Shown: piece after piece, positions 1 to 41,254 of the stretch
Layout: the number at the start of each line of letters is the position of its first letter
How positions within the stretch are numbered: position 1 is the stretch's first letter
DNA from: Eubacterium sp.
GTDB lineage: Bacteria; Bacillota; Clostridia; Oscillospirales; Acutalibacteraceae
Direction: 5' to 3'
DNA length: 41,254 nt
Assembly: GCA_022511225.1 (NCBI GenBank)
Contig: JAFLRZ010000017.1
Coordinates: 1-41,254, forward strand
The notes under the pieces: model-generated
The model's input: only the letters and a program-made list of their open reading frames with translations
What the model was told of the DNA's origin: nothing
Databases searched by the model: none
Translations under genes and position numbers: made by a program

Positions 1-50
1 CATTGCTTAAGACGGGCAAAAGCAGAAAGTCAAAACCTTTGCCTCGTTAT

Positions 51-75
51 GTAGGGCGTCCCAAGGAGTACCCTT
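51..75. repeat. Short palindromic intergenic element (GTAGGGC...TACCCT)
   Basis: This imperfect inverted repeat starts GTAGGGC and ends GTACCCTT, with TCC/GGA as inner stem. It resembles the elements at 9581-9608 and, more loosely, 6804-6828 and 8193-8216. It lies downstream of the TM2 gene stop codon. I recognise nothing else in bases 1-96. Confidence 0.4.
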
Positions 76-96
76 CAACCGCTCGTACTTGCTGCG

Positions 97-519
97 TTAT
101 GGCTTTAACGGAGTTCCATTTGCATCTACGTTAATTTTGCCTGTGAGAATCTGTATACCTTCAATTAAGCCCCAAATTTCCATTGCAATTGGTCCAAGTC
201 CGAAAAGTAATGAACCAACTAATGTTACTACAAGCTGAATAACAGCTTTCTTTGTATAACCTAAATAAAAATTATGAATACCTAAAGCACCCAAGAATAT
301 ACCGAGCAATCCGGCAACAGTTTTTGATTTTTCATCACCGCCGGCAACACCTACACCGTTGTTTAAAGCGTAGCCGCACTGTGTGCATATAGCAGCTCCG
401 GGCATTACCTGAGAACCGCAATTCTGGCAGTAACTGGTACCTGTTCCCTTAGCGCAGCCACAATTCAGGCACACTGCAGCATTAGGATCCATCTCTTTAC
501 CACAATTCTTACAATACAT
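97..519 (-). CDS. Double zinc-ribbon TM2 domain membrane protein
   Basis: This 140-residue protein has two treble-clef zinc ribbons at the N-terminus: CxxC pairs at Cys3/Cys6 with Cys17/Cys20, and Cys31/Cys34 with Cys45/Cys48. A short linker leads into a TM2 domain from about residue 65, with two hydrophobic helices and the family's GIHNFYLGY turn. TM2 proteins are small inner-membrane proteins of largely unknown function; the ribbons should be cytoplasmic and may mediate protein contacts. An AGGAG-type ribosome-binding site precedes the ATG, and a consensus promoter lies at 571-599, so it is probably monocistronic. The family call is firm; the cellular role is unknown. Confidence 0.9.
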   Translation of the reverse strand: MYCKNCGKEMDPNAAVCLNCGCAKGTGTSYCQNCGSQVMPGAAICTQCGYALNNGVGVAGGDEKSKTVAGLLGIFLGALGIHNFYLGYTKKAVIQLVVTLVGSLLFGLGPIAMEIWGLIEGIQILTGKINVDANGTPLKP

Positions 520-570
520 TATTTTATCTCCTTTTTTTAATCTGTCATCACGTCACATAATGATACAATA

Positions 571-599
571 ATTATATAATAGCTTTCAGTATTTGTCAA
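571..599 (-). promoter_or_regulatory. Sigma-A-type promoter for the TM2 gene
   Basis: Read on the minus strand, TTGACA is followed by a 17-base spacer and TATAAT: a perfect consensus match about 50 bases upstream of the start codon. Confidence 0.8.
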
Positions 600-614
600 T
601 AATTGATAACGTGA

Positions 615-656
615 GTTAATGCCTTCTTACAAGCTTTCTACTGTGTAAGCATTAAC
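615..656 (-). terminator. Hairpin at the 3' end of the rubrerythrin gene
   Basis: GTTAATG and CTTACA are mirrored by TGTAAG and CATTAAC around a 12-base loop, with a 4-base bulge on one side. The stem overlaps the last codons of the rubrerythrin gene. No uridine run follows, so it may be a weak terminator or an RNA-stabilising structure. Confidence 0.4.
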
Positions 657-1188
657 CAAAGTATCTCTTAAGAAGACCCTCAAAAGCCTTGCCGTGTCTT
701 GCCTCATCGCGTGCCATCTCGTGTACAGCATCGTGAATAGCGTCAAGGCCTGCTTCCTTAGCAAGCTTTGCAAGCTCTGTCTTGCCTGCTGTTGCGCCGT
801 TCTCTGCAGATACACGAAGCTCAAGATTCTTCTTTGTTGAATCTGTTACAACCTCGCCGAGCATTTCTGCAAATCTTGCAGCGTGGTCAGCCTCTTCGTA
901 AGCAGCCTTTTCCCAGTAAAGACCGATTTCAGGATAACCCTCTCTGTGTGCAACTCTTGCCATTGCAAGATACATACCAACCTCTGTGCACTCGCCGTTA
1001 AAATTGTCACGAAGGCCCTTAACGATTTCTTCGCTTACACCGTCGATGATTCCAACCTTGTGCTCTGCTGCCCAAGTTGTCTCAGCGTCATCTTCTCTTA
1101 CAGCCATCTTTGCCTTGCAGATTGGGCATACGTCGATAGGCTCGTCACTTTCATATCCGCATACCGGACAATAATACTTTTTACTCAT
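652..1188 (-). CDS. Reverse rubrerythrin (N-terminal rubredoxin type)
   Basis: The 178-residue protein starts with a rubredoxin-like iron site (CPVC at Cys7/Cys10 and CPIC at Cys21/Cys24), followed from about residue 45 by a ferritin-like four-helix domain with the E-x-x-E/E-x-x-H pattern of a di-iron centre (for example [16 protein letters not shown]). In classical rubrerythrin the rubredoxin domain is C-terminal; the opposite order defines the reverse rubrerythrins of clostridia, which reduce hydrogen peroxide, and in some cases oxygen, with electrons from NADH via a rubredoxin reductase. It is cytoplasmic and points to a strict anaerobe with an oxygen-defence system. An AGGAG motif precedes the ATG, and its promoter is at 1238-1266. 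Confidence 0.93.
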
Positions 1189-1237
1189 TTTATATACTCC
1201 TTTTTAAAAAATTTCACAGTTTTTCAACTTACATTTA

Positions 1238-1266
1238 AAGATAAAACTAATTTATAAAAAAGTCAA
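1238..1266 (-). promoter_or_regulatory. Sigma-A-type promoter for reverse rubrerythrin
   Basis: On the minus strand, TTGACT, a 17-base spacer and TATCTT lie just after the DUF4250 stop codon and about 50 bases upstream of the rubrerythrin ATG. No convincing PerR box was seen. Confidence 0.6.
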
Positions 1267-1273
1267 TACCTTA

Positions 1274-1450
1274 TTAGAAAAATTTGTTAAATTCCTCACT
1301 GTATTCAAACCCTGCCTGAGAAAGTGTATTGCATATTTCAGCCCTGTCAATATCCATATCCTCGCAGAGAACATCAAGGCTTTTGTAGCAATCTCTCAGC
1401 TTCATATTTATAACGCTCATAAGCATAAAAGGGTCTTTAGGTAGCTCCAT
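1274..1450 (-). CDS. DUF4250 family small protein
   Basis: I chose the ATG at 1450, giving 58 residues, because the longer frame would start at a TTG without a ribosome-binding site, and because the family characteristically begins M-x-LPKDP. The sequence (LPKDPFMLMS, then a conserved LRDxYxSLDxLCEDMDID segment) matches the DUF4250 pattern as I recall it. It is acidic and probably helical, with no membrane segment or Cys cluster. Function is unknown. A GGTGA motif precedes the start and a promoter-like sequence lies at 1501-1529. It is transcribed in the same direction as the rubrerythrin gene but probably independently. Confidence 0.75.
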   Translation of the reverse strand: MELPKDPFMLMSVINMKLRDCYKSLDVLCEDMDIDRAEICNTLSQAGFEYSEEFNKFF

Positions 1451-1500
1451 AATATCACCGTTTCCTCTAATATTATCCTGCAATACTGCCTGCTAAGGAT

Positions 1501-1529
1501 AATTTATCACATAATAAATGTATTTTCAA
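1501..1529 (-). promoter_or_regulatory. Probable promoter for the DUF4250 gene
   Basis: On the minus strand, TTGAAA and TAAATT are separated by 17 bases, about 50 bases upstream of the start codon. Confidence 0.5.
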
Positions 1530-1539
1530 CAAATAAATA

Positions 1540-1568
1540 TTGATTAATTAAATAATGTGTGTAATAAT
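1540..1568 (+). promoter_or_regulatory. Probable promoter for gltX-glnS-typA-hemW
   Basis: TTGATT, a 17-base spacer and AATAAT lie upstream of gltX. The remaining leader is only about 40 bases long and has no room for a T-box. Confidence 0.45.
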
Positions 1569-1610
1569 AATAAGTAAATTTTAGAAGAAAGCTTTAGGTA
1601 CAGGTAGATT

Positions 1611-3272
1611 ATGATGGATTATAAAGCACTCGCACAATTACTTTTCCCGAATATAGACAAAACGACTGATTATTTTGAGAAGCTCTATCCGCCAAGACAG
1701 CTTAAGGAGGGTGCAAGAGTTTCGAGATTTTCACCGAGCCCGACCGGCTATCTGCATTTCGGTGGCTTGTACGCCGCTACTGCCGCTAAACAAAACTGCG
1801 TTGTTACAGGCGGAAAATTCTACTTAAGAATTGAAGATACCGATAAAAAGCGTGAGATAGACGGCGGTATTGACGCTATCGTTGACGGACTTGATGCATT
1901 TGGCATTACTCGTGACGAGGGTGTTATTGACACTGAAAATGAAATCGGAGATTACGGACCTTATATTCAGAGCAAAAGAGCCGAGATTTATCAGACCTTT
2001 GCAAAAAGTCTTACCGAGCAGGGACTTGCCTACCCCTGCTTCTGCTCTGCCGAGGAGCTTGATGATATAAGAGCCGCTCAGGAAAATGACAGCATCAAGG
2101 GCTACTGGGGCGAATACGCAAAATGCCGTGAGCTTACCTTTGAGCAGATTAAGGCAAATATTGAGGCAGGAATGGAATGGACGCTCCGCCTTAAGTCCCC
2201 CGGTAATGCCGACGGCAAAATTATAATTGACGATTTGATTAAGGGTAAAATTGAAATGGCTGAAAACGTTATTGACGTTGTACTCCTCAAGGCAAACGGA
2301 ATACCGACTTATCATTTTGCACACGCCGTTGACGATCATCTTATGAGAACTACCCACGTTATAAGAGGTGACGAATGGATTGCCTCCGTTCCGCTTCATC
2401 TTCAGCTATTCAAGGTGCTTGGCTTCAAGCCTGTAAAATATGCACACTTCGCTCCTATTCTTAAAGAGGAAAACGGCGGAAAGAGGAAGCTTTCAAAGAG
2501 AAAAGATCCTGAAGCAGCCGTTTCATATTACATTGAGCAGGGCTTCCCAAAAGAGAGCGTTCAGGAATATATCTTTACAATTCTTAACAGCAACTTCGAG
2601 GACTGGCGCAGGACAAACAAGGATGCCGATATAAATAAATTCCCGTTCAATCTCAAAAAAATGTCGGTATCGGGCGCACTGTTCGACTTTGTGAAGCTGA
2701 CAGACGTTTCAAAAAACGTAATAAGCACAATGCCTGCCGAAAAAGTGTTTGAGCTTTCGTACGAATGGGCAAAGAAATATCATCCTCAGCTTGCCTCTCT
2801 CTACGAGCAGGACAAGGATTACGCAAAGTCAGTGCTCAACATTGACCGAGAAAACAAGAAGCCGAGAAAGGACATTTCCAAATGGTCTGATATTCCCGAC
2901 TATATCAGCTATATGTACGACGAAACATTTACAGAATGTTACGAGCTTAACGGCAACGCAACGAGCGAGCTTGCAATAAAGGTGCTTGAGCTTTACAAAA
3001 GCATCGTAGACGTCAGCGACGATAAGGACAGCTGGTTTGATAAAATTAAAAGCATCTGCGAGCCTGTAGGCTGTACGCCTAATGTTAAGGAGTTTAAGCA
3101 GAACCCCGATGCGTTCAAGGGTCACGTAGGTGACGTATCAACAATTATCCGTGTAGCACTCACAGGCAGAATTAACACACCTGATTTATATTCGATTACG
3201 TCGCTTTTAGGCAAGGACAGAGTTCTTGACAGAATTGAAAGGGCTATCAACTTTTATAAGGAGGAGAAATAA
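1611..3272 (+). CDS. gltX: Glutamyl-tRNA synthetase
   Basis: A 553-residue class Ic aminoacyl-tRNA synthetase that charges tRNA-Glu in the cytoplasm. The HIGH-type signature is [12 protein letters not shown] (about residues 42-53) and the KMSKS equivalent is [11 protein letters not shown]. The long C-terminal helical region, ending in a segment with [12 protein letters not shown], is the anticodon-binding part. At 553 residues it is longer than the common 480-490-residue bacterial enzyme. Two adjacent ATGs (1611 and 1614) are possible starts; the ribosome-binding site is weak. Its TAA overlaps the glnS ATG by one base, so the two are translationally coupled. Because a GlnRS follows, this enzyme is probably discriminating (tRNA-Glu only), which is inference. 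Confidence 0.95.
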
Positions 3273-4957
3273 TGGCAGAAGAAATTAAGACGGAAGAAGT
3301 AAAAGAAAGCAGCTCAAACTTTATCTTTGATTTTATAGACGAGGATCTTGCCGAAGGTAAGTATCAAGGAATACAGACCCGTTTCCCTCCCGAGCCTAAT
3401 GGCTATCTGCATATAGGTCACGCAAAGGCTATCTGCATTAACTTCGGCGTCAAGGAAAAATACAAGGGCATATGCAACCTTCGTCTTGACGACACAAATC
3501 CCACTAAAGAGGATACCGAATACGTTGAGGCAATTGAGGAGGACATCAAGTGGCTCGGCTTTGATTACGACAACGTTTACTACGCATCAGACTACTTTGA
3601 TTTCATCTACGAATGTGCAATTAAGCTCATCAAAAAGGGTAAGGCATTCGTGTGCGAGCTTACTCCCGAGCAGATGAGAGAATACCGCGGTACACTCACC
3701 GAGCCGGGTAAAAATTCACCGTACAGGGACAGAAGCATTGAAGAAAATCTCGACCTTTTTGAACGAATGACAAAGGGTGAATTTGAAGAGGGCAGTATGG
3801 TGCTTCGTGCAAAGATTGATATGGCTTCACCTAACCTCAATATGAGAGATCCTATCATATACAGAATTATGTACGCTCATCATCACAGAACGGGCGACAA
3901 GTGGTGCGTTTACCCTATGTACGACTTTGCGCATCCGCTCAGTGACGCATATGAAAGAGTAACTCATTCGCTCTGCTCTCTTGAATTTGAAAATCACAGA
4001 CCGCTTTATGACTGGTTTGTAAATGAGCTTATAGATTGGGACAAGCCAAGACAGATTGAGTTTGCAAGACTCAATCTCAACTACACGCTCACGTCAAAGA
4101 GAAAGTGTCTTAAGCTCGTTCAGGACAAGATTGTTGACGGCTGGAACGATCCACGTATGGCAACAATCAGCGGTATGAGAAGAAGGGGTTATCCTGCTGA
4201 GGCTATCCGTGACTTCTGCGAAAGAATCGGTGTTTCAAAGGCTTACAGCGTTGTTGACTACCCGCTTCTTGAAGCGTGTGTTCGTGACAATCTCGGTGAA
4301 ACATCTCCGAGAGCAATGGCTGTAATCGAGCCGTTAAAGCTTGTTATTGACAATTATCCCGACGATAAGGTTGAAGATATTGAATGTGAATATCATCCTA
4401 ATCATCCTGAATACGGCTCAAGGAAAATGCCGTTTTCAAAAGAGCTTTGGATTGAAAAGAGCGACTTTATGATTGAGCCTGTCAAGAAGTACCGCCGTCT
4501 TTTCGTCGGCAATGAGGTAAGACTTTACAAGGCATATTTCGTCACCTGCACAGGCTTCGACCTTGATGAAAACGGCGAGGTCTGCTGTGTTCACTGCACC
4601 TACGACCCCGAAACACTCGGTGGTGATGCACCTGACGGAAGAAAGGTAAAGGGCACTATCCACTGGGTATCTTCAAAGGACTGCGTGCCTGCTGAGATAA
4701 GACTTTACGACAGACTTTTCAATGCACCGAATCCAAGCGATGAAGAGGGTGTTACATCCTTTGAGGATAACCTTAATCCCGACTCGCTTATTATTGCAAA
4801 CGGCTACGTTGAAAAGGCAATCGCAGACTGCGAGGTAGGAAAGAAATATCAGTTTATGAGAAACGGTTATTTCTGCAAGGATCAGGACTCAACAGACGAT
4901 ATGCCTGTATTCAACAGAACCGTTGCTCTTCGTGATGGATTTAAAATTACTAAATGA
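3272..4957 (+). CDS. glnS: Glutaminyl-tRNA synthetase
   Basis: A 561-residue enzyme that attaches glutamine directly to tRNA-Gln. The signature [16 protein letters not shown] is the GlnRS form of HIGH, and [11 protein letters not shown] stands where KMSKS is expected (VMSKRKL in the E. coli enzyme). After the catalytic core come the acceptor-binding region and the two-beta-barrel anticodon-binding domain (about residues 340-555). AAGGAGG sits just before the ATG, inside the gltX 3' end. Most Firmicutes make Gln-tRNA by the GatCAB amidotransferase route, so GlnRS is generally regarded as transferred into those lineages that have it. Confidence 0.95.
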
Positions 4958-4975
4958 TAATTTGAGGCGAATATT

Positions 4976-6799
4976 TTGGACACAAGAAACGACATAAAAA
5001 ATATAGCAATAATTGCCCACGTTGACCACGGCAAAACAACTCTTGTTGATGAAATGCTTCATCAAAGCGGTATCTTCCGCGACAACGAGGCTGTTTCCGA
5101 AAGAGTTATGGACTCAAACGACCTTGAAAAGGAAAGAGGAATCACAATTCTTTCAAAGAACACTGCTATTCACTATAAGGACACAAAAATAAATATTGTT
5201 GATACTCCCGGTCACGCTGATTTCGGTGGTGAGGTGGAGCGTATTCTCACAATGGTTGACGGCGTTTTACTGCTTGTTGACGCATTTGAGGGCTGTATGC
5301 CCCAGACTCGCTTCGTGCTTAAAAAGGCGCTCGGACTTCACAAGAAGCCTCTCGTTGTTGTAAACAAGGTTGACCGTGAGGGCGCAAGACCTGCAGAGGT
5401 TGTTGACGAAGTATTAGACCTGTTTATTGAGCTTGGTGCAGATGATGACCAGATAGAATTCCCTGTCGTCTACTCGTCTGCACGCGAGGGTTATTCAAGC
5501 CTTGATCCCGATGACAGAGAGGGCGACATGCGTCCCCTTCTCGATGCGATTTTAGAGCATATTCCATCACCGAGCGGTGATATTGACGGACCTGCGCAGA
5601 TTCTTTTCAGCTCGCTTGAATATGATGATTACGTAGGCAGAATCGGTGTCGGCAGAGTTGAAAGGGGTACAATCAAGGTTAACACTCCATACGTGCTTTG
5701 CAAGCAGGACGGCACTCAGCAAAACGTTAAATTCTCTAAAATTTATCAGTTTGAGGGGCTTAAGCGTGTTGATACTCCTACTGCAAAATTCGGTGATTTA
5801 GTCTGCGTTGCAGGTATTGCCGACCTTAATATAGGCGAAACTGCGTGCGACCCTGAATGTGTTGAGGCACTGCCGTTTGTAAAAATCGACGAGCCTACAA
5901 TCTCAATGAATTTCATAGTCAACGATTCACCGTTTGCAGGGCGTGAGGGCAAATACGTTACCTCCCGTAACCTCCGTGACAGGCTTTTTAAAGAGGTTGA
6001 AACAAACGTTTCTATGAGAGTTGAGGAGACTGATTCTATGGACACCTTTAAGGTGTCCGGCAGAGGTGAGCTTCATCTTTCAATTCTTATTGAAACTATG
6101 AGAAGAGAGAATTATGAATTTCAGGTTTCACGCCCTCAGGTTATTCTCAAAAAGGGTGAAAACGGTCAGACTCTTGAGCCGATTGAGCTTGCAATCATAG
6201 AAGTGCCTGAGGAATACGTGGGCGCTGTTATGGAAAAGCTCTGCTCGCGTAAAGGCGAGATAGAGAATATGGACACCCGTTCCACAGGAATGACACATCT
6301 TGAAATTAAGATTCCGTCACGTGGACTTATAGGCTACAGAAGTGAATTTCTTACAGACACTAACGGAAACGGAATTATGAATCAGCTATTTGTAGGCTAT
6401 GAGGAATACAGAGGCGATATAGAAACGAGAAGCCGAGGTTCAATCGTTGTACACGAAACAGGCACGACCACCGGCTACGGTCTGTGGAATACTCAGGACA
6501 GGGGCAAGCTCTTTATGGGCCCAGGTGTTGAGGTTTACGAGGGCATGATAGTCGGCGAATGTGCTAAGGATGAGGACATTGTATGCAACGTCTGCAAAAA
6601 GAAGCACGTAACAAACACACGTGCAAGCGGCTCAGACGAAGCACTCAAGCTTGTACCGCCGACAACGCTTTCTCTTGAGCAGAGCATGGAATTTCTCGCT
6701 GATGACGAGCTTCTCGAAATCACACCGAAATCAATCCGCTTAAGAAAAACAATTCTCGACAAGTCTTTAAGACTTAAGGCAGAAAGCAGAAAGAAATAG
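4976..6799 (+). CDS. typA: Ribosome-associated GTPase TypA/BipA
   Basis: A 607-residue translational GTPase of the EF-G/TypA family that binds the ribosome and assists 50S assembly and stress adaptation. Visible GTPase motifs are G1 (HVDHGKTTL, about residues 16-24), G3 (DTPGHADF) and G4 ([10 protein letters not shown]), followed by the EF-G-like domains and the TypA-specific C-terminal domain. The length is typical. I chose the TTG start at 4976 because the family sequence ([17 protein letters not shown]) begins right after it and GAGG lies about 8 bases upstream; no ATG is available. The gene is 18 bases downstream of glnS, so it is in the same operon. Confidence 0.95.
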
Positions 6800-6803
6800 T
6801 ATT

Positions 6804-6828
6804 GTAGGGGCGAGCATTGATCGTCCGC
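6804..6828. repeat. Short palindromic intergenic element (GTAGGGGCGAGCATTGATCGTCCG)
   Basis: GGGCGA and TCGTCC form an imperfect stem around GCATTGA. It is nearly the same sequence as 8193-8216. It fills the gap between typA and hemW and ends about 8 bases before the hemW start. Confidence 0.6.
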
Positions 6829-6835
6829 TTTGATT

Positions 6836-7882
6836 ATGGGGGTGTTTAGAATAAAAAAATCCGGTCTTTATATCCACATCCCCTTTTGCCGTTCGAAGTG
6901 CCCGTACTGTGATTTTTACAGCGTTAAATACGAAAGCACTCTCGCTGAAAAATATACTGACAGGCTGATTGAGGAAATAAAAAAATATAACGGCTCGTTT
7001 GATACCATATATTTTGGCGGCGGTACACCGTCGATTATCAATACAAGCCTTATTGGCAAAATAATTAACGCTTCAAAAAATCAGTTTGATATTTCAGATG
7101 ACTGTGAAATCACAATAGAATGTAATCCGTCAAAAAATCTTGAAAGAGATTTTGAGGAATACAGGAGTTTTGGTATAAACCGCATAAGCCTCGGAATGCA
7201 AAGCGCAAGAAATGAGGAACGCTTTGCTCTCGGCAGAGTTGCAGGGCAAAATGAGGTTGCCAAGGCAGTCAATGATGCTAAAAAAGCAGGAATTTATAAC
7301 ATCAGTCTTGACATTATGCTCGGCACACCTAAGCAGACGCTTGCAAGCCTTGATGAAACCTTTGAATTTGTAGATAAAATGAACGTCACTCACATCAGTG
7401 CATATATGCTCAAAATTGAGGAGGGCACGAAATTCTTTGAAATGAAGGACAGACTTGCACTGCCTGATGAGGATGAAACGGCTCAGATGTATCTTAAAAC
7501 CGTTGATTGCTTAAAAAATCTTGGCTTTAATCAGTATGAAATAAGCAATTTCGCAAAGCCCGGCTTTGAAAGCAGGCACAACACAAAATACTGGACGCTC
7601 GTGGAGTATCTCGGCATCGGTGCATCGGCACACTCGTTTTATAACGGCAAACGATTTTACTACGACAAGGATTTCAGCATCATTCAAGACGGCGACGGAG
7701 GAAACCGAGAGGAGCAGATAATGCTCGGTCTTAGAATGAATCGCGGTATTGACAAGTCACTTGTCAATAAAGATTACAGTCAATTTATAAAAATGGGACT
7801 TCTTGCCGAAGACGGTGACAGAATTTCATTGACTCCCGAAGGAATGCTTCTTTCAAACACAATAATTAATAGTTTAATATAA
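6836..7882 (+). CDS. hemW: Radical SAM heme chaperone HemW (coproporphyrinogen oxidase-like)
   Basis: A roughly 348-residue radical SAM protein. The signature IHIPFCRSKCPYCDFYS carries the CxxxCxxC iron-sulfur motif near residues 18-25, followed by the YFGGGTPS segment. HemW proteins are HemN relatives; the CxxxCxxC stretch without HemN's additional cysteine and the shorter length favour a heme-transfer chaperone over a true oxygen-independent coproporphyrinogen oxidase, but sequence alone does not prove it. The start is uncertain: TTG 6830, ATG 6836 and GTG 6842 are in frame and none has a clean ribosome-binding site because the repeat at 6804-6828 occupies the leader. It is the last gene of the gltX operon and is followed by a terminator. 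Confidence 0.88.
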   Translation: MGVFRIKKSGLYIHIPFCRSKCPYCDFYSVKYESTLAEKYTDRLIEEIKKYNGSFDTIYFGGGTPSIINTSLIGKIINASKNQFDISDDCEITIECNPSKNLERDFEEYRSFGINRISLGMQSARNEERFALGRVAGQNEVAKAVNDAKKAGIYNISLDIMLGTPKQTLASLDETFEFVDKMNVTHISAYMLKIEEGTKFFEMKDRLALPDEDETAQMYLKTVDCLKNLGFNQYEISNFAKPGFESRHNTKYWTLVEYLGIGASAHSFYNGKRFYYDKDFSIIQDGDGGNREEQIMLGLRMNRGIDKSLVNKDYSQFIKMGLLAEDGDRISLTPEGMLLSNTIINSLI

Positions 7883-7899
7883 TACACCTAAGCTTAAAT

Positions 7900-7939
7900 A
7901 AACTCCCTTTGGTAATAATAGTACCGAAGGGAGTTTTTT
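7900..7939 (+). terminator. Rho-independent terminator of the gltX-hemW operon, overlapping a ribosome-binding site
   Basis: AAACTCCCTT and GGTA pair with TACC and AAGGGAGTTT, followed by six T residues. The AAGGGAG of the 3' arm (7927-7933) lies 9 bases upstream of the ATG at 7943. Confidence 0.85.
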
Positions 7940-7942
7940 ACT

Positions 7943-8158
7943 ATGTCAAAGGATAAACAAACAAGAAGAGAAGCGAAAAAACGCGCAAGATATTACACAG
8001 ACAAATATGAAATTGACCCGAGTGTAATGAACAGATATTCAAGCTGGGTTACAAATCCGACCGTTCAGCCTGATGAAACGACTGAAATGGGAGTGCCGAT
8101 TCCGAGTGAGCTTAACACCGAGTTTTCAAAAGAATATCAGGAGGAAAATAAGTTGTAA
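7943..8158 (+). CDS. Small DUF3787-like protein
   Basis: A 71-residue hydrophilic protein with a basic N-terminus (RREAKKRAR) and an acidic C-terminus. The C-terminal half (SSWVTNP, then VPIPSELNTEFSKEYQEENK) resembles the C-terminal pattern of clostridial DUF3787 proteins as I remember it (an aromatic/Trp motif, then IPSE, then a KEW/KEY-x-x-x-N segment). That match is tentative. No membrane segment or enzymatic motif is visible. The only candidate ribosome-binding site is the 3' arm of the preceding terminator, so it would be translated from read-through transcripts or from a promoter inside hemW. Function is unknown. Confidence 0.65.
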   Translation: MSKDKQTRREAKKRARYYTDKYEIDPSVMNRYSSWVTNPTVQPDETTEMGVPIPSELNTEFSKEYQEENKL

Positions 8159-8192
8159 CATTTGTATCAAATTATTTTATCATTGATTATCC

Positions 8193-8216
8193 GTAAGGGC
8201 GAGCATTGCTCGTCCG
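8193..8216. repeat. Short palindromic intergenic element (GTAAGGGCGAGCATTGCTCGTCCG)
   Basis: GGGCGAGC ATT GCTCGTCC forms an 8-bp stem with one G-T pair. It is nearly identical to 6804-6828. Confidence 0.65.
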
Positions 8217-8269
8217 TTTTAATTTATATATACTTTTCACTCATTATCTAAGATTTACATATATTGTAG

Positions 8270-8289
8270 TATATGCTATTGAGCATATA
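8270..8289. repeat. Perfect 8-bp inverted repeat upstream of the collagen-like gene
   Basis: TATATGCT ATTG AGCATATA, about 25 bases before the TTG start. A possible promoter reads TTGTAG, 16 bases, TATAAA (8264-8291), overlapping this palindrome, so it could be an operator or a 5' UTR hairpin. I could not fit a sporulation sigma-K or sigma-G consensus with confidence. Confidence 0.4.
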
Positions 8290-8313
8290 AAAACAAACAA
8301 GGAGGTTTTCCCA

Positions 8314-9552
8314 TTGACGATATATAACTCTAACGAGAGAGGAAGCAATTCGGGTTGTAACCACTGTCCTCCAACACAGGTTGTGTGTTGCGGTAATTCG
8401 GGCTCAGTAGGTCCTACAGGTCCTACAGGTCCAATGGGACCAACCGGTCCGCAGGGTGTTCAGGGTGTGCAAGGTATTCAGGGAATACAAGGCCCTACAG
8501 GCCCTCAGGGTATTCCCGGTCCTAACGGTGCAGTTGGTGCAACAGGTCCTACAGGTCCACAGGGTATACCGGGTCCTAATGGTGCAGTAGGTCCAACTGG
8601 TCCGACCGGTGCAACAGGTGCTACCGGTGCTACAGGCGCAGTAGGTCCTACAGGTCCAACCGGCGCAACAGGTGCTACAGGCGCAGTAGGTCCCACAGGT
8701 CCAACCGGTGCAACAGGCGCTACAGGTGCAGTGGGTCCAACTGGTCCAACCGGTGCTACAGGTGCTACAGGCGCTACAGGCGCAGTGGGTCCTACAGGTC
8801 CAACCGGTGCAACAGGTGCTACTGGTGCAGTAGGTCCTACAGGTCCAACCGGTGCAACAGGTGCTACAGGCGCAGTAGGTCCTACAGGTCCGACCGGTGC
8901 AACAGGTGCTGCTGGTGCAGTAGGTCCTACAGGTCCGACCGGTGCAACAGGTGCTGCAGGTGCAGTAGGTCCTACAGGTCCAACCGGTGCAACAGGTGCT
9001 GCAGGTGCAGTAGGTCCTACAGGTCCGACCGGTGCAACAGGTGCTACAGGTGCAGTAGGTCCTACAGGTCCAACCGGTCCGACCGGTGCTACTGGTCCAA
9101 TAGGTCCTACAGGTCCAACAGGTGATGCAAACGGTTTGGCAGCATTCGGCGGACTGTATGATGATACTCCGCAGACATTAACATTAGTAGCAGACACTCC
9201 GTCGCAGATTCCGCTTGCAACTGCAATGCCTGCATCTAACGTAACAACAGGCTCGAATACACTAACTATCACTCAGAACGGTGTGTATGAAATCAACTTT
9301 TCAACAACTGCTTCCACATCGACTGGAATGACTATAACAATTCAGGTTCGAAACAACGGTACTGACATTCCGGGAACAGCTATTACAAAGACAATTCCTT
9401 CAAGTGAAAGCACCGAGTTTACAGGCAGCGTTATAACAAGTCTCAGCAACGGAGACGTTATAGATTTGGCTATAAGTGCGCCTCTTGCTGTGGACGCTAC
9501 ACTCGCAAACGGAATAAACGCAACACTCACCGTAAAGAAGCTTGATGCCTGA
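8314..9552 (+). CDS. Collagen-like Gly-X-Y repeat protein with BclA-type C-terminal domain
   Basis: I chose the TTG start at 8314, 8 bases after GGAGG, giving 412 residues. A short Cys-rich N-terminus ([12 protein letters not shown]) precedes an uninterrupted collagen-like region of 81 Gly-X-Y triplets (8401-9129), mostly GPT, GAT and GAV, with Thr as the usual Y residue. The last about 135 residues are a beta-rich domain with the layout of the trimerising BclA/C1q-like C-terminus ([13 protein letters not shown], then a NGVYEINFS strand). Such proteins form hair-like filaments on the spore surface of Bacillus and Clostridium. A spore-coat or exosporium location is inference. The following glycosyltransferase probably decorates its threonines. 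Confidence 0.9.
8590..9057 (+). repeat. Tandem 45-bp coding minisatellite in the collagen-like gene
   Basis: Ten consecutive copies of a unit encoding [15 protein letters not shown]. Two copies carry an additional GAT triplet (54 bp) and three have GAA for the second GAT. Synonymous differences between units are few, which suggests recent expansion by slippage or recombination. Confidence 0.9.
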
Positions 9553-9580
9553 TAAGAATATAAAATAAGATATATGTCTT

Positions 9581-9608
9581 TACAGGGTAGCATAATTTGC
9601 TGCCCTAC
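9581..9608. repeat. Short palindromic intergenic element (AGGGTAGCA...TGCTGCCCT)
   Basis: AGGGTAGCA TAATT TGCTGCCCT forms a 9-bp stem with one mismatch. It resembles the element at 51-75 and lies between the collagen-like gene and the glycosyltransferase. It could act as a weak attenuator. Confidence 0.6.
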
Positions 9609-9635
9609 ATATTTATGAAAGGTTCTAAAATCATT

Positions 9636-10736
9636 ATGTCTGAATACAAAGTAGCAGTGTATGCAATATGCAAAAATGAAGAAAAGTTTGTTGACAGATG
9701 GATAGATTCTATGAGCGAAGCAGACGGGATTTTCGTTACCGATACAGGCTCGACAGATAATACTGTTCAAAGACTTGAGGACAGAGGTGCAATCGTCAAC
9801 ACGGTTAAGCTTGACGTATGGCGGTTTGACGAGGCACGCAACATCTCTATGAGCTACATTCCTGATGATTTTGATATTTGCGTTTGCACCGATCTTGACG
9901 AGGTGTTCGAAAAGGGCTGGAGAGAGCTTCTTGAAAAAGCGTGGGTAAAAGATGTAACCACAAGATGTAAGTATAAATACACGTGGAGCTTTAATGATGA
10001 CGGCACTCCGGGTGTAAATTTTATGGGTGAAAAAATTCACGCAAGGCACGGCTTTAAATGGATTCATCCCGTCCACGAGGTGCTTGAATACAGCGGTGAA
10101 AAACCTGACGTGTATTCAGAAGATGGAAGAATACGCCTTAACCATTATCCTGATGATACAAAATCGCGCGGTCAATATCTGCCTTTGCTTGAATTATCTG
10201 TCGAGGAAGCACCTGATGATGACAGAAATGTGCATTATCTCGGCAGAGAATATATGTTTTATCATAAATGGGATAAGTGCATTGAAACACTTAAACGGCA
10301 CCTCGAAATGCCAAAGGCAAAATGGCTTGACGAACGTGCGGCATCAATGCGCTACATTGCAAGAGCATACAGGGCAAAGGGTGATATATGGCAGTCGTCA
10401 AGCTGGTTTTACAGAGCGATAGCAGAGGCTCCGTATCTTCGCGAGGGATACGTTGAAATGGCACAGCTTGCGTACGCTGAGGGAAACTGGGCGAAAGCGT
10501 ATCACATGGTGGACGAGGCACTGAAAATAACCGAGCCGCCGAAAACGTATATTAACGAAGCCTTCTGCTGGGATTATACTGTTTATGATTTGGGCGCAAT
10601 TTCGGCTTACAATCTCGGAATGTACGAAAAGTCGCTTGAATTTGCTAAAACGGCTTTGAAGATGAAGCCTGATGATGAAAGGCTGAGGTCTAATCTTGAA
10701 ATCATTATGAGTAAGATTAAAGATAAGAATAAATAG
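9636..10736 (+). CDS. Family 2 glycosyltransferase with C-terminal TPR-like repeats
   Basis: The start at 9636 gives 366 residues; two earlier in-frame codons are rejected because one lies inside the palindromic repeat and neither has a ribosome-binding site. The N-terminal about 200 residues are a GT-A fold: KVAVYAICKNEE, VTDTGSTDNT and the metal-binding CTDLDEVFEKGW. The C-terminal half (from about residue 200) is helical with TPR-like pairs, as in other SPBc2/GT2-TPR fusions. The enzyme should move a sugar from a nucleotide donor to an acceptor in the cytoplasm. It directly follows the collagen-like gene, which suggests that it glycosylates that protein (compare SgtA next to BclA3 in Clostridioides difficile). 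Substrate and sugar cannot be read from sequence. Confidence 0.9.
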   Translation: MSEYKVAVYAICKNEEKFVDRWIDSMSEADGIFVTDTGSTDNTVQRLEDRGAIVNTVKLDVWRFDEARNISMSYIPDDFDICVCTDLDEVFEKGWRELLEKAWVKDVTTRCKYKYTWSFNDDGTPGVNFMGEKIHARHGFKWIHPVHEVLEYSGEKPDVYSEDGRIRLNHYPDDTKSRGQYLPLLELSVEEAPDDDRNVHYLGREYMFYHKWDKCIETLKRHLEMPKAKWLDERAASMRYIARAYRAKGDIWQSSSWFYRAIAEAPYLREGYVEMAQLAYAEGNWAKAYHMVDEALKITEPPKTYINEAFCWDYTVYDLGAISAYNLGMYEKSLEFAKTALKMKPDDERLRSNLEIIMSKIKDKNK

Positions 10737-10764
10737 CCGAAGTGAAGAGTGAAGAGAAAAGAGA

Positions 10765-10807
10765 AAAAGGAAAAGGAAATTCTCAGATGAGAATTTCCTT
10801 TTCCTTT

Positions 10808-10808
<1 letters not shown>
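10765..10808. terminator. Bidirectional terminator, 21-bp perfect hairpin
   Basis: AAAAGGAAAAGGAAATTCTCA is mirrored perfectly after a GA spacer. It ends with T-rich tracts on both strands, so it can stop the glycosyltransferase transcript from the left and the tRNA transcript from the right. Its right arm reaches the last base of the tRNA CCA end. Confidence 0.8.
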
Positions 10809-10884
<76 letters not shown>

Positions 10885-10897
10885 ACATTGCTAAATT

Positions 10898-10926
10898 ATT
10901 ATAGTAGAAGTTAGTTTATTTGTCAA
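10898..10926 (-). promoter_or_regulatory. Consensus promoter for tRNA-Arg
   Basis: On the minus strand, TTGACA, a 17-base spacer and TATAAT end about 13 bases before the mature tRNA 5' end. Confidence 0.85.
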
Positions 10927-10934
10927 ACAAAAAA

Positions 10935-12068
10935 TCAAATCAACACCAGATAACCCTCGCCGCTCTCAACATAGCTTTTGCACTTATGACCAAGCACTTT
11001 TTCACCTAAGTCTGATGCCTTCACGTTGTCAACAAGGTCGACTACTGCCCTTTTATATTCTTCTTCACTGTCTATATAAAATTCTATATATCCCTTTGCG
11101 CTTTTGTTCTCATTATCTATGCAGGCATTGAGAACTGCGTCATAATCATAAGTAGTGAAATTAAGTCCCTCGCGTTCGTAATAATTATCTGCCGAGGCGG
11201 TACATTTAAACAAATCGCACTCCTTATCAATATTATGCTCTTTGAGAAGCTGAGCATTGTTCATAGCAAAATAATAATGATTGATGTGAGGAAAACACGT
11301 TTCGCTGTCCGTCTGATCTCCCCACGTTACGTCGCTGTAATACCTCTCGCCGTCAAGCTCGACCATTAGCCACGCGTGGCTATCGCCCTTTGACTCGCCT
11401 GAAATAAGCGTGCTTTTAATGCCTGTAAGAGATAGCAAATATTGATATGCCTTCGTATATCCCGAGCAGACTGCTGACGAATTAATTAGTGCCCCCTCAA
11501 GCGTATATACCGAATTATATCCTTTATTTTCTGACTGATTACTATAGACTACGCTATCGGCAATATAATCAAATACTGCAAGTGCTCTGCTGTAGTCATC
11601 ACCGGCGGGATTGATTTCGCTCATAATCTGCTCAGCCTTTGCTTCGATTGCGGCTGTTTTTGCAGTGATTTCATCACTTGTAAGACTGTAGCTCATACTC
11701 ATATTACCGTTGCTCGAAAAAGTTGCCTCCCCCTGAGTCCAGAAAATCTCGGGATTATCATTAAGCACGTAGTAAAGTATATCAAAAACGTCATCGGTTT
11801 CAAGGCTTTCGCTCACATAGAATTCTTCATTCTGTGCCATTATGCCGCCATAAATATTATCGTATGCCTTCTTCCCCGCATCATCAAGAGTGTTGTAAAA
11901 AATACGGCTTGCTGTGAAATTAGTTTTATATTTTACAGTCGTCGGCTCGGCAGTGGTGCTTGGCTGTGTGCTTTTCTCGATTATGTAATTGTTTAAAACA
12001 GAACACCCTGCAAGGCTGATGCACAGTATAAAAACAGTTATCAGTTTAATTGATAATGACCTTTTCAT
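10935..12068 (-). CDS. Transglutaminase-like lipoprotein
   Basis: A 377-residue exported lipoprotein. The N-terminus has a lysine/arginine start, a hydrophobic helix and the lipobox LAGC with Cys22 as the lipidated residue. A low-complexity Thr/Ser linker (about 33-50) follows. The transglutaminase core carries the catalytic triad Cys201 (SSAVCSGY), His231 (DSHAWLMV) and Asp246 (YYSDVTWG). Bacterial members may act as cysteine proteases or transglutaminases at the cell surface; the substrate is unknown. GAGGTGA precedes the ATG and a promoter is at 12086-12114. It is monocistronic and divergent from the next glycosyltransferase. Confidence 0.88.
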   Translation of the reverse strand: MKRSLSIKLITVFILCISLAGCSVLNNYIIEKSTQPSTTAEPTTVKYKTNFTASRIFYNTLDDAGKKAYDNIYGGIMAQNEEFYVSESLETDDVFDILYYVLNDNPEIFWTQGEATFSSNGNMSMSYSLTSDEITAKTAAIEAKAEQIMSEINPAGDDYSRALAVFDYIADSVVYSNQSENKGYNSVYTLEGALINSSAVCSGYTKAYQYLLSLTGIKSTLISGESKGDSHAWLMVELDGERYYSDVTWGDQTDSETCFPHINHYYFAMNNAQLLKEHNIDKECDLFKCTASADNYYEREGLNFTTYDYDAVLNACIDNENKSAKGYIEFYIDSEEEYKRAVVDLVDNVKASDLGEKVLGHKCKSYVESGEGYLVLI

Positions 12069-12085
12069 ATTTCACCTCGTGGTTT

Positions 12086-12114
12086 ATTATAGCAGATAAT
12101 AAACAATCGTGCAA
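12086..12114 (-). promoter_or_regulatory. Promoter for the transglutaminase-like lipoprotein
   Basis: On the minus strand, TTGCAC, a 17-base spacer and a perfect TATAAT lie about 18 bases upstream of the start codon. Confidence 0.65.
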
Positions 12115-12127
12115 TAAATCAAGTGAG

Positions 12128-12156
12128 TTGACAAAGACTTCGTAATAATATAATAT
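12128..12156 (+). promoter_or_regulatory. Promoter for the GtrB-like glycosyltransferase, with adjacent inverted repeat
   Basis: TTGACA, 17 bases and TAATAT. The inverted repeat ATAATGT aaaagc ACATTAT (12155-12174) begins in the -10 element and covers the expected start site, so it may be an operator. Confidence 0.65.
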
Positions 12157-12195
12157 AATGTAAAAGCACATTATGTCTATATTTAGGAGTTATAA

Positions 12196-13134
12196 ATGAA
12201 ATTATCTTTTGTCTGCCCATGCTTTAACGAGGCTCAAAACGTTGAGCCTATGCTCAAGGCGATAGAATCTGCTTTCCCGATTTATGAAGAATATGAAGTA
12301 ATATTTATCAATGACGGAAGCACTGACAATACTTTTGAAAAGCTCAAAGAGCTTAAAATGAATAGCCGTTCAAACATTGTGATTATTAACTTTTCGAGGA
12401 ATTTCGGCAAGGAATCGGCAATGTATGCAGGGCTTGAAAATGCCTGCGGTGAGATTATTTCAATCATAGATGCAGACTTGCAGCAGGACCCTTCTATTGT
12501 CAAAAAAATGGTAGAGCTTCTTGATAAAAATCCTGAGCTTGATTGCGTATGCGCCTGTCAGGAGGAGAGAATCGAAAACAAGTTTATATCTGCGTGCAAG
12601 GGATTTTTCTATAAGATTGCAGACAGATTTACGGACGTTTCCTTCAAAAGCGGTGCATCGGATTTCAGAAGTTTTAGAAGACCTGTCAGAGATGCAATAT
12701 TATCGCTTCGTGAATACAACCGCTTCAGCAAGGGAATATTCAGCTGGGTAGGCTTTAACACAATGTATATTCCTTACGTTGCAAATGAGCGTCAAAACGG
12801 CAAAAGCTCGTTTAATATGTACAAGCTTATCAAATACGCATTAAACGGAATCATATCATTTTCCACAGCTCCGCTCAAGTTCGCAACCTTTATGGGCGGT
12901 ACGACAATAGTATTCAGTGTGATTTATTCAATCATTACCGTTATACGAAAGCTTGTCAGCAATATTTCCGTTGACGGCTTCACACAGCTTGTTATGCTCA
13001 TTTCGTTTTTAGGCGGAATACAGCTTTTTACACTGGGAATTATAGGCGAATACCTTGCAAAAAATTACATCGAAACGAAAAACAGACCGATATATATTGC
13101 AAAAGAGATTTTAGACTATAAGAAAAAAGATTAG
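12196..13134 (+). CDS. GtrB/DPM1-like membrane glycosyltransferase
   Basis: A 312-residue family 2 glycosyltransferase. The GT-A domain has VCPCFNEAQN at the N-terminus, NDGSTDNT (about 39-46) and the metal-binding Asp-Ala-Asp at 92-94 (IIDADLQQDP). Two C-terminal membrane helices (about 228-253 and 266-292) anchor it. The architecture matches bactoprenyl-phosphate glucosyltransferases such as GtrB, which load a sugar onto undecaprenyl phosphate for wall or glycan modification. The real sugar is unknown. TTAGGAG precedes the ATG. The Gfo/Idh oxidoreductase follows by 15 bases, so they are likely co-transcribed. Confidence 0.92.
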   Translation: MKLSFVCPCFNEAQNVEPMLKAIESAFPIYEEYEVIFINDGSTDNTFEKLKELKMNSRSNIVIINFSRNFGKESAMYAGLENACGEIISIIDADLQQDPSIVKKMVELLDKNPELDCVCACQEERIENKFISACKGFFYKIADRFTDVSFKSGASDFRSFRRPVRDAILSLREYNRFSKGIFSWVGFNTMYIPYVANERQNGKSSFNMYKLIKYALNGIISFSTAPLKFATFMGGTTIVFSVIYSIITVIRKLVSNISVDGFTQLVMLISFLGGIQLFTLGIIGEYLAKNYIETKNRPIYIAKEILDYKKKD

Positions 13135-13149
13135 CAAAAGGATGATTTT

Positions 13150-14112
13150 ATGCAGAAATTCAGATGGGCTTATATCGGAAGCGGAAATATTGCAAACTCG
13201 ACTGCCAACAGTATCCTAAAGGGTAATCACGCTATAACCTCCGTTTTCAGCAGGAATTTTGACAAGGCAAAATCATTTGCGCAGAAGCACGGTGCGTCGG
13301 CATTTAATAATTTTGAAGAAGCTGTTAACAGAAGTGACGTTGATGCAGTATATATCGCAACGCCGCACACCTCTCACGTTGAATACGCTGTCAAGGCAAT
13401 GGAGCTTGGCAAACCTGTTCTTTGCGAAAAGCCCGTAGGAGTCAGTGTTAAAGACGTTGATATTCTTACAGAATCGGCAGCGAAAAATGACGTTTATTTC
13501 TGCGAGGCAATGTGGACTTGGTTTTCCGACGTTGCGCTGACCGTAAAAAAATGGGTTGATGATAAAGAGATAGGTGAAGTAAAGGACGTCGTTATCAATT
13601 ATGCCTTCCCCGGTATATTAATGCCGAAAACGTCAAGAGTTTTAACTCCCGAAACAGCCGGCGGTGCTTTGCTTGACATCGGAATTTACCCGATTACATA
13701 TTGTTATAACCTTTTTGGATTTCCTAAAAATATTTCGTGCAAGGGCACTTTAAAGAACGGTATTGATATAAGCGAAACCGTTATTCTTGAATATGACGGC
13801 TTTAAGTGCACGCTTAATATGTCGCTCTGTACGCTTAAAGAAACCTGTACTATTAAGGGCAGCAAGGGAACGATAAGCCTGCCTGTCTTTTTCCATATGG
13901 CATCAAAAGCCGTACTGAAAACCGACAGTAAAAAGCAGGTGTTCAAGGGTAAAACAGACTACCTTACAGAGTTTACGAGAGCCTCGGAGGAAATAAAGCA
14001 AGGCAAAAAGCAATCGTCATATATTCCATTTTCTGCAACGAGAGATTGTATGCTTATTATGGACGAGTGCCGAAAGCAAATGAATTTAATCTATCCGTTT
14101 GAGGAAGAATAA
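13150..14112 (+). CDS. Gfo/Idh/MocA family NAD(P)-dependent oxidoreductase
   Basis: A 320-residue cytoplasmic dehydrogenase. The N-terminal Rossmann fold has the dinucleotide motif IGSGNIANS (about residues 10-18) and the family hallmark EKPVGVSVKD (about 94-103); the C-terminal alpha/beta domain carries the substrate site (GGALLDIGIYP). Members oxidise or reduce sugar and inositol derivatives. Co-transcription with the lipid-linked glycosyltransferase suggests a sugar-precursor role, but no substrate can be assigned. AAAAGGAT precedes the ATG. No clear terminator follows. Confidence 0.92.
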   Translation: MQKFRWAYIGSGNIANSTANSILKGNHAITSVFSRNFDKAKSFAQKHGASAFNNFEEAVNRSDVDAVYIATPHTSHVEYAVKAMELGKPVLCEKPVGVSVKDVDILTESAAKNDVYFCEAMWTWFSDVALTVKKWVDDKEIGEVKDVVINYAFPGILMPKTSRVLTPETAGGALLDIGIYPITYCYNLFGFPKNISCKGTLKNGIDISETVILEYDGFKCTLNMSLCTLKETCTIKGSKGTISLPVFFHMASKAVLKTDSKKQVFKGKTDYLTEFTRASEEIKQGKKQSSYIPFSATRDCMLIMDECRKQMNLIYPFEEE

Positions 14113-14161
14113 GATAAAGCGCTATATACCTTGTTTTTTCTTTCTGTCTTTCTCATAAAAA

Positions 14162-14200
14162 ATATGCACCTCAAAAGTGTTTAACTTTTGTGATGCATAT
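14162..14200. repeat. Large imperfect inverted repeat
   Basis: A 17-base arm (ATATGCACCTCAAAAGT) pairs with 14184-14200 with two mismatches around a 5-base loop. The run of bases after the stem is T-rich only on the minus strand, so it looks like a minus-strand terminator although no minus-strand gene lies nearby. Confidence 0.6.
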
Positions 14201-14231
14201 CAAAGTTGCATTAAGAAAGGTATTTCGCTAA

Positions 14232-14642
14232 ATGGAACAAGAAATATATTATTCTGGAATAACATATTTTCTTTCAATTGCGTTACTATTTGTGTGGAGT
14301 GTTCTTTTATTTATAAAGTTTATAAACAGAAAAACAAAAAATGAAAGATTTTATGATTATTGGGGTGACAAAGCTGAATTTATACATTGTTTGGGAGTAA
14401 TTGGACTAATTTGTTTTACCATATATTCGTCATATAAAAGTTTTTCTATTACATTTTATTCAATTGCCCAATCAATATTTATTCTATGTGTTCTGATCAG
14501 TGTTTTGATATATTTTTTGTTTGAATATAAAATCAGCAAAAATATGAATGTCTCAATCAAAAAACACAAAGTTATTAAATTTGTTGTAACAACGAGCATC
14601 ATACTATTATTATTTATTTCATATATGAAATGCACTTATTAA
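14232..14642 (+). CDS. AT-rich four-helix membrane protein of unknown family
   Basis: A 136-residue protein with four predicted membrane helices (about 9-29, 46-66, 76-96 and 114-132), few charged residues between them and no motif I recognise. The codon use is strikingly AT-rich (many ATA, TTT, AAA, TTA) compared with neighbours that prefer CTT, AAG and GCA. It is flanked by a large inverted repeat upstream and a clean terminator downstream. Together these suggest recent acquisition or a remnant of a mobile segment. AAGAAAGG lies about 11 bases before the ATG. It may be a real gene of unknown function; I cannot exclude that it is a decaying one. Confidence 0.65.
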   Translation: MEQEIYYSGITYFLSIALLFVWSVLLFIKFINRKTKNERFYDYWGDKAEFIHCLGVIGLICFTIYSSYKSFSITFYSIAQSIFILCVLISVLIYFLFEYKISKNMNVSIKKHKVIKFVVTTSIILLLFISYMKCTY

Positions 14643-14705
14643 CAGAACACAAGAAGATGGTCCTTCTGTTGAAAAAATTGGGGATTGAGGTGCTTATTCT
14701 GATTC

Positions 14706-14738
14706 AAAGGTATCCATTAGGATACCTTTTATTTTTTT
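14706..14738 (+). terminator. Rho-independent terminator after the AT-rich membrane gene
   Basis: AAAGGTATCC ATTA GGATACCTTT followed by a T-rich run. It ends about 30 bases before corA. Confidence 0.85.
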
Positions 14739-14770
14739 GAAATATTGTCAATAATTCTATTGGTGATATT

Positions 14771-15688
14771 ATGTTTTATCAGCTTGAGGATGAATTTGTC
14801 AGCATAAGTGCTGATGAAATAAGCAAAAATATTCTGACAATAGGATATATGAGATGTGACGAGCTGGAGAAAAAATACAAGGACTTCGGCTTTTCGACTC
14901 AATCATTTGAAGAGAGCCGAAAGAATGAAATGCTTTTTTCGCCTGTATTGAAACTTTATGACGATTACATTTTGATTAAGCTTGACATAAAAGAGCTCGA
15001 TTTGCGTGCAGTGTTATTTGTTGCAAAAAATCTTTTTCTCGCTATTACATTTGAAAAGAGCAAGGCAAATTACCGTGATATCTTTATGGACATTATCTCG
15101 CGCGCCAAGAACACAAAGGCTAATGAAGAACGTATCATCGCCTGCTTTCTTGAAGAATTGATGGACTCGTACAAAAATTTAATCGAGATGCTGCAGACTG
15201 AGCTCCTTGACCTTGAAAAAACTGTGTTTGACGAATGTACTGATAATAATTTCAACAAAAAGCTGCTTGATGTCAAGCATCAGCTTCTTATATTCCGTGA
15301 CCTTTATGAGCAGATAACCGAACTGTGCGAAAGGCTTGACGGAAACGAAAATGAGCTTTTTGAAAAGCAGGAGCTAATCTGCCTTGAGGCTGCTAAAAGC
15401 AAGGCACAAAGATACAGAGAGAGAATTGATTTGATGCGTGACAGCGTTAATCATATATGGGACAGCTATCAGGCTTATCTCGATATAGGGCTTAATCAGT
15501 CTATGAAAACATTTACTCTGCTGACTACAATCTTTTTTCCGATAACTATTATTGTTGGCTGGTACGGAATGAATTTCAGGTATATGCCCGAGCTTGAATG
15601 GAAATACGGGTATGTTTATGTTATTGTTGTTACGATAGCAATTGTAGCAATGTTTTTCCTGTGGTTTAAGAAACGTAAGTGGCTTTAA
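14771..15688 (+). CDS. corA: CorA family divalent cation transporter
   Basis: A 305-residue protein of the CorA (2-TM-GxN) family that forms pentameric channels for magnesium or other divalent ions. A long soluble funnel domain, including a coiled-coil-prone helix around residues 120-245, precedes two C-terminal membrane helices. The GMN signature (266-268, in WYGMNFRYMPEL) lies at the end of the first. The C-terminal basic tail KKRKWL is typical. GGTGAT precedes the ATG; the gene follows a terminator, so it should have its own promoter, which I could not define. Confidence 0.93.
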   Translation: MFYQLEDEFVSISADEISKNILTIGYMRCDELEKKYKDFGFSTQSFEESRKNEMLFSPVLKLYDDYILIKLDIKELDLRAVLFVAKNLFLAITFEKSKANYRDIFMDIISRAKNTKANEERIIACFLEELMDSYKNLIEMLQTELLDLEKTVFDECTDNNFNKKLLDVKHQLLIFRDLYEQITELCERLDGNENELFEKQELICLEAAKSKAQRYRERIDLMRDSVNHIWDSYQAYLDIGLNQSMKTFTLLTTIFFPITIIVGWYGMNFRYMPELEWKYGYVYVIVVTIAIVAMFFLWFKKRKWL

Positions 15689-15840
15689 GTATTTATCTGA
15701 AAATTCTCTGCTGCGCAGAGGGAACGCTGCTTAGACTTTTGAAAAAGCGCATAACTGCGCCGAAATTGTATTGAACACAACTGCTGCAGGGAGCGATGAC
15801 CACATCGCTTCGTATGCGAATCATCCTTATAAACGATAAG
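15689..15840. other. Intergenic stretch without recognisable gene
   Basis: The stretch between corA and the first terminator hairpin holds only a small palindrome (CTCTGC TGC GCAGAG, 15707-15721). An open frame on the minus strand crosses it and antisense-overlaps rpsR, but looks non-coding. Confidence 0.5.
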
Positions 15841-15874
15841 AAAAAGAGCAGGAACATCGAGTTCCTGCTCTTTT
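15841..15874 (+). terminator. Terminator downstream of corA
   Basis: AAAAGAGCAGGAAC ATCGA GTTCCTGCTCTTTT, a 14-bp perfect stem followed by TTTT. Confidence 0.8.
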
Positions 15875-15909
15875 GGCGCTTTCCGTTTTTGCATCTTTTT
15901 CGAAAATCT

Positions 15910-15940
15910 AAAACGGTTATCCATTCGGATAACCGTTTTT
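15910..15940. terminator. Bidirectional terminator of the rpsF-ssb-rpsR operon
   Basis: AAAACGGTTATCC ATTC GGATAACCGTTTT has T runs on both strands and lies 10 bases beyond the rpsR stop codon. Confidence 0.85.
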
Positions 15941-15949
15941 AAATACTTA

Positions 15950-16189
15950 TTAGTCAGCTGAGTAAGGGAGAAGTGCAACGTGTCTTGCTCTCTTGATAGC
16001 TGTTGTAAGCTCTCTCTGGTGCTTTGCACAGGTACCTGTTACACGACGAGGAAGAATCTTTGCTCTTTCTGAAACAAATCTCTTAAGTCTTGTAACATCC
16101 TTGTAGTCGATTTCTTCAACCTTTTCTACACAGAAAACGCATACTTTTCTGCGGCTCTTGTGAGAGCCTGCATTTCTATTGTATGCCAT
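15950..16189 (-). CDS. rpsR: 30S ribosomal protein S18
   Basis: A 79-residue basic protein of typical S18 length. The core pattern ([23 protein letters not shown] and [26 protein letters not shown]) is unmistakable. S18 binds the 30S platform together with S6. The N-terminal stretch RKVCVFC carries a CxxC, which with further Cys/His residues could bind zinc, as in some S18 paralogues. GGAGGAAAC precedes the ATG. Last gene of the rpsF-ssb-rpsR operon; a terminator follows. Confidence 0.97.
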
Positions 16190-16203
16190 AATAGTTTCCT
16201 CCT

Positions 16204-16635
16204 TTAAAATGGTAAGTCGTCATCAACATCGACGATTTCCTCAAAATCTGAGTTGTCGGCACTTGCATAGCTTGGTGCCGGCTGTGAGAATGCAGCGTTT
16301 GATGTACCACTTTCAGCCTTTGAGCCACAAAATGATACGTTGTTTGCGAGTACTTCAACCTGCTTTCTGTTGTTGCCGTTTTTGTCGGTATAATTACTTG
16401 TCTGAATTGTACCCTCAACGGCAATCATTGAGCCCTTGTGGAAGTAGCGGGAAATAAATTCCGCAGTCTGTCTCCAAGCAACACAGTCAATAAAATCAGC
16501 CTGTCTTTCAGCGCCCTGTCTTTGGAAATTCCTGTCACAGGCTACTGTAAAACGAAGAACCGATACACCTGACGGTGTTGTGCGAAGCTCCGGTTCATAG
16601 GTAAGTCTACCCATGAGTGCAACCATATTAATCAT
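16204..16635 (-). CDS. ssb: Single-stranded DNA-binding protein
   Basis: A 143-residue SSB. The N-terminal OB fold (about residues 1-108) contains [20 protein letters not shown] and [14 protein letters not shown]; a Gly/Ser/Ala-rich linker leads to the acidic tip DVDDDLPF that recruits replication and repair proteins. The arrangement between rpsF and rpsR is the classic Firmicutes one and couples replication and translation. The start [11 protein letters not shown] is supported by an AGGAGGAAT-type ribosome-binding site upstream. It acts as a tetramer on exposed single-stranded DNA. Confidence 0.97.
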
Positions 16636-16649
16636 CAGCGTATTCCTCC

Positions 16650-16940
16650 TTATTCGCCTTTAGCAACGATAAGCGAACGAAGAACACCATCTGTGATGTT
16701 GATTACACGGTCAAGCTCTGCAGGGAACTTTTCATCGCTGGCAAAGTTGATTACCATGTAATAGCCCTCGTTTTCGTAGTTGATAGGATATGCAAGTCTG
16801 CGCTTACCCCATGTTTCAACTTCGCCAAGAGTGCCATTCTTGCTGATGAGAGCTGTGAACTTTTCCTTCAGAGCCTCAACTGCATCCTCTCCGTTTGCAA
16901 GAGAGAAAACCATTACGATTTCGTAATTTTTTGATGCCAT
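16650..16940 (-). CDS. rpsF: 30S ribosomal protein S6
   Basis: A 96-residue ferredoxin-like-fold protein of typical length (NYEIVMVFSLANGEDAV at the N-terminus, WGKRRLAYPINYENEGYYMVINF in the centre). S6 forms a heterodimer with S18 on the 30S platform. AGAAGGAGG lies about 8 bases before the ATG. It is the first gene of the operon, driven by a perfect promoter at 17021-17049 through an 80-base structured leader, where S6:S18 autoregulation is known in many bacteria. Confidence 0.97.
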   Translation of the reverse strand: MASKNYEIVMVFSLANGEDAVEALKEKFTALISKNGTLGEVETWGKRRLAYPINYENEGYYMVINFASDEKFPAELDRVINITDGVLRSLIVAKGE

Positions 16941-17020
16941 TCTTTAGCACCTCCTTCTGGTCTTAATGGCCTAAACGTTTTGATTAGGCAAGGATTGCTC
17001 TCGTTTAGAAGAGCCCTTGT
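16941..17020 (-). promoter_or_regulatory. Structured rpsF leader, candidate S6:S18 autoregulatory RNA
   Basis: On the minus strand the leader folds into a nested stem (CAAGG-GCTCT ... AGAGC-AAT-CCTTG) and a second stem (GCCTAA ... TTAGGC) just before the ribosome-binding site. S6:S18 binding leaders are known upstream of rpsF in many phyla; I could not verify the conserved binding motif here. Confidence 0.45.
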
Positions 17021-17049
17021 ATTATATCAAATAGCACAGTGCTTGTCAA
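17021..17049 (-). promoter_or_regulatory. Perfect sigma-A promoter for rpsF-ssb-rpsR
   Basis: On the minus strand, TTGACA, exactly 17 bases and TATAAT, with start expected near 17014. Confidence 0.9.
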
Positions 17050-17078
17050 CAAAAAGTTGTTGCAGCAAACTTATGCTA

Positions 17079-17741
17079 CTAAATATACTTTAATACATCT
17101 ATTATATTTTCTATTGCAGGAACGTCGTCCCGAAGCTCCTGATCCTTAAACCAGCCGAAATTCATACGGATTGCCTTCATTCCTGCCGAAAGCGCACCCT
17201 GAATATCATTAACGGGATGGTCACCGACGTATACACATTCCTCAGCCTTAAGTCCGAGCTTGTCTGCCGTGTACGTAAAAAGTGCAGGGTCAGGCTTGTG
17301 AACACCAACGTCACCGCTGACAACTACTATGTCGCAATACGGTCTTAGTCCGCTTGTGTCCATCTTATGATTTTGCAGATATGACGGACCGTTTGTAATA
17401 ACTCCGACGATATATCCCCTGTCCTTAAGCTCTTTGAGAAGAATCGGTGATTCGGGAAAAATCACGTTGTGGTCCCCGAATTTGGTGTCATAATGATTTG
17501 CAAGAGTGACGTTTGACGGAGCATTCTGCCAGTTCCAGCTTTCGATAAGAGAAGCGTACCACTTCTCGCGGTTAACGTAACCGCCATTGCCTGTTACTCT
17601 CATTTCTTCCTTGCGCTTTTCAAGCTCAGCACCGTCAATTTCAGGGCAGAAGTCTGCAAAAAACGTATCCATATACTTTTCAAATGCAGCAGTTCTGTCC
17701 TGTATCGTTTCGTCAAAATCAAATAATACTGCCTTTATCAT
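17079..17741 (-). CDS. HAD superfamily hydrolase (subfamily IA, YjjG/phosphoglycolate-phosphatase-like)
   Basis: A 220-residue phosphatase-like protein. Motif I is DFDET (Asp8 and Asp10, nucleophile and acid), motif II is GVITNGP (Thr), motif III is the Lys of HKPDPALF, and motif IV is VYVGDHPVND. A helical cap lies between motifs I and II. Substrates of such enzymes are small phosphates, often damaged or excess metabolites such as dUMP-like nucleotides or phosphoglycolate. It overlaps the ribF 3' end by 23 bases, which indicates translational coupling; a link to flavin metabolism (for example phosphatase of a riboflavin intermediate) is possible but unproven. No clear terminator separates it from the rpsF promoter. 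Confidence 0.9.
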   Translation of the reverse strand: MIKAVLFDFDETIQDRTAAFEKYMDTFFADFCPEIDGAELEKRKEEMRVTGNGGYVNREKWYASLIESWNWQNAPSNVTLANHYDTKFGDHNVIFPESPILLKELKDRGYIVGVITNGPSYLQNHKMDTSGLRPYCDIVVVSGDVGVHKPDPALFTYTADKLGLKAEECVYVGDHPVNDIQGALSAGMKAIRMNFGWFKDQELRDDVPAIENIIDVLKYI

Positions 17742-18534
17742 AATTAAGCTGTTCCTTTAATTCGTCTGCTGAAGAAAATTTCTTTTCATCTCTTATAAAT
17801 TTTACAAGCTCTACCCTTACTGTTTTTCCGTAAAGGTCGCCGCTGTAGTCAAAAATATGCGTTTCACAAAGAGTATTATCAACTCTCCACGTGGGTCGGT
17901 TGCCGATATTTGTAAACGCCTTATATTCCTTTCCGTCAATGAAAACACGGCTTTCATATACGCCGAATCTTATTGGCGCAAGCCCATCGGGATAATTCTG
18001 ATTAATTGTCGGAAAGCCGATTGTTCTGCCCCTTTTATCTCCCTGAAGCACCTCGGCTTCATACGTAAAATTATATCCGAGCATTTCGTTTGCACGCTGA
18101 ATCTCGCCTAAAGACAGTGCTTCTCTGATTCTTGTGGAGGAAATAGGCTCTCCCTCAAAATCGAGATGCTCAAGAATTCTTACCCAGACATCCTTTTTTT
18201 CGAGATACTGCCTTAAATCCATAGCAGTCCACTGTGCATTTTTGCCGAATCTGCAGTTAAATCCGCACAACACGATGCCTGCATTAAACCTGCCGAGAAG
18301 AACGTCGTTTATAAATTCCTCACCTGTCAGATTTTTGATTTCATCAAAATCAGCAAAGACCGTTTTCGGAAATCTTCTGACAAATATGCTCTTCTGAAGG
18401 AGTGTGAATTTATTGTTCACGCTGTAAATTATAACGTCGTCTGCGCCTGTGATTACGGTTTTGTGCGCTCTGTGCATTCCGTCAAAATCGCCAAGTGCAA
18501 CAGCTATTCTCTTTTCGCCTGTATTATAGTCCAT
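17719..18534 (-). CDS. ribF: Bifunctional riboflavin kinase / FAD synthetase
   Basis: A 271-residue enzyme that phosphorylates riboflavin to FMN and adenylates FMN to FAD. The N-terminal nucleotidyltransferase domain has GDFDGMHRAH (a divergent GxFDGxHxGH) and the SSTRIREAL loop; the C-terminal flavokinase barrel has GDKRGRTIGFPTIN and the conserved N-R-P-T-W segment. At 271 residues it is shorter than the usual about 310, mainly in the N-terminal domain. The truB gene ends just upstream; placing ribF after truB is a standard Firmicutes order. Confidence 0.94.
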   Translation of the reverse strand: MDYNTGEKRIAVALGDFDGMHRAHKTVITGADDVIIYSVNNKFTLLQKSIFVRRFPKTVFADFDEIKNLTGEEFINDVLLGRFNAGIVLCGFNCRFGKNAQWTAMDLRQYLEKKDVWVRILEHLDFEGEPISSTRIREALSLGEIQRANEMLGYNFTYEAEVLQGDKRGRTIGFPTINQNYPDGLAPIRFGVYESRVFIDGKEYKAFTNIGNRPTWRVDNTLCETHIFDYSGDLYGKTVRVELVKFIRDEKKFSSADELKEQLNYDKGSII

Positions 18535-18536
18535 AA

Positions 18537-19436
18537 TCAGTCTCGTCTGGAAAGTAGTCTTTTTACTACAAGCTCCTGTCTTTCAAGGTCTGCTCTGCCA
18601 AGTCCGAGGAACAAACCTCCGTTGTCATAAATTCTGTATAAAGTATTGTCTGCAAGCTTTTTTCTTAATCTGTCGAGCGAAAGCGCACCGCCGTTTGCAA
18701 AGCGTTTTGCCTGCGCAGGAGAAACGAATACGCTCTCATAAGGCATAAGTATCTTTTCAAGGTCAAGCAGAATACCGTCAAAGCCTTTGCCCGTATCCTT
18801 AAGCTCCTGAAGCTCGTCAATAGTAACGCAGTCATCAAGAGTAAATCCCATAGCACTCGTTCTGACAAGTGAGGTCATAACTGCGCCGCAGCCGAGAGCT
18901 CTGCCGATGTCGTCAATCAGCGTTCTTATGTACGTACCCTTTGAGCAGGTAACGTCAATCGTGTACACATTATCCTTGCACTCAATCAGCTCAAGCCTTT
19001 TTATCTCGACCTGCCTTGACTGCCTTTCGACCTCAATCCCCTGTCTTGCAAGGTCATAAAGCCTTCTGCCGTCAACGGATACTGCCGAATACATAGGAGG
19101 AAGCTGGCTTATTTTGCCTCTGAAGCTATCAAGAACCGACTCAACGTCTTTCTTCGTTGCGGTAACGTCATACTCACCTGTAAGCTTGCCTGTAATATCA
19201 AGAGTATCGGTAGTTTTACCGAGTATAAAGCCGGCACGGTATCCTTTATCGCTTTCAGGCAGATAGTCAAGAAATTTTGTTGCGCCGCCGAGCATTACAG
19301 GCAGAACTCCCGTTGCCATAGGGTCAAGAGTTCCCGTGTGCCCTGCCTTTTTTTCCCGTGTAATACCACGCACCTTTGCAACAACGCCGAAGGACGTAAT
19401 GTCACTGCTCTTATTGATACAAATTATACCCGTCAT
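18537..19436 (-). CDS. truB: tRNA pseudouridine(55) synthase
   Basis: A 299-residue enzyme that makes pseudouridine 55 in the tRNA T loop. The catalytic Asp38 lies in GHTGTLDPMATGVLPV; KGTYIRTLIDDIGRALGCGA is the second family motif, and a C-terminal PUA-like extension follows. Its ATG overlaps the stop of nrnA by four bases (ATGA), so translation is coupled. ribF starts directly after its stop codon. The length is typical. Confidence 0.96.
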   Translation of the reverse strand: MTGIICINKSSDITSFGVVAKVRGITREKKAGHTGTLDPMATGVLPVMLGGATKFLDYLPESDKGYRAGFILGKTTDTLDITGKLTGEYDVTATKKDVESVLDSFRGKISQLPPMYSAVSVDGRRLYDLARQGIEVERQSRQVEIKRLELIECKDNVYTIDVTCSKGTYIRTLIDDIGRALGCGAVMTSLVRTSAMGFTLDDCVTIDELQELKDTGKGFDGILLDLEKILMPYESVFVSPAQAKRFANGGALSLDRLRKKLADNTLYRIYDNGGLFLGLGRADLERQELVVKRLLSRRD

Positions 19437-20371
19437 TTAAGAAGCTCTCCCGACTTTTCAACAAGCCTTTTTACTGCTTCCTCAATGTTGCAGTCAATTC
19501 TGCACGCTGCCGCCTGCATATGACCTCCGCCGCCGAATGCCTTTGCAAGCTGAGCGGCATTCACACTTTCAAATGTTCTTATTGACGCCTTGCAGGTACC
19601 GTCTGCCTTTTCCTTAACGGTAATACCGATTTCAACGCCCTCAATTCCTCTTGTAAGCGGTGCAATCGGCTCAGTGTCCTGCTCGGTAGTGCCTGTGTCC
19701 CTATACATCTGCTGTGTGATTGTGATTATGCAAACTCTGTCATTGTCATAAAATCTCATAGAATCAAGTGCAGCTCTTTCAAGCTTTGCGTATGTCTTAG
19801 TCTTTGTTTCAAACATAATTCTATTGATTTTGCCATTGTCTGCACCGAGATCAATAAGCTCCGCCGCCGCACGATACGTATCAGCAGTAGTGGAGCTGTA
19901 TCTGAAACAGCCTGTGTCGGTCGTAAGACCTGTATAAAGACAGTCTGCAAGCCTGCTGTCAATCTCAACGTCAAGAGCCTTTATTACCTTAAAAATAATC
20001 TGGCTTGCCGCAGGAACATCCTCAATAAGAAGATTATCAGCATATTCAGTATTTGTGGAGTGGTGGTCTATGCAAAGATTTATATGATACCTGCCCTGAA
20101 GCTCACCTAACAGATTATCCGTAGCAACGTCAACTGCAACTACGAAGTCAGGCTTAAATTCAATCGGTACAATATCATCATACATATAGCCGTACTTTGC
20201 AGGAATTTCGTCTGCATTTACAACGCTGCAGATTTTTCCAAGCTTATAAAGAGCACGGCAAAGTGCATAACCGGAGCCCAGTGTATCACCGTCAGGATGC
20301 GCATGGGTCAATATTAAAATATTGTTGTGCTCTTTAAGAAGAGAAGCACACTCATTAACATCAATTCTCAT
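19433..20371 (-). CDS. nrnA: DHH-DHHA1 phosphoesterase NrnA (nanoRNase / pAp phosphatase)
   Basis: A 312-residue phosphoesterase. The DHH domain shows THAHPDGDTLGS (metal ligands His23/His25? with Asp27 and Asp29), AVDVATD, CIDHHSTN, and the C-terminal DHHA1 domain has the GGGGHMQAAACRI glycine-rich RNA-binding motif. NrnA degrades 2-5-nucleotide RNAs and dephosphorylates 3'-phosphoadenosine 5'-phosphate; it replaces oligoribonuclease in Firmicutes. Position between rbfA and truB is conserved in this class. Which of the two activities dominates cannot be read here. Confidence 0.93.
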   Translation of the reverse strand: MRIDVNECASLLKEHNNILILTHAHPDGDTLGSGYALCRALYKLGKICSVVNADEIPAKYGYMYDDIVPIEFKPDFVVAVDVATDNLLGELQGRYHINLCIDHHSTNTEYADNLLIEDVPAASQIIFKVIKALDVEIDSRLADCLYTGLTTDTGCFRYSSTTADTYRAAAELIDLGADNGKINRIMFETKTKTYAKLERAALDSMRFYDNDRVCIITITQQMYRDTGTTEQDTEPIAPLTRGIEGVEIGITVKEKADGTCKASIRTFESVNAAQLAKAFGGGGHMQAAACRIDCNIEEAVKRLVEKSGELLK

Positions 20372-20401
20372 TATACCCTTACCTAATAAATAATTGGTGT
20401 G

Positions 20402-20752
20402 TTATTTCTCCTGATTGCTGATGTCTTTAATCTTTTCAAATAAATCCATACCCTTTGATATGGAATCATCAGCAATGAATTTCAGCTCAGGACTTTTGCG
20501 CAGATGAAGTCTTGTACCAAGCTGCTTTCTGATATAACCCTGTGCGCTTTCAAGGCCCTTGATTGCCGACTTTGCAACGTCAATGCCCTCCATTGCGCTG
20601 ATATATACCTTTGCATAGCTCAGATCTCCGCTTACCTCTACGTTTACAACGGTAAGCATTCCCGAAACTCTCGGGTCCTTAATCCCGCGCATTATAGATA
20701 TAATCTCTCGCTTTATGTCCTCTCTGATTCTGTCAATATGAAATCCTGCCAT
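20402..20752 (-). CDS. rbfA: 30S ribosome-binding factor A
   Basis: A 116-residue KH-like protein needed for late 30S maturation and 16S rRNA 5' end processing. Family features are IREDIKREIISIMRGIKDPRV at the N-terminus (quoted in part), VNVEVSGDLSYAKVYIS in the centre and LHLRKSPELKFIADDS near the end. The length is typical. The infB stop and rbfA ATG touch at 20752, so translation is coupled. Confidence 0.96.
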   Translation of the reverse strand: MAGFHIDRIREDIKREIISIMRGIKDPRVSGMLTVVNVEVSGDLSYAKVYISAMEGIDVAKSAIKGLESAQGYIRKQLGTRLHLRKSPELKFIADDSISKGMDLFEKIKDISNQEK

Positions 20753-23100
20753 TAATCTCTGTACTCCTCAACAATATACGCCTGAAGAATATCGCCTGCC
20801 TGAATATCATCCCAGCCGTCAAGACTGATACCACATTCGTAGCCTGATGAAACTTCCTTGACATCATCCTTGAAGCGCTTGAGATTTGCAAGCTTGACAT
20901 CGGCAATTTCCTTGCCGTTTCTGATAACTCTGACCTTGCCCTCTCTCTTGATAGTGCCGGAGGTAACGAGTGAGCCGGCGATAGTACCTGCTGAGGAAAT
21001 CTTGTAAACCTCTCTTACCTCAACCTCACCCGTATCAATATCACGATACTTAGGCGCTCTCATACCACGCATTGCTCTTTCAATATCTTCGATTGCGTCA
21101 TAAATAATATTATACTGCTTGATTTCGATTCCGTCACGCTGTGCATTATCTGCAGCAATAGGATGAACACCTGTTGCAAAAGCAACGATGATAGCGTTTG
21201 ATGCGGCAGCGAGCATAACGTCACTCTCGCTTACAACACCGACTGCACCGTGTACGATTTTTACGTTAACCTCGTCATTTTCAATCTTAAGAAGTGACTG
21301 TTTAACTGCCTCAACAGAGCCCTGAACGTCCGCCTTAACGATGATGTTAAGCTCCTTCATCTCGCCCTCCTGAATAGTGTCAAAGAGAGTATCAAGAGTA
21401 ACCTTCTGGAAGAGCTTGAATTCCTCCTCCTTAGCCTTATCCTTTCTCTGCTGAACGAGCTCTCTTGCAAGCTTTTCATCCGATACTGCGTTAAATTCAT
21501 CACCGCTCATCGGTGTACTGTCAAGACCCATAACCTCAACAGGAACAGACGGTACGGCACTGTGAATTGTTCTGCCTCGGTAATCGGTCATTGCTCTTAC
21601 CTTACCTACTGCTGTTCCCGCAACGATAACGTCACCTGAGCGAAGTGTACCGTTCTGCACGAGAAGAGTTGCGATAGGACCTCTGCCCTTATCAAGCTTA
21701 GCCTCAATAACAACACCCTTTGCGGCACGGTCAGGATTAGCCTTAAGCTCTGAAACCTCTGCAACGAGAAGAATTGTTTCAAGAAGCTTATCTATACCCA
21801 TCTTCGTCTTTGCAGAAACGGGAACGCAGATAACGTCACCGCCCCATTCTTCGGGAACAAGCTCGTGCTCTGTGAGCTGCTGAAGTATTCTGTCGGGATT
21901 TGCACCCTCTTTATCCATTTTGTTAATTGCAACGATAATCTCAATGCCTGCTGCCTTAGCGTGATTGATTGCCTCGACTGTCTGAGGCATAATGCCGTCA
22001 TCAGCGGCAACAACAAGCACGGCAATATCGGTAGCCATAGCACCTCTTGCTCTCATAGCAGTGAATGCTGCGTGACCAGGTGTGTCAAGGAAGGTAATCT
22101 TCTGCTTGTTAATCTCAACCTGATAAGCACCGATTGCCTGAGTAATTCCGCCTGCCTCTGTTGAAGTAACCGAGGTGTCACGGATAGCATCAAGAATAGA
22201 AGTCTTACCGTGGTCAACGTGACCCATTACGCAGACTACAGGAGGTCTTTCGATAGCGTTTTCGTCGTTTTCAACCTCTTCCTCAATAATCTGCTCTTCG
22301 ATAGAAACGATAACCTGATGCTCAACCTTTGCACCAAGCTCTGAGCCTACGATTTCTGCGGTGTCATAGTCGATAACTTCATTTACAGTAGCCATAACAC
22401 CAAGAGCCATAAGCTTCTTTATAACCTCGGTTGCAGTCATACGAAGAAGGCTTGCAAGCTCGCCAACCGTAATTTCATCAGGCACCTGAATAACAAGCTT
22501 CTGCTTCTTTCTCTGCGCCTCAATACGAGCAAGACGCTGCTGTTCTGTTTCTTTCTTCGAGCGCGCGTGCATACCCTGAGGACGCTGCTTTCTGTACTGC
22601 TTTGATTTCTGGTTAAGCTTCTGCTTCTTCTGATAGTCACCCATCTGAGATGCAGGAGCAATATCCTCGTATTTCTGATTATACTTTTCAAGATCAACAG
22701 TATTTACTCTTGTATCAACATGGCGAGCTTCGCCCTTCGTTCTTGCCTGAGGAGTTTTGTTTGCCTTCTTTTTAGCCTTTTCCTCATCCCTCTTTGCTGC
22801 CTGCTCAGCCATCTGAAGTATAGCTGCCTGACTCTGATGCTTTTTGTTCTGAGGCTTTTTAGGAGCTTCCTTCTTAGGCTTGCTCTGCTTTTTCTTGGGA
22901 ACTGCTGCAAAATATGCATCAAAGCTCTTTACACTGTTATCCTGTGTTATCTTTTCAAAAATGACGTTGAGCTCATTTTCATCAAGGTTAGCGCTTGCGC
23001 TCTTTTTGCCCATACCGTGCTCTGCAAGTATACTGATAATTTCTTTGTTTTCCTTGCCGAAATCCTTTGCTACTTCGGAAACCTTAACTTTAATTACCAT
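20752..23100 (-). CDS. infB: Translation initiation factor IF-2
   Basis: I chose the ATG at 23100 (782 residues, N-terminus MVIKVKVSEVAKDFG) because AGGAGG lies 9 bases upstream; the ATG at 23106 is only 3 bases from that motif. Domains: N-terminal IF2N helix, a Lys/Gln-rich linker (about 60-200), a second IF2N, then the GTPase with G1 GHVDHGKTSI, G3 DTPGHAAF and G4 NKMDK, and the C-terminal domains that bind fMet-tRNA. The start lies within the 3' end of ylxQ (11-base overlap), in the classic nusA-infB operon order. Confidence 0.97.
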   Translation of the reverse strand: MVIKVKVSEVAKDFGKENKEIISILAEHGMGKKSASANLDENELNVIFEKITQDNSVKSFDAYFAAVPKKKQSKPKKEAPKKPQNKKHQSQAAILQMAEQAAKRDEEKAKKKANKTPQARTKGEARHVDTRVNTVDLEKYNQKYEDIAPASQMGDYQKKQKLNQKSKQYRKQRPQGMHARSKKETEQQRLARIEAQRKKQKLVIQVPDEITVGELASLLRMTATEVIKKLMALGVMATVNEVIDYDTAEIVGSELGAKVEHQVIVSIEEQIIEEEVENDENAIERPPVVCVMGHVDHGKTSILDAIRDTSVTSTEAGGITQAIGAYQVEINKQKITFLDTPGHAAFTAMRARGAMATDIAVLVVAADDGIMPQTVEAINHAKAAGIEIIVAINKMDKEGANPDRILQQLTEHELVPEEWGGDVICVPVSAKTKMGIDKLLETILLVAEVSELKANPDRAAKGVVIEAKLDKGRGPIATLLVQNGTLRSGDVIVAGTAVGKVRAMTDYRGRTIHSAVPSVPVEVMGLDSTPMSGDEFNAVSDEKLARELVQQRKDKAKEEEFKLFQKVTLDTLFDTIQEGEMKELNIIVKADVQGSVEAVKQSLLKIENDEVNVKIVHGAVGVVSESDVMLAAASNAIIVAFATGVHPIAADNAQRDGIEIKQYNIIYDAIEDIERAMRGMRAPKYRDIDTGEVEVREVYKISSAGTIAGSLVTSGTIKREGKVRVIRNGKEIADVKLANLKRFKDDVKEVSSGYECGISLDGWDDIQAGDILQAYIVEEYRD

Positions 23101-23422
23101 TCGCATTTTCCTCCTGTTCAAGTAGTTCAATAATTCGTTTAGTAAAATTTTCGTCCTCTATTGTCATAACGCCTGCTTTATATCCAACGGAAAAATGAAT
23201 TTCATTCATAGTAATATCTGCCTTATAAATCGGTATATCGATATTATTGACAGCAAGTGTTTTTTCAAACTCACTGCAAAGCCTTGGTGATGTGTCACTG
23301 CAAAGCAGGAGCATTTTTGCTTTTTTCTTTTTTACGGACTGCTCAGCCATATCGTGCCCCATTGCAAGCTTACCTGCTCTGCGGGCGAGTCCGAGCATTG
23401 ATAACGTTTTATCCTTAAGCAT
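23090..23422 (-). CDS. ylxQ: YlxQ-like L7Ae family RNA-binding protein
   Basis: A 110-residue protein of the L7Ae/L30e/YlxQ family. LGLARRAGKLAMGHDMAEQSVKKKKAKMLLL fits the L7Ae fold pattern (quoted segments: LARRAGKLAMG and KAKMLLLCSD). L7Ae proteins bind kink-turn RNAs; YlxQ has been linked to RNA metabolism but its target is unsettled. Overlaps ylxR by 8 bases and infB by 11 bases, so all three are co-translated. Confidence 0.88.
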   Translation of the reverse strand: MLKDKTLSMLGLARRAGKLAMGHDMAEQSVKKKKAKMLLLCSDTSPRLCSEFEKTLAVNNIDIPIYKADITMNEIHFSVGYKAGVMTIEDENFTKRIIELLEQEENANGN

Positions 23423-23681
23423 CTGTCATTTCTTCTTCCATTGCGATATATACGTCGTCACTTATCTGCACCGAAAAAGCTCTCTCAAAAGCCTTCTTCT
23501 TTCGTGCTTTTTTCAAGCAGTCGGGATTTTTGCAAACGTAAGCGCCCCTGCCTGATTTCTTGCCTGTAAGATCAAGCGATATTTCGCCCTCAGGGCTTTT
23601 TACAACGCGGACAAGAGTTCGCTTATCAAACATCTCTCCGCAGCCTGTGCACATTCTCATAGGCACTTTTTTTGTTTTCAT
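23415..23681 (-). CDS. ylxR: YlxR family (DUF448) RNA-binding protein
   Basis: An 88-residue basic protein. The DUF448 pattern is clear: PMRMCTGCGE with a CxxC, RTLVRVV, and GRGAYVCKNPDCLKKA with two further cysteines. Reported roles include nucleic-acid binding and modulation of RNase P or transcription in some Firmicutes. Located between nusA and ylxQ as in Bacillus subtilis. Start at the first ATG, MKTKKVPMR, with an AGGAG-like site upstream. Confidence 0.92.
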   Translation of the reverse strand: MKTKKVPMRMCTGCGEMFDKRTLVRVVKSPEGEISLDLTGKKSGRGAYVCKNPDCLKKARKKKAFERAFSVQISDDVYIAMEEEMTDA

Positions 23682-23715
23682 ATTATCTCTCCGACTCCTA
23701 ACTAATAGGAATTAT

Positions 23716-24783
23716 TTAATCTTCAGTTGGCTGAAGTCCCTCATAAAAGCCTGATTCAGGCTTGATGTCTATATTCCATCCTGTAAGTCTTACTGCCAGA
23801 CGAACGTTCTGTCCCTTATTACCGATTGCAAGCGAAAGCTGATCATCAGGAACGGTAGCACGGCATGCTTTCTTGTCTGCATCAATGATTTCTACCGAGC
23901 AAACCTCTGACGGAGCAAGAGCAGCAGCTACAAGCTCTGCAGGGTCGTCACTGTACTTGACAATATCAATCTTCTCTCCGCCAAGCACCTCGACAATGTT
24001 TGATACTCTTTGTCCCTTAGGACCGATGCAAGCACCGACAGGATCTACGTTTTCATCCTTAGAGAATACGGAAATTTTTGATCTTGAACCTGCCTCACGG
24101 GAAACCGACTTGATTTCGATTGTGCCGTCATAAATTTCAGGAACCTCCTGCTCAAAGAGGCGTCTTACAAGACCCGGATGTGTTCTTGAAATCATGATTC
24201 TCGGGCCCTTAGTCGTTTCCTTAACGTCAACGATAAATACCTTGATTGTGTCGCCCTCGCGCAGAACCTCACCCGGAACCTGCTCATTCTTTGGAAGTGA
24301 GGTTGTGTTCTTGCCGATAACTATTGCGGCATTGCCTGTTGTCGGGTCAACTCTGTCAACCTTACCTGTAACAAGTTCCTGATTCTTAGACTTGAATTCC
24401 TCGTACATCTGACCCTTTTCAATATCACGAAGCCCTGAGCGAAGAAGCTGTTTTGCCTTTTGCGCAATAACTCTGCCAAGAGATTTTGTCTTGATAGGGA
24501 TATCAACCGTCTTGCCGACCTTTGCACTCTTGCGGATAAGCTGAGCCTGCTCGAGTGTAAGCTCGGTGTCAGGGTCTGTAATCTCGTCAACGACCATCTT
24601 CTGAACGTAAACCTTTATTTTTTGCTTTTCCTCGTCAATGTCGCAGTGGATAATATCCTTTCCGTTATATTCGCGCTTAAGAGAAGAAATAATTGCCGAC
24701 GTAATCATTTCGTAAATGTAGTCAGCAGGAATACCCCTCTCAGCCTCAATAAGCTTTACTGCGTCAAAAAATTCCTTACTCAT
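23716..24783 (-). CDS. nusA: Transcription termination/antitermination factor NusA
   Basis: The start MSKEFFDAVK at 24783 is preferred over an ATG 12 bases earlier because it matches the family N-terminus; the earlier ATG sits directly on its AAAGG motif. The 355-residue protein has the N-terminal RNA-polymerase-binding domain (1 to about 130), an S1 domain, and two KH domains marked by GACIGPKGQRV and AIGNKGQNVRLA. It lacks the C-terminal acidic repeats of E. coli NusA, as is normal in Firmicutes. It regulates pausing, termination and antitermination. Confidence 0.95.
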   Translation of the reverse strand: MSKEFFDAVKLIEAERGIPADYIYEMITSAIISSLKREYNGKDIIHCDIDEEKQKIKVYVQKMVVDEITDPDTELTLEQAQLIRKSAKVGKTVDIPIKTKSLGRVIAQKAKQLLRSGLRDIEKGQMYEEFKSKNQELVTGKVDRVDPTTGNAAIVIGKNTTSLPKNEQVPGEVLREGDTIKVFIVDVKETTKGPRIMISRTHPGLVRRLFEQEVPEIYDGTIEIKSVSREAGSRSKISVFSKDENVDPVGACIGPKGQRVSNIVEVLGGEKIDIVKYSDDPAELVAAALAPSEVCSVEIIDADKKACRATVPDDQLSLAIGNKGQNVRLAVRLTGWNIDIKPESGFYEGLQPTED

Positions 24784-24825
24784 TTTTCCTATCATCCTTT
24801 CTTTATAAACAGATTGTTATTGTTA

Positions 24826-25314
24826 TTAATCACTGTTAAAATCATTCATATTAAAATCGTCGAGTTTGACGTAAGAAGTTTCTTTATTCAGGACAGTCAA
24901 TTCACTGCCGTCTGTCAGCCGAACTGTTATCCTGCCGTCATCATAAGCTTCAAGCGTACCGCTGAAATCTCTTACCTTTTCAATCGGTCTAATAAGGCGC
25001 ATCATAATGGCACTGCCTATAAACCGTTCAAAATGCTCATCCTTGACGAGCTCACGTTCAATACCCGGTGAGCTTACCTCGAGTGTGTAACTCTGGCTGA
25101 TTGGATCTGCATCGTCAAGAGACTTCGTTATTGCGTGGGTAAGATCAACACAATCGTCAATCGAAACTCCGCCCTCTTTGTCAATAAAAATCCTCAGGTA
25201 CCAGTCCGTGCCTTCTTTAAGGAAACGAACGTCCCAGATATCAAGACCTAATTCCTCTGCAAACGGGGTAATAATTTCAAGCACCTTAGAAACCGTATTC
25301 CCTTTTCCTGCCAA
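24826..25314 (-). CDS. rimP: Ribosome maturation factor RimP
   Basis: A 162-residue protein for 30S maturation. The N-terminal domain contains GLDIWDVRF and DWYLRIFIDKEGGVSIDDCVD, and LEVSSPGIERELVKDEHF is the family signature. The start is a TTG (25314), supported by GGAGG 7 bases upstream; no suitable ATG exists. First gene of the rimP-nusA-ylxR-ylxQ-infB-rbfA-nrnA-truB-ribF-HAD operon. A strong hairpin (25339-25364) lies between the promoter (25394-25421) and the ribosome-binding site. Confidence 0.95.
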   Translation of the reverse strand: MAGKGNTVSKVLEIITPFAEELGLDIWDVRFLKEGTDWYLRIFIDKEGGVSIDDCVDLTHAITKSLDDADPISQSYTLEVSSPGIERELVKDEHFERFIGSAIMMRLIRPIEKVRDFSGTLEAYDDGRITVRLTDGSELTVLNKETSYVKLDDFNMNDFNSD

Positions 25315-25338
25315 GTAAATACCTCCTTATAATGATAT

Positions 25339-25364
25339 GAGAGCGGGTCGCACGACCCACTCTC
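25339..25364 (-). promoter_or_regulatory. Hairpin in the rimP 5' UTR
   Basis: GAGAGTGGGTCG and CGACCCGCTCTC on the minus strand form a 12-bp stem with one G-T pair and a minimal loop. No uridine run follows, so it is not a simple terminator; it ends about 12 bases before the rimP ribosome-binding site. Confidence 0.6.
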
Positions 25365-25393
25365 ACCATGAGAATATTTAATAACCATAAGTA

Positions 25394-25421
25394 ATAATAA
25401 CACTTAATTTAAAAAAGTCAA
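25394..25421 (-). promoter_or_regulatory. Promoter for the rimP-HAD operon
   Basis: On the minus strand, TTGACT, a 16-base spacer and TATTAT. It begins only 3 bases downstream of the GH43 stop codon. Confidence 0.55.
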
Positions 25422-25424
25422 GGG

Positions 25425-26276
25425 TTATTTTAAAATTAGCGTATTTCCGTCATCCTTTAGTTCAATAAACGTTGGACGCTCGTCGAGTGTTTTGTTCGGC
25501 GTATGAAAAGTCAGAAGAAGCCTGCCGTCTGCTTCAAATATCATACCGTGTCCGCCGTCATCAGTAATAAGCGGAGGAAGATGCTCAAAGCTTCCCGTTA
25601 TTTCGCCGTTATCGGATTTTGCAACGCACTGTGAATACTTGTGATTTATAAAGGTTGACCATATCATCAGAAGCTCGCCGTTTTTTGTGCGGTACATAAA
25701 GGGTCCGTCTGTGATGTAGTGCTCCCCCTCAGGCTTTTTATCAATGAAGTACGGCGAAGAGCCGCTGAAAATATATTCAGCATTTCCAATGCTTTCGGTA
25801 AGCTCATCATTAAGCTTTACGTAGCACACAGTGCCGTCAATAATCTGTGTGTGCTCGTGGCAGAAAACGAGGTACGGCTCGCCGTTTTTATCAATGTAAA
25901 GCGTGCCGTCAAGACATTCCCATTCGCTCGGAGTAAGTGCCTTCTTTGAATGAAGTGTAAACGGTCCCGACGGATTGTCGGAAACGAGCGAGAACGTGCC
26001 TCTGAGTCCGTTTTCTCTCGTGAACGTTGCAAACATATAGAATTTTCCATTATATTTATGCACCTCGGGCGCCCAGTTTACATGTCTGTTAAGTTCGGCT
26101 TTTTCGGAATCAAAGCAAACCTCAGGCTCGCTCCAATCCTCAAGATTTGTTGACGTATAAACGTCGAAGCCTGCAACACCGCAGCCGAAATCCTTTGCCC
26201 TTGTGCCGTAAAGGTAATAGACTCCGTCCTCTTTTAATACAAACGGATCTCTGATATTGATTTCATTAAGCTTCAT
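25425..26276 (-). CDS. Glycoside hydrolase family 43 protein
   Basis: A 283-residue five-bladed beta-propeller with no signal peptide, so probably cytoplasmic. The base Asp10 (NIRDPFVL) and pKa-modulating Asp123 (CLDGTLYIDKNGEPYLVF) are present. At the position of the acid Glu of the canonical EGP motif the protein has Asp190 (HYITDGPFMYRT); some GH43 branches may have this, but catalysis should be checked. GH43 enzymes remove arabinose or xylose units from hemicellulose. It follows the PI-PLC gene by 12 bases. AAGGGA precedes the ATG. Confidence 0.88.
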   Translation of the reverse strand: MKLNEINIRDPFVLKEDGVYYLYGTRAKDFGCGVAGFDVYTSTNLEDWSEPEVCFDSEKAELNRHVNWAPEVHKYNGKFYMFATFTRENGLRGTFSLVSDNPSGPFTLHSKKALTPSEWECLDGTLYIDKNGEPYLVFCHEHTQIIDGTVCYVKLNDELTESIGNAEYIFSGSSPYFIDKKPEGEHYITDGPFMYRTKNGELLMIWSTFINHKYSQCVAKSDNGEITGSFEHLPPLITDDGGHGMIFEADGRLLLTFHTPNKTLDERPTFIELKDDGNTLILK

Positions 26277-26288
26277 AATAATATCCCT

Positions 26289-27167
26289 TTAAAAATTAGT
26301 TTTAACTACCTTTTCAACAAGCTCAGGTGTAGGAAAATCCATATAAATCAATCCGTAATAAATGCCCTTTTTCAGGTTATAATTCATAAATTGTGAATTG
26401 ATATAGCTTGCGTTATTATGAGGTCCCTTCAGTCCGCCTGCCGTTGAAATATAGTTTATCACGTACCCGCCGTTAAACGGTGTCATACTGTCAAGAAACG
26501 GCAGTACACATTCACTCCAGCGAGGCTCAGGCTTATATTTAAATCTATCCTGCACCAAAAAGGTCATCGGAGAATCCCCCGAGGTTTTGAGAATTAACGG
26601 CTCAGGCACTGCTTCGTCCTGTTCAACCCAGTGAGAAAAATCAATTCCCGTACCGAGAGGATACTGCTTACCGTCATCCTTTTTACATCGGCGGATAAGT
26701 ATTAATTTGCCTCTTACGTCTTTAAGAATGGGACTGCCCTCTCCGAGATACCAACGCTCTGAATCGGGCACGATATACGTATTGTAAAGATTATCGAAGC
26801 ATTTTTCCATTTCCTTATTGCTGTCATTTTTAAACTGAAAAACAATTGCCTCGCTCGGATTATCATCAAGAAAGGCATAGCACTGTTTGAGCACATCCTC
26901 CATATCCATCTGAGCCGAAAGATGATTAGGCGAATTAAAAGCCTTTGCCTTGCCGTGAAGCATTTTAAGCCTTTCGTCCTTGCTCTGAGTTCTTATATCA
27001 AGCCCTCTTATTCCTATATCAAGCTGTTCTCTTATGCTTTTATCCTGACATCTTGAAAGATACGGAAGCTGAACATACTGAGTAACACAATCGTGAGTTC
27101 CGACAAGATTGAGCGAAAGCACGTCACTGCTATCATCAATATCAGCCATAAAGCAACGTAAGTTCAT
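26289..27167 (-). CDS. Phosphatidylinositol-specific phospholipase C-like protein
   Basis: A PI-PLC X-domain protein of 292 residues with the start at ATG 27167 (GGTGA 5 bases upstream); the open frame extends further but crosses the promoter region. Catalytic features correspond to the Bacillus enzymes: His25-Asp26 in GTHDC, Asp57/Arg59 in GLDIRTQ and His71 in MLHGKAK, with matching spacing. Members cleave phosphatidylinositol or related lipids by general acid-base catalysis. No signal peptide is visible, which is unusual for a bacterial PI-PLC and suggests an intracellular role or a missed leader. Likely operon with GH43. Confidence 0.85.
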   Translation of the reverse strand: MNLRCFMADIDDSSDVLSLNLVGTHDCVTQYVQLPYLSRCQDKSIREQLDIGIRGLDIRTQSKDERLKMLHGKAKAFNSPNHLSAQMDMEDVLKQCYAFLDDNPSEAIVFQFKNDSNKEMEKCFDNLYNTYIVPDSERWYLGEGSPILKDVRGKLILIRRCKKDDGKQYPLGTGIDFSHWVEQDEAVPEPLILKTSGDSPMTFLVQDRFKYKPEPRWSECVLPFLDSMTPFNGGYVINYISTAGGLKGPHNNASYINSQFMNYNLKKGIYYGLIYMDFPTPELVEKVVKTNF

Positions 27168-27183
27168 TATCATCACCAAAATT

Positions 27184-27212
27184 ACTATATCATTTTTGTT
27201 CAATAATATCAA
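27184..27212 (-). promoter_or_regulatory. Promoter-like sequence for the PI-PLC-GH43 pair
   Basis: On the minus strand, TTGATA, 17 bases and TATAGT. It is directly back to back with the plus-strand promoter at 27213-27241. The initiation point would be very close to the start codon, so the position may be slightly off. Confidence 0.45.
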
Positions 27213-27241
27213 TTGAAAATAGCATAATTCTGCTTTATAAT
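27213..27241 (+). promoter_or_regulatory. Promoter for the unknown gene and PHP gene
   Basis: TTGAAA, 17 bases and a perfect TATAAT, 34 bases upstream of the ATG at 27276. Confidence 0.7.
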
Positions 27242-27275
27242 TATAATGATTATTTAGAATCCCGGAGAAAAGCAA

Positions 27276-27716
27276 ATGACACTTTTTAGTATAAAGGGCA
27301 AAATCACTGCTGCAAACGACAAGACAAATCTTGTTCACCGCTTTGACGTGCCCGAAAATATTAAGTCACTCACCATAAAATACAGCTATTCACCAAAAAC
27401 TCTCGAAAACAGAGAAAAGGCCGTAAGGCTTATTGAGGAATGCTTTAAGAAATCTGATGATGAAATTATCGGCAAAGCATCAGACTATCTGCCTGTTAAA
27501 AATCTTGTGACTGTTTCCGTTGACTGCAACGGCAGATACGTGGGTGCTGCTCACCGTCAGGCAAACGAGCAGGAGCATATAATCAGCCGTGAAAAATCAT
27601 CTGTCGGTTTTATAAAGACCGATATTGAGGCAGGAGAATGGGATATTGTTCTTAACGTTCATTACGCCTGCTGCGAAATTGATTATAATATTACTGTGGA
27701 AGGAGAGAGTTACTAA
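27276..27716 (+). CDS. Small protein of unknown family, partner of the PHP protein
   Basis: A 146-residue protein without signal peptide or membrane helix. Beta-strand-rich stretches alternate with short helices (for example NLVTVSVDCNGRYVGAAHR and WDIVLNVHYACCEIDYNITV), which suggests a compact beta-sandwich. I do not recognise a family. It overlaps the PHP gene by one base (TAATG) with GGAAGGAGAG upstream of that ATG, so the two are translated together. In some larger relatives of the PHP protein an N-terminal accessory domain occurs, so this could be the split-off equivalent; that is inference. Confidence 0.7.
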   Translation: MTLFSIKGKITAANDKTNLVHRFDVPENIKSLTIKYSYSPKTLENREKAVRLIEECFKKSDDEIIGKASDYLPVKNLVTVSVDCNGRYVGAAHRQANEQEHIISREKSSVGFIKTDIEAGEWDIVLNVHYACCEIDYNITVEGESY

Positions 27717-28666
27717 TGAGCTATCTTCCCTGTGAGCTTCACTGCCACACCGTTCATTCAGACGGTGATTTTGAGGTAAAGGAACTTTTAGAAGCTGCAC
27801 GCGATAATCACTTATCGCTGATTGCGCTTACCGACCACAATACAGTGTCAGGCTATGACGAGCTTGATGACAGTATTCTTCCGACTGTAAGGGGCATAGA
27901 GTGGACTACCTACTTCGGGCATATGCTCGTGCTCGGAGCAAAGGAGTTTGTTGACTGGCGTGATGCTAAGCCCGATAATATAGATGAAAAGATTAACGAG
28001 GTCAAGGCAAAGGGCGGTGTTGTAGGCATTGCTCATCCGTTCCAGATTGGCTCACCTGTCTGCACCGGCGGCAGATGGGAGTTCAGTATCAGGGATTGGC
28101 GTCAGGTCGATTATATGGAAATCTGGCACGAGGACATATCCCGTGTTAACAGCGAAAACGACAGAGCACCTCAGTTATGGACCCGGCTTCTTGACAAGGG
28201 CTACAGAATAGCCGCAACGTACGGCAGAGATTGGCACAGACCACAGAGAGGCGGTCATTACGGCTGTACCTACGTTGATATTGAAGGCGAGGTTAATCAG
28301 CAAAATGCACTAAGAGCAATCAGAATGGGAAAAACTGTTGTTTCAACAGGTGCAAAATTCTTTTTCAGGCTTCACAGGCATGGCAATACCTTTGACATCG
28401 GCTCAACAGTAAAAAGAGGAAGCTACACCTTCAGCTTCTTTACTGACCTTCATTCAAGAGAGAAAGACGCAGGCGAAGAATCTGTTAAATACAAAACTAT
28501 CAAAATCATTTCAAACGGCGATAAGACTGTGCTTGAAACGAGGTGCGATGAGCGGCACGCAAGGCTAAAATTAGAGCAGGACAAATGGTACCGTGCAGAG
28601 CTTTGGGGCACAGTTGACGGCAAAAAGCTGCCACTTGCAATTACGTCACCTATTTACTGTGAATAA
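27716..28666 (+). CDS. PHP domain (CehA/McbA-like) metallohydrolase
   Basis: A 316-residue metal-dependent hydrolase of the PHP superfamily. Metal-binding motifs are ELHCHTVHSDGDF (His9, His11, Asp16), LTDHN (Asp40, His41), GIAHPFQ and GRDWHRP. PHP proteins are phosphoesterases or amidohydrolases; CehA/McbA relatives act on phosphoesters or carbamates in some bacteria. No signal peptide. Co-translated with the preceding unknown protein. Substrate unknown; the pairing with a PI-PLC-like gene across the divergent promoter hints at phospholipid or inositol phosphate metabolism, which is speculative. Confidence 0.88.
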   Translation: MSYLPCELHCHTVHSDGDFEVKELLEAARDNHLSLIALTDHNTVSGYDELDDSILPTVRGIEWTTYFGHMLVLGAKEFVDWRDAKPDNIDEKINEVKAKGGVVGIAHPFQIGSPVCTGGRWEFSIRDWRQVDYMEIWHEDISRVNSENDRAPQLWTRLLDKGYRIAATYGRDWHRPQRGGHYGCTYVDIEGEVNQQNALRAIRMGKTVVSTGAKFFFRLHRHGNTFDIGSTVKRGSYTFSFFTDLHSREKDAGEESVKYKTIKIISNGDKTVLETRCDERHARLKLEQDKWYRAELWGTVDGKKLPLAITSPIYCE

Positions 28667-28691
28667 ACAGTATCACGAATCAGTATAAAAC

Positions 28692-28725
28692 TTAACGTAA
28701 ATTTAACATAAACCATATTTTAACT
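28692..28725 (+). promoter_or_regulatory. Candidate PhoP box upstream of the phosphate module
   Basis: TTAACG (28692) and TTAACA (28703) are exactly 11 bases apart, and a third TTAACT lies at 28720. The 11-base spacing and TTAACA-like core match the described PhoP-box pattern of Firmicutes. A possible -10 element (TATTAT, 28740-28745) follows; the repeat sits at the -35 region. Confidence 0.55.
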
Positions 28726-28789
28726 TAATCGTATCTGCTTATTATTAGAAAAAAATAACAGAATTAATTGATAGAACAAGGGGATTAAT

Positions 28790-30550
28790 ATGACTATATT
28801 CGACGTTTTGACCCTTATAGGCGGACTTGCACTGTTCCTTTTTGGTATGAACATAATGGGCTCAGGTCTTGAAAAGCTCAGCGGAGGTAAGCTTGAGGGA
28901 GTTCTTGAAAGAATGACTAACAGCAGAATAAAGGGACTGTTCCTCGGCTTAGGTGTAACGGCAATTATTCAATCGTCAGGCGCAGTAAACGTTATGGCGG
29001 TAGGCTTTGTAAACAGCGGCATTATGCAGCTAAAGCAGGTTATCGGCATAATTATGGGCGCAAATATCGGCACAACCGTTACGGCATGGATTTTGTCGCT
29101 GACAGGCATTGAAGGCTCGGGTGTTTTTCTCCAGCTTCTAAAGCCGTCATCATTTGCGCCGGTGCTTGCCTTAATCGGTGTGCTTATTATCAAATTTGCA
29201 AACGGCGACAAGAAAAAGAATCTTGCAAACATTATTTTAGGCTTTGCAGTTCTTTTAATCGGTATGAGCACCATGAGCAGCTCCGTGTCAGGACTCAAAG
29301 ACGTTCCTGAATTTACAAGCCTTTTGCTTAAATTTTCTAATCCTATACTCGGACTTATTGCAGGTATTCTGCTCACGGCAGTTTTACAAAGCTCATCTGC
29401 GTCTGTTGGAATTCTGCAGGCAATGACCGCAACAGGTGCCGTATCCGTTTCGGTTGCATTCCCTATAATTCTCGGTATGAATATCGGTGCCTGCACACCG
29501 GTACTTATTTCTGCAATCGGCGCAAGTAAAAATGCAAAGCGTACAGCATTTACTGCACTTGCATTAGCATCAAGCGGCGTTGCCGTTGCACTCGCTGCAT
29601 TTTACGGTGCAAACACACTTTTCGGCTTGCCGTTTTTAGATGAGCAAGTCAATGCAACGAGTGTTGCTATAATTCATTCCGTGTTTAATATTTTCTCAGC
29701 CTCCGTACTGTTCCCGTTCGGTGGTGTGTATGAAAAGCTGATGTACAAGATCATTCCCGACGAGGAGGGTCAGGAGCAATCAGCATCAAGCAGTCCTCTT
29801 GTTGAGGAGCGTTTCCTTCTTTCTCCGGCATACGCTATTGATAAAGTCAAAGACCGCTGTGACGAAATGGCTCTGCTTGCAAAGAAAAACGTTAATCTTT
29901 GCCTTGAATTTATCAGGGCTTACAGCCATACCAAAGACGAAAAAATCAAAGCAAATGAAAAAAGACTTGATAAATACGAGGACGAGCTTGAAACGTACAT
30001 CATCAAAATAGGCTCATTTGATCTTTCGTTTGAAGAATCCTTACGGCTCGGCAAGCTCTCCCACGCAATCGGAAACTTTGAGCGTATCGGTGACTACGGT
30101 GCAAACATACTCAAAACAAAGAGAGCAATGCACAAGAAAAAAATTCACTTTACCGACGAGGCAAACAGAGAGCTCGACATAATGAGTAAAGCCGTCAAGG
30201 AAATTACAGAAAACGCAATTAGTGCATTCATTGACGATGATGTTGAGCTTGCACAGACGATTGAACCGCTCGAGCAGGTTATAAACAATCTTAAGGCAGA
30301 GCTTCGTGCTCTTCACTCAAAGCGTATGGATGACGGAGAATGCTCGGTAGAAACAGGTATCCTCTTCTTTGACATTATCAATTCATTTGAAAGAATTGCC
30401 GATCACTGTTCAAATCTTGCAGTCTGCATTATCGAGCTTTCTCAGGGCACTTACCAGACGCACAGTTATCTTAAACAGGTTAAAAAGTCGGACAATAAGA
30501 GCTTTATGAAAAACTTTGAAATGTACCTTAATAAGTATTCATTAAAATAA
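28790..30550 (+). CDS. Na+/phosphate cotransporter with PhoU domain
   Basis: A 586-residue NptA/YjbB-type transporter. The membrane part (about residues 1-325) contains the repeated phosphate-binding motif, IIQSSGAVNVM near residue 62 and VLQSSSASVG near residue 204. A linker then leads to a helical PhoU-like domain (about 350-560), normally a regulator of phosphate uptake and Pho signalling. It is a symporter that takes phosphate up or exports it. A GGGG motif precedes the ATG. It is the first gene of a module with a PhoB-like regulator and PhoR-like kinase. The upstream direct repeat suggests phosphate-dependent control. Confidence 0.93.
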   Translation: MTIFDVLTLIGGLALFLFGMNIMGSGLEKLSGGKLEGVLERMTNSRIKGLFLGLGVTAIIQSSGAVNVMAVGFVNSGIMQLKQVIGIIMGANIGTTVTAWILSLTGIEGSGVFLQLLKPSSFAPVLALIGVLIIKFANGDKKKNLANIILGFAVLLIGMSTMSSSVSGLKDVPEFTSLLLKFSNPILGLIAGILLTAVLQSSSASVGILQAMTATGAVSVSVAFPIILGMNIGACTPVLISAIGASKNAKRTAFTALALASSGVAVALAAFYGANTLFGLPFLDEQVNATSVAIIHSVFNIFSASVLFPFGGVYEKLMYKIIPDEEGQEQSASSSPLVEERFLLSPAYAIDKVKDRCDEMALLAKKNVNLCLEFIRAYSHTKDEKIKANEKRLDKYEDELETYIIKIGSFDLSFEESLRLGKLSHAIGNFERIGDYGANILKTKRAMHKKKIHFTDEANRELDIMSKAVKEITENAISAFIDDDVELAQTIEPLEQVINNLKAELRALHSKRMDDGECSVETGILFFDIINSFERIADHCSNLAVCIIELSQGTYQTHSYLKQVKKSDNKSFMKNFEMYLNKYSLK

Positions 30551-30582
30551 GTTGGCGGCAGCCGAAATAATAGAGGTTAATT

Positions 30583-31263
30583 ATGGACAGCAAACAGCTT
30601 GTATACATTGTTGAGGATGACGTTTCAATCCGTGAGCTCGAAATTTATGCACTGAAAAATGCAAATTTCGCCGCCCGCGGTCTTTCTGACGGAAAAGAGC
30701 TTCAGAATGCTTTAGAGGAAAAAATCCCCGATATTATACTTCTTGACATTATGCTTCCGGATGACGACGGACTTTCGCTTCTCACCAACATAAGAGCTTC
30801 TGCGACGTATTCAGACATCCCCGTTATAATGGTTACGGCAAAAACGAGCGAGATTGATGCCGTAAAGGGACTTGATATGGGCGCAGACGACTACATCACA
30901 AAACCGTTCGGAGTTATGGAGCTTGTATCAAGAGTAAAGGCTATACTAAGAAGAATGCAAAAGCCTGTCAAGGAGATTCTTACGCACGATAACATTCAGC
31001 TTGACGAGGGACGTCACACCGTTACAGTTGACTCCTCTGAAATTGAGCTTACTTATAAAGAATATGAGATACTTAAATCTCTTCTCAGAAACAAAGGTAT
31101 TGTTATGACGCGCGACAGGCTTATGGAAATCGTGTGGGGTTATGACTTTGAGCAGGGTAACAGAACCGTTGACGTGCATATTCAGTCCCTTCGAAAAAAG
31201 CTCGGTACCGCAGGCGAGCATATTAAAACGATAAGAAACGTAGGATACAAGGTCGGTGATTAG
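30583..31263 (+). CDS. PhoB/OmpR-type response regulator
   Basis: A 226-residue regulator. The receiver domain (about 1-120) has the acidic pair Asp12/Asp13, the phospho-acceptor Asp55 (ILLDIMLPD), Thr84 and Lys106 (DYITKPF). The C-terminal winged helix (about 130-226) has the TYKEYEILKSL and VDVHIQSLRKKLG patterns of PhoB-type DNA binding. GAGGT precedes the ATG. Adjacent genes suggest it is activated by phosphate limitation; the candidate PhoP box at 28692-28725 would be its target. Confidence 0.95.
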   Translation: MDSKQLVYIVEDDVSIRELEIYALKNANFAARGLSDGKELQNALEEKIPDIILLDIMLPDDDGLSLLTNIRASATYSDIPVIMVTAKTSEIDAVKGLDMGADDYITKPFGVMELVSRVKAILRRMQKPVKEILTHDNIQLDEGRHTVTVDSSEIELTYKEYEILKSLLRNKGIVMTRDRLMEIVWGYDFEQGNRTVDVHIQSLRKKLGTAGEHIKTIRNVGYKVGD

Positions 31264-31265
31264 CT

Positions 31266-32291
31266 ATAGGTAAAAAATCCTTATCAAAAAAGGCACTGTA
31301 TAAAATAATCGCTTCCTCCGTTTCGGTTATTGCCGTAACCTCGGCTCTTATGATTTTTATTTTTTGTGCATACTGCAAAGACGTAAAGAGCCCTGCTGAC
31401 GTTTTATCCGACAATGCAATTTATATACTGTTTGCCATTTTGATTGAAATAATTATTTCTGTGCTGATAAGTATCAGAATATCAAAAAGTATTATTAAGC
31501 CTGTTGAGGAGCTTGCTTCAAAGCTTGATAAGACAGACGATATAGAAACGTACAGCGAGCTTGAGCCGTTTGTCACCGCACTCGAGGAGCAGAAAAAAAA
31601 GCACAGCGAGCTTGATCGGCAGAAAAAGCAGTTTACGGCAAACGTGTCGCACGAGCTGAAAACTCCGCTTACTTCAATTGCAGGCTATGCAGAGCTTATT
31701 GAAAGCGGAATTGCAAAGCAGGAGGACATCAGACCCTTTGCCTCAACTATAAGGAAGCAGGCGCTCAGGCTTGTTACTCTTTCGGAGGATATTATTAAGC
31801 TTTCACAGCTTGACGAGGGCGAGTCGGTCAACGTTCCGTTTTCTTCCACGGATATTTACGAAATAGCAAAAAGGTGTGTCGACGCTCTTTCTATCAATGC
31901 AAGACTTAAAAACGTAACGATAGAGCTTAAAGGCGAAAACTCGTTCATCAAGGCTAACCCTCCGCTTGTTGAGGAGATGATATATAACCTTTGCGACAAT
32001 GCAATACGGTATAACACCGACGGCGGAAGTGTCACCGTAGAAATCGAGCAAAATGACGGACAAACTCTTGTTACAGTGAGCGATACAGGTATAGGAATCG
32101 ACAGCAAATATCACGAAAAAATATTTGAACGCTTTTTCAGAGTTGATAAATCAAGAAGCAAGGAAACGGGCGGTACAGGGCTTGGACTTGCCATCGTAAA
32201 GCACATCGTTCAGCTTCATAATGCCGAAATGAGCGTTGAAAGTTCAGCAGGAAAAGGCACTTCAATTTCAATAAAGTTTAAAAATTCGTAA
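31266..32291 (+). CDS. PhoR-type sensor histidine kinase with apparent AUA start
   Basis: The standard reading (ATG at 31350) has no ribosome-binding site and cuts the first membrane helix in half. The frame is open upstream to 31260 and encodes a lysine-rich start, then a full hydrophobic helix (residues about 11-36). The best initiation point is ATA at 31266, 6 bases after GGTGA that lies in the response-regulator 3' end. The resulting 341-residue protein has two membrane helices (11-36 and 49-70) with only about 12 residues outside, a HAMP-like linker, His129 (SHELKTPL), and ATP-binding motifs (NLCDNAIRYN, DTGIGI, GGTGLGLAIV). Because the outside loop is so short, the signal probably comes from the transporter or its PhoU domain, as in E. 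coli PhoR. Confidence 0.85.
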   Translation: MGKKSLSKKALYKIIASSVSVIAVTSALMIFIFCAYCKDVKSPADVLSDNAIYILFAILIEIIISVLISIRISKSIIKPVEELASKLDKTDDIETYSELEPFVTALEEQKKKHSELDRQKKQFTANVSHELKTPLTSIAGYAELIESGIAKQEDIRPFASTIRKQALRLVTLSEDIIKLSQLDEGESVNVPFSSTDIYEIAKRCVDALSINARLKNVTIELKGENSFIKANPPLVEEMIYNLCDNAIRYNTDGGSVTVEIEQNDGQTLVTVSDTGIGIDSKYHEKIFERFFRVDKSRSKETGGTGLGLAIVKHIVQLHNAEMSVESSAGKGTSISIKFKNS

Positions 32292-32297
32292 AAACTA

Positions 32298-32326
32298 TTG
32301 AAAAATTATTTACTTTGGTATATTAT
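32298..32326 (+). promoter_or_regulatory. Promoter for the exported protein of unknown family
   Basis: TTGAAA, 17 bases and TATTAT immediately after the kinase stop codon, 35 bases upstream of the next ATG. Confidence 0.7.
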
Positions 32327-32360
32327 ATAGAAGTAATATTGACTAAAAAGGGGAATTTAT

Positions 32361-33284
32361 ATGAAAAGAAAGTCAGCTCTCGGCAAGTTCAACATATTTC
32401 TTTCTGTTGTTCTTGTGATTTGCATTATTGCTACTGCATACGCAATTTCAGCTTATCCTAAGATAGTTGAGATTGAGGACGCCTCAACCGCAGACGCCGG
32501 TGACGTAAGCACACTCGAAGCAAGCTTCACTGCGGGTACATACGGCGGTAAGGAATTTGCTACAATTGATGATGTAGTTAAGTACTACGTTGAGTGCTAT
32601 AACTACACCAAAACTCTCACTGCTTCTTATAAGGAAGAAGGTGAAGCTAAGACATACTATAAGCTTCTCGGTGACGAGTATCTTAACGTTGAGAACGTAC
32701 TCGTTGAAGGCAAGTCAAACTCACTCATCGACGGTCTTGTTCCTACAATCGTAGGCGGTATTTTCAAGGGCAGTGTAAAGGGCTTATCTCCTTCAGATAA
32801 CAGAGATCCTCTCTATGATACAAGAAATGACGGAGCTCTCGACCTCAGGACTTCTGCACTTACAACTGAAGATGTTCTTGATGCAAACGTTGTTGAAAAC
32901 AGCGACGGCACTATCAGCATTACAATTCAGCCTAAGGCTGTTGTTCTTTCAATGCCGGGTGAGGACGCACAGGGTCGTTTCTTCAACGTACTCGGTGATA
33001 TTTCTTCAACTGTAAATTCAATTGACGTGCTTTCATTCTCAGAGGGTACTATTGATGAAAACTTTGTAGTAGACTACAAGGGCGGTACAGGTACTGTTAA
33101 GATTGATACTAAAACAGGCGAAATCGTAGAGGCTGATTTCAAAATGCTTGTTCACATTGACGTTAAGCACGCTAACGTTGCTGTTCTTAAGAATAAGAAG
33201 GCTTCGCTTGACATCGTTTACACAAACCACTTCCCTGCATCAGACGATTATCTTATGAAGTCAAGAACCATTACAAGAGGCTAA
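32361..33284 (+). CDS. Single-pass exported protein of unknown family
   Basis: A 307-residue protein with a basic N-terminus and one hydrophobic helix (about 11-30) ending in alanines (TAYAIS), so either a signal peptide or a membrane anchor. The remaining sequence is a soluble, slightly acidic, beta-rich domain with TIDDVVKYYVECYNYTK and a C-terminal KMLVHIDVKHANV stretch. I recognise no family. It has its own promoter and AAGGGGAA ribosome-binding site; codon use is highly biased to frequent codons, which suggests strong expression. Location next to a Pho module could mean a surface phosphate-related role, but that is not shown. Confidence 0.8.
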   Translation: MKRKSALGKFNIFLSVVLVICIIATAYAISAYPKIVEIEDASTADAGDVSTLEASFTAGTYGGKEFATIDDVVKYYVECYNYTKTLTASYKEEGEAKTYYKLLGDEYLNVENVLVEGKSNSLIDGLVPTIVGGIFKGSVKGLSPSDNRDPLYDTRNDGALDLRTSALTTEDVLDANVVENSDGTISITIQPKAVVLSMPGEDAQGRFFNVLGDISSTVNSIDVLSFSEGTIDENFVVDYKGGTGTVKIDTKTGEIVEADFKMLVHIDVKHANVAVLKNKKASLDIVYTNHFPASDDYLMKSRTITRG

Positions 33285-33308
33285 TCAAAACTATATAAGC
33301 ATAAAGTA

Positions 33309-33340
33309 AAGGCAACTCCTTTCGGAGTTGCCTTGTTTTC
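33309..33340 (+). terminator. Rho-independent terminator after the exported protein
   Basis: AAGGCAACTCC TTTC GGAGTTGCCTT followed by TGTTTTC. Confidence 0.85.
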
Positions 33341-33347
33341 TATTTAA

Positions 33348-35771
33348 TTATTTAATTTTAAGTACCATTTCCAAAACGTTTCTTGCCGTGCGTTCAAGCT
33401 CTCCCCTTGTAATTCCTCTGTCCGTATCAATATTCCTGAGGAGTGAGCCGTCTGATTTATAAGCCTTTGCCATACGGTTAAAATCACCCGGCATATAAAC
33501 GTCAACCTGTGCACGAACACGGTATGCATTGTCCCTGATATCAGGAAATTCAGGACTTTTTGACTTTCGCATCCACCAGTCTGTCATAACACAGCCGTCA
33601 TAACCCCATTCACCGCGCAGTACGGTTGTAACAAGGTCATAATTATAGTGGCTCCACACACCGTTAATTTTGTTGTAGCTTGTCATAATATTAAGAGGTT
33701 TTGATTCCTTAACGCAAATTTCAAAGCCTTTAAGATAAATCTCTCGGAGAGCTCTTTGCGATATTCTTGAATCGTTGCGAATACGATTATACTCCTGATT
33801 GTTGCAGGCAAAATGCTTCGGACACGCAGAAACGCCGTTCGCCTGAATACCTCTTACAAACGCTGCTGCCATCTTACCTGATACGAGCGGATCCTCGCTG
33901 AAATACTCAAAATTCCTGCCGCAAAGAACGTTTCGGTGAATATTCATACCGGGTGCAAGAATTACGTCTGTCTGATGCTCTTTCATTTCCCTGCCCATTA
34001 TGTCGGCAAGCTTTTCAACCATATCAGTATTCCACGTGCACGCAAGTGCCGTACCACACGGAAGAAGCGATGTGTATTTTTTTATTCTTATTCCGGCAGG
34101 ACCGTCTGTTGTAATAATCGGGGGCACACCCTTTTCACGCAAGCTTGGAATAATACCGGCAAATGCTCCTGCGTTGCCTGAAACGCCGAGTGAGCAGTCC
34201 ATTCCGCCTTCGCCCCTTGTGAGTGCTTCAAGCTCGATATTGTCAAGCTGAGCGATAAAATCATCAAGCGTTACCTGTCCTGCCTTAACTGCCGAAAATT
34301 TCTTGCCTGCCCAGCCCTTAAATCCAATTGCTTCTGGCAGATTTTCTTCTATTCTTTTCTTGAGGTCAACCTCTCCCGGCTTCATCTCTGCCTTAATCGG
34401 AAGCAGCCTGCCGTCAATTTCTCTTGCAATGATTCTGTTAAACGGAGTCTTAACTGCGCAAACCTCATCAAGCTTCTGATAAAGCTTCTTGTCAAGGGTG
34501 GTGCAATGCGCTTCTTCTAAATTCTCACTGCTGTTACCGATAAGGAATTTATACTCGCCCTCCTGAATAACATAGCAGTTCTTATAACCCGTTTTTCCTG
34601 TATCGTCAAAGGAGCACAGGTCATATTCCGATACTTTCATCGTAATCGTCTGGCTTTCATTCGGCTTCAAGAGCTTCGTTTTTTCAAATGAAACGAGAGA
34701 AACGGCAGGATTAGAAAGCTCAGCCTGAGGCTTTGAAACATAAAGCTGAACAACCTCTTTGCCCGATACTGAGCCTATATTTTTAACAATGGCAGTAATT
34801 TCATATCCGCCGTCAAGGGCCTTTACGTCCTTTGGCGTTATCTCGAAATCAGTATAGCTCAGACCGAATCCGAAAGGATAGAGCACCTTTGATTTGTCAA
34901 AGCTCTCAAAATATCTGTAGCCTACGAAAATATCCTCAGTGTATTCATTAAAATTCTTGTCGCCAAAATGCTTTGCGCTCGGGTAATCGTCATAATTTCT
35001 TGCTATCGTATCAACAAGCTTTCCACTTGGGCATACCTTGCCTGTAATTACGTCTGCAAGTGCCGAACAGCTCTCCATTCCGCATTGCCATGCATAGATA
35101 ACGGCACTCAGCTTGTCGCCGTACATCTCTGTCCACGCCATATCAATAATATTTCCGCAGTCCATAACGACTATCGTATGCTCAAAGCTGTCTGTAACGA
35201 GGCTGAGCATATTTTTTTCATCATCAGTGAGGTAATAGCTTCCCTTTTCAAGCTTATTTTCTCTGTCCTCACCTGCTGCTCTGCCAATAATCACAAGTGC
35301 GGTTTCATTGTCTTTTGATGCAGCTTTGACTATGTCCGAATCAAGCGGCATTTCGGGATAGCACATAGGCCAGTGCCCCCAATAGCCGTGGTTTACAGGG
35401 TTTTCACTGCACCATCTACTGTACGTATCGTAAAGCCTTTCGTCAACGACAATTCCGTTTTTCTTCAGGGAGTCTATAATATTCGTATAGTACGGTGCCT
35501 TGACGTCACCGCCGCTTCCGTAGCCTACGTAAAAATAATCTATCTGGCATCTGCCGAAAACTGCAAGGGTGCTTCCGTTTTTGAGCGGAATCGTGCCGTC
35601 ATTTTTAAGAAGCACCTGTGCCTCGTGCGAAGCAGACAAACACACTTCAGGCATATCGGGAAATACCCTTTTCTCACCTATTACGCCGTTTTCCTCCTGC
35701 GCAACGCTGTTGCTCGTTACTAAATCTGCTGCTTTTTCTATGAACTTATCAATTTTCTCACGGATTTTCAT
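33348..35771 (-). CDS. Glycoside hydrolase family 3, permuted domain order
   Basis: An 807-residue beta-glucosidase-type enzyme with reversed domain order: first the alpha/beta-sandwich domain (about 45-310, SHEAQVLLKNDG), then a fibronectin-III-like domain (about 325-430), and last the TIM barrel (about 500-800). The catalytic nucleophile is Asp731 in CVMTDWW; the substrate-binding KHFACNNQE motif and the GPAGIR and FEYFSEDP segments are present. Classical GH3 enzymes have the barrel first; the reversed form is known from Ruminococcus albus and Butyrivibrio. There is no signal peptide, so it should act on imported cello- or xylo-oligosaccharides in the cytoplasm. The ribosome-binding site is GAGGTGA and the promoter is at 35811-35839. 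Confidence 0.93.
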   Translation of the reverse strand: MKIREKIDKFIEKAADLVTSNSVAQEENGVIGEKRVFPDMPEVCLSASHEAQVLLKNDGTIPLKNGSTLAVFGRCQIDYFYVGYGSGGDVKAPYYTNIIDSLKKNGIVVDERLYDTYSRWCSENPVNHGYWGHWPMCYPEMPLDSDIVKAASKDNETALVIIGRAAGEDRENKLEKGSYYLTDDEKNMLSLVTDSFEHTIVVMDCGNIIDMAWTEMYGDKLSAVIYAWQCGMESCSALADVITGKVCPSGKLVDTIARNYDDYPSAKHFGDKNFNEYTEDIFVGYRYFESFDKSKVLYPFGFGLSYTDFEITPKDVKALDGGYEITAIVKNIGSVSGKEVVQLYVSKPQAELSNPAVSLVSFEKTKLLKPNESQTITMKVSEYDLCSFDDTGKTGYKNCYVIQEGEYKFLIGNSSENLEEAHCTTLDKKLYQKLDEVCAVKTPFNRIIAREIDGRLLPIKAEMKPGEVDLKKRIEENLPEAIGFKGWAGKKFSAVKAGQVTLDDFIAQLDNIELEALTRGEGGMDCSLGVSGNAGAFAGIIPSLREKGVPPIITTDGPAGIRIKKYTSLLPCGTALACTWNTDMVEKLADIMGREMKEHQTDVILAPGMNIHRNVLCGRNFEYFSEDPLVSGKMAAAFVRGIQANGVSACPKHFACNNQEYNRIRNDSRISQRALREIYLKGFEICVKESKPLNIMTSYNKINGVWSHYNYDLVTTVLRGEWGYDGCVMTDWWMRKSKSPEFPDIRDNAYRVRAQVDVYMPGDFNRMAKAYKSDGSLLRNIDTDRGITRGELERTARNVLEMVLKIK

Positions 35772-35810
35772 AATGTCACCTCAAACGAAATGATAATAAC
35801 TGTTTTTGTA

Positions 35811-35839
35811 ATTATATCATAATTCACAATATCCGTAAA
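35811..35839 (-). promoter_or_regulatory. Promoter for GH3
   Basis: On the minus strand, TTTACG, 17 bases and a perfect TATAAT. Confidence 0.6.
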
Positions 35840-35847
35840 GTTAGTAA

Positions 35848-35876
35848 TTGATAAATTATATATATAATGGTATAAT
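35848..35876 (+). promoter_or_regulatory. Promoter for rlmB
   Basis: TTGATA, 17 bases and TATAAT, about 40 bases upstream of the ATG at 35918, divergent from the GH3 promoter. Confidence 0.7.
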
Positions 35877-35917
35877 TATAGTTAATTATAATACTGACCA
35901 TCGGAGTAAAAAAATTA

Positions 35918-36670
35918 ATGGAAGAAAATATAAAAAACGACAATCTTATTATCGGCAGAAATGCCGTTATGGAGCTTCTCAAAAGCGGCCGTGAGGTTGA
36001 AAACGTATTAATTGCAAAGGGCGAGCGTGAGGGCTCGATAAATCGTATAATTGCAATGTGCAGAGAAAACGGCATTGTAATCAAAAACGTCGACAGGAAA
36101 AAGCTGGATTTTATGTGTGCAGGTGCTAATCATCAAGGTGTTGCGGCTAACGTACCCGCCCACAGCTATTCTACTATTGACGAAATTCTTGAATATGCCG
36201 AGAGTAAAGGCGAAGCACCGTTTATAGTTATATGTGATGAAATTGAGGACAGCCACAATCTCGGTGCAATCATCAGGAGTGCCGAGGCCTGTGGTGCTCA
36301 CGGAATAATAATTCCTAAAAGGCGCAACGTAGGTCTTAACTTTATCGTGGCAAAGACCTCGTGCGGTGCACTTGAATATATGAAGGTTGCAAGAGTATCA
36401 AACCTTGCATCCACTATTGATATGCTGAAGAAGAAAAACATCTGGGTTTACTGCGCTGATATGGACGGTCAGCAGTGGTGCAAAACCGACTTTTCTGGCG
36501 GCTGTGCTCTCGTTATCGGAAATGAGGGCAAGGGTGTCGGCAGACTTGTCAAGGAAAAGTGCGACGTAACGGTGTCGCTTCCGATGTGCGGTAAGGTTAA
36601 TTCGCTTAATGCGTCTGTTGCCGCAGGAATAATTATGTACGAAATTGCAAGACAAAGATTAGGTTTGTGA
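35918..36670 (+). CDS. rlmB: 23S rRNA (guanosine-2251)-2'-O-methyltransferase (TrmH family)
   Basis: A 250-residue SPOUT methyltransferase. An N-terminal L30-like RNA-binding region (IIGRNAVMELL) is followed by the knotted domain with motif 1 (HNLGAIIRSAEACGAHG), motif 2 (VIGNEGKGVG) and motif 3 (SLPMCGKVNSLNASVAAGI), which form the SAM pocket. It methylates the P-loop G2251 of 23S rRNA, or is a close TrmH-type relative. A GGAG ribosome-binding site precedes the ATG. It is directly followed, without gap, by the P-type-ATPase-like gene, so the two are co-transcribed. Confidence 0.92.
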   Translation: MEENIKNDNLIIGRNAVMELLKSGREVENVLIAKGEREGSINRIIAMCRENGIVIKNVDRKKLDFMCAGANHQGVAANVPAHSYSTIDEILEYAESKGEAPFIVICDEIEDSHNLGAIIRSAEACGAHGIIIPKRRNVGLNFIVAKTSCGALEYMKVARVSNLASTIDMLKKKNIWVYCADMDGQQWCKTDFSGGCALVIGNEGKGVGRLVKEKCDVTVSLPMCGKVNSLNASVAAGIIMYEIARQRLGL

Positions 36671-39121
36671 GTGAAAAGAATGAAGGATAATTTATCTATT
36701 GACGAAATACTCAGACAGGCTGAGGAAATACGAAAAAAGGCTGAAAAAACTGCAAAAAGTGTTATTGATGACATAGAGTCGCAAAGCAAGGAATTTACAA
36801 GCAAGAAAATGGAAATTCCGTCCGCTGATACCGATGATACAAAACCTGCAAAGCAAATAAAGCCGGCAAAAAATAAAATCGGCAGCACCCGTGTTATACC
36901 CGAAATTGACGAAAAGAAAATAACAAATTCTAACGATAAAACAAGAGCAGTCGTTGTTGACGAAAAGACAGGCGTCGTCCCTAAGCTTAATAATCAGAAA
37001 AAAAGCTATTTCAGAAGCATCAATGCTGACGATGAGCCTATTTATTCGCGTCAGCCGCCTGAAATGGTTGAACGCCCTGCAATCATCAAGAGCAAAACGA
37101 CTACTGATAAGTCCTCGGATTTAGAGGAAATGCCTACTCTCGTGGCAGTTGACGAGCTTGATCACACAAAAATCAATTTCGGTACGGAGCTTCATCATCA
37201 GCCGGACTCCAGCTTTGACAGTGAGGAAAGCGATCAGATGGTGCTTTCAGGCTTTGATGACACAATAGACAAGGTTGAAAGCATAGACGAAAGCTATGCA
37301 GAAGAGCTTCTTGCTAAAAAGCGAAGCGAAAAAATCAGCAAATTCAGACTTTTCAGCCCTGACGAGATTAGTGAAACTGATAGTGAAAACGGCTCTCTCG
37401 TAAAAAATGAATACAAAAATCACGATGAAAAAACTGCTTTTATGGAGAAGATGTTTGCATCAAAATCATCTATTACCATTACGGCTATCATAACCTTTGT
37501 TCTGGCAGTTTTGCTTGGACTTCTGACAGCATTCAAGGACAATGCTTATATGCCTCAGTTTCTTCTGAATGATTCCGTATTCTTCACAACGCTTGTTATT
37601 ATTTACTCCGTTGTACTGCTTGTCAATATAAAAAATATTGTCCACGGCTTTAATTTCAAAAACGGCATAAACAGCGATTTGCCGATTTCAATTGCTTCGC
37701 TCACCGTGTTTGCGCACACGCTTATGCTTGCAATCAGTCCCGAGCTTTATATAGATAACGGCTCTGCCTTTACCCTTGTCGGTGCGTTTGCTCTGTTTAT
37801 GAGCAACGTCGGCAAAAGGGCGCAAATTTCAAGAATTATTGAAAATTTTGAATTTATATCAGCTCACGAAGATAAGCTTCATACTGTTGAAAATATTGCA
37901 AACGTTATTGATGCTACGATTATCAGCCGCGGTGTGCTTACGGGCGAGGCAAACCTTAAGACGAGCATAAAGACTGATTTTTCAACAAAATTTCTTGATA
38001 TTGCGTGCAGCAATGAGCCTGCCGATAATATTGCAAAGATAACGGGCCTTGTAATGCTGTTAATGAACGTAATTGCGTTTGGTGTATTTTCCATATTACA
38101 TAATAGCTGGCAGTACGGCTTTAATCTTGCAGTCTGCGGTATCTGCGTATCATTGCCGTGCATATCGCTTTACTGCACCAATCAGTCACTTCGTGATATT
38201 TCGAGAAAGCTCAAGGAAAACGGAGCTATGATTAACGGATTTGAGGGTGCAGGAACGGTTAACGACACAAACGCAATAGTCATCGAAGCACAGGATTTGT
38301 TTGACAAAAAGAGCTGTGAAATTCACGGAAAAAAATCGTTTAACAACGCAAAGCCTGAGGATTTCGTGCCTTACACCGCCGCGGTTATTACACAGACAAA
38401 AAGTCCGCTTGCAAGCGCGTTTGACAGATATATCGTCGGTAAGGACTTAATCGTTCCCGAGGTTGACGGAATAATTTATGAGGACAAGCTCGGCACCTCT
38501 GCATGGCTTTATAAAAAGAAAATTTTGGTCGGCACGAGAGAGCTTCTCATTCACCACGGTATTCAGGTGCCTACAGAGGAATTTGAAAAAAGGCACACCA
38601 AAAACGATAAAAAGGCACTTTATCTTGCTGTTGCAGGCAGGCTGATGGCAATGTTTGTCGTTTCCTATCACGCTCAGCCGAAGCTTAAGCGTGTACTTCG
38701 CAAGCTTGAAAAAAGCGGTATGACCATTCTTGTAAAGAGTGCCGACCCGTATATTAATGACGAAAGCATTGCAAAGCTATTTAATCTGCCTGAGGGCTTT
38801 GTGAGAGTTATCAGCGCAGCAAATGCAAGAACGTTTGAAAAATATTCCGACAAGTGCGTTGAAAAATCACCTGCTTATATCATCCACGACGGCTCTGCCT
38901 TGGGCTTTGTATCTGCTATGGAGGCAGCTGAAAGCATTACGGATGTACGGAAGCTTCTCAGTATTATAATTTCATTCGGCTGTGCAATCGGACTTGGAAT
39001 TACCGTTTTGCTTGGTATTGTCAACGGACTTTCTCAGCTTAATGCTATCAACGTTACTATGTTCCAGCTTGTATATTGCCTTGCCGTAAGAGCAATCTCA
39101 AAGCTGAAAAAGTTTATATAG
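36671..39121 (+). CDS. Membrane protein resembling a catalytically degenerate P-type ATPase
   Basis: An 816-residue protein (GTG 36671, or ATG 36680). Residues 1 to about 265 are a charged, low-complexity, probably disordered cytosolic tail. Helices lie near 267-288, 302-325, 337-355, 364-378, 456-476, 483-503, 760-782 and 788-810: eight, as in heavy-metal (P1B) ATPases. In the sixth, VSLPCISL takes the place of the CPC ion motif. The following domain aligns by order with P- and N-domains: NAIVIEAQDLF (534-544) where DKTGTLT belongs, SPLASAFDRY, ILVGTRELL (618-626), MFVVSYHAQPKLKRVLRKLEKSG, KSADP (689-693) for TGDN, and IIHDGSALGF for GDGxND. All catalytic residues appear lost, so it probably no longer hydrolyses ATP. 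Function unknown. Confidence 0.75.
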   Translation: MKRMKDNLSIDEILRQAEEIRKKAEKTAKSVIDDIESQSKEFTSKKMEIPSADTDDTKPAKQIKPAKNKIGSTRVIPEIDEKKITNSNDKTRAVVVDEKTGVVPKLNNQKKSYFRSINADDEPIYSRQPPEMVERPAIIKSKTTTDKSSDLEEMPTLVAVDELDHTKINFGTELHHQPDSSFDSEESDQMVLSGFDDTIDKVESIDESYAEELLAKKRSEKISKFRLFSPDEISETDSENGSLVKNEYKNHDEKTAFMEKMFASKSSITITAIITFVLAVLLGLLTAFKDNAYMPQFLLNDSVFFTTLVIIYSVVLLVNIKNIVHGFNFKNGINSDLPISIASLTVFAHTLMLAISPELYIDNGSAFTLVGAFALFMSNVGKRAQISRIIENFEFISAHEDKLHTVENIANVIDATIISRGVLTGEANLKTSIKTDFSTKFLDIACSNEPADNIAKITGLVMLLMNVIAFGVFSILHNSWQYGFNLAVCGICVSLPCISLYCTNQSLRDISRKLKENGAMINGFEGAGTVNDTNAIVIEAQDLFDKKSCEIHGKKSFNNAKPEDFVPYTAAVITQTKSPLASAFDRYIVGKDLIVPEVDGIIYEDKLGTSAWLYKKKILVGTRELLIHHGIQVPTEEFEKRHTKNDKKALYLAVAGRLMAMFVVSYHAQPKLKRVLRKLEKSGMTILVKSADPYINDESIAKLFNLPEGFVRVISAANARTFEKYSDKCVEKSPAYIIHDGSALGFVSAMEAAESITDVRKLLSIIISFGCAIGLGITVLLGIVNGLSQLNAINVTMFQLVYCLAVRAISKLKKFI

Positions 39122-39133
39122 GAGTAAAAATAT

Positions 39134-39751
39134 ATGACTGAAAGGGAAAAAATGGTGTCAGGCAAGCTCTATGACCCAACCGATGATGAGCTTGCAATTT
39201 TAAGAGAGCAGGCACATAAGCTGTCAAAGGACTATAATGACACGTATGACTTTGAAGAGGAAAAGAGAGAGGAAATCCTCAGCAAGCTCATACCCGATAG
39301 AGAGGAAGGAGTCTATCTTCAGGGCCCTATCTACTTTGATTATGGAATTAACACAAAAATCGGCTCGAATACGTTTATAAACTTTAATGCAACAATCCTC
39401 GACGTCTGCCCTGTAACTATCGGAAGTGACGTGCTGATAGGTCCGAACGTTTCAATTCAAACTCCCGTTCATCCTATGAGGTATCAGGACAGGAATATAC
39501 GATTTCGTCAGGACGGCACACCGTATGACCTTGAGTACGCAAAGCCTATCGAAATCAAGCGCAATTGCTGGATAGCGAGCAACGTCACTATCTGCGGCGG
39601 TGTAACAATCGGTGAGGGATGTGTCATCGGCGCAGGAAGCGTTGTTACGAGAGATATTCCTGATAACTCCTTTGCGGCCGGAGTTCCCTGCAAGGTCATA
39701 AGAGAGATTACGGAAGACGACGCAATTGAGCTTAAAAAGGAATTGTATTAA
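39134..39751 (+). CDS. Sugar O-acetyltransferase (LacA/Maa family)
   Basis: A 205-residue left-handed beta-helix acetyltransferase. The Maa-type N-terminus (TEREKMVSGKLYDPTDDELA) and repeated hexapeptides (IGSNTFINFNATILDVCPVTIGSDVLIGPNVSI in part) are clear; the catalytic His lies in TPVHPM. It transfers acetyl from acetyl-CoA to a sugar hydroxyl such as that of maltose or galactosides. It forms trimers in the cytoplasm. GGAGTAA lies upstream of the ATG, 12 bases after the P-type-like gene, so it is likely in the same transcript. A strong terminator follows. Confidence 0.94.
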   Translation: MTEREKMVSGKLYDPTDDELAILREQAHKLSKDYNDTYDFEEEKREEILSKLIPDREEGVYLQGPIYFDYGINTKIGSNTFINFNATILDVCPVTIGSDVLIGPNVSIQTPVHPMRYQDRNIRFRQDGTPYDLEYAKPIEIKRNCWIASNVTICGGVTIGEGCVIGAGSVVTRDIPDNSFAAGVPCKVIREITEDDAIELKKELY

Positions 39752-39766
39752 TACTATTTGAAAAAC

Positions 39767-39813
39767 AAAAATCCTCCTATGGCAGATATTTGTTCTGCCA
39801 TAGGAGGATTTTT
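39767..39813. terminator. Bidirectional 20-bp terminator between acetyltransferase and LCP genes
   Basis: AAAAATCCTCCTATGGCAGA and TCTGCCATAGGAGGATTTTT pair perfectly around a 7-base loop, with A/T runs on both sides. Confidence 0.9.
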
Positions 39814-41013
39814 TTACTCGCTTTCTTTTTGCTCAGCCAGTATTTCCTCTGCCGATTTGTTGTAAATATAATCAATCAGTTTTTCCTTGTTCGCATCAAC
39901 GTTAATACTGATGACGGAATTGCCGTTAATGTTATCATACCACCAAGTACCGTCAAACGGCACCTTGTCCTGCAGATATTCACCGCCGATATTCCTTACC
40001 GCACCCAAGCCTATGCTAAGAAGCTCGCTTTTTGAAAGATTTGTTTCAACGTACGGTGCGCTCTTGCTTGCCATACTGTAAAGCCTGAACGGTGAACGCT
40101 TTGCCTTGCTGAGAATAGCACTCATAACCTTACGCTGTCTTTGTGTTCTGCCAAAGTCACTGTCAATCTTCCTGATTCTGCAAAATGCGAGTGCCTGTTC
40201 TCCTGTCAGCTTATGCTTGCCCTCTTCAAGAACAACGTTGCCATAGCGTCTTTTGTGCTTTGTAACCTCTTTTGCCTCAGCCTTTGTTACTTCAATTTCA
40301 ACTCCTCCAAGGCTGTCCACAAGCACCTTAAACATTTCAAAATCAACTACTGCATAGCCGTCAATTGCAACACCGAAGTTATACTCAATCGCATCAACAA
40401 CACCTTGATAGCCGCCTGATGAGCACGCTGCGTTAAGACGTTGATTCTGACCGAGTGTAGGAATGTATACCCAAGTATCGCGCAAAAACGAAGTCATCTT
40501 GATGCAGTTATGCTTACTGTCAACAGAAATAAGCATCATAACGTCAGAGCGGGAGGTTTCCTGCTCATCACCGCTTCTTGCATCAACTCCGAGAAGCAGA
40601 ATATTCTTCACCTGTGAATCACTCATAAGCTGTGAAGCGTCAACGTAAACATTCTCCTGTCTTTCCTTATAATTAAATTTGCCGAGAACAGAAAAGCCGC
40701 ACGACAACAATGCAATTACAAGCACAAGAATAATTGCTATAACAGCCAGAGCTATCTTCTTAGGCGAAGCCTTTTTCTTTGCATTATTTTTTTGTCTTGC
40801 TTTATTACTCTGTGTTTTGCGCACTGAAAAATCATCCTGCTTATCGTTAAATCCATCACAGGGATTAACGGAATTATCACGTTTTTTCCTGCTGTTAAAA
40901 TCAAGGTCTACAGGCGCGTTGCCGTAAAAATTTTCGTCTGTGGGAACTGTTCTGTCAAAATCTCTGTTATTATTGCGATTTGGGTCAAAGCCCTCATTAT
41001 CAAATCGTGGCAT
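39814..41013 (-). CDS. LytR-CpsA-Psr (LCP) family protein
   Basis: A 399-residue membrane protein. An Asn/Asp/Lys-rich cytoplasmic tail (1 to about 85), one membrane helix (about 87-110) and an extracellular LCP domain: NILLLGVDARSGDEQETSRSD (in part), SFLRDTWVYIPTLG, VDFEMFKVLVDSLGGVEIEV, LTGEQALAFCRIRKIDSDFGR with the characteristic arginines. LCP enzymes transfer undecaprenyl-linked glycopolymers such as teichoic acid to peptidoglycan. GAGGTGA precedes the ATG, and the promoter is at 41032-41060. Confidence 0.94.
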   Translation of the reverse strand: MPRFDNEGFDPNRNNNRDFDRTVPTDENFYGNAPVDLDFNSRKKRDNSVNPCDGFNDKQDDFSVRKTQSNKARQKNNAKKKASPKKIALAVIAIILVLVIALLSCGFSVLGKFNYKERQENVYVDASQLMSDSQVKNILLLGVDARSGDEQETSRSDVMMLISVDSKHNCIKMTSFLRDTWVYIPTLGQNQRLNAACSSGGYQGVVDAIEYNFGVAIDGYAVVDFEMFKVLVDSLGGVEIEVTKAEAKEVTKHKRRYGNVVLEEGKHKLTGEQALAFCRIRKIDSDFGRTQRQRKVMSAILSKAKRSPFRLYSMASKSAPYVETNLSKSELLSIGLGAVRNIGGEYLQDKVPFDGTWWYDNINGNSVISINVDANKEKLIDYIYNKSAEEILAEQKESE

Positions 41014-41031
41014 ATTATCACCTCTTAGGAA

Positions 41032-41060
41032 ATATTACTACATTATTAAAATTATTTCAA
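41032..41060 (-). promoter_or_regulatory. Promoter for the LCP gene
   Basis: On the minus strand, TTGAAA, 17 bases and TAATAT. Confidence 0.55.
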
Positions 41061-41078
41061 CCTCCAGACTAAAATATA

Positions 41079-41108
41079 TTGACAATATATACTAATTTAT
41101 CATAAAAT
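41079..41108 (+). promoter_or_regulatory. Promoter for rnpB
   Basis: TTGACA, 18 bases and TAAAAT, ending a few bases before the RNA start. Confidence 0.7.
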
Positions 41109-41114
41109 AAAGGT

Positions 41115-41254
41115 TGCGAGTTAGCTTGGCAGTTGCGTACTTAGGGTGATAAGACTTGAACCCTACAGTATGAGGAAAGTCCGAGCAGCACAGAGCAGAA
41201 TAACGGCTAACGGCCGCCGAGGGTGACCTTAGGGAAAGTGCAACAGAAATAAAC
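41115..41254 (+). ncRNA. rnpB: RNase P RNA (rnpB), 5' part only
   Basis: The core motif GAGGAAAGTCCGAGC (P4 5' strand and CR-I region) and the later AAAGTGCAACAGAAATAAAC segment are diagnostic for bacterial RNase P RNA, the ribozyme that matures tRNA 5' ends. The arrangement fits the ancestral type A fold. The gene starts near 41115, shortly after the promoter, and runs off the window's right edge. Confidence 0.93.

Follow-up and report, generated by a model that had tools for sequence, protein, structure and literature searches.

Can the body of a P-type ATPase be kept after its ability to pump has gone, and what might it then do? The question is raised by a gene on the plus strand of the stretch of Eubacterium DNA analysed here (41,254 nucleotides; hereafter the window), which a first-pass annotation had described as an operon partner of rlmB encoding a P-type ATPase with replaced catalytic motifs and a long charged N-terminus.

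The Gene and Its Transcript

The open reading frame at 36671-39121 (+) comprises 816 codons from a GTG start and contains no internal stop, and is thus intact and long, as had been noted. Translation more likely begins at ATG 36680 (813 residues), because Met4 falls in a conserved methionine column of the family (weighted 0.79) and because GTG 36671 abuts the stop codon of the upstream gene. The product of that gene (35918-36670) carries both a methylase domain (Pfam SpoU_methylase, E 3.8e-43) and a substrate-binding domain (SpoU_sub_bind, E 2.5e-21), which assign it to the RlmB/SpoU type; its position directly upstream agrees with the proposed operon. A promoter-like site (11 of 12 matches) precedes rlmB, and the only other plus-strand site of the scanned region lies within the pseudo-ATPase gene. 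With nine such sites observed versus 7.1 by chance, the site before rlmB is weak evidence for a shared transcript, for which the short intergenic gap is better evidence. The features of the locus are as follows.

35918-36670, plus strand: rlmB-type gene (SpoU 2'-O-ribose methyltransferase), directly upstream, operon partner
36671-39121, plus strand: pseudo-P1B-ATPase gene, GTG start, likely start ATG 36680
36698-36796, plus strand: N-terminal end helix, residues 10-42, motif LSIDEILRQ (AF2 pLDDT about 90 over residues 11-30)
36800-37267, plus strand: disordered charged tail, residues 44-199 (AF2 pLDDT below 50 for nearly all)
37289-37345, plus strand: juxtamembrane helix, residues 207-225 (AF2 helix)
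37421-37864, plus strand: transmembrane helices MA, MB, M1 and M2, residues 251-398 (hhalign from residue 265; AF2 helices)
37865-38014, plus strand: residual actuator (A) domain, residues 399-448 (AF2 model with short strands and helices)
38018-38218, plus strand: M3 and M4, residues 450-516, with LPC (495-497) for CPC
38285-38302, plus strand: former phosphorylation loop DKTGTI, now E539-A-Q-D-L-F544 (profile alignment, family counts)
38306-38665, plus strand: N domain, residues 546-665, Gly608 and Gly621 kept
38738-38749, plus strand: S690-A-D-P693 in place of TGDN, Asp kept (profile alignment, family counts)
38840-38875, plus strand: deletion site removing the GDGxND segment, residues 724-735 (profile alignment, spacing to the C-terminus)
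38897-39115, plus strand: end of the P domain with M5 and M6, residues 743-815 (hhalign to residue 811; AF2 helices 743-783 and 792-815)

Kinship With P1B-ATPases

Searched as a single sequence, the window protein matched TIGR01525 at E 4.7e-8 and PDB entry 3rfu at E 5.8e-8. Its best NCBIfam and PDB matches are P1B-ATPases, at scores below the NCBIfam cut-offs (32.4 versus 346.25 bits and 28 versus 1316 bits). When the family profile was aligned with that of canonical P1B-ATPases (hhalign), an E-value of 1.4e-38 was obtained over 545 columns, from residue 265 to 811. Judged from these alignments, the P1B kinship of the window protein is beyond chance. Models of single families recover it unevenly: the Pfam P-type ATPase model matched one of 46 members (E 0.0079), other Pfam matches at E 0.01 being Extensin_1 and DUF4079 in one member each, and NCBIfam P1B models matched up to 35 of the 46 at E 0.001. 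The Pfam and NCBIfam scans returned no model for the pseudo-ATPase family itself.

The AF2 model of the window protein led to the same place. By title, all 50 structural matches listed for it are P-type ATPases or domains of such enzymes, copper ATPases leading, and for a distant second member this holds for 49 of the 50 listed, the remaining one being titled only "a membrane transport protein"; no non-P-type family occurs among the matches listed for either model. The N domain of the window model superposes on that of a copper-type P1B-ATPase at 1.9 A over 116 residues. A P1B-ATPase fold is predicted, with A, P and N domains on a helical membrane domain and the A domain present only as a remnant. 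The P-type ATPase body proposed at first is thus upheld by both profile search and predicted fold; a different fold had been named beforehand as the outcome that would count against it, and the models of two members match P-type ATPases instead. With the copper-type enzymes (CopA, ATP7B; TIGR01525, NF007952) the family shares a homologous core, the predicted fold and the order of helices. Unlike CopA and ATP7B, it is without DKTGT, GDGxND, CPC and HP and its A domain is shortened, and no N-terminal metal-binding domain was found by Pfam in the window protein.

Motifs Lost and Motifs Kept

Family counts refer to 178 distinct members, obtained from 220 matches above 300 bits by merging identical C-terminal parts; the set includes fragments at locus ends, and also fragments (L163, L171, L172) of genes that are present whole. 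A close group of 74 members was defined via ranges of locus numbers, not via taxonomy.

After residue 250, neither D[KR][ST]GT nor GDGxxD occurs in any of the 178 members, and TGDN itself occurs in none; loss of the catalytic motifs is fixed in the family. The replacement of DKTGT by E539-A-Q-D-L, reported for the window protein, therefore extends to its relatives, none of which retains the DKTGT and TGDN whose survival in orthologues had been named as contrary evidence. In the profile alignment, the phosphorylated Asp of DKTGT falls on Glu539, a position occupied by Glu in 74 members, Asp in 33, Thr in 27, Ser in 13 and Arg in 10. Position 540 is Asp in 71 members and position 544 is Phe in 162 and Tyr in 11. 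Beyond the close group, x-D-x-[DE]-[LI]-F-P is a frequent form of the loop, and the Asp residues just counted at 539 and 540 often place an acidic group there at or beside the phospho-Asp position, a point against the reading favoured below. As the Mg2+ segment is absent, these residues are taken to form a conserved acidic corner, probably not a catalytic site.

Two of the replacements first reported needed revision. TGDN had been described as lost to KSADP; the motif is indeed gone, but S690-A691-D692 aligns with T-G-D, and Asp692 survives in 172 of 178 members and Ser or Thr at 690 in 149, with Gly not kept. (The letters TGDR in L080, 172 residues from its end, lie outside the Asp692 column.) GDGxND, likewise gone, had been equated with HDGSALG, a match that is probably wrong. 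In the profile alignment the GDG falls in deletions of 9 and 22 residues and the stretch with HDG is assigned to a later strand, ADIVLM-DL; the identity of HDG with GDG was set aside on this account. Where Asp692 is aligned, 117-129 residues separate it from the C-terminus; in 22 canonical pumps the corresponding stretch, counted from TGD, is at least 152. In an alternative placement the HDG strand may sit where the GDG strand does; the second Asp is missing even so.

The A domain has been shortened by deletions of 31 and 27 residues, about 58 in total (profile alignment). The letters TGE at 424-426 of the window protein fall on the canonical TGE; across the family these positions are not conserved, with T in 32, G in 75 and E in 66 of 178. 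At the metal site of M4, where LPC had correctly been read for CPC (495-497), Pro496 is kept in 157 of 178 members; 21 members have Cys at 495 and 39 have it at 497. SPLA does stand for HPLA at 578-581: the canonical His of HP is lost, leaving Ser578-Pro579, and so is the first Gly of GxG. Position 578 is Ser in 96 and Gly in 45 of 178, and Pro579 is kept in 124. Gly608 and Gly621 are each present in 175 of 178, and position 802 in M6 is Trp in 167 and Tyr in the window protein.

Since the phosphorylation loop, the GDGxND Mg2+ segment and the CPC site are gone and the actuator is truncated, phosphorylation-driven transport appears very unlikely. It is well supported by these alignments that the family is a pseudoenzyme, a P1B-ATPase descendant no longer able to pump.

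The N-Terminal Tail

The long charged tail noted at first is indeed long, charged and mostly predicted to be disordered, but it is not general: L046 and L049, of about 545 residues, are without it. Across the family, fragments counted, the stretch before the first membrane helix ranges from 0 to more than 700 residues, and 80 of the 178 members show some form of the end-helix motif in their first 140 residues. At the DNA level, a pattern encoding [FL]S[ILV][DE][DE]IL.E matched 16 of 46 genomes, once each; 13 of these 16 loci contain the family reading frame itself (L165, L170 and L177 do not), so that a docking motif common to other proteins was not shown. A second pattern, for WS[LM]E[DE]I[DE]xLL, matched none of 147 genomes.

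Distribution and Selection

The gene was found, at E 1e-45 or better, in 184 of 197 sampled genomes of its order, which we take to be Oscillospirales (GTDB), and in 150 of the 155 better genomes; each carries one match except G405, with two. In a sample of the class (245 genomes), nine genomes of the same order matched the profile at E below 1e-100 and none of the 236 outside it holds the gene, the best match there (7.3e-39) covering only residues 429-712 or so, the part common to ordinary P1B pumps. In a sample of the phylum, two of 249 genomes matched, both of the order, and none of the 247 outside it. Named relatives, available for 80 of 177 loci, include Eubacterium coprostanoligenes ATCC 51222, Clostridium sp. 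CAG:217 and CAG:678, and metagenome-assembled Oscillospiraceae and Ruminococcaceae. In a tree built from 32 rows of the family and 22 canonical ones, a branch with an SH-aLRT of 100 sets the family apart, in agreement with a single origin; the tree was made by a quick method with a one-row outgroup, and the family branch is long, as are the branches that meet there.

The gene is under strong purifying selection, dN/dS being 0.027-0.154 in the core and 0.056-0.219 in the tail (not computable in three) over 38 listed pairs that overlap and partly involve the same genes. Conservation is highest in the P and N segments, the membrane part being less conserved. Thus, the family is nearly always single-copy and near-universal in one Clostridia order with many gut members, and occurs outside it in no sampled genome, from which it follows that the pseudo-ATPase is probably important to bacteria of this order; it may also serve as a marker of it.

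Thirteen of the 197 genomes yielded no family gene. When RlmB proteins were sought in these and in G036 and G347 (15 genomes, E up to 1e-20), 11 gave no match. Of the other four, G063 has the family gene at a contig end, and G347 has it apart from rlmB; G085 has an RlmB match followed by the start of the family frame (E 2.7e-5), again at a contig end, and G091 has a weak RlmB match. Joint absence of the two genes may reflect an assembly gap or joint loss. Five RlmB-negative genomes are at least 90% complete (G036, G424, G386, G453, G411), and the family gene is likewise undetected in them.

Gene Neighbourhood

Of 164 testable loci, 163 have a same-strand rlmB within 1.5 kb upstream of the family gene, at a median gap of 17 bp and at 60 bp or less in 147 of the 163. 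Loci with this linkage span at least 23 families of the order, plus one more; 14 of the 178 members lie too close to a locus end for linkage to be judged, and the one without it is L167 of G347, a genome in which rlmB stands elsewhere (L258) and is followed by a different frame. Among 63 downstream frames outside the close group, a GTPase domain of EF-Tu type occurs in 21 and domains IV, III and C of EF-G in 19; the EF-G-like 21 of 63 is a raw count, not a proof of enrichment, and the other 42 are scattered. Neither an ATPase nor a transporter is among the 25 Pfam families found most often in these 63. In the close group, a cluster of 38 loci has a recurring downstream gene, identified as rubrerythrin from one Pfam-scanned member; at L072 (4685-5224, minus strand) and similar loci the rubrerythrin gene directly follows the pseudo-ATPase.

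Possible Functions

The reading that we favour, with belief and doubt in about equal measure, is that of an exapted P1B-ATPase, unable to pump, which would act as a membrane-anchored scaffold or sensor. The P-N module, frozen and nearly invariant at Gly608, Gly621 and Asp692, would bind either a partner or a ligand, the latter possibly a nucleotide that is not hydrolysed. The higher conservation of P and N relative to the membrane part fits a module kept for binding rather than transport, although loss of the HP histidine and of the first Gly of GxG argues against ligand binding. In those members that have them, the flexible tail and end helix would recruit a cytosolic partner; the variable length before the membrane and the end-helix motif fit a flexible tether with a docking end, but the tailless L046 and L049 speak against tethering as a general task of the family. 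The constancy of the rlmB linkage and the frequency of an EF-G-like neighbour suggest that the partner or signal may come from ribosome maturation or translation at the membrane. This is the weakest step: 42 of 63 downstream frames are otherwise, rubrerythrin recurs in the close group, the rlmB linkage could reflect shared expression alone, and in G347 the two genes are apart. The fullest form of the proposal, a copper pump that became, in a single conversion, a membrane hub with P-N as sensor of a nucleotide-like ligand and with RlmB or an EF-G-like factor tied by it to the membrane, is tentative and rather doubtful.

Other explanations must be weighed against the scaffold or sensor. The transmembrane part might conduct or flip its substrate without ATP, as an ion leak or lipid scramblase gated by ligand binding to P-N, and the retention of all helices, of the helix-breaking Pro496 of M4 and of Trp802, in a core under selection, is what such a passive device would call for; given that the CPC cysteines are not conserved and that the membrane part varies more than P and N, it is unlikely. 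Pseudoenzymes often regulate active relatives, and the window genome also has three canonical E1-E2 ATPases with which the protein could form a mixed complex. Regulation of such a pump or of another transporter is nevertheless quite unlikely, no ATPase or transporter recurring among the 25 most frequent downstream Pfam families.

Hidden catalysis and decay are the remaining candidates. The acidic corner (539/540, 542, 692) could perform a HAD-like phosphotransfer or phosphatase reaction, an idea that draws on the frequent D-x-[DE]-[LI]-F loop outside the close group and on the retention of Asp692 and Ser/Thr690. In fold, the P domain is of the HAD type found in P-type ATPases, and some members, like HAD-superfamily hydrolases, carry an acidic pair after the first strand; unlike them, all 178 are without the metal-binding motif IV segment (GDGxND), the window protein has Glu, not Asp, at 539, and the Pfam Hydrolase model reaches only E 0.095, so that such an enzyme is decidedly improbable. 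That the gene is a decaying pseudogene or an assembly artefact is almost certainly wrong. The motif losses might suggest it, as might the single in-frame TGA in each of two members, L034 (G081) and G399:C4:70160-72124, which may stem from sequencing error, frame damage or recoding, but frames are open in nearly all listed members, and low dN/dS together with near-universality in the order speaks against it, in keeping with the first-pass annotation.

Relation to Known Systems

Pseudoenzymes are well studied among kinases. Among the matches listed from the open-licence literature, no bacterial pseudo-P-type ATPase family was found, which is not proof of absence, and none gives the function that the annotation had already been unable to name. 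In the accessible part of one review (PMC10654040), the only word beginning with "pseudo" belongs to a species name.

The nearest parallel found, in manner of working, is the eukaryotic TMEM94 (ERMA) of humans, likened here by its published description only, as far as the accessible text gives it. TMEM94 has P-type-like A, P and N-like domains and is reported to be without TGES and without ATP at the proposed site; it has ten helices, is closest to SPCA and still has a proposed Asp417 (accessible part of PMC12134183). Its status as a pump is disputed in the same text (PMC12134183), and a 2026 paper, in the part available, supports pump function (PMC13322241). For the question of what a P-type ATPase body is capable of without phosphorylation, the bacterial family provides a natural test.

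Other Genes of the Window

Two further genes precede rlmB. That at 32361-33284 (+) encodes a protein of 307 residues; its N-terminal segment looks hydrophobic by eye, and Pfam gave no match at E 0.001. That at 33348-35771 (-) encodes a GH3-type glycosidase with the Pfam domain order GH3_C, Fn3-like, GH3_N, the reverse of the order usual in GH3 enzymes.
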